From NCBI GenBank assembly GCA_003599625.1, contig QZIU01000022.1, forward strand, positions 1-37,013: DNA of 37,013 bases, written 5' to 3'. Under the pieces are notes generated by a model. The model made no database searches. It saw nothing but the letters and a program-made list of their open reading frames with translations, and was not told the origin of the DNA. A program made the position numbers and the translations under genes. Below, piece after piece: positions 1 to 37,013 of the stretch (positions are counted from its first letter, which is position 1; every line of letters starts with the position of its first letter). The DNA comes from Candidatus Parcubacteria bacterium. GTDB taxonomy: Bacteria > Patescibacteriota > Minisyncoccia > UBA9983.

Positions 1-138
1 CATGCGATATCCGCAGCCTTAGGGAAGAGATCGACCTTGAGGCTCATTTCCCTGAGACGGGGGAGTCATTTGGGGCTCATTATGTATGGGAGGAGACTGT
101 CCCTTGCTTTTTTCCAGCTTTGATATATAATATGGCAA

Positions 139-363
139 ATGTCTCTTAGCTCGATAATTTCCATATTTCAGATTGTCGTCAGCGGGATTCTTATAGTTTC
201 CGTTCTGCTCCAGCAAAGAGGCAGCTCTCTTGGCTCTTCTTTCGGCGGTGTCGGCGCTTCGTATCACACCAGGAGAGGTTTCGAGAAATTGCTATTCGCT
301 TCAACGATCATTTTTGGCATTTTGTTCGTCATATCTACTATCGCTTCCCTGCTCATAAAATAA
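139..363 (+). CDS. secG: Preprotein translocase subunit SecG
   Basis: 74 aa, two hydrophobic segments, VLLQQRGSSLGSSFGG motif typical of SecG. Confidence 0.88.
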   Translation: MSLSSIISIFQIVVSGILIVSVLLQQRGSSLGSSFGGVGASYHTRRGFEKLLFASTIIFGILFVISTIASLLIK

Positions 364-398
364 CCGGCCCGGGCCATAGCGACCGCCAACTAACTCTT

Positions 399-2162
399 GT
401 GGAAAAAGTCATCAAGATTCTAAAAAAAAGAATTGCGCTTCCGAGTCTGGAAGAAGTCGTTTTCGTCCTCCGGAAGATGCTGCTTTGGGAGAAACTCCTT
501 TTTCTTTTTTTGGCGGTGTCTTTTGCCGCGGCTTCCTTGTCCATAATCTGGAAGCTCAACAATAATCTTATGGTCGATGTCCCGGCCCGCAGCGGAAGTT
601 TGACGGAGGGGATCATCGGCACGCCGCGCTTCATCAATCCGGTTCTGGCCATATCGGACGCGGACAGAGACCTTATCGCGCTGACATACTCAGGCCTGCT
701 AAGGCCGGACAATGACGGAGAACTGATCAAGGATATGGCGGAAAATTACGAGATCTCCGCGGACGGCTTGACTTACACATTCACATTGAAAGAAAAACTA
801 TACTGGCCGGACGGCGAACCCATTACCGCCGACGATGTTGTTTTCACTATTCAGAGATTGAAAGACCCCGCCATGAAGAGTCCGAAAAGAGGAAGCTGGG
901 AAGGCGTTGAGGTGGAGAAAACGAGCGACAAGACAATCCGTTTCTCCCTAAAGAAACCATACGCCCCGTTTCTGGAAAACGCGACCATCGGCATAATCCC
1001 CAATCATGTTTGGAAAGACATCTCCGTCGAGCAAATGGCCTCCAGCGAGATGAACATCAAACCTATGGGCTCCGGTCCGTATAAGATTGCCAAGATCAAA
1101 AGAAATTCTCTTGGCATAATAGTTTCTTACGAACTGTCGGCGAACAATAATTTCGCTCTCGGGAAACCAAATTTAAAGAAAATTGTTTTAAAATTTTACC
1201 CATCGGAAAAAGAACTGCTGTCAGCCTATCAAAAAGGAGAAGTAGAAAGCATGAATGCCATAACCCCTCAAGTTTTGGAAAAAATAAAAACGGAAAACAG
1301 CGAAATCAAGTCCTTGAACCTGCCGAGAGTTTTCGGCGTTTTCTTCAACCAAAACAGCGCTCAAGTATTGGCCAGGAAGGAGGTTCGCCAAGCTCTGAAC
1401 ATGGCGGTTGATCGCGAGAAAATAATAGATCGAGTCTTTAAGGGTTACGGAAGCGGACTTGCTTACGCCCTTCCCCAAGGCACTTTTGGAGCAATCGCCC
1501 CCGACCTTGCGACCGGGGAGGAAAAAGCCCAGGTGGAAAAAGCCAAACACTTACTTGAAGAAAATGGCTGGAAAATGAATAATGAAGGAAAAGTTCTGGA
1601 GAAAAAAGCCGGGAAAGAGCTTTATAAACTGTCATTCTCCATTTCTACTTCCGATAGTCCGGAACTCAAGGAAACGGCTTACCTTCTTAAGGAAATGTGG
1701 GAGGAGATCGGCGCCAAGGTGGAAGTAAAGATATTCGAGATCGGCGACCTCAATCAGAGCGTAATCAGACCGAGAAAGTACGAAACGCTGCTCTTCGGGC
1801 AAATAGTCGGAAGAGATCCGGATCTTTTCGCCTTTTGGCATTCCTCCCAAAGAAACGACCCCGGACTCAATGTCGCCCTTTACGCGAATATCAAAGCCGA
1901 CCGGCTGTTGGAAGAAGCGCGCGCCACGCAGGATCCGGCGGAGCGGAGCAAACAGTATGAAGACTTCCAAAAAGAAGTGGCCGGCGACATTCCCGCGATC
2001 TTCCTGTTTTCCCCAAAATTCATTTACATTTTGCCCAAATCGTTAAAAGGAGACGATGACATGGAAAACGCGACGGTTCCCTCGGAAAGATTCGCTTCCA
2101 TTTATAAATGGCACAAGGAAACCGACAAAGTTTGGAAGATATTTGCGAAAGAGACAAATTAA
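399..2162 (+). CDS. ABC transporter substrate-binding protein, peptide/family 5 (SBP_bac_5)
   Basis: N-terminal TM; LTYSGLLRPDNDG..., ADDVVFTIQRLKDP, VRQALNMAVDREKI motifs. Confidence 0.88.
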   Translation: MEKVIKILKKRIALPSLEEVVFVLRKMLLWEKLLFLFLAVSFAAASLSIIWKLNNNLMVDVPARSGSLTEGIIGTPRFINPVLAISDADRDLIALTYSGLLRPDNDGELIKDMAENYEISADGLTYTFTLKEKLYWPDGEPITADDVVFTIQRLKDPAMKSPKRGSWEGVEVEKTSDKTIRFSLKKPYAPFLENATIGIIPNHVWKDISVEQMASSEMNIKPMGSGPYKIAKIKRNSLGIIVSYELSANNNFALGKPNLKKIVLKFYPSEKELLSAYQKGEVESMNAITPQVLEKIKTENSEIKSLNLPRVFGVFFNQNSAQVLARKEVRQALNMAVDREKIIDRVFKGYGSGLAYALPQGTFGAIAPDLATGEEKAQVEKAKHLLEENGWKMNNEGKVLEKKAGKELYKLSFSISTSDSPELKETAYLLKEMWEEIGAKVEVKIFEIGDLNQSVIRPRKYETLLFGQIVGRDPDLFAFWHSSQRNDPGLNVALYANIKADRLLEEARATQDPAERSKQYEDFQKEVAGDIPAIFLFSPKFIYILPKSLKGDDDMENATVPSERFASIYKWHKETDKVWKIFAKETN

Positions 2163-2197
2163 TTTTAAAGTCAAAGCTCAAAACTTAAGACTCCTGC

Positions 2198-2279
2198 GCT
2201 GGAGTGGTGGAATTGGCAGACACGCACGGTTCAGGGCCGTGTGCCGCAAGGCATGAGGGTTCAAGTCCCTCCTCCAGCA
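2198..2279 (+). tRNA. tRNA-Leu (anticodon CAG)
   Basis: Acceptor GCTGGAG/CTCCAGC, class II variable arm, anticodon stem ACGGT-tCAGg-GCCGT, GGTTCAAGTCC T-loop; CCA not encoded. Confidence 0.93.
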
Positions 2280-2347
2280 TTAGTTTTTAAACTCTCAGGT
2301 CGTAAAAACTTGGTTTAAAACTACATTATTAGATTATTAATTAACAT

Positions 2348-4054
2348 ATGGAAAAAACACATGCAGAAAAAATCCGCAGAGACAGGAAGTCTTTGCCGGT
2401 AAAGATCATTCCGCTCGGAGGAGTGGAGGAAATAGGTCGGAACATGACTGTCGTCGAATATGGCAACGACATAGTCATCATAGACGCGGGAATCCAATTC
2501 CCGGAAGAAGAAACGCCCGGAATAGACTACATCATTCCCAATACCGCCTATTTGGAAAAAAATAAAGATAAGATCAGAGGCATTGTCATCAGTCACGGAC
2601 ACATAGATCATATCGGGGCAATCCCCTATTTCATCGAAAAGCTTGGGATGCCTACCATCTATGCCACGAAGTTCGCCAAAGCGATGATCCTCAAGAGGCA
2701 GGATGAATTTCCGCATAAACCGAAGATAAAAATCGAAGAAGTTTCTTCCGAAAACTCGGTAAAATTGGGCCAATTAAAAGCTCGGTTCTTCGATATCACG
2801 CACACCATCCCCGATTCCATCGGCATAATCATAGAAACGCCGTACGGGAACATCATTTACCCGGGCGACTTCAGGATCGATCTGGACTTAAAAGGCAAAC
2901 CCGTCAACACAGAGCCTTACGAGAAGCTTGGGAAGGAGAACAATCTCGCGCTTCTTCTTGAAAGCACGAATGCGGAAACGCCCGGTTTCTCCATTCCTGA
3001 AGCCGTGGTGCACAGGAACATAGAGAAAATAATTACCGAAGCCAAGGGTCGGGTCGTAAGCGGAATGTTCTCGTCTCTCCTTGAAAGAGCGGTCGAGATC
3101 ATCAATATTTCCGAGAAACTCGGGAAAAAAGTGGTTATTGACGGCTACAGCATGAAGGCCGGAATCGAGATCATCAAAGAACTCGGTTTCTATAAGCCAA
3201 AGAGGGATGTCATTATTCCGGCCGAGCGGATAAACGATTACCCGCCGGCGAAAGTCGTCGTGATCTGCACCGGTTCCCAGGGCGAGGAAAACGCGGCCCT
3301 GATGAGGATCGCCAGCAAGAGGCATAAGCACATCAAATTGCAACCCGGAGATACCGTCATTCTTTCATCTTCCGTTATTCCCGGAAACGAAAAAAGCATC
3401 CAGAACTTGAAAGACAACCTGGCCAGGCAAGGAGCCAAAATCATCCACTATAGAGTGGCGGATGTTCACGCCAGCGGACACGCGTGCCAGGAAGACCTTA
3501 AACTTATGGTAAAGATGATCAAGCCGAAATATCTGATCCCGGTACACGGCCACTACTTCATGCTTAAGACGAATGCCGATGTGGCGGAATCCATGGGCAT
3601 GCCGAAAGAAAACATCGTCGTGCCTTTCAACAACGGCATCATTATCGAGGCTGATGGCGAAAGAATCCAGATGCTCAAAGAAAGTGTTCCGGCCAATTAT
3701 GTGATGGTGGACGGCTTGGGTGTCGGAGACGTGAAAGAAGTCGTCTTAAGAGACAGGCAAATGCTTTCTCAGGACGGCATCTTCGTCATGATCACGGTCA
3801 TAGATTCTCAGACGGGCAAAGTCAGGAACTCTCCCGATATCATTTCAAGAGGGTTTATCTACCTGAGAGAATCCCAGGAACTCCTGAGAGCGACCAGACA
3901 CCTGATCAGAAAAACAGTGGAGGAAGCCACCGGCAAAATGCACCCGATAAACATGGACTATGTGAAGGAAAATCTCAAAGAAAAGATCGGCAAATTCCTC
4001 TTCCAGAAAACAAGACGAAGACCGATGGTACTCCCCGTGATAATCGAAGTATAA
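2348..4054 (+). CDS. rnj: Ribonuclease J (metallo-beta-lactamase/beta-CASP)
   Basis: PLGGVEEIGRNMTVVEY, SHGHIDHIGAIPY, PVHGHYFMLKTNADVAESMG, beta-CASP region; 568 aa. Confidence 0.95.
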   Translation: MEKTHAEKIRRDRKSLPVKIIPLGGVEEIGRNMTVVEYGNDIVIIDAGIQFPEEETPGIDYIIPNTAYLEKNKDKIRGIVISHGHIDHIGAIPYFIEKLGMPTIYATKFAKAMILKRQDEFPHKPKIKIEEVSSENSVKLGQLKARFFDITHTIPDSIGIIIETPYGNIIYPGDFRIDLDLKGKPVNTEPYEKLGKENNLALLLESTNAETPGFSIPEAVVHRNIEKIITEAKGRVVSGMFSSLLERAVEIINISEKLGKKVVIDGYSMKAGIEIIKELGFYKPKRDVIIPAERINDYPPAKVVVICTGSQGEENAALMRIASKRHKHIKLQPGDTVILSSSVIPGNEKSIQNLKDNLARQGAKIIHYRVADVHASGHACQEDLKLMVKMIKPKYLIPVHGHYFMLKTNADVAESMGMPKENIVVPFNNGIIIEADGERIQMLKESVPANYVMVDGLGVGDVKEVVLRDRQMLSQDGIFVMITVIDSQTGKVRNSPDIISRGFIYLRESQELLRATRHLIRKTVEEATGKMHPINMDYVKENLKEKIGKFLFQKTRRRPMVLPVIIEV

Positions 4055-4055
4055 C

Positions 4056-4739
4056 CTATTGGCTTAATTTAATAGACCCGCCTTGCGATGCGTCTATATT
4101 GCCGTCGTCGTTGTAGTAAGTACTCACGCCTGAGGAACAAGTTTCCACGCCGTCCGTCGGATAAGTTTTGCCTCCCGACCAATCGGTCTTGTGACAAACC
4201 TTGTTCCTCCAACGGAAAACGTATTCCGTTGCCGTAACATCGGCTATATCGGAAGAACTCACGGTGACGGAAATTTTTTGCGTGGAAGGATCATCGTTGG
4301 AGGAATTATAGGTTGACTCTATGTCTTTGTTCGAATCGCGACTGGCGTTATCTATCGAGAAATACCTTGTATAAGTTATGCCCCCTACGCTCACAATCTC
4401 ATCTCCGGATTGCAAAATCCATTTCCCGTCGCTTTGACTCGGATAGTAATGATTGGACGAACCTTTGCTTGTGACGGGATCACCCGAGCCGTCCGGCGGC
4501 TTGTACAAATTGAGCCAGTTTTCCGCGGCCACCGTTCTGACCGCCTCAAAAGTCTCTTCGGCTAATTTTAACGCTGAATCTCTCTCTCCCGCCGTTTTAT
4601 TGCTTCGCAAACTGACGAAAATCGTTTGAGAACCGATTGTTATAACCACAGCCAAAACAGCAATGACTATGATTATCTCCAGCAAGAGCATTCCTTTATT
4701 AAGTTTTGAATTTTGGGTTGCAGTTTTGAATTTTGACAT
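4056..4739 (-). CDS. Type IV prepilin-like protein (N-terminal methylation motif)
   Basis: KGMLLLEIIIVIAVLAVVITIGSQTIF class III signal; 227 aa. Confidence 0.8.
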   Translation of the reverse strand: MSKFKTATQNSKLNKGMLLLEIIIVIAVLAVVITIGSQTIFVSLRSNKTAGERDSALKLAEETFEAVRTVAAENWLNLYKPPDGSGDPVTSKGSSNHYYPSQSDGKWILQSGDEIVSVGGITYTRYFSIDNASRDSNKDIESTYNSSNDDPSTQKISVTVSSSDIADVTATEYVFRWRNKVCHKTDWSGGKTYPTDGVETCSSGVSTYYNDDGNIDASQGGSIKLSQ

Positions 4740-4761
4740 TTGAGTTTTGAGTTTTGAGTTT

Positions 4762-5025
4762 TTAATATACCGTTCCCGCCGGCGTAACAGTTACCGTTTT
4801 GGAAATTCCGTCGGAGTTTGAAATGGACACGGTGGTTGTGGCCGCCGTCGCGCCGGTTATTTTACCAAAAATTATATCGACCGTGTCGGCGGGAGCGGTG
4901 AAATAAATTCCGCCCGGTAAATATACGTTGTTTGTGATCGTTTTTTCCGCGTCATTGTAATCGCTAGGCGTGGAAAAGAATTCATAGTAATCATCCTGCC
5001 CATTCACGAAATGCAAGCCCCATTT
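4762..5025 (-). pseudogene. C-terminal remnant of a prepilin-like protein, no N-terminal methylation segment
   Basis: Pilin-like tail HFVNGQDDYYEFFSTPSDYNDAEKTITNNVYLPGGIYF...; coding continues upstream only in another frame (RDDWTVEG | KWGLHFVNG) if one base is restored in the A-run at 5023-5025. Confidence 0.55.
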
Positions 5026-5063
5026 CCTTCGACAGTCCAGTCATCGCGTTTGTCCTGGCTTCT

Positions 5064-5696
5064 TTAAGTGGCGCTTATGCTTCCGTCGGTATCCATAAAT
5101 CCTTTGAGTCCGATGTGTTCATACACATCATTTACATCCGTCATCTCCAAATTTCTTAAAAGAATAAAATGAGCGGTGTTATCTGAATCGGCTAAGGAGT
5201 TTCTTGCCAACTCTTCTATGGTAAAAGTTGATCCGACCGGTTTTTTATATAAATTTCCAAACTTCACATCCTTGTCCGTGGACATAAGGACAAGCTCATT
5301 CGTCCATTTCCATTCGCCTTTTTCTATTTTTTTGCCTACCGCCATGGATATAGGGACTTTGAGCAAGGATGCTGGATAGAATTCTGCGTCTTTGCTTATA
5401 GCAATGTTCGATCCCGTGGGTAAATATTCGAAATAAACCGAAACATTCGGATCGGCTTCGTATTTGTCGTTCAGATAATCCCTAAGAGGCTGGAAGTTGA
5501 CGATCAAATCTTCCTGACGAACAAACTTCCTTGCCGGATTCAGGAATTTGAATTCATCCTCTGTGGTTTTAGAGGGCGTTGATTTTAAAAAATAAGTAAA
5601 AAAGTTGCTTAGAAGCAAAAACAGAATGAGTAGATACAAAAAATAAATTGCTTTATCGCGTTTTGTTTTCACCTCCTGCCCATTCTTTCTTTTCAT
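5064..5696 (-). pseudogene. Class A beta-lactamase-like serine hydrolase, C-terminally truncated
   Basis: N-terminal TM, YPASLLKVP (SxxK) and SDN motif (LADSDNTAHF), but stops before a KTG region at MDTDGSISAT*. Confidence 0.65.
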
Positions 5697-5772
5697 ATCA
5701 TTCCTATTATACAACAGTCAAAAAATTTTGCCTGTGGAAAACTGAAATATCGATCTGTCGAGCGCAATCCAA

Positions 5773-6099
5773 TCAGAAACCGAAGAGTTGTTTTAATTTG
5801 TTATTGACTTTTTCCATATGCTGATCCTCCAAGGAACCAAGCTCCCCGATCACGATCTTTTTTTGCAAGGTCGCAATTTTGTTTACTTTGATAGTGGAAA
5901 ATATTTTGAGTCCGTTTTGACTGGACGGTTTAACTGGCACGTCAAAATCCATAATCTTTTTTTGTTTTATGGAAGAAAGAAAAATCACGACGCAATCTTC
6001 CCCCTTTTTTTCATTATGAAGCACCAAAGCCGGCCTGACTTTTTGGCCCGACAAGTCCGTGAAAGGGAAAGGTATCAGCACAATGTCTCCCCTAGACAT
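5773..6099 (-). CDS. MazF/PemK-family toxin
   Basis: MSRGDIVLIPFPFTDLSGQKVRPALVL... FLSSI motif; follows and slightly overlaps antitoxin-like ORF. Confidence 0.85.
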   Translation of the reverse strand: MSRGDIVLIPFPFTDLSGQKVRPALVLHNEKKGEDCVVIFLSSIKQKKIMDFDVPVKPSSQNGLKIFSTIKVNKIATLQKKIVIGELGSLEDQHMEKVNNKLKQLFGF

Positions 6100-6343
6100 A
6101 TTTTTTCTTTATATCTTTGATCGTATAAAGATCAGGTTCAGATTTGAAAAAATCAAAACTTTCAGAATACGCGTTTATATTGGTTATATCGCTTAAATCC
6201 TTGTTATACGCGCGCGGAAACCGGATCAGCAAAGCTTCCGCCGAATTGCGTCTGCCTATGGCAAAAACCTCTCCGTGATATTTAACGCGATCTACCATTT
6301 CACTTATTCGCTTTCGCACTTTTGTAGTTGTAATTATTTTCAT
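6092..6343 (-). CDS. Putative antitoxin of the MazF/PemK-like module (Phd/YefM-like)
   Basis: Start at internal ATG (MKIITTTKVRKRISEMVDRVKYHGEVFAIGRRNSAEALLI...); overlaps toxin start by 8 bp. Confidence 0.7.
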   Translation of the reverse strand: MKIITTTKVRKRISEMVDRVKYHGEVFAIGRRNSAEALLIRFPRAYNKDLSDITNINAYSESFDFFKSEPDLYTIKDIKKKYV

Positions 6344-6352
6344 TTGATTTAA

Positions 6353-6369
6353 TTGTACAAGTTGTACAA
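6353..6369. promoter_or_regulatory. Candidate antitoxin operator: two palindromic TTGTACAA octamers
   Basis: TTGTACAA-G-TTGTACAA, 9 bp upstream of proposed antitoxin ATG. Confidence 0.5.
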
Positions 6370-6520
6370 AATAAAGCAACCATCCGTCATTTTCAACAAC
6401 CAACTTCAGATCAAAGGACACTATTGCAATCTAATTAAACTCGGCGGCTCTCTTGACTGTTACAAATACCTTGATAATATAATTATATTACGACGAAGGG
6501 GGGGGCGAAAGGAGAAATAC

Positions 6521-7066
6521 CTAAGCCGACCCCTTCTTTTTTTGTCTGCCTATCTTTGCCTGTATTGCTGGTTTGGAAAGATCGTCATAGTACATTCTGT
6601 CTATGGAGTAATATAATGATGATGCCCTACTTTTATCCGGAAATAGCAATTTAACAAGTTTTTTCTCCTCGATTAAAAACCTGACCAGCCTGTGATAATC
6701 TCCGTCTCCGGAAACCAGAATTATTCCGTTAAAACTTTCATTTCGATATAGGCGCAACATAACTTCAAAAATTATTTCCGTATCTACATTTCCCTTCTTC
6801 TTGCTTATCATACTGGGATGATGTTCGCGAAATTTCAAAATAAAACCCGCCTTCTGTATCTTTTCATACAAATCATTGTACATAGCGTCCGGGTAACCAA
6901 GACAATAATGCGCTTCGCCAACATTGTATTTTTCGCGCAGATAAACGCGCAGGCGCGCTAAGTCAACCTCCCATGGCAAATCAGGGTGTTTGGTTGTGGC
7001 TAAATACAAATTCTGTCCGTCAATGTACGCTATATTATTTTCTTTTTTGTTTGAAAATTGGTTCAT
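6521..7066 (-). CDS. NYN domain (LabA/DUF88-like) putative ribonuclease
   Basis: AYIDGQNLYLAT, GNVDTEIIFEVMLR, ILVSGDGDYHRLVRFLIE motifs. Confidence 0.85.
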   Translation of the reverse strand: MNQFSNKKENNIAYIDGQNLYLATTKHPDLPWEVDLARLRVYLREKYNVGEAHYCLGYPDAMYNDLYEKIQKAGFILKFREHHPSMISKKKGNVDTEIIFEVMLRLYRNESFNGIILVSGDGDYHRLVRFLIEEKKLVKLLFPDKSRASSLYYSIDRMYYDDLSKPAIQAKIGRQKKKGSA

Positions 7067-7150
7067 TGATTCGAATTATATATCTTTATTTAATGCCTGA
7101 AAAGAAAATAATAATTTTGAAACAGCCTAAATAAATGCTAGGATGAGAAC

Positions 7151-8176
7151 ATGAAAAAAGAGGACAAAATAAAAGAAGCGGAGTCAAAAAACATAATCCT
7201 GACGGGTATGCGTCCGACCGGCGTGCTTCATCTGGGCCACTATTTCGGCGTCGTTCCGGAGATATTAAGAATGCAAAAAATAGCCGACACCCTGCTTGTA
7301 ATGATCGCGGATGTGCATGCTCTTACAACTTTGGAAGACAGCGCCAATCTGAAAAAAAACTCGCTCATTCTCGCAAACACTTATTTGGCCTCCGGCATTG
7401 ATCCCGAAAAATCTATAATTTTTACCCAATCGCAAGTTCCCGAGCACGCGGAATTGTCTATTCTCCTCTCGATGGTCTCTCCCGTCCCCATGTTGGAATT
7501 AAACCCGACTTACAAAGAAATGAGAGAAGATCATCCGAAAAACAACAATTTAGGGCTGCTGGCTTATCCTGTCATGCAGGCGGCGGACATCTTGCTTTAT
7601 AAGGCGACTGGCGTGCCAATCGGCAAGGATCAGCTTCCCCATTTGGAATTAGCCAGGGAGATCGCCAGGAGATTCAACGCCAGAGTTGGAAAAATTTTCC
7701 CCGTGCCCAAACCATTGATTCAGGAGGAAACAAAAAAAATCCTCTCTCTGCAAAATCCCGAGAAAAAAATGTCCAAGTCGCATGAAGAAAAGAGCAGAAT
7801 TTCGCTTCTTGACTCTCCCGACATGATTCGAAGCAAATTCAAAGTAGCGGTCACTGATTCGGAAACGGAGATAGGGTTTGACGAAGAAAACAAGCCCGCA
7901 ATCTCCAACTTGCTGACTATTTACAGTTTATTTTCCGGAAGATCGATCGCCGAATTGGAAAAAGAATACGAAGGAAAAAATTATGCCGTCTTCAAAAAAG
8001 ATCTGGCCGAAGTTGCTGTTGAGTCTCTATCCCCCTTTCATGAAAAATACAAAGAACTCGAAGCTGACCCTGAACGAGTAAAAAGCATCCTAAGAAACGG
8101 GGCCCAAAAAGCGCGAGAGATAGCCGCAAAGACAATGGCGGAGGTTCAGGAGAAAGTAGGATTTTTAGATTGCTAG
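7151..8176 (+). CDS. trpS: Tryptophan--tRNA ligase
   Basis: TGMRPTGVLHLGHYFGV (HIGH-type), KKMSKSHEEKSRI (KMSKS), 341 aa. Confidence 0.96.
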   Translation: MKKEDKIKEAESKNIILTGMRPTGVLHLGHYFGVVPEILRMQKIADTLLVMIADVHALTTLEDSANLKKNSLILANTYLASGIDPEKSIIFTQSQVPEHAELSILLSMVSPVPMLELNPTYKEMREDHPKNNNLGLLAYPVMQAADILLYKATGVPIGKDQLPHLELAREIARRFNARVGKIFPVPKPLIQEETKKILSLQNPEKKMSKSHEEKSRISLLDSPDMIRSKFKVAVTDSETEIGFDEENKPAISNLLTIYSLFSGRSIAELEKEYEGKNYAVFKKDLAEVAVESLSPFHEKYKELEADPERVKSILRNGAQKAREIAAKTMAEVQEKVGFLDC

Positions 8177-8187
8177 CTCCGACTGGT

Positions 8188-8518
8188 CTAAAGGTATGAG
8201 TTTATAAGCAGCATATACTCATCAAAATCTTTCCGGTTTCTTTGAAACGAGTCCACAAAAAGATTCCTGTCAACTTTCTCATGTCCATGCACGAGAATGT
8301 TTCTTATCTTTGTCTTTATAAGTTCTTTATTTGTCGGACAGATAAGCAATATCATAATCGCTCTCCTCGTGAACCTTCCCTTTAACTCGAGAACCGAAAA
8401 GCAACACTAATTTGAGGCCGTATTTTTCGGCCATGTTTTTAATTTTTTCCCGCTTTTCCCTCGTAATTTCTATTACGAAACAATGATAGCACAAAAAGTC
8501 AATATTTAGAATTCCCAC
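8188..8518 (-). pseudogene. Decayed MntA-HepT-type module (nucleotidyltransferase N-terminus plus HepT C-terminus)
   Basis: MNT motif VLLFGSRVKGKVHEESDYDIAYL then stop at 8327; another frame continues to 8188 with KELIKTKIRNILVHGHEKVDRNLFVDSFQRNRKDFDEYMLLINSYL*. Confidence 0.6.
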
Positions 8519-9003
8519 TCTTTCTCGTCGAATTTGATCTCCGTTACTTGCCCAAACCTTTCAAGCATCGAGCTTTGGATGCCTTCGCCCAAAGCTTCAT
8601 CGGCCATGGGATAAAGAATATTGTCTTCTTTGAAAATGTGTTCCTGGAGCAACTCGCAATAGCCCCGCGCGTTTTTACACAGATCGCCGATATCATTGCG
8701 AGCAAACGCGTCTTCCGCGTCTTTTACGAAGGACCTGCCGATGTCATGCTCGTAGAGCATTTGCTTGACAGGGTTGCAATGCTGAAGCACGCCATCCTTG
8801 CTCAACTCGAAAAACAAAATATCCTCTTCCTTGGCATGATGGAACCTGTCGGCGTATTCTTTTATAAACCTTATGGCCTTTTCGAAAAACTGCTTGTCCA
8901 AATTCTTCCTTGTCTCAAGTAATCCAACCTCTTTCGAAAGAATATCTATTACCTTGAGAATATTGACATGCTCATCCGATAAAATTGTTGTGGGTTTGTT
9001 CAT
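8506..9003 (-). CDS. Hemerythrin-like (HHE) cation-binding domain protein
   Basis: LSDEHVNILKVID, FHHAKEEDILFFEL, LLQEHIFKEDNILYPMAD. Confidence 0.85.
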   Translation of the reverse strand: MNKPTTILSDEHVNILKVIDILSKEVGLLETRKNLDKQFFEKAIRFIKEYADRFHHAKEEDILFFELSKDGVLQHCNPVKQMLYEHDIGRSFVKDAEDAFARNDIGDLCKNARGYCELLQEHIFKEDNILYPMADEALGEGIQSSMLERFGQVTEIKFDEKEWEF

Positions 9004-9023
9004 AAGCCGATTATAGCTCAATT

Positions 9024-9554
9024 TTATCTCAAAGGAAAACTCATCCTTACCCTGCCAACTTCATACGGCTCGCGGGAATGCGAAATACTGATTCCCGCTT
9101 TCTTGTATGTTTCTCTTATCTTCTTGGCCAGTCTGACCGCCAATTGATTCTCGGTGGTGGCAACCCTGAAGCGATTCTTTCTTCTGGTAAGAGAGATTAT
9201 TCTGTCCTGCGGATCCCTGAGCTCCGCTTCCCTGCCAAAGCTTCTTACAAGATTCACAATTTCCTGATGATATTCTTTCGGCACATCGTCTAAAATTATT
9301 TCCCCTTCGAAAAGGCCATGAGTGATCATGTAACAAGCGGGGCAAATGCCAAATTTCACCCCTTTTCTTTCTCCGATTCTCAGCTCCTCCACCGCCTTGC
9401 TCCCGGGATGATGCCATTCTTTTTTGAAGCGCACATTGCGGCATCTTTTGCAAACCCAAAGGCCTTCTAACGCTTTGCCGTACTCCTCCCTCTTTATTTG
9501 GCCATGAAGCAATGGCAGCTTTATTACATTCTTTTTTCGAAAAATTTGTGACAT
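9024..9554 (-). CDS. NMD3-like/BCAM0308-like zinc-ribbon protein
   Basis: CxxC pairs (VCKRCRN, ICPACYM) and NMD3-like C-terminal region. Confidence 0.55.
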   Translation of the reverse strand: MSQIFRKKNVIKLPLLHGQIKREEYGKALEGLWVCKRCRNVRFKKEWHHPGSKAVEELRIGERKGVKFGICPACYMITHGLFEGEIILDDVPKEYHQEIVNLVRSFGREAELRDPQDRIISLTRRKNRFRVATTENQLAVRLAKKIRETYKKAGISISHSREPYEVGRVRMSFPLR

Positions 9555-9611
9555 CGTGTTTAACTCAAAACTCCAAAGTCAGAGCTCAAAACTAGGCAAA
9601 ACATAAGGCAT

Positions 9612-9714
9612 AAAAGCGCAAGGAACAAATTTTGCAAATCCTAGGTGGGGGCGGCCAAGCGAGTCTTCGAGCTTGGGGTTAAGGGATTTGCAAAACTTAG
9701 TTCCTGAAGCTTTT
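9612..9714. repeat. Long imperfect inverted repeat (~30 nt arms) with nested inner hairpin
   Basis: AAAAGCGCAAGGAACAAATTTTGCAAATCC ... GGATTTGCAAAACTTAGTTCCTGAAGCTTTT; inner CCAAGCGAGTCTTCGAGCTTGG. Confidence 0.75.
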
Positions 9715-9718
9715 ATGA

Positions 9719-10003
9719 CTAAAATCCAAACTCGCAGGTGTAAGCGCAGACGGTCGAGCAAATTTCCGCGCCGGGAGCGCAAACATTGCCGCATTCGTTG
9801 AATCGGCCTCCCCTTGCCTCGCAGTCCCTTTGAAACGCTCCGGGGGCAAATCGCAGGTCTGTGGTGTAAACTATCTTGGTATCATAACGGATCATTATGG
9901 GGATGCCATCGCGGGCTCCCCCGCCAAAAACAAACCAAACAAAAGCGACTGCGAAAAACAGCGCAAAAACGGCAAACAGGATCTGCCTTTGTTCCATATT
10001 CAA
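9719..10003 (-). CDS. Small hypothetical membrane-anchored Cys-rich protein
   Basis: 94 aa, N-terminal TM, six C-terminal cysteines (CEARGGRFNECGNVCAPGAEICSTVCAYTC). Confidence 0.55.
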   Translation of the reverse strand: MNMEQRQILFAVFALFFAVAFVWFVFGGGARDGIPIMIRYDTKIVYTTDLRFAPGAFQRDCEARGGRFNECGNVCAPGAEICSTVCAYTCEFGF

Positions 10004-10052
10004 TATAACCCGGCCTTTAAAACTTAGGACGCGTAAATAGGTGCCGTTGGAA

Positions 10053-10080
10053 CTTACTTTTTTACAACCAAAAAAGTAAG
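10053..10080. terminator. Perfect 11-bp hairpin overlapping the stop codon of 10054..10506
   Basis: CTTACTTTTTT-ACAACC-AAAAAAGTAAG. Confidence 0.4.
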
Positions 10081-10506
10081 CAAATATTGAGATGTTTCAA
10101 CGGGCAGTTCTCCCTTTTCCGGGAAAACCTTTACGAGAGATATTTCATAATTTTCAAACCTTTGCGGCCCTCCCGCGCTTTGCAGAGTTATCGTTTCAGT
10201 TTTGTCGCCAACCGTAATAACAGTTTCAACCGATACCGTTCCGGCCCATATGCAGACTTTCCCTTTCGGGCATCTGCTGTCAGAAACCACCTTGGTTGGA
10301 CTAACAATAAGACCCAACACTTCTTTTTCTTGACCGACTCTTAAAATAATTTGCTGTTCGATGGTGGGAAACTTTTCCCGCTCTTCCGGAAGGATCCGGC
10401 TCAGATAAACCGTCCCTGTCCCCAGAGCGCCCAAAGCCCCGGCAACCAAAAGAATTACCATGTAGGCGAAAGCCCGATTGCGTTTCTTTGTATTTTTAAA
10501 CTCCAT
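10054..10506 (-). CDS. Hypothetical single-TM exported protein
   Basis: 150 aa, N-terminal TM, conserved-looking CPKGKVCIWAGTVSVE segment. Confidence 0.6.
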   Translation of the reverse strand: MEFKNTKKRNRAFAYMVILLVAGALGALGTGTVYLSRILPEEREKFPTIEQQIILRVGQEKEVLGLIVSPTKVVSDSRCPKGKVCIWAGTVSVETVITVGDKTETITLQSAGGPQRFENYEISLVKVFPEKGELPVETSQYLLTFLVVKK

Positions 10507-10657
10507 GGCTTATTTATAATAACTTTTAGGCTGAAGTCAACCCTTGCGGTTTTGCTGACCTTCCAAGTCGAAGACGACCAGGCATGACCGCAACAACATT
10601 CCAACCCGGCGGGTTGGATGAGTTATTCACAGGTTATTAACAGTGCTGAGGTATTTA

Positions 10658-10692
10658 AAAACCCCGTCCCGCTACAAGCGGGACGGGGTTTT
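10658..10692. terminator. Strong bidirectional hairpin terminator
   Basis: AAAACCCCGTCCCGC-TACAA-GCGGGACGGGGTTTT, 15-bp perfect stem. Confidence 0.85.
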
Positions 10693-10697
10693 AACAA

Positions 10698-11201
10698 TTA
10701 CATCTTGTATTCTATCGGTTCGCTTGCTGAGTCGCTTATAGTAAACTTCATCATTATCATGTTGCCGTCTTTGTCTTTCGCGTGGGCATCCTCCGCCGGA
10801 TTGAATATTCCGTCTCCGTTGTCGTGATGGAGGGTGGCATACATATTTTCGCCAGAGACGCTCCTTCTGTTCAAAGTTACCGAGATATTCTTATGTTCTT
10901 TTGACTCCAAAAGACTGCTATTCCCTATGGCAACCCCGATCTTGTCGGCTTCTTCTTGATGGATAGCGATGAATCCCTTCTTGCTAAGGATCGCCAAACC
11001 TACATTCACGAACCTTCCTGGTTTCTGATCGGCCACGAATATCGCGTCTCGACCTGCCAAAGCCCCGCCATTATTCACCTGGCCATTTGTATCTTCCTCC
11101 GGGTTTCCACCTTTTGAAAGGAACTGCCAAGCGACCACTCCTATAATAAGGGCTATAATAACGCCTATTATCAGCCCTTTTGATGATTTTTTCTCGTCCA
11201 T
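10698..11201 (-). CDS. Membrane-anchored extracellular protein, DUF7282-like
   Basis: N-terminal TM; FIAIHQEEADKIGVAIGNSSLL ... LHHDNGDGIFNPAEDAHAKDKDGNMI. Confidence 0.55.
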   Translation of the reverse strand: MDEKKSSKGLIIGVIIALIIGVVAWQFLSKGGNPEEDTNGQVNNGGALAGRDAIFVADQKPGRFVNVGLAILSKKGFIAIHQEEADKIGVAIGNSSLLESKEHKNISVTLNRRSVSGENMYATLHHDNGDGIFNPAEDAHAKDKDGNMIMMKFTISDSASEPIEYKM

Positions 11202-11225
11202 TTTATTAAGATTATTTTTTAAATC

Positions 11226-11281
11226 ATTTGCCTGAAAATTTTGTTGATCTCGCTAAGAGACTTCAAAATTCCAGGCCAAAT
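11226..11281. repeat. Imperfect inverted repeat/hairpin
   Basis: TTTGCCTGAAAATTTTG ... CAAAATTCCAGGCCAAA, intergenic. Confidence 0.5.
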
Positions 11282-11338
11282 TTGCGACTTTTATTGCTCT
11301 TTTATTATATACCATTTAATATAATCTAATCAAGGAAC

Positions 11339-12055
11339 ATGGAATACCCGCTCAGAATAAACAAATACCTGGCCGCAAATAATTATTGCAGCCGCCGCGA
11401 AGCAGATGATCTTATTTCGTCCGGTTTAATAAAGATCAACGGCCGAACGGCAAAGCTTGGAGACAAGGTTCTTGAAGGCGACAACGTTGAAGTAAATTCG
11501 GAAGCAAATAAGACTAAGCAACTATTATACTTCGCGTACAATAAGCCGGCTGGAATTGTCACCCATAGCGCGGAAAGAGAAAAAGGGCAAAAAGGTATTT
11601 CAGATATTGCCGCTTTTCCCAAATCGGTCTTCCCCGTGGGCCGATTGGACAAAGCTTCTCATGGTTTGATAATACTTACAAACGACGGGAGAGTCACCGG
11701 CAAATTGTTAAGCCCCGACAAAAAAGCGGAAAAAGAATATTTCGTAAAAGTGGACAAACCGCTTAGGCCGGGATTCTTCGCCAAGGCGGAAACAGGAATA
11801 GATCTGGGAGACTTTATCACGAAACCCTGCAAGATCAAGCAGATCAATGAACGCGCCTTCAAAATTATTCTCACGGAAGGCAAGAAGCATCAAATCCGAC
11901 GAATGTGCGAAGCCTTTGGTTACAAAACGCTGGAACTTCAGAGAGTAAGGGTGATGAATGTAAGATTAGGGAATCTTAAGGATGGACAATGGAGACAGTT
12001 GGAAGGGAAGGAGTTGAGAGAGTTTCTGAGCAAACTGGATTTTAATAGGGACTAG
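11339..12055 (+). CDS. Pseudouridine synthase, RsuA/RluB/RluF family
   Basis: S4 domain (LRINKYLAANNYCSRREADDLI), FPVGRLDKASHGLIILTNDG catalytic motif. Confidence 0.9.
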   Translation: MEYPLRINKYLAANNYCSRREADDLISSGLIKINGRTAKLGDKVLEGDNVEVNSEANKTKQLLYFAYNKPAGIVTHSAEREKGQKGISDIAAFPKSVFPVGRLDKASHGLIILTNDGRVTGKLLSPDKKAEKEYFVKVDKPLRPGFFAKAETGIDLGDFITKPCKIKQINERAFKIILTEGKKHQIRRMCEAFGYKTLELQRVRVMNVRLGNLKDGQWRQLEGKELREFLSKLDFNRD

Positions 12056-12177
12056 GTTCTAGGTTTTAGGGACTAGGCGTAAAAATAACTTTCAATTTAC
12101 AATTTTGCAATTTTCAATGAATTTTCAATTCTAAAATTTTCAATTATTTTGAAAATTTTAGTCCCTAGTCCCTTCCC
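12047..12177. repeat. Intergenic GGGACTAGG-family inverted repeats
   Basis: TAGGGACTAGGTTCTAGGTTTTAGGGACTAGG at left; TTTTAGTCCCTAGTCCCTTCCCC at right; AT-rich TTTTCAATT centre. Confidence 0.75.
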
Positions 12178-15100
12178 CTAAAACCCTATCTTCTTCGTCC
12201 AGTCGAAAGTCTCCGAGAAGTTGTCGATGATGAGATCGACAACGGTGGCTTTTTGCTTCGGAGCGACGACGGTGAAGGTCTTGGATTGTGATTCGTTGCC
12301 GAAGGAATCAATGGACAACGCCCTGAAGCGGTAGATCTGGCCGGGTTCCCAACTCGTGATGACGGAAATGTGCTTGATGGTAAGTTCCTGGTTGGGAACG
12401 CTCTTTTCGCTGAACTGGTCTTCTTTTCCGGCCAAAGCCTGGCCTTTCTCAAAGACGACTTGGGTGGTGGCGGGTTCATCCGTATTCCAGTAGATGATGG
12501 CTTGGACCTTGTTGGAAGAACCGGTGAGGATGGAGGCTTCGTATCGGACTTGCTCTATCTTGGGCGGAGTCTGATCTTTGGCTATAGACATCGGCTCGAG
12601 TTTCTTTGTCGCGATGTTGCCGAAGTGATCGCCGGAGGAAATTTCCAGATTGTAGATGGTGGAAGGTTCAAGTCTTTGGATGGTAATGGAATGCTCTCTG
12701 GTGAAGTCGGGCTTTCCTTCCGATTTGGATCGCTTGATGTCGGGTTTGCCTGCGATGATGGGAGTGTAGATGACAGCTGAGTTCGTGGGGATGTTGGTTC
12801 TCCAGGTGACGGTTATGGAAGTGTCGCTTGATTTCTCCGCTCTGGCGGAAGAGATGACGGGTGTTTCCGATTTGGTGGTAAAGTTAAAGTCGGAAGAAAA
12901 GGCTTTGGCTCCGGCCTGAGATTCGGACATCAATCTGTAGTGATATTCCGTTAATGGCACAAGACCTTTGAGGGTAATATTGTGATCGAGAACGAAGTTC
13001 TTGGTGTCTCCGGCGGTGTTGGTGTAGGTGTCGGGCATGTTGATGTCGTAGTCTTGGGATTCGGAGAAGTAGACGACGGAGGTGGCGGGCTCATCCGTCT
13101 GCCAGGAAACTATGGCCTCCGTGGGCTTTATCTCAACCTTAGGCTCGGTCTTTAGCTTCGGCGGAGGAATTAATTTAATTAGCTGTCTTAAGGATGTGGC
13201 CGCGGGGATTATGTCTTGTTTTAATTTCTGTATTTCTTCGTCATTTCTTACGGAAATGGCGGCTGTTTCCGAGAAAACCTCGGAGACTTCTTTGAATTTG
13301 TCGATGACAAGACTGATCACTTCCGAAGAAGAAATCGCCTCGGAAGTATCCAACCCTAAAATCTTCCCCTGCAAATTATCATATTTTTTCTTCCAATCAT
13401 CCCTCTCCCCCTTCACCACATTCAACTCCCTCTTTAGATTGTTATGTTCCTCCAAAGGAACACCGGTCGAACCGCTCCCTCCTCCGCCGCCGGAAACAAC
13501 GGTCGTGACGGTTTGTTGAGATTTGCCGATCTGCTCTTCAAGCGTGGTGAGGGAACTTTCCGAAGAAGTGGTGGCATTGCTGTTGCCGTCTGAAGAAAGA
13601 ACTCTGTAATAATAGGTTGTTTGATAACTCAGACCGGTTAGAGTGACGGAGTGATTTCTGGTTAAAGTGGAATCGAGGGTGGTGGAGGAAGTGTATGATC
13701 CGGTTGCCGTCCCATATTGGACTCTGGAGGTGGAAGGTTCGTCCGTGGTCCAGGTGATGACAGCGGAATTGTCGTCTATGGAGGAGGCGGTCAAGGAAGA
13801 GACGGTCGGAGCGACGCTGTCTCCGGTGGTGAACTGATAGTTCTGCGAGGTGGTGGTGGCATCCTGAGAAGCGGATTTGACTCGGTAGTAGTAAGTGGTT
13901 CCTTCGGAAAGAGAAGATAATGATATTGAATGGGATTGGGTGGAGTTGGAAGGAGAGGTCGGATAGGAGGTACTGTCTGACAAGTCGGCAGAGGTCGAGT
14001 ACTCCGCTTGCGATGTGGCGTTGTCGGAAGTATTCCAGGTTATTGTCGCAGTAGTGTTGGTTGGCGTCGTGGCGGCGATGTTGGTGATGCTTAAGGTTTC
14101 AGTTAATAAAGTGTAATCGGAGGAGGTGGCTTGATTGCCGGAAGCGTCCGAGGAAATGACTTTGTAGTGATAGGTGGTGCCGGGAGTAAGGCTGCTTAGA
14201 GAAACGGAATGGGTTCTGGTCAAAGTAGAATCAAGAGTTGTGGTGGCTCCGTAAGCGGTGGTGGTGCCGTAGATCACCTGGGAGTTGGAAGATTCGTTGG
14301 TAGCCCAGGTGATGATGGCCGTTGTTCTTTGGGTGGTGGAGGAAACGGTGGAGATGGTCGGGGCGGTAACATCCAAAGGAGTGGTGAAGGTGTAGTAGGT
14401 GGTGGTGCCGTTCGCGACGTTGTAATCGTAAGCCCAGTTTTCGTCCGCGTCCTGAGATTTGACGTAAAAGTAATATTTTGTTCCTCCGGAAAGGGAGGTT
14501 AGAGTGGCGGTTCTGGTGGTGCTTAAAGAAGCCCAGCCGGCTTCGCCTCCGGAAGGAGGAAGAGTTGTTGAATAAACCGCATATCCTGAGGCATTGATGT
14601 TGGTGTTCCAGACGATGTCGGCTGAGACATTGGAAACGTTGGTGACGGCCACGTTGGAGATACTGGGACCATTGTTAGTGGTAAGGGTGTAGCCGGAGGA
14701 AGAAGCGGTGTTGGAATTGGCGTCAGTGGAGAATACTTTGTAGTTGTAGGTGGTATTGGGAGAGAGGTTGCCGATGGCGACGGAATGATTGGTGACGTAA
14801 GAAGAGACGGCAACCTGGCTGGTGGTGTAATCGGAGCAAGGAGAAGCGCAGTAGCCGACGGTGGAATTGGAAAGCGTGTCGGTTGTCCAAGTTACAACTG
14901 ATGATTGGGTTGTGGTGTTGGAGGATGAAACGGAAGAGATGGTTGGAGCGGTGGAACTCGATCCTCCTCCTCCTTCATTGCCGTCTTGGGTGCCGTTGGC
15001 CATGCCAGTGGAGGTGGCGGACATGTGGGAGGCGTTGCCCAGAGAATCTATGGTGGCTACTTTGTAGTAGTAAGTGGTATCGGCCGATACGGTGCTGTCT

Positions 15101-18057
15101 CCGTAGTAATTGGTGGCTCTGGTTCCGATGGCGGAAAGAAGCGTCCAGCTTGAGCCGGTGGTGGAGCGATAGACATGGTAAGAGCCGAAGCCCCCTGCCG
15201 GTTCGGCCACCACTTCCCAGGCCAGGAAAAGCCTGAGTTCGTCCGGGTCGACATTCATGTTGGAGGTGTCTTGGATCATCAGATTTGACGGAGTGTTTTG
15301 GCTGCTTGCGGAGATGGTGGAAGATTCGTTGCCGTAAGCGTCTTTGAAGCGGACATAGACGGTGTCGGGATCGGTGGCCAGGGTTATCGTTTTGGAAACG
15401 GAGAAAGATTCCCAATCGGCGCCGGAAAGATCGGAATTGAGGCTGACCTTCATTTGCAAGGAGGAGTTGTCCGTGGCGGCTAGGGTAAGAGTGGCGGGAG
15501 TGGTGGTGGCTTTGACGAGAATGGAAGTGGAAGATGGACTGCCTGTATCCAAAGTGAAGGTTGAGGATTGGGCGTTGGCGGTATTGTTGGCTCCTTCGCC
15601 GTCGTTTACGGTAACCCTGATTCTGGCGCCGGTGGTGTACAAATCCTGGACGGTGGTACTGGCATTCCAGGTTACGGAATACTGAGTGAAGGTCGATTGA
15701 TTGACGGCTTTGGTGGTGGTGGCCAAGGAGGATAGACCGTTGGTAATATCTTGCCAGGAGGAGCCGTTGTAATATTCAAAGGATGGAGTGATGTATCCCG
15801 GATTGACGGTGCCGGAGTTGGTGTCTGAGTCTCTGGTCTCGTAAGTGATGGTGACATTGCCGTTCGAACCCTGGCTGGCTGTGACGGTTTGGATCTCCGG
15901 CGCGGCGTTGACGACATAAGTGAGAGTGACATCGGAAAGAGTCGGCGTGCTGGAGCCGTTGGAGGTCATGAACGCTTTGTATTGAACCCATTGGTCGTTA
16001 CTGCCGGAAGTGAAGGCCGAGGGCATAGATTCTCCCCCCGCCGGATTGGTGAAGTAAGTGTCGGAGGTGCCGTCCGGACCAAGCCAGGATGTCCAGGTGC
16101 CGGGGGAATTGGAGGAGTCGGGGGCTGTTCTGAGGTGGAATTTGATGTCGGTGTTTGCGGGTAAGGATTCTGTCCATGACAAGGAGGAAAGGACATTGGC
16201 GGAGTCGCCGGAATTGTAGGGGGAAGAGGTAAGATCGGTGGAGGTGGAATAATATTGGAAATTGACGGTTATGTCGTCGAGAGAGGGGTTGACTGAAGTG
16301 TCTGTTCTAGACAAATTCGCTCTGTATTGAATATAACGATTGCCATTCAAAGCCGATAAACTTCCTCCGCTGGCGATGCCGGTCTGCCAATTTGTCCAAG
16401 TTCCGTCCGGAGTGGAAGTGTTTCCAGCTCGTATGTCAATAGTCAAACCGGTGTTAGTTGGTGTCGTGACCGTATATGCAAGAGTGCTAAAAGTAGAGTT
16501 TGCTGTGTAGTCTATGACAGATGAGGTGAAAACACCGGAGGTATCAGAAACAACCGTTGATGTATAACCCACTGAAGGGTTTGTTGTTCCTGATAATGTT
16601 GAATAATCCAACCTGATTCTGCCGTTACCACCGCTACCGCCGTTGTGATTAGAAAAACCAGAACCACCAGAACCACCAACAGATTGAACCAAGCTAGTTC
16701 CAAGCGTCATATTTAAAGAAATCAAGTAAATACTTCCTCCAGAACCACCTCCAGAACCTGAAGGATTTTGGCAACCGCTTGCTACACCATTACTCCCGTT
16801 TACTTTTAAAGTACCGGTAACTGATATAGAACTAGCAGATATAAACAAAAGACCCCCGCCATTAGCCCCATTACTACCGCAAGCACTGGCTGCAGTATGG
16901 CCCGTACTACCACCGCCACCACTACCCAAATATAAATTGGTCAATGTGTTTAATCCATAAGAAGACGCTCCAAGACCGGGAGAAGAGGCTCCGTCAGCAC
17001 CAATGATTCCATTGCTTCCACCAGTTCCATACCCACCTCCTCCACCAGAACTATAACAATATGGCCCGCAGTTATAAGCACCTCCTCCGCCGCCGCCATT
17101 GTTTGCAGAAGTGGACATCCCTCCAATTCCGCCATAACCTTCGCCTTGATATGCGCTTTCGTTATTTCTTCCCGTTCCACCAGCAAAACCTTTTCCACTT
17201 GCATCAATACTACCTGTAACTGTGACTGTTCCATTGGCTCTAAATACTACTATGCCTCCTTTACCCGTCGCATTACTCCAAGCCGTTGGAACAATTGACG
17301 CGCCTGAATTTACAGTAACATTCGTATATTGTGGCACTCTTATTACTTGAGTTTTACCTGATGAGCCGGTTCCATAATAAGAATTGGTCAAGCCTGTGGA
17401 AAAAGATATCGTGGTGCTGTTTACAACAGTAATATTTTTTACAAATTCGTATTTACCCGCATTGGTCGCGTGTTGTATTTGAATAATCATCACCTCGTCT
17501 CCCGTAGAAAATCCTGTGGTGGAATCAACCGTGATGCTTGTCGCTCCGGCGGAATAATTATCTACTCCGGCAGAAGCGTAAGTATTGATATTTTGTCCCG
17601 CAGAAGAAACAGTCAGAGCGCCGTCGGCACCCGTGCCAAGATCAACTCCGGGATTAAGTTTTACGCTTGCTCCGCTTCCTGTTCCGCTAATAGTCGTGCT
17701 TGTGCCTAAAGTTCCAGCGTTGAAATCTGTATCAGTGGTATGAATTGTTGAACTGGCAATTGCCAATAATTGTAAATCCGCTCCGGAATTGGAGGTTGCC
17801 ATTCCGGTAGAACTGGCGGAGTATTGAGTCCAGCCGGTTTGATTGCTGGCATGAGTGGCGTTGTTGGCTGTAATGCCGCCAGACCAGCTTGTCTGGACGA
17901 AATTATAAGTGGCGGCGGAGGATGTTTGCGGGTTAAAAGAAAAAAGATTCGCGACAAATGCCACAATGAGACAAATAGAAACAACTCTGAAGAGAAAATG
18001 ATGTTTTTCTTTTTCCAAAAAAAGAAAATTGTTGAGCTTGCGAAAAATATTCCTCAT
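12178..18057 (-). CDS. Giant secreted surface protein: glycine-rich N-terminal domain, multiple fibronectin-III/PapN-like repeats, coiled-coil insert
   Basis: Signal/TM (FLFRVVSICLIVAFVANLFSF); Gly-rich region; about eight VxWxTdepatSxVxY...HSVxLxxLxxxTTYyYrV units, five before and three after a coiled coil; start taken at MRNIFRKL. Confidence 0.85.
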   Translation of the reverse strand: MRNIFRKLNNFLFLEKEKHHFLFRVVSICLIVAFVANLFSFNPQTSSAATYNFVQTSWSGGITANNATHASNQTGWTQYSASSTGMATSNSGADLQLLAIASSTIHTTDTDFNAGTLGTSTTISGTGSGASVKLNPGVDLGTGADGALTVSSAGQNINTYASAGVDNYSAGATSITVDSTTGFSTGDEVMIIQIQHATNAGKYEFVKNITVVNSTTISFSTGLTNSYYGTGSSGKTQVIRVPQYTNVTVNSGASIVPTAWSNATGKGGIVVFRANGTVTVTGSIDASGKGFAGGTGRNNESAYQGEGYGGIGGMSTSANNGGGGGGAYNCGPYCYSSGGGGGYGTGGSNGIIGADGASSPGLGASSYGLNTLTNLYLGSGGGGSTGHTAASACGSNGANGGGLLFISASSISVTGTLKVNGSNGVASGCQNPSGSGGGSGGSIYLISLNMTLGTSLVQSVGGSGGSGFSNHNGGSGGNGRIRLDYSTLSGTTNPSVGYTSTVVSDTSGVFTSSVIDYTANSTFSTLAYTVTTPTNTGLTIDIRAGNTSTPDGTWTNWQTGIASGGSLSALNGNRYIQYRANLSRTDTSVNPSLDDITVNFQYYSTSTDLTSSPYNSGDSANVLSSLSWTESLPANTDIKFHLRTAPDSSNSPGTWTSWLGPDGTSDTYFTNPAGGESMPSAFTSGSNDQWVQYKAFMTSNGSSTPTLSDVTLTYVVNAAPEIQTVTASQGSNGNVTITYETRDSDTNSGTVNPGYITPSFEYYNGSSWQDITNGLSSLATTTKAVNQSTFTQYSVTWNASTTVQDLYTTGARIRVTVNDGEGANNTANAQSSTFTLDTGSPSSTSILVKATTTPATLTLAATDNSSLQMKVSLNSDLSGADWESFSVSKTITLATDPDTVYVRFKDAYGNESSTISASSQNTPSNLMIQDTSNMNVDPDELRLFLAWEVVAEPAGGFGSYHVYRSTTGSSWTLLSAIGTRATNYYGDSTVSADTTYYYKVATIDSLGNASHMSATSTGMANGTQDGNEGGGGSSSTAPTISSVSSSNTTTQSSVVTWTTDTLSNSTVGYCASPCSDYTTSQVAVSSYVTNHSVAIGNLSPNTTYNYKVFSTDANSNTASSSGYTLTTNNGPSISNVAVTNVSNVSADIVWNTNINASGYAVYSTTLPPSGGEAGWASLSTTRTATLTSLSGGTKYYFYVKSQDADENWAYDYNVANGTTTYYTFTTPLDVTAPTISTVSSTTQRTTAIITWATNESSNSQVIYGTTTAYGATTTLDSTLTRTHSVSLSSLTPGTTYHYKVISSDASGNQATSSDYTLLTETLSITNIAATTPTNTTATITWNTSDNATSQAEYSTSADLSDSTSYPTSPSNSTQSHSISLSSLSEGTTYYYRVKSASQDATTTSQNYQFTTGDSVAPTVSSLTASSIDDNSAVITWTTDEPSTSRVQYGTATGSYTSSTTLDSTLTRNHSVTLTGLSYQTTYYYRVLSSDGNSNATTSSESSLTTLEEQIGKSQQTVTTVVSGGGGGSGSTGVPLEEHNNLKRELNVVKGERDDWKKKYDNLQGKILGLDTSEAISSSEVISLVIDKFKEVSEVFSETAAISVRNDEEIQKLKQDIIPAATSLRQLIKLIPPPKLKTEPKVEIKPTEAIVSWQTDEPATSVVYFSESQDYDINMPDTYTNTAGDTKNFVLDHNITLKGLVPLTEYHYRLMSESQAGAKAFSSDFNFTTKSETPVISSARAEKSSDTSITVTWRTNIPTNSAVIYTPIIAGKPDIKRSKSEGKPDFTREHSITIQRLEPSTIYNLEISSGDHFGNIATKKLEPMSIAKDQTPPKIEQVRYEASILTGSSNKVQAIIYWNTDEPATTQVVFEKGQALAGKEDQFSEKSVPNQELTIKHISVITSWEPGQIYRFRALSIDSFGNESQSKTFTVVAPKQKATVVDLIIDNFSETFDWTKKIGF

Positions 18058-18073
18058 TTCTATTTGTCGTAAC

Positions 18074-18472
18074 TTATAATTTCGTTTTTCCAGAAATAAA
18101 ATCAACTACGGTTTCTGCCGCTTTTATGGCTTCCTTTGTCTCATTTTTGGAATACAAAATCGGCGAACCTAAGGGATAACGGGTGTCTATGTAATATTTG
18201 TCTAAGCTCCGAATTTCGTCGATTAGTTTTGAAAAATCATTGTCGGAAGAAATACACAATTGCAATAATGCAGGCAGGCTGTGCATTTTAGGCGATTCTT
18301 TCTTCATGAATGCCAAATACCCTTTCAAATATTTCTCAGCGGCTTGCTGGCACAAAAAGCAAATCGTATCCGTGTATCCGTCATTATCAAGAAGAATGAC
18401 TGCATTTTTAATATCGTGATTTCCTTTCTCGAACCACTCCGATGATAAATTCCCGGAAGTTGTTTTGTTCAT
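18074..18472 (-). CDS. HEPN domain protein, partner of nucleotidyltransferase
   Basis: WFEKGNHDIKNAVILL, CFLCQQAAEKYLKGYLAF, overlaps upstream MNT gene by 4 bp. Confidence 0.85.
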   Translation of the reverse strand: MNKTTSGNLSSEWFEKGNHDIKNAVILLDNDGYTDTICFLCQQAAEKYLKGYLAFMKKESPKMHSLPALLQLCISSDNDFSKLIDEIRSLDKYYIDTRYPLGSPILYSKNETKEAIKAAETVVDFISGKTKL

Positions 18473-18813
18473 ATTAAAACTTTTCCTTTTTCAAAAATTT
18501 CTTTAATTAAACTGTCCCCCATTTCGAGTCTCTGCTTAATCTCCTTTGGTGTGTATATGACAAGATCAACAGCCCCTGGAAATTTTTCTTTATCCAGGAA
18601 ATAATCCCTTCTGTAGATCAAGTTATAAACATCGTCAATTCTTCTTTGCCTTGGCTTGGACGTATTTTTCACGATCAACAAATCTATGTCACTGTTTTTT
18701 TTGGGCTTTCCCCAGGCGTAAGAACCAAAAAGAATGACTTTTTGGGGTTTGTATGGTTTAAGGTCGTTTTTTATCTGTTTAATTTTTTTATCGATATTTG
18801 ATCTCATGGCCAT
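18469..18813 (-). CDS. MNT-type nucleotidyltransferase
   Basis: VILFGSYAWGKPKKNSDIDLLIV motif. Confidence 0.88.
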   Translation of the reverse strand: MAMRSNIDKKIKQIKNDLKPYKPQKVILFGSYAWGKPKKNSDIDLLIVKNTSKPRQRRIDDVYNLIYRRDYFLDKEKFPGAVDLVIYTPKEIKQRLEMGDSLIKEIFEKGKVLI

Positions 18814-18918
18814 CTATTAGATAGAACCCAGCGGAAAGAATTTCCGCAACATTATTTAAACGTGTTTTTATTATAAAATAATTAACTCAAAACTCAAAGT
18901 TTAAAAGTCAAAATTTCC

Positions 18919-19176
18919 TTATGCATATTTTTTGAAATAAAGAGCGAAGTAATTTTTTATTTTTGGTCGATAATTATTTCTCTTTTGACTTATTTGTCTG
19001 TTAAAAATAGCGGCAACTTTTTTGATCCCCAAAATTGCAAAAAGATTTTTGACATCTTCAAACTCGCCGTAATTCAAGACACCTTCCACGACAGCCTCTT
19101 CGGAAAGATTGTCGTAATTTTTCGTCCCCCAGACAAGATACGGCCTTTTTTTGATGAAATCTTTGACAGCAGTCAT
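18919..19176 (-). CDS. Small hypothetical protein (DUF6922-like)
   Basis: 85 aa, basic C-terminus; LVWGTKNYDNLSEEAVVEGVLNYG. Confidence 0.45.
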   Translation of the reverse strand: MTAVKDFIKKRPYLVWGTKNYDNLSEEAVVEGVLNYGEFEDVKNLFAILGIKKVAAIFNRQISQKRNNYRPKIKNYFALYFKKYA

Positions 19177-19257
19177 GATCTAATTATAACATTCTGACCT
19201 GCAAGGGCAATACTGAAAGTAAAAAAAGAAAACTCGCCAATTCACGCTAATTTCCAT

Positions 19258-19521
19258 TTACTTGTAAATATCATCCCTGCGCCCGATATAATGAACAGTA
19301 ATTAGTTTTTCTTTATTTTTAACCTCATAAATAATCCTCCAATCCCCGACCCGCAATTTAAAAAAACCCTTGAATTTATGATCAAGGGGTAGTGGTATTA
19401 TTCCTTCAAAATTATCCATCAGCCACTTTAACTTAGTTAGAATTCTAGCTCTAATTTGCCTATCAAGCTTATCCAAATCAAACTCTCCGGGTTCAGTAAT
19501 AAAAAAGCGCCAGCCAGCCAT
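19258..19521 (-). CDS. RelE/ParE-family toxin
   Basis: KFKGFFKLRVGDWRIIYEVKNKEKLITVHYIGRRDDIY. Confidence 0.88.
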   Translation of the reverse strand: MAGWRFFITEPGEFDLDKLDRQIRARILTKLKWLMDNFEGIIPLPLDHKFKGFFKLRVGDWRIIYEVKNKEKLITVHYIGRRDDIYK

Positions 19522-19525
19522 AGGC

Positions 19526-19750
19526 TCAAGATTGATATTTCTTCATAACTTCGTCCAATAATTTCACTTTGCCTTTTTTCGCGGCGCCGATTGACTTTTT
19601 TAGCTTCGTGGCAAACTTTTTCCCCGCTGGCAAACCATAGTCAGCATCATCAAAAATATCCCGCAAGACAGCCGCAACTTGAGAGCGAATAATATTTGCC
19701 AGTTTTTTTTCTTCCGAAATCGCACTTTTCATATCAATACTATATAACAA
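19526..19750 (-). CDS. Putative antitoxin of RelE module
   Basis: 74 aa ORF, 4 bp upstream of toxin. Confidence 0.65.
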   Translation of the reverse strand: MLYSIDMKSAISEEKKLANIIRSQVAAVLRDIFDDADYGLPAGKKFATKLKKSIGAAKKGKVKLLDEVMKKYQS

Positions 19751-19805
19751 CCTTGAAATGCAATCAATACAGCGAATCGAGAACCTAGTCCCCAGTCCCT
19801 AGTCC

Positions 19806-21047
19806 CTAAAAAATAAGTCCCATTTTCTGCGCGATATTCTTGGCGGTGCGTTCGTTCAAACCGGCGCCGTCTTCCGAAACCGGCTTGTCGAGATTGGCCT
19901 GGAAATCCGGCAAGCTGGAAGCGCCCTTGAGCCGCTCATGAATGGCTTTCTTTATTATTTCTTCTTGCGTTTGGGAAAGCTTGCCCTCGTAATCCGCAAA
20001 AAGCCAGTTGAAGACATATTCCGATTTTCTCTTTATTCCTTTGTCCGCGGATTTATGGAGAATAGCGGACAATTCAAGAATGTTGGAAAGTTCTTGCGCG
20101 AGCCTCATGGCCGCCGGCTTGTACAGCCCGATACCTCCGTCCCTGAAAGGCGCGTCCAAAACCTCAAAAAGTTTTTCTTTGGAAATTTGCCTGGCGGCGA
20201 ACTTTTTCAACTCTCTTTCGAAAATTTCTCTTTCCTCCGGAACAAGATTGAGTTCGAGATAATTAAGCAGCCGTTCGATATTCAAAGAAATCGTTTCATG
20301 GGCTTGCTTTCCCTCTTCCGGATGAACCGCGGCAATGTGACTTATTTTCTTGCTCTCTTGCCTGGCTTCGCCGGTGATCTTTCCATCCTTCATGTAAATG
20401 ATCCTCGAAGCGTAAGGCAAATATTGGGATTCATGGGTCACAAGAATGACAGTTTTCTTGCCGGCAACATTGAGATCGGTGAAAATATCCATGGCGGCGA
20501 AGGCCGACTGCGAATCCAGGTTTCCCGTCGGTTCGTCGGCCAAAATAATTTCCGTGTCGTTCACCAGGGCTCTGGCTATGCCAACCCGCTGCTGTTGCCC
20601 TCCGGAAAGCAATGCCGGGCGCATTTTGGCGAGATGATCGATTCCAAACCGTTCGATCAGCTCTTTGCCCTTTTTTAACCTCTCGTCCTTGGGGACGCCC
20701 CTGAAAACCAAGGGAAGAATGATGTTGTCAAAGACATTCACCGTGGGAATAAGGTTGTAAGCTTGGAAGACCATGCCCACGCTCTCCCTATGGAAAGCGA
20801 TAATATCCTCCCCTTCCATTTCCCTGAGATTTTTCCCTTTTATCCAAAGCTCTCCTTCCGTCATTCTTCTTTCCGCTCCGCTGATTGCGTAAAGAAGAGT
20901 TGACTTGCCGCAGCCGGAAGGCCCGAAAACGATGACGAACTCGCCGGGAAAGATATCGATCGTAACATCGGAAAGCGCCACAACCTCGGCGGGAGTGCCT
21001 TTATCGTAGATGACGGATAAGTTTTTGATACTGATGATGGGAATCAT
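19806..21047 (-). CDS. ABC transporter ATP-binding protein (LolD/MacB-like) with long C-terminal extension
   Basis: Walker A GPSGCGKST, LSGGQQQR signature, Walker B ILADEPTGN; ~180 aa extra C-terminal region. Confidence 0.92.
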   Translation of the reverse strand: MIPIISIKNLSVIYDKGTPAEVVALSDVTIDIFPGEFVIVFGPSGCGKSTLLYAISGAERRMTEGELWIKGKNLREMEGEDIIAFHRESVGMVFQAYNLIPTVNVFDNIILPLVFRGVPKDERLKKGKELIERFGIDHLAKMRPALLSGGQQQRVGIARALVNDTEIILADEPTGNLDSQSAFAAMDIFTDLNVAGKKTVILVTHESQYLPYASRIIYMKDGKITGEARQESKKISHIAAVHPEEGKQAHETISLNIERLLNYLELNLVPEEREIFERELKKFAARQISKEKLFEVLDAPFRDGGIGLYKPAAMRLAQELSNILELSAILHKSADKGIKRKSEYVFNWLFADYEGKLSQTQEEIIKKAIHERLKGASSLPDFQANLDKPVSEDGAGLNERTAKNIAQKMGLIF

Positions 21048-21054
21048 AGAAAAA

Positions 21055-21083
21055 GGGACTAGGGACTAGGTTTTAGGGACTAG
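21055..21083. repeat. Left inverted repeat flanking four-helix-bundle gene
   Basis: GGGACTAGGGACTAGGTTTTAGGGACTAG. Confidence 0.85.
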
Positions 21084-21437
21084 TGATAATTTTTTAATCA
21101 ACGAATTAAGCATTTTCATAATCTCTTCTAAAAGAAGTTGAACTTTGGAATAATCCAGATTTCTGCCAAAAGGCAACCTTTTTGCTATCTCTATTTGCGT
21201 CTCTAACTCTCCTGCGGAAGCAAAAGCCATTGAAACAAAGTGACAATAATCTTTTCTAGCGCCTCTTAAATTTCCTTCTGCTATATTTGATGGAATTGAA
21301 ACGGATGATCTTTTCATTTGCGATGTCAGCCCATAGATTTCAGATTTGGGAAATTTCTCCGTTAATTCATAAACGGTAACAACCAAATCCATTGCTTTTT
21401 GCCAAACTGTTAAATTTTTGAATGATTTTAAATACAT
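21066..21437 (-). CDS. Four-helix bundle protein (S23/IVP-like)
   Basis: FKNLTVWQKAMDLVVTVYELTEKFPKSEIYGLTSQMKRSSVSIPSNIAEGNLRG. Confidence 0.92.
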   Translation of the reverse strand: MYLKSFKNLTVWQKAMDLVVTVYELTEKFPKSEIYGLTSQMKRSSVSIPSNIAEGNLRGARKDYCHFVSMAFASAGELETQIEIAKRLPFGRNLDYSKVQLLLEEIMKMLNSLIKKLSLVPKT

Positions 21438-21443
21438 TATTTT

Positions 21444-21474
21444 CTAGTCCCTAGTTCCTAAAACCTAGTCCCTA
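21444..21474. repeat. Right inverted repeat flanking four-helix-bundle gene
   Basis: CTAGTCCCTAGTTCCTAAAACCTAGTCCCTA, near reverse complement of 21055..21083. Confidence 0.85.
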
Positions 21475-22689
21475 TTTGTATCTAAGCGCCACCAAGGGAT
21501 CCAATTTTGCCGCCCGGCGGGACGGGAAAAAGCCGGTGATCAAGCCGACAACCGAAGCGAAAATAACTATGGCGAAAATAAACCACAGCGGGTAGTGGAA
21601 AAGGTTGACGGACTTCCCGCCAAGCGCGTTGGCCAAAAACAAAATACTAAGATTGAATATTTGGGACAAAATAAACCCTATCGCCAGCCCGCTCAAGCCC
21701 CCCAAAAAGCCGATGGCCGTCGCTTCTATCATGAAAAGTTTCTGCACGTCCCTTTCCGTTATGCCGAATATCTTCATCACCCCGATCTCATTCGTTCTTT
21801 CCAGGAGGGCTATGGTCATCGTATTTATCATACCCACGATGGCGACAATCAAAGCGGCTATTCCGAAAAAGGCCAGAATGATCTTCAAGATGTTGAAAAT
21901 TTTGTTGGCCTGATCCACGGTGTCAGCCACCGAAGAAACGTTGAATCCCATTCCAAGGATGTTTGTTTTGACTTCTTCCAAGTTTTTGTCGCTTTTTACC
22001 AGGACTTTGACCAGATAATAAGGCAGATCGAGGTTGGAAATTTTGTCTATCGGCAGATAAATATTATTATTGCTGCCATTTTCCATCACTCCGACCACTG
22101 TAAAAGGCTCGCTATTCTCCACCACCCTTATAGTCTCCACGCCATCCACTATTTCCGGCACATAAAAGGTCAGCTCTACCGCTTTTCCGCTAATATCCCC
22201 TTTATTAAGCACTTGTTCCATTTCCGAACTTATGGTTATGGCCTGCTCGCCTTTTTCCGGAGCCCTGCCTTTCTTAACCCGCTGATTGTTTGATTTGAAA
22301 AAATCTTCCGCGACTCCTTGGGCCAAAATTTCAAAAGCCGTATTTTCCAGATCCATCTGTCCGGAAACAGCTATGATAGGACTTACTTTGACGACAGACT
22401 CGTTTCTTGAGATCGCCTCGGTGAACTTTTTATCCAAAGGCAGGACGCTTTGATTCGGAGAAAACACATCGAGCGTTAAAAGGGCTTCCTTGGAGGAAAT
22501 TTGTTTGAGTAAAATATTTTGCAAACCATAACCGAGGGAAATAAGAAAAAAGATCGTGGCGAAACTGACCCCGATGCCAAGCACGGTAAGAAAAGTTCTT
22601 CCGGTCTTGACTTTGAAGTTTCTTAAAGACAAGGAAAACAAATCCCCCGTCTTGATTTTGGCGATCCTCTTACGATCACTCTTCTTCAT
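21472..22689 (-). CDS. ABC transporter permease (MacB/FtsX-like)
   Basis: MacB periplasmic-core and FtsX domain features; ALLERTNEIGVMKIFGITERDVQKLF; FFPSRRAAKLDPLVALRYK. Confidence 0.9.
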   Translation of the reverse strand: MKKSDRKRIAKIKTGDLFSLSLRNFKVKTGRTFLTVLGIGVSFATIFFLISLGYGLQNILLKQISSKEALLTLDVFSPNQSVLPLDKKFTEAISRNESVVKVSPIIAVSGQMDLENTAFEILAQGVAEDFFKSNNQRVKKGRAPEKGEQAITISSEMEQVLNKGDISGKAVELTFYVPEIVDGVETIRVVENSEPFTVVGVMENGSNNNIYLPIDKISNLDLPYYLVKVLVKSDKNLEEVKTNILGMGFNVSSVADTVDQANKIFNILKIILAFFGIAALIVAIVGMINTMTIALLERTNEIGVMKIFGITERDVQKLFMIEATAIGFLGGLSGLAIGFILSQIFNLSILFLANALGGKSVNLFHYPLWFIFAIVIFASVVGLITGFFPSRRAAKLDPLVALRYK

Positions 22690-22739
22690 GATACCCCAAA
22701 TTATATCAGGATTATTTAAAATTTCTAATTTTATTAGTT

Positions 22740-23261
22740 TTAAAACTCAAATCTCAAAACGCAAAAACCAAGAAAAAAAAGAAAAATTACAATAAACACC
22801 GCCTGCAGCAAAACTCCCAATACCGGAAACTTCACTCTCAAAAAATCATTCCTATTATGGATCGCCAAATGAATCTTTTGCAGGAAACGGAGAGGCTCTT
22901 TTCTTATTTTAAAATAGAAAAACTGGAGCAAATCCGGCAAAACTCCGCCGATAAGGCCGATAAATAAAATCGGCCAAGGGAGTTTGAAATAAAATCCATA
23001 GATAAACGAGGTTAAGGCCAGGCCAAGAAAAAAATCGAAAGAAATCTTCAGAATATCTTTTAAGAAATTCTTGTCTATTTTGAGATCATCTTCAAGCGTT
23101 CCCTCTTTGCCTTTTTTGTGCGAGCCGAGATGGTAATCCCAGTGAGGAATGGCATCAAGCAAATAATGACTGGCAAAGGCCGCCGCAAAACCGACCGGAA
23201 AACTTCCCGGGAAAATAGCGGCCAAACCGGCTCCGATCATGGCATGGGTGGTTAGCGTCAT
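22740..23261 (-). CDS. Integral membrane protein, DUF457/YdjM-like
   Basis: TLTTHAMIGAGLA, ASHYLLDAIPHWDYH, GGVLPDLLQFFYF. Confidence 0.55.
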   Translation of the reverse strand: MTLTTHAMIGAGLAAIFPGSFPVGFAAAFASHYLLDAIPHWDYHLGSHKKGKEGTLEDDLKIDKNFLKDILKISFDFFLGLALTSFIYGFYFKLPWPILFIGLIGGVLPDLLQFFYFKIRKEPLRFLQKIHLAIHNRNDFLRVKFPVLGVLLQAVFIVIFLFFLGFCVLRFEF

Positions 23262-23328
23262 GAGACAACAGGGCTATTTTACTCCGACAAAAGACAAAAA
23301 GCCACGAACAGAGAATATTTAGCAAATT

Positions 23329-23393
23329 AGGTTGTAGGAGTTAGCTTTTTAGAAAACTCTTGCTAAAAAGCTACAAGCTAATTCCTACAACCT
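23329..23393. repeat. Imperfect inverted repeat/hairpin
   Basis: AGGTTGTAGGAGTTAGCTTTTTAG ... CTAAAAAGCTACAAGCTAATTCCTACAACCT. Confidence 0.75.
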
Positions 23394-23395
23394 TC

Positions 23396-23680
23396 CTAGT
23401 GCTTATCTTCCCTCGCTTCCTGCAGCGACTGCTTGGCGTAGATGAGCGAATCGAGCATGAATTTAAGAAGCTTCTCCTCCTGCGCGTCTATTTTGTTGTC
23501 CAAATTCTTGAACCGTTCCAGGTGCTGGGAGAAAATTTCAAAACTCGAAGTGAAATACTCTTTCAGTTCCCGGTCGGTAAAGTCCCCTTCTTTAATCTTG
23601 TCGTTAATGAACCAAAACTGAGAAAGTTGCGAATCGTAAGAAACATTGATCTGGTTTTTTATTTTGTATGTTTTTTCCAT
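23396..23680 (-). CDS. Hypothetical helical protein
   Basis: 94 aa. Confidence 0.55.
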   Translation of the reverse strand: MEKTYKIKNQINVSYDSQLSQFWFINDKIKEGDFTDRELKEYFTSSFEIFSQHLERFKNLDNKIDAQEEKLLKFMLDSLIYAKQSLQEAREDKH

Positions 23681-23734
23681 TTTTTAAAAAAATTAATAGT
23701 TATTTATTTTGCTGCGGATAATTTCATTACTTGC

Positions 23735-23802
23735 CTGTGGATAACTTTGAAGTCCCGCCTGGTTAGGCTTCGAACCTGGCGGGTCGGCAAAGTTATCCAC
23801 AG
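23735..23802. repeat. Long hairpin with two inverted perfect DnaA-box sequences
   Basis: CTGTGGATAACTTTG ... CAAAGTTATCCACAG (15-bp arms), inner CCCGCCTGGTT/AACCTGGCGGG. Confidence 0.85.
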
Positions 23803-23822
23803 CATTTCCATTACAGCCTTAC

Positions 23823-24575
23823 TCAATTATACTTCCCCGGCACGCTGGCAAAATTATCCTTCGTCACGATCACATGATCTAGCAGATTGATGCCGAGCAA
23901 GTTTCCCGCCTTAACAAGCTGGCTGGTTATCTCGATATCCATTTTACTGGCTTCCGCCACGCCGGATGGATGATTATGGACAAGAATCACTCCCGCGGCC
24001 GAGTATTCCACGGCCGGTTTGAAAACCTCCCTCGGGTGAATGATGTTGGAATCCACCGTGCCGATGGAGATCACTTCGTCGTGAATGACGACATGGTGCG
24101 CGTTCAAATAAATCCCCCTGAGATGTTCTTTGGCCAAACCTCTCATGTCTCCGACATATTCGAAGACATCCCTCGGCGTTCTGATGACGGCAAGCCTGTT
24201 TCCCTTCCTGTCGAAGAAGCGGCGGCCAAGCTCCGAGCAAGCCGCGATTTGCATCGCCTTCACCAAAGGTATATCCAAATCTTTGGCCATCACCTTGGGA
24301 TCATGCTGCCTCATCACGCTTTTCTCGCCATATTCTTTTAAGATCCTGCCAGCCATCGACAGGACATCTTCCTTTTTTGTGCCGACGCCGAGCATAACGG
24401 CCAAAAGTTCTTGGACGGCAAGAGAAGACACCCCGTTCTTCAGGAGTTTTTCCCGCGGCTTTTCGTCAGAAGGCAGATCTCTTATCCGGATAACATAATT
24501 CCGAACATTGTCGCAAAAAACGGCGTTTATCAGATCGTTATTTTTTATCGTGTATACTTGTTGCATTGATATCAA
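23823..24575 (-). CDS. radC: RadC family JAB-domain protein
   Basis: DLPSDEKPREKLLKNGVSSLAVQELLAVML; ILVHNHPSGVAEAS. Confidence 0.92.
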   Translation of the reverse strand: MISMQQVYTIKNNDLINAVFCDNVRNYVIRIRDLPSDEKPREKLLKNGVSSLAVQELLAVMLGVGTKKEDVLSMAGRILKEYGEKSVMRQHDPKVMAKDLDIPLVKAMQIAACSELGRRFFDRKGNRLAVIRTPRDVFEYVGDMRGLAKEHLRGIYLNAHHVVIHDEVISIGTVDSNIIHPREVFKPAVEYSAAGVILVHNHPSGVAEASKMDIEITSQLVKAGNLLGINLLDHVIVTKDNFASVPGKYN

Positions 24576-24674
24576 AAATATTATTTTGCTAATTTGTAAA
24601 AACAGGAAAATCGCCCTATTTTCCGATGTTTCTTAATAGTCTAGCAAATGGAGATAAAATCTTTATAAAGTCGT

Positions 24675-25307
24675 TCAACGGTAGAATTTTTTCCCTCCGG
24701 AAATGTAAATTATAAAAATAACAAGCAAGCCTATCGGGATGGAAATAATTTGATATATCAGCGGGAGGGTTCCCAGATACGCAAGAAGGAAAGCGAACGG
24801 AGAAATGCCGACAACGGTGGCTAAAGTGTATCTTCTCCAATCAAGAACGCCGAAGATGCCCAAGGCGTAACTCAAGATATCGACCGGAACCATTATTCGC
24901 AACACGACGACGGACCAAAAAGCCTTTTCCCGCGGAATGTATTTTTGCAATCTGTTGAGCTTTTCCGGAGCGACAAACTTTTGAACCAGGGGCATGCCAT
25001 ATCGCCGCCCGATAATAAAAGCGAGAAGAGATCCGATTGTCCAGCCCAAAATGCTGAGAGCGCCGGTTGCCAATACTCCCCATGCCGAAGCGGCAACGGG
25101 AATCAACGGAGCCGCGCTGACGGGAGCGACAACCGTCGCGGCTATTGCTATGAAGACATAAACAATCATGCCAAAAAATCCTCCGCCTTCCACAAATACG
25201 TTGAGTCGTTCCCCGTATCTTTGAGAGAAATAGGCGGACACCGCGAAAAGAGCCATTACAATGACCGCGGGAACAGCCGCCTTGAAATGTTCTTTTGAAA
25301 TTCTCAC
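24675..25307 (-). CDS. VTT/SNARE-associated (TVP38/DedA-like) membrane protein
   Basis: APLIPVAASAWGVLATGALSILGWTIGSLLAFIIGRRYG; LSYALGIF...RYTLATVVGISPF. Confidence 0.82.
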   Translation of the reverse strand: MRISKEHFKAAVPAVIVMALFAVSAYFSQRYGERLNVFVEGGGFFGMIVYVFIAIAATVVAPVSAAPLIPVAASAWGVLATGALSILGWTIGSLLAFIIGRRYGMPLVQKFVAPEKLNRLQKYIPREKAFWSVVVLRIMVPVDILSYALGIFGVLDWRRYTLATVVGISPFAFLLAYLGTLPLIYQIISIPIGLLVIFIIYISGGKKFYR

Positions 25308-25343
25308 CTCTTTACCTTAACAAGCGACGAGGCGGATGTCTAA

Positions 25344-26591
25344 CTAATATTTAATTGTATTCTTCACCGCGCCGCCGAAAAATTCTTTGGCATAATCCAA
25401 ACCTTTCCTGTAGTATCTTGAAAGTTTTCTTTTGCGGTTAGGATCGTACAGATCGGCCCACTCGTTTGCCCTGCCAGACACCAAGTCCCTGAAGATCATG
25501 GCCGCGACAGCCGAGTAAGTCATCCCGTTCCCGGAGAAAGCGGCAGCCAAATAATGATTTCCCTTATATTCGCCGATAAGAGGAATGCCGTCCGCCGGTT
25601 CAAGGATCGGCCCCCGCCACTTGTTGATCATCTTGTACTGGACCCCCTCCCCCAAAAGCCCCTTCAAATACTCCTCCAGATCTTTGAAATTCTTTTCCTT
25701 GCTTATCGGCAACTCGACCCGGTGATCCGCCCCGCCCAGGATCATTCGATCGGAATTTTCCCGAGGATCGATCCGGAAATAATAATACGGGGAATGCAGA
25801 TCCTGATAAATGGCTTCCCTGATCAAGCCTTTGGGCAATTCGACTTCCATTATATAACTGACATACATGCCCTTTTTAAGAAAAGCCTGCCTTGGCTTAT
25901 TGAACGGATCATATGTCGCGATTATCACCTTGCCGGCTTTTATGATCTTTTGATCCTTCGTTTCAGCCTCGATGATCTTGCGTCCGGACAAATTCGCGAT
26001 CTCGGATCGTTCAAAAATTTTAACTCCCATCGCTTCGATCCTTTCCGCCAGCGGATAGAGAAATTTTAAGGGATGAAACTTCGCCTGATTCTTCACCTCC
26101 AGATAACCATGGTTATTGAAATTCAAATCATTTTCCCGGCTTAATCTTACGTCAAAGCCGAGGCTCTTCGCCGCTTGTTCTTCCCGCTCCAGGGCTTCGA
26201 ACTGTTTCTCAAAAGCGGCGTAAAGATAAGCGGGACATCGTATAAATTCGCAATCTATTCTTTCCGTTTTTATTATTTCTTCGATCAGATCGATCGCCTT
26301 TTCCCCGGAACCCCAGATCTTCTTTATCTCTTCCGGTTCGAACATTTTGACCAGCTCGCTCAAGCCGGTGTCGATCACTTTGGTGATGAAAGCCGTCGTG
26401 TACATCGTCGCTCCGGAGGCGATCTCGCCCGAATCAACCAATGTTACTTTTTTACCCTCTTTGGCCAGAAGATACGCCGTCAAAACGCCGGTGATACCGG
26501 CTCCTATGATGAGAACATCTGTCGACATATCCTCCCCCAGTTTGGGGTAAGTTTTGGTTTTTTTCTCTTCCGCCCAGGTACTTTCAGCCAT
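25344..26591 (-). CDS. FAD-dependent oxidoreductase (DAO family)
   Basis: DVLIIGAGITGVLTAYLLAKEGKKVTLVDSGEIASGAT; AAFSGNGMTYSAVAAMI. Confidence 0.88.
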   Translation of the reverse strand: MAESTWAEEKKTKTYPKLGEDMSTDVLIIGAGITGVLTAYLLAKEGKKVTLVDSGEIASGATMYTTAFITKVIDTGLSELVKMFEPEEIKKIWGSGEKAIDLIEEIIKTERIDCEFIRCPAYLYAAFEKQFEALEREEQAAKSLGFDVRLSRENDLNFNNHGYLEVKNQAKFHPLKFLYPLAERIEAMGVKIFERSEIANLSGRKIIEAETKDQKIIKAGKVIIATYDPFNKPRQAFLKKGMYVSYIMEVELPKGLIREAIYQDLHSPYYYFRIDPRENSDRMILGGADHRVELPISKEKNFKDLEEYLKGLLGEGVQYKMINKWRGPILEPADGIPLIGEYKGNHYLAAAFSGNGMTYSAVAAMIFRDLVSGRANEWADLYDPNRKRKLSRYYRKGLDYAKEFFGGAVKNTIKY

Positions 26592-26654
26592 GCAAAATAT
26601 AACCTTTCCCTTTTTGATTAGGTAGTTTTGGAGAGAGATCGGGGGCCTAAAGTA

Positions 26655-28136
26655 TCAATCCTCCTTTTTACCCAGGTCCAAAACCTCGTCAACGCGGATC
26701 TGATTGACGAATTCCTTGACGTGGCTGACTAGGATCATGGCCCCGTCGTATTTGTCGAGCGCGGCGGCGATGACCGGCAAATGACGGAAGTTCATGTGAT
26801 TGGTCGGTTCATCCAAAATAAGTAATCCGGGTTTCTGCAACACCAGGCGGGCGAAAGCCACGAGACCCTTTTGCCCTTCGGACAATTTTCCTATTTTGAC
26901 GTTGATCAGTTCCGGGCCGATCAGGAAACCGGCGGCGGTAGCCCTGAGCGTCTCTTCCACTTTCTTTTCCATCACCGCCATGAGCGATTCACGGACGGTA
27001 TCTTCAAAATCAAGCGTGGAAAAATCTTGCCGGTAATAACCCACCCGAACGCCGGGGGTTATTTTCGCGCCTTTGGCCGTTCCATTCGCGATCGATTCCA
27101 GCAAGGTGCTCTTTCCTATGCCGTTCGGGCCGGCCAAAAACAAATGCTGGTTTCTCTTCAAGGAAATACCGACCTTGCGAGTCACTGGCTTATGATTCTT
27201 CACCGCGACGCAGGAAGAAATGTTCAAAACCTCCCCGATTATTTCCGGGTCGCTGCCGGGGGAAGCAAACTGCGATGGAATGACGAATGGCCGGATGGCT
27301 TTATCCTCTTTTCTCACGTCCACTATTTCTTCCTCAAGCTCTTCCGCTTTGTCTCTCATTTTCTTGGCCACTAGGCGCATCTGTCCGCCCTTATGGGCGA
27401 AGAAGTTGGCTTTGTCTTTGTTTTCCTGAATCTCTTTGGCCAGCTGGGCGTTCTTCCGGTTCTCTTTTTCAATCCGGGCGGAAATTTCTTTGACCACGTC
27501 AAAATAATTTCCGGCGTACTGTTCCACCTTCCGGGTAAAAACATCTAGATACAGAACCCCGTGAGTAAAGGCGTTCAGAAATTCCGCGTCGTGAGAAATG
27601 ACGATGCAGGTTTTATTGTAATCGACGAGAAACTGCGTTAGACGCGCTATGCCTTCCTTGTCCAGATTATTGGTGGGCTCGTCCAAAAGAAGCAAGTCCG
27701 GATTTTGTATGAGGGCGGAGGCAAGCAGAAGCCTGGCCTGCTGGCCGCCGGAAAAAGTCTTGATTATTTTGTCATGAGCGGCCTTTAAGTTAACCACCTC
27801 AAGAACCTCGTCGATCCGCGGATCGATATCGTAAATTTTTTCCGAAAAACAGGATTCGAAAAACCGGCGGACAGTGAGATCCATTTGAGATCGCGGAATA
27901 ACCTGCCTGGCCGTGGCCACGGTGAGTTTGGGAGTCGTGTGGATATCTCCCTCTTCGGGTTTATACTCCCCCGTTATAAGGCCGAATATGGTGCTCTTCC
28001 CCGCTCCGTTTTGCCCCATCAAGGTTATCTTCATCCCTCTGCGGACGGAAAAACCAACCTCTTTTAAAATGGGCTTGTTAGGGCCATGCTCGAAGGAAAC
28101 ATCCTCAAAACGGACAATTACTTCATTTTTTGACAT
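26655..28136 (-). CDS. ABC-F family ATP-binding protein
   Basis: Two ABC domains (GQNGAGKST / GPNGIGKST, LLLDEPTNNLD / LILDEPTNHM), linker. Confidence 0.93.
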   Translation of the reverse strand: MSKNEVIVRFEDVSFEHGPNKPILKEVGFSVRRGMKITLMGQNGAGKSTIFGLITGEYKPEEGDIHTTPKLTVATARQVIPRSQMDLTVRRFFESCFSEKIYDIDPRIDEVLEVVNLKAAHDKIIKTFSGGQQARLLLASALIQNPDLLLLDEPTNNLDKEGIARLTQFLVDYNKTCIVISHDAEFLNAFTHGVLYLDVFTRKVEQYAGNYFDVVKEISARIEKENRKNAQLAKEIQENKDKANFFAHKGGQMRLVAKKMRDKAEELEEEIVDVRKEDKAIRPFVIPSQFASPGSDPEIIGEVLNISSCVAVKNHKPVTRKVGISLKRNQHLFLAGPNGIGKSTLLESIANGTAKGAKITPGVRVGYYRQDFSTLDFEDTVRESLMAVMEKKVEETLRATAAGFLIGPELINVKIGKLSEGQKGLVAFARLVLQKPGLLILDEPTNHMNFRHLPVIAAALDKYDGAMILVSHVKEFVNQIRVDEVLDLGKKED

Positions 28137-28172
28137 AAAGACACACTACCTTATTTTGGCAGAAAAAGAAAA

Positions 28173-29720
28173 TTATTTGTTTTTAAATCCGGTTAAAGCA
28201 ATCATATCCCCCTCCTCAAGCCCGGATAAAATTTCCGCGTAACCGTCGTCGCCCATCATTCCCAAAATGACGGGGACTTCCTCAACGGCGCTTCCTTCCG
28301 GCGAGATTAATTTCTGGGCAAAATATTTTCCGCCTCTCTGAACCAGCGCGTATATAGGCGCTGTCAAAACATCTTTTTTGGAATCGAAGACAATCTCCAG
28401 ATCAGCGGTCAAACCGCTTTTCAGCTTGTCGTATTTCTCACCCAAAGCGATTTTGACCTTGAAGTTGCTTATACCTTCGATGACAGTCTCGGCCGGATCA
28501 ATATAAACGATCTTGCCAGAAAACTTTTCTTCCGGAAAAGCGTCGAATTTTATGTCGACCTCGTTGCCGATTCCGATCTTGCCGATATTAAGTTCCGGCA
28601 CATAAGCTTCCACTTCCAGGCCGGAATCTCCGATTACTGAAACGATCAAGGCGTTGGCCGTCACGACCTGCCCTGTCTTTGCTTCCTGCTTGGTTAGCAC
28701 TCCGGAAACGGGCGATCTGATATAAGTTTTTTCCAGCTGAGCTTCGATACTGATTATCTGGGCTTCGTATTGCTTTACCCGGCTTTCCTGAACTTGTATG
28801 GCTTCTTTAGTATTGCCGGCCTTCTTAAGCCCCAATTCCTTTTGCGCCAACAAAAGATTCGATTCGGCTGTGTTTGCCTTTTCTTCCGCCGCTATGATAG
28901 CCGAGATCGCGGCATTTACATTGTCTCTGGCGGTGGAAATGTCTTTTTTGTAAGCATCTATGGAAGTTTGCGCCAAACCGGCGTTGGCAGCCAGCCCGTT
29001 TACCATTGCGGCCATATTATTGAGAAAGTTTTTTGCCGACTCGTTATTTTCCTTAACTTTGCCGATCAATCCCTTAACAGCATCAGCATTTATTTTACCG
29101 TTCAAAGCGCTCCAGTCTTTAAGGATGACTTCAATTTCTACTCTTTCTTCTTCCAACCGCTTTTCCATTTGAGAGTCGGGAATGGCAATATTGAGCTGGG
29201 GGTTGACAGTCTTCGGATTGCTTAACATCTGATCAACTTTGTTGTAAACCGCATCATCGGCTTTGGTGTAGGAATCTCCCGCCTTATCGGCGAAATTTTC
29301 TAAAGCGTCTTTAAGGGCGATTTGAGCCGCGTTTACCTGCGTCTCCGATATTTCTATGTCTTCCGGTTTTGTTCCCGATTTGAGATCGGCCAACCTCGCT
29401 TCCTCCGACTCCTTGCTGGCCTGAGCCTGGGCCAGATTTGCCAGAAGCTCTTTCTGGTCCAGCTGGGCTATCGTCTGTCCGGCGTAAACCTTATCGCCAG
29501 CCTCGGCAAAAACTCCGGAAACCTTTCCGGAAACTTGGAAACTCAGATCAACGCTTTTGGCCGGCTTGGTCTTGCCCGTTATTTCCACCTTTTGAATTAT
29601 ACCTCCTTTTTTTAGCGTGACTGCTTCTATTCTTTCCGGTTTCTTGATCAAAGAGTAACCATACCGGCTGGCGACCGCCACAACGGCAATTGCAATTATC
29701 GTTATAATTATTTTCTTCAT
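28173..29720 (-). CDS. HlyD/MacA-like efflux periplasmic adaptor
   Basis: Lipoyl/barrel-sandwich halves around long coiled coil; KAGDKVYAGQTIAQLDQ-like region, IRSPVSGVLTKQEAKTGQVV. Confidence 0.88.
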   Translation of the reverse strand: MKKIIITIIAIAVVAVASRYGYSLIKKPERIEAVTLKKGGIIQKVEITGKTKPAKSVDLSFQVSGKVSGVFAEAGDKVYAGQTIAQLDQKELLANLAQAQASKESEEARLADLKSGTKPEDIEISETQVNAAQIALKDALENFADKAGDSYTKADDAVYNKVDQMLSNPKTVNPQLNIAIPDSQMEKRLEEERVEIEVILKDWSALNGKINADAVKGLIGKVKENNESAKNFLNNMAAMVNGLAANAGLAQTSIDAYKKDISTARDNVNAAISAIIAAEEKANTAESNLLLAQKELGLKKAGNTKEAIQVQESRVKQYEAQIISIEAQLEKTYIRSPVSGVLTKQEAKTGQVVTANALIVSVIGDSGLEVEAYVPELNIGKIGIGNEVDIKFDAFPEEKFSGKIVYIDPAETVIEGISNFKVKIALGEKYDKLKSGLTADLEIVFDSKKDVLTAPIYALVQRGGKYFAQKLISPEGSAVEEVPVILGMMGDDGYAEILSGLEEGDMIALTGFKNK

Positions 29721-29725
29721 TGCTA

Positions 29726-30406
29726 TTATTGTTTATTTTTTTCGTCGGAAATTATTTCTCCGTCCGAAAGCCTTATAATTCTTTCCGCTAAAACGGCGTA
29801 TTCGCTTTCATGTGTCACCATCACGATGGTCTGCCCTTTTTTGTGCAAACCCAGAAAAATGTCTAGAACTATTTTGGAAGTCTCGGAATCCAGATTGGCC
29901 GTCGGCTCGTCGGCAAAAATTATTTTGGGATTATGACCGATGGCCCTGGCAATACTCACCCTCTGCTGCTCTCCTCCTGAAAGCTGACTCGGTTTGTTAT
30001 AAAGTTTATGCTCCAGGCCGACTTTTCGCAAAGATTCTTCGGAAATCATTCTGGCCTGCTTTTTCGGCGCTCCTTGCATCATAAGGGGCGCCATTACGTT
30101 TTCCACTGCGGTCAATTCCGGCAATAAAGCGTAATCCTGAAAGACATACCCCAACTCCATAAGCCGCAATTCCGTTCTCTCCCGATTGCCCATCTTAACG
30201 ATATCCTTCCCGTCTATATATACACTGCCATTCGTGGGAAAATCAAGAGCTCCCATTTGGTACAGCAATGTGCTTTTGCCTGATCCAGACTTGCCGGTAA
30301 TCGCCAAAAACTGGCCTTCGGCAACCTTAAAACTAACCCCTTTTAAAGCAATAAGTTCCGAATCTCCCGTCTTGAATTTTTTTACTAAATTTTCAACTAT
30401 AATCAT
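29726..30406 (-). CDS. ABC transporter ATP-binding protein (MacB/LolD-like)
   Basis: GKSGSGKSTLLYQMGALDFPTNG, LSGGEQQRVSIARAI, IFADEPTANLD. Confidence 0.93.
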   Translation of the reverse strand: MIIVENLVKKFKTGDSELIALKGVSFKVAEGQFLAITGKSGSGKSTLLYQMGALDFPTNGSVYIDGKDIVKMGNRERTELRLMELGYVFQDYALLPELTAVENVMAPLMMQGAPKKQARMISEESLRKVGLEHKLYNKPSQLSGGEQQRVSIARAIGHNPKIIFADEPTANLDSETSKIVLDIFLGLHKKGQTIVMVTHESEYAVLAERIIRLSDGEIISDEKNKQ

Positions 30407-30422
30407 ATTTTTTCTTTATCCG

Positions 30423-31703
30423 TTACCTGCCCAGTATGGCATCCAAAGTGTTTTGCCTTATAACGAGTTTGGCCGGGATATAGCCAGCTATAAGGCTGGC
30501 CGTCATAAGAAAAGCCGCGCGGATCAATGCCCCCTTCCAGGTTACCGCCAAGACACCATCGCTGAAAGGAAAATTAACAGGATGAGAAACAAAATAAGGA
30601 ACAAGCGCAAAAAATAGGATTGATAATCCGACCGCCGTTCCGATCCCCGCGTAAAAAAGCGATTGGAGGACATAAGAAAATTCTATGGCGAAAGAATTTA
30701 TGCCGATGCCTTTCATTATACCGATAAATTTTCGCCGGGTGATGGCATTGATGAAGATGACTATGAATATGGTAATGGAGGCTACCACCAGGCCGATGGA
30801 ACCGACAATATCTCCCAGGATGGTAAAAGTTCCTTTAATATCCTTTAAAAACTTCGGTTGTGATTCCTCCCATGTCTGCACCTTGCCCCACTTTCCGGCC
30901 CCGGCCGCCAGAAGGGCGCTCTGGGCCACAGCTGGATCCGCCCCGTCTTTCAGCTTCAAAATGATCTCGTTAACGCTGTTATCACTTCTGCCCGCCATGT
31001 CCCGCAAAGAAGACGAGATCATAAAAATGCGATTATCAACCTCCCCCACTTTGCTTCTGACAATTCCCTTGATTGTAAATTCTTTGGTTCTTCCCGCCAC
31101 CGAGACTCTAACTTTGTCGCCGACTCCCGTATTTTTAAGATTTTGCATACTTGGCGTGTCGATAGGAGTATATTTGAAAAATTTATCGGCGCCGACAAGA
31201 ATAAATTCGGTGTCATCCGAATCGAGATACTTTCCTTCAATAATTTTTCCGGCCAAACCGGTAACGGCATCCTCCACTTCGGGATCGATCCCCGCCACCA
31301 AACCTCCGGCTTCCTCCGACAGTTCACTGAGATCGGTTTTGTTCTTATAATTCGCCTCAATCACCCCGCTGGAAACAAAACGATAACTTACGGCCTCGGT
31401 CCAGGGTAAAGCCTTGACCATGGAGATGACCGCTGGGCTGTTTTCTATATAAGGTTTTTTACTGAGAGCCGAAATGATCACGTCTCCGGAATACAATTGC
31501 CGGTTACTTACGCTGGAACTCTCGATTATACCCGTCAAAATACCCCCGATGAATATAAGGTTGATGAAGGTCAAAGACATTACCATTATGATCAAAATGG
31601 TGGTCCAGATGTTCCCTCTAATTATCTGCCGTTTGGCCAGAAAAAAGCCGAGCCTGAGAGGAATGATGAGGGGCGGTTTATTTACTTTTTTGATAATAGT
31701 CAT
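30423..31703 (-). CDS. ABC transporter permease (FtsX-like)
   Basis: N-terminal TM, MacB_PCD-like domain, C-terminal TM triplet; start moved to MTIIKK. Confidence 0.88.
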   Translation of the reverse strand: MTIIKKVNKPPLIIPLRLGFFLAKRQIIRGNIWTTILIIMVMSLTFINLIFIGGILTGIIESSSVSNRQLYSGDVIISALSKKPYIENSPAVISMVKALPWTEAVSYRFVSSGVIEANYKNKTDLSELSEEAGGLVAGIDPEVEDAVTGLAGKIIEGKYLDSDDTEFILVGADKFFKYTPIDTPSMQNLKNTGVGDKVRVSVAGRTKEFTIKGIVRSKVGEVDNRIFMISSSLRDMAGRSDNSVNEIILKLKDGADPAVAQSALLAAGAGKWGKVQTWEESQPKFLKDIKGTFTILGDIVGSIGLVVASITIFIVIFINAITRRKFIGIMKGIGINSFAIEFSYVLQSLFYAGIGTAVGLSILFFALVPYFVSHPVNFPFSDGVLAVTWKGALIRAAFLMTASLIAGYIPAKLVIRQNTLDAILGR

Positions 31704-31842
31704 TTTTAATACTGCTCCCAAAAATAGATAAATAGTACATTGCCCATAAATTTTTGTCAAAAAATGCTCGAACTATGATATTTCTATTTTGCTTTGACAC
31801 AAAAAATTGCTTCCCGCCGGCAATCGGTTTAAAATCAAGAAA

Positions 31843-32514
31843 ATGAAGATACTCCTGATAGAAGACCAGGCGGATATCGCGGAATTCATTCTCGGGAAAC
31901 TGAAGGAGAGCGACTTTACCGTCGATTGGCGGGACAACGGCAACGACGGCCTTGAGACCGCCCAGGGCGCGCCGTATGATCTCATTATCCTGGACTACCA
32001 ACTTCCGGGAAAAAATGGCCGGGAAATTTGTCGCTCATTGAGGGCCTCGGGCAAAAATACGCCGATCCTTATACTATCGGCCAAAGCCGAAACTTGCGTC
32101 AAAATCGATCTGCTAAACCTTGGCGCCGACGATTATATCGCGAAACCATTTACCTGGGAAGAACTTCTGGCCAGAATTAATTCCATTCTTCGCCGACCGC
32201 GCGCGCTGAAGGAAGAAACCCTCAAGATCGACAACCTTGTCGTCCACACCAAAAATCATACGGTAAAACGAGGCCACAAAGACATAACGCTTACCAAAAA
32301 AGAGTTCGTGCTTCTGGAGTTTCTTCTAAAAAACGCCGGGAACACCCTTTCAAGGGCCATGATAATGGAGCATGTCTGGGATATGAATACGGATCCATTC
32401 TCCAACACGGTGGAAACGCATATTTTGAACCTGCGCCGGAAAATAGACTTTCGCGGCCAAAAAAAGCTTATTCACACCATTTCTGGCCGGGGCTATAAGA
32501 TTGATAAAAAATAA
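31843..32514 (+). CDS. OmpR-family response regulator
   Basis: Receiver KILLIEDQADIAEF...LIILDYQLPGKNG; C-terminal winged helix. Confidence 0.92.
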   Translation: MKILLIEDQADIAEFILGKLKESDFTVDWRDNGNDGLETAQGAPYDLIILDYQLPGKNGREICRSLRASGKNTPILILSAKAETCVKIDLLNLGADDYIAKPFTWEELLARINSILRRPRALKEETLKIDNLVVHTKNHTVKRGHKDITLTKKEFVLLEFLLKNAGNTLSRAMIMEHVWDMNTDPFSNTVETHILNLRRKIDFRGQKKLIHTISGRGYKIDKK

Positions 32515-32611
32515 CATTCCGCTTCGGATTTTAAACGACGGAGACCAATCTGGCGCTGTTTTTGTTTTATCAATTGGAAATGGAATTAAGAATTAAGGTT
32601 TTTTAAAAAAA

Positions 32612-32908
32612 ATGTACAACGAAAATGAAAACTATCATGCGCACACGCGCCAAAAAGCGGCGATGAAATTTTTCCAAGGCCTGATGTTCGGACTGGCCGC
32701 GGGAATGGTTGCGGGGAAAATGCTTTCCGGCAAGCTGGAAGAGTTGAAAGAAAAGATCAAAGAAAAGTCCTCAGACTTCAAGACCCGAGCCTCCGACCTG
32801 GCCAAAAGATATAAGGAAATGACGGAAGAAGAATACAAAGAGTTCATCAAAAAAGAATCGGAGAGGTACAGAAAAATGTCGAAAGGAGAGAAAGAGGAGC
32901 AGCCCTAA
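32612..32908 (+). CDS. YtxH-like small membrane protein
   Basis: FFQGLMFGLAAGMVAGKMLSGKLEELKEKIKEK. Confidence 0.6.
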   Translation: MYNENENYHAHTRQKAAMKFFQGLMFGLAAGMVAGKMLSGKLEELKEKIKEKSSDFKTRASDLAKRYKEMTEEEYKEFIKKESERYRKMSKGEKEEQP

Positions 32909-33291
32909 ATAACATCTCGATATTTGGGATAATTTGCTTTTATAATATTCTTCCACGCCGCTGTCTCATTTGATGTCGCGATATCAGCTTTTGAGTACAC
33001 CATGAGCACACAAACGACTGCTTCATTTTGATGAATGGCGACTATGCATCTGTTTCCCGAAGCGTGTCTGGACATTTCCGTCCCGGCTATTTTAAATTCG
33101 GTTTTGCAAATTTTAACATCCCCGGAAACGCTGATAGTCTCGGCAATACTTTTTTGAAACAACAAATCGACATAAGTAAACTCCAGGATCAAGCCGTTAA
33201 GTGTCCGCTCCCACGCTCCTTTATGTTTCTTTGAAAAATTTTTTATAAAATGTCTTTCTGAAAATGGCTCAAAGGATACGGCGTATTTCAT
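32905..33291 (-). CDS. Putative toxin of Panacea module (uncharacterised, possibly RelE-like)
   Basis: 128 aa, starts 2 bp after Panacea ORF; KYAVSFEPFSERHFIKNFSKKHKGAWERTLNGL. Confidence 0.6.
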   Translation of the reverse strand: MKYAVSFEPFSERHFIKNFSKKHKGAWERTLNGLILEFTYVDLLFQKSIAETISVSGDVKICKTEFKIAGTEMSRHASGNRCIVAIHQNEAVVCVLMVYSKADIATSNETAAWKNIIKANYPKYRDVI

Positions 33292-33293
33292 GG

Positions 33294-33971
33294 TTAGTAA
33301 ATTTCGTCCGGATTTTCCTGAGTAAAGATATCATAAGAAACAATATCGTTATCCTCGGCAAACATATACGGCATTTGCTTATGCGTAAAGGCCACTGTGT
33401 CCGCGGTTCGCCTGCCTTTCCACTTCTCGTTGATCTTCCCGATTAGTTTTGCCTCTTCCGCGGAGATGAGGGATGAGCTTGATTTTATCCCGCTCCTTGT
33501 TGCCGAGACAAGCATTGCTCCATTCTCGGTCTGCTCCATGGATATTTCTCCGGCATCAAACATCTCATCAATAAGACGAAAATAAGCGTCGGCAACGGGA
33601 CCGTATTGAATCTTTCTGTATTGCATGCCGCTCATACTCTCAAGATTTGAGTAATACCAGCCGAAGTCGGCAAAATATAGCAGCTTTGCCAGCTTGGTCT
33701 TCGGCATGTTTTTGTTAAGCCGCAGGAAAGCTAGAATCATCTGCTTGTATTTTTCATAATCAGGCGATTCTCCTTTTTCCAATTCTTGCAAGGAAACACC
33801 TAAGAAACTTGAAAGCTTTTCAAACTCCTTGAGTGTTATATCCCTTTTTCCTTGCTCAATGGCAATATACGAAGGCCGCGAAATTCCGATTTTTTCCGCC
33901 ACATCCGACTGAGAAATCCCCCTCTTTGTTCGCGCCGCTCTTATAACGGCTGCATATTTGTTTCTGCTCAT
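33294..33971 (-). CDS. HTH-Panacea (DUF4065) antitoxin
   Basis: N-terminal Xre HTH (KRGISQSDVAEKIGISRPSYIAIEQGKRDITL); C-terminal KLAKLLYFADFGWYYSNLESMSGMQYRKIQYGPVADAY. Confidence 0.88.
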   Translation of the reverse strand: MSRNKYAAVIRAARTKRGISQSDVAEKIGISRPSYIAIEQGKRDITLKEFEKLSSFLGVSLQELEKGESPDYEKYKQMILAFLRLNKNMPKTKLAKLLYFADFGWYYSNLESMSGMQYRKIQYGPVADAYFRLIDEMFDAGEISMEQTENGAMLVSATRSGIKSSSSLISAEEAKLIGKINEKWKGRRTADTVAFTHKQMPYMFAEDNDIVSYDIFTQENPDEIY

Positions 33972-33993
33972 GTGTTATATAATAAGATGAAGT

Positions 33994-34030
33994 GTCAAAA
34001 AGTCAAACATTGCGTGTCAAATTTTTTGAC
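33994..34030. promoter_or_regulatory. Candidate Panacea-module operator: three GTCAAA repeats plus inverted TTTGAC
   Basis: GTCAAAAAGTCAAACATTGCGTGTCAAATTTTTTGAC just upstream of antitoxin start. Confidence 0.45.
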
Positions 34031-34198
34031 TTTGATTATCCGATGTCTGGTCTCCTCAAATCGCCACTCATGCCCCGCATTGTCCGGAACACCTCGCTCA
34101 TCAAAATCATGAACTTCAAAACCGACTCCCAACAAAGCTTTGAGAGGTTGTATAACTGCCGTTTTTCCCGCGCCTGATACTCCGGTTAAGAAATACAT
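33995..34198 (-). pseudogene. Truncated P-loop ATP/GTP-binding protein
   Basis: MYFLTGVSGAGKTAVIQPLKALLGVGFEVHDFDERGVPDNAGHEWRFEETRHRII then non-homologous tail within the repeat region. Confidence 0.6.
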
Positions 34199-34360
34199 AT
34201 AATTGAGAGCAAACCTGCCGGACTTGGACTCGATTTTCTTATGGAAAATCCCGGGGTTTCGCGGTTCCGTTTAAGAAAACGGAACATCGCTCAACCCTTC
34301 TCGCTCAAACGAAAGCAAAGCAGTTTGCTTTCTGTCCGGCAGTTTTCACTCCGTTTCAAA

Positions 34361-34431
34361 CTGCCGGACTTGGACTCGAACCAAGATTAGCGGATTCAGA
34401 GTCCGCTGTCCTACCATTAGACGATCCGGCA
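34361..34431 (-). tRNA. tRNA-Gln (anticodon CTG)
   Basis: TGCCGGATCGTCTAATGGTAGGACAGCGGACTCTGAATCCGCTAATCTTGGTTCGAGTCCAAGTCCGGCAG. Confidence 0.9.
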
Positions 34432-34466
34432 ATAGCAAAATTATACGGATTTTTGGGAAAAAATAA

Positions 34467-34488
34467 AGGCCCAGTTTTGACTGGGCCT
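34467..34488. terminator. Intrinsic terminator hairpin
   Basis: AGGCCCAGT-TTTG-ACTGGGCCT with A/T tracts both sides. Confidence 0.75.
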
Positions 34489-34527
34489 ATTTGAATTTTA
34501 TCTTGTGTGCTTTCTTTGGGTCTTAGA

Positions 34528-34890
34528 TTAGATATGAACGAGCGCGGATGTTGGCGATGATGCGGATTCTGAGGGGAGTTGTGGCGACCCGTTTGACTTT
34601 TTTGGCAGGAATTGGTCGAAGAAACTCCTTGCTGTTTTCTCATCGACCCCTGATATGAGCCGATAAAAAGCCTTATTCATGTAGATGTGTAAATTGGGAA
34701 CTCCTTTTCCATTTTGGTGCAACAGATAAAGAAGAGTGATTCCTTCTTTATCCATAATGGAAATAATCAAACCACTATCCAATTCCTTTGCTCCTGTTCG
34801 ACAGAAGCAGATCCCATTACATCTTCCAAGCTCCTCCAATTTTGCAACCTCCTCTGCGACTTCACGATTCGGCTCACTTACGGCAACCAT
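34528..34890 (-). CDS. Hypothetical protein
   Basis: 120 aa, followed by terminator at 34467..34488. Confidence 0.5.
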   Translation of the reverse strand: MVAVSEPNREVAEEVAKLEELGRCNGICFCRTGAKELDSGLIISIMDKEGITLLYLLHQNGKGVPNLHIYMNKAFYRLISGVDEKTARSFFDQFLPKKSNGSPQLPSESASSPTSALVHI

Positions 34891-35103
34891 TTAAATCCTC
34901 CTTTCTGAAAGGTTAAAAATAAAGCACTCGCTTTTTAAAGAGTTGAAGAAATCATAGCACATATAAGATAAAATCTTTCTAAAGTTGTCAATGTCCGAAA
35001 TGGCTTAAATTAAGGACATTTTGCCCGTCATCCTCAAAACCATACTATTGCCTCTAACATAACGGTGATTGCCTTAGTTTCTTATATAGCTTAAAATGCA
35101 ACC

Positions 35104-35772
35104 ATGAGGATACTCGTGGTGGACGACGAAAAGAATGTCGCTGATTTTCTTAAGGAAAATCTGGAATATGAGTATTTTGTCGTTGATACGGCTTACGACG
35201 GGGCAAAGGGATCCTATCTTGCAAGGGTAAACGACTACGATCTGATCATTTTGGATTACATTCTTCCGTTGAAGAGCGGGAAGGATGTTTGCGAAGAAAT
35301 ACGAAAAGCCAAGAAGACCACCCCCATTCTTATGCTTAGCGTAAAGTCCGAGACCACTGACCGGGTTGAAATGCTTAATATCGGGGCAGATGACTTTCTC
35401 GCCAAACCGTTTTCCTTCGCGGAGCTTCTTGCCCGCATAAAGGCGATCCTCCGAAGGCCGAGACAGATCGAGGAAGACATATTGACCGTTGACAATCTTG
35501 TTTTGGACGCCAAAAAACACGCGGTAAAAAGAAAAGACAAGGAAATATACCTTACTAGAAAAGAATACAATCTTCTCGATTACATGATGAGGCACGCGGG
35601 AAGGGCGCTTTCGCGAGGGATGCTTCTGGAACATGTTTGGGAAAATGAAGCAGACCCCCTTTCCAACACAGTCGAATCGCACATCGCCAGCCTGAGGAAA
35701 AAGATAGACAGCGGCCGCAAGAAAAAGCTTATTCAGACGATCCCCGGCAAAGGATATAAAATACAGGCTTGA
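35104..35772 (+). CDS. OmpR-family response regulator
   Basis: RILVVDDEKNVADFLKENLE... IILDYILPLKSGKDV; winged-helix C-terminus. Confidence 0.93.
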   Translation: MRILVVDDEKNVADFLKENLEYEYFVVDTAYDGAKGSYLARVNDYDLIILDYILPLKSGKDVCEEIRKAKKTTPILMLSVKSETTDRVEMLNIGADDFLAKPFSFAELLARIKAILRRPRQIEEDILTVDNLVLDAKKHAVKRKDKEIYLTRKEYNLLDYMMRHAGRALSRGMLLEHVWENEADPLSNTVESHIASLRKKIDSGRKKKLIQTIPGKGYKIQA

Positions 35773-35886
35773 TCAGAAAAAATTAAGCAGTCAAACTTTA
35801 TATTTTTTTCATAATTATTTTAAGATTGCTGATTAAACTTGGGTTAAAGGTCGAAATTTTAAATAAAAATCTTAAATCTTAAAACA

Positions 35887-35994
35887 ATGAAGAAGCTTCT
35901 AAAGAAAGTTCTTACGGACAAGAAAACCCGAAATGTTGTCGCATTAAGCGCCTTCTTGGCCTCGGTCGTAACGATCGGCGATCCTTGGGCGTAA
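35887..35994 (+). CDS. 35-aa peptide ORF between response regulator and kinase (not in supplied ORF track)
   Basis: MKKLLKKVLTDKKTRNVVALSAFLASVVTIGDPWA*; followed 11 bp later by a terminator-like hairpin. Confidence 0.5.
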   Translation: MKKLLKKVLTDKKTRNVVALSAFLASVVTIGDPWA

Positions 35995-36005
35995 AAAGCA
36001 ACGCG

Positions 36006-36052
36006 CAAAAACACCTCCTGAATCCGCGGCAAAGGCGAAAGAGGTGTTTTTG
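36006..36052. terminator. Hairpin terminator after small peptide ORF
   Basis: CAAAAACACCTC ... GAGGTGTTTTTG, 12-bp perfect stem. Confidence 0.65.
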
Positions 36053-36061
36053 TTTAAAGAC

Positions 36062-36955
36062 ATGCATCAGAATGAAAACATAGCCCTGAAAAAAATCAGG
36101 GAAAAGGAAAACGAAAGAAAAAGAAAAATAACCTGTTTCATTTCTTCCGGATTTGCTTTTTTGTCTTTCCTTGCCTTCCTGAATGCCTTTTTTAATAAAA
36201 TTATGGAGAAATCGACTTATCAAGGTGTTTCTCCTGTTGTGGTATTTCTGGTTTTTATTTTCTTCGTTGCCATTTATTTTCTCTCGCGATATAAGAGCCA
36301 CACGGCAGCCGCCATTATTCTCATCTCTCTTATCTTTGCCGGCGCTTTTTACACTTCCTACAAATGGGGAGTCAGTGTTCCTCAAAGCTATTTGTTATTC
36401 GCGCTGATATTTATAATGTCTTGGGTGCTAGTTAGCGCCAAGTTTTCTATATTTGCTATTTTATCGGTGGTAGCGTCCGTTATAACATTAACCATCATGC
36501 AAACCAAAGGAATCTTGCCATTCGATAAAACTTGGACGGCAAAGCCTTCCACGCTATGGGACTCGATTTTCAGACTCGGCACACTTGGGGTCATAGCCGC
36601 CATCAGTTGGCTTTACAACCAAGAGATAACCAAATCCCTGAAACGCGCCTGGCAATCGGAGGCCGACCTTCAAAAAGAAAGAGATATGCTGGAGATAAAA
36701 GTGGAGGAAAGAACGGAAGAACTTAAAAATACGCAAATGGAAAAAGCGGTTCAGTTGTACAGGTTCGCGGAATTCGGCCGGATCGCTTCCGGTCTTTTTC
36801 ATGATCTGGTCAATCCATTGACGGCCGTCTCTCTCAATCTGGAAAGTTTAAAGAAAGATGAACTTAAAAAGAAGATCGATAAAGAAATTTGCCTTGAAAG
36901 AATCTCGGACGGCATGTCAAAGCAAAATAGAAATGTCATAGTTCGAGCAATTTAG
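36062..36955 (+). pseudogene. Membrane sensor histidine kinase, truncated after HisKA region
   Basis: Multiple TM segments, coiled coil, FGRIASGLFHDLVNPLTAVSLNLESL phosphoacceptor; no HATPase_c before stop at 36955. Confidence 0.65.
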
Positions 36956-37013
36956 AAATGTCATACTTGACTGATTTCTAATTTGATTTTTTAATAAATT
37001 CCGACCGTTTGAT

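Follow-up and report, generated by a model that had tools for sequence, protein, structure and literature searches.

What is encoded in the gap between the response regulator and the membrane kinase near the end of this stretch of DNA? The window, by which we mean the whole 37,013-nucleotide stretch analyzed, holds at this place a reading frame of 35 codons that is absent from the list of open reading frames. A sequence-only reading had pointed out this frame between the two genes; it is confirmed at 35887-35994 (+), encodes exactly MKKLLKKVLTDKKTRNVVALSAFLASVVTIGDPWA, and is a real gene. In relatives it belongs to a four-gene order of response regulator, peptide, kinase, and an enzyme resembling terpene cyclases and prenyl synthases, a signaling operon that is widespread in tiny uncultured bacteria and apparently undescribed. 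We consider it likely that the frame encodes a precursor from which a secreted peptide signal is made, and that regulator, peptide, kinase with six transmembrane (TM) segments, and prenylating enzyme form a system found throughout the Patescibacteria. The locus is composed as follows:

35104..35772 (+): OmpR/PhoB-type response regulator with receiver and winged helix (Pfam Response_reg 1.3e-26, Trans_reg_C 2.2e-25)
35887..35994 (+): probable precursor peptide of 35 residues, with a leader (residues 1 to ~28) and a core ending Pro33-Trp34-Ala35
36005..36053 (+): hairpin with a U-rich 3' arm in the peptide/kinase gap, assigned from folding energy and from recurrent structure in relatives
36062..36914 (+): 5' part of a sensor histidine kinase, with a six-TM-type sensor, linker, and H-box His247 (36800-36802), without ATPase domain
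36915..37013 (no strand assigned): insertion sequence end (TGTCAAAGCAAAATAGAAATGTCATA...), where both kinase and contig stop

With the peptide as query, 142 relatives were searched first and yielded a single true relative (L002, 62% identical), which lies between regulator and kinase as in the window, in a genome from another family of the class; a second match (L003) was rejected as a chance match within the frame of a 553-codon membrane protein. The kinase sensor led to three further genomes, in each of which a small ORF that ends close to a Pro-Trp immediately precedes the kinase; two other kinase matches (L010, L011), of short range and with only the linker/H-box in common, were left unused. 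In the first four relatives, the gene after the kinase encodes an enzyme with Asp-rich motifs, which was invisible to the sequence-only reading because the window contig ends inside the kinase at the insertion sequence end. An alignment of this enzyme, used as bait in a wider search over ~85,000 species genomes, retrieved 62 loci, all from unnamed bacterial bins or named Patescibacteria lineages, among them Parcubacteria, Microgenomates, Saccharibacteria, Nomurabacteria, Doudnabacteria, and Berkelbacteria. The system is sporadic, since the enzyme occurs in ~5% of a 380-genome sample of the phylum and the kinase is missing from one genome of the window's own genus that is estimated to be complete. 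The enzyme was absent from the phage records searched, a plasmid search gave one match (Nostoc) that covers the cyclase half only, and two IMG/VR contigs carry relatives, one of them together with kinase and peptide.

Conservation, integrity of the frame, and selection over the 35 codons had been proposed as the yardsticks for the peptide, and on all three it behaves as a gene. A relative of it precedes the kinase in 55/55 of the related Patescibacteria loci whose DNA extends further upstream than the kinase, usually directly after the response regulator, which is of OmpR type in most related loci. As a control for chance, we built a profile from five seed peptides and scored ~378 small ORFs per locus: the pre-kinase ORF was the top match in 50 of 51 independent loci, with E < 1e-3 in 28 of the 51, and the best E-value of any ORF outside the operon was 2.1. 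A significant peptide match (E 3e-17 to 8e-5) was obtained in eight of nine kinase-bearing loci not seen before; in the ninth, a short pre-kinase ORF ends with GTPWRS. Differences between the peptide genes fall on the three codon positions as 791/577/1339 (2181 codons), an excess at the third position, and the window peptide differs from its nearest relative with a pN of 0.22 against a pS of 0.84. A further peptide relative, ending ETPWFD, lies at 521-637 (-) of locus L119, where no recognizable family kinase was seen in the surrounding 4.1 kb.

The anatomy of the peptide was derived from an alignment of 55 sequences of 32-40 residues, in which the window peptide took the place of that of L023, excluded for its ambiguous start codon. 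Leu9 and Trp34 occur in every sequence, Arg15 in 54/55, and Pro33, which forms the Pro-Trp pair, in 48/55; in the window, the Trp34 codon is 35986-35988. The leader is helix-like (type MxKLIKxIL) and is followed by a middle of varying hydropathy and a tail that mostly reads Phe/Gly-x-Pro-Trp, after which come 1-7 variable residues, Trp never being terminal. The residues flanking Pro-Trp are among the most variable aligned positions; in ComX, likewise, variability is greatest in the C-terminal signal part (PMC4008528). The Lys-rich amphipathic start and the distinctive GDPWA end highlighted in the sequence-only reading thus correspond to the conserved leader and the conserved Pro-Trp core. Its hydrophobic core stands for the window peptide and some relatives (mean hydropathy 1.9) and fails as a conserved trait, this stretch being hydrophilic or neutral in about half of the relatives (hydropathy as low as -1.2). 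This bears on its second proposal, a short transmembrane peptide acting directly on the kinase, which would suit the strongly hydrophobic members: because the hydrophobic middle is not conserved and leader and Pro-Trp are kept instead, a leader/core precursor fits better, and we regard the membrane peptide as highly improbable. Judged from the aligned residues, a conserved leader with a variably flanked Pro-Trp looks like the leader/core pattern of modified peptides, unlike that of a membrane anchor. Together with the conserved slot and the invariant Trp, this pattern lends good support to the original remark that the genomic position is pheromone-like. Among the 55 peptides, neither the Pfam leader families, NHLP-type included, nor the ComX family PF05952 gave a match. 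An AgrD-type cyclic peptide was rejected: the window peptide has no Cys, the residue (alternatively Ser) that closes the thiolactone in AgrBDCA peptides, and no family like the AgrB protease recurs among the neighbor families listed.

Which modification might the Trp carry? The enzyme behind the kinase points to a terpene. An AlphaFold model of the 638-residue enzyme of L016, built with 58 sequences, reached a pLDDT of 94, and its C-terminal half modeled alone reached 97. The N-terminal half is similar to class II terpene cyclases, most of all to drimenol synthase (6.7e-18 by sequence profile; 5e-10 by Foldseek), and retains an intact DxDD in 42/57 enzymes, the motif being lost mainly in short forms. 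The C-terminal half adopts the trans-isoprenyl-synthase fold, with matches to GGPP/polyprenyl synthases and to the Trp farnesyltransferase Ord1; despite this shared fold, PF00348 matched none of the 58 enzymes. Its two Asp-rich motifs are well preserved: in the FARM, the first Asp is found in 57/58 and the last in 58/58 enzymes, and the SARM QxxDDxxD is invariant in all 58, its Gln, three residues ahead of the Asp residues, having the spacing of Q216/D219 in Ord1. Such a Gln is common in ordinary prenyl synthases too and is therefore no proof of Trp specificity. A tie between a Gln of this kind and Trp recognition is drawn in PMC13290415. A PF00348 prenyl diphosphate synthase is encoded close by in nine loci, in six of them directly downstream and on the same strand, and is likely to supply the prenyl donor; the basic motif GGKRxRP of the IPP-site type, found in most of these co-encoded synthases, has no conserved counterpart in the enzyme. 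Linked prenyl synthases and the relationship of the N-terminal domain to class II cyclases would also suit a two-component system that controls the synthesis of a free terpenoid, with the small protein as an unmodified adaptor of kinase or enzyme. This reading is quite unlikely in our view, as it leaves unexplained both the invariant Trp amid variable residues near the end of the peptide and the enzymes that lack the cyclase part but occur with transferase part and peptide. Short enzymes that keep the transferase part, the DxDD cyclase part being lost or missing, are those of L040, L065, L066, L067, L069, L070, L072, and L076; in L040 the contig start cuts the gene.

The putative receptor is similarly constant. 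Of 52 family kinases, 40 show six TM-like segments, 51 have HATPase, 33 have HisKA, and none has HisKA_3. The window kinase aligns with the family profile over model positions 14-290 of 469 (2.4e-100); since the reading frame enters the insertion sequence end at 36915, the listed kinase is only the N-terminal part, so that the polytopic membrane kinase of the sequence-only reading holds as a membrane protein, in a frame that is interrupted and lacks the ATPase domain. Pairwise distances of peptides and kinase sensors correlate moderately (rho 0.34), no better than those of peptides and kinase core, and pherotype-style co-evolution is therefore not demonstrated. That no processing protease or exporter is adjacent had been noted as well: none that consistently adjoins the operon recurs across the loci, but a modifying enzyme does follow the kinase in relatives, beyond the end of the window contig. 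These observations also bear on the rather unlikely case that the product is a prenylated or terpenylated RiPP directed outward (as an antimicrobial, for manipulating a host, or for adhesion in an epibiotic life style), whose production is all that kinase and regulator control. Its enzyme/precursor logic would be identical to that of a signal, and terpene-modified Trp RiPPs are known from ChrPC and NctPC, as quoted in PMC13290415; against it, the kinase sensor, no less constant than the enzyme, directly follows the precursor in nearly all loci, and no immunity or dedicated transport gene recurs.

The hairpin reported earlier after the peptide is real, its stem measuring 13 bp rather than 12 (36005-36017 pairing with 36041-36053; -19.9 kcal/mol, z = -2.3). 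Among relatives with a peptide-kinase gap of 40-150 nt, folding beats shuffles at z < -2 in 15/22 loci. Since the listed GTG start of the kinase at 36044 overlaps the hairpin, ATG 36062 is the better start. The hairpin 36005-36053 is a probable attenuator or partial terminator, and the recurrent structure is compatible with a precursor made in excess over its receptor, whose level the hairpin would keep below that of the precursor.

The window itself appears to hold a broken copy. The 906-kb genome from which the window comes holds another, 100% identical copy of positions 36922-37012, which lies at the end of contig C1, and a 32-bp copy of the insertion sequence lies at 31761-31792 of the window; contigs C14, C16, and C33 of this genome start with a related insertion sequence end. 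The enzyme, a trans- or cis-prenyl synthase, and the kinase C-terminus were sought in the window genome and not found. With the kinase interrupted and the enzyme missing, the copy may be decaying or incompletely assembled; the missing enzyme and prenyl synthase would reflect one of three causes: decay, an assembly gap, or uptake of the donor from a host. An insertion sequence remnant at 31761-31799 adjoins a second OmpR-type regulator (31807-32514), which shares 51% identity with the pre-peptide regulator, has no kinase beside it, and is divergent from a MacAB-like exporter set (28173-31760, -). Elsewhere in the window, an HTH and SocA/Panacea-domain protein beside a 128-residue ORF (32905-33971, -) resembles a Panacea-type toxin-antitoxin pair, and adjacent ORFs at 18074-18813 (-) look, by eye from the translation, like a HEPN protein and an MNT nucleotidyltransferase. 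In related loci, divergent MarR-like and HlyD-like genes lie upstream of the regulator (four loci each, e.g. L044 and L053), with an MFS-like family further out; these genes are possibly a target of the system.

We infer a sequence of modification, cleavage, export, and sensing from these components. The amphipathic leader (M-x-x-L-x-x-x-I-L-x-x-x-x-x-R) would dock the precursor onto the enzyme, whose C-terminal trans-isoprenyl-synthase-like domain would place a prenyl group on the invariant Trp; in most genomes, the N-terminal class II cyclase domain would cyclize the terpene before or after transfer. Proteases would then remove the leader, and the lipidated core, a short peptide, would exit the cell, where the neighboring six-TM kinase would sense it and phosphorylate the OmpR-type regulator. 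The peptide is thus probably decorated with a terpene at the Trp near its end and sensed by the membrane kinase, much like ComX of Bacillus. More tentatively, it may represent a new class of pheromone, defined by a Trp with a polycyclic (drimane- or labdane-like) terpene, a single fusion enzyme that both cyclizes and transfers, and a receptor kinase outside the ComP family; this is plausible, yet short of what we would call probable. If the proposal is true, candidate phyla radiation bacteria, which are mostly uncultured and host-attached, possess a dedicated lipidated-peptide signaling system, and dozens of precursor-enzyme-receptor sets are at hand for in vitro work; it would also suggest that Trp-prenyl signaling arose or spread outside the Firmicutes and hint at terpene cyclases that act on peptides. 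The locus also illustrates that a small gene of importance can escape annotation.

How does the operon compare with known systems? In two characterized systems, an enzyme of the isoprenyl-synthase fold, ComQ or PalQ, prenylates a Trp that lies close to or at the end of a small precursor, and the precursor gene has a kinase gene as its neighbor (PMC4008528, PMC10853753). The ComQXPA census of 2014 contained no locus outside the Firmicutes (PMC4008528), a genome survey of quorum sensing in the candidate phyla radiation does not mention ComX or ComQ (PMC7567580), and we found no report of either in Patescibacteria in the open-licence literature. With ComQXPA, the operon shares a small precursor with a conserved Trp near its C-terminus, a polytopic kinase, a regulator, and an isoprenyl-synthase-fold enzyme, encoded by adjacent genes on one strand; the Trp, expected within 5-10 residues of the C-terminus, lies 1-7 residues from it in 55/55 peptides. 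The components differ in family: ComP has HisKA_3 (PF07730) and 8-10 TM segments, whereas the Patescibacteria kinase has HisKA and ~6; ComA is of LuxR/NarL type (GerE, PF00196), the window regulator of OmpR type (Trans_reg_C); ComX belongs to PF05952 and has 52-73 residues, against 32-40 in the peptides aligned here; and ComQ belongs to PF00348, whereas the Patescibacteria enzyme is larger, without PF00348 match, and usually fused to a class II cyclase. The gene order, regulator-peptide-kinase-enzyme, is also its own. As regulator and kinase come from families other than ComA and ComP, the operon is an analogue of ComQXPA and not a member.

The PalQ-PalX-PalP system is similar in its kinase, its precursor with an end Trp, its trans-IDS-like enzyme annotated as terpene synthase, and a leader that aids enzyme binding (PMC10853753). 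PalX, however, has a leader of the nitrile-hydratase type, and its Trp is strictly terminal, in contrast to the ~28-residue leader and the trailing residues found here, and no cyclase domain is described for PalQ (PMC10853753). ChrPC and NctPC, compared by description only, unite transferase and terpene cyclase in one protein acting on a RiPP Trp, the transferase of ChrPC being trans-IDS-like; the description consulted contains no two-component association (PMC13290415). Drimenol/drimenyl diphosphate synthases (PDB 9mhs, 9m7d-f, 7xq4) share the class II cyclase fold of the N-terminal half and a DxDD-type motif, but in the matched drimenol synthases a haloacid-dehalogenase-type domain takes the place of the isoprenyl-synthase-like one, and their description includes no peptide partner. 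The enzyme thus has the fold and DxDD of class II terpene cyclases in one half and, in the other, the isoprenoid-synthase fold, FARM/SARM, and preceding Gln of trans-IDS-like Trp prenyltransferases. Because the operon combines features of ComQ/PalQ with those of ChrPC/NctPC, and its regulator, kinase, and precursor belong to other families, the best-supported reading of its product is a Trp-prenylated, often terpene-cyclized peptide signal, made and sensed by an analogue of ComQXPA.
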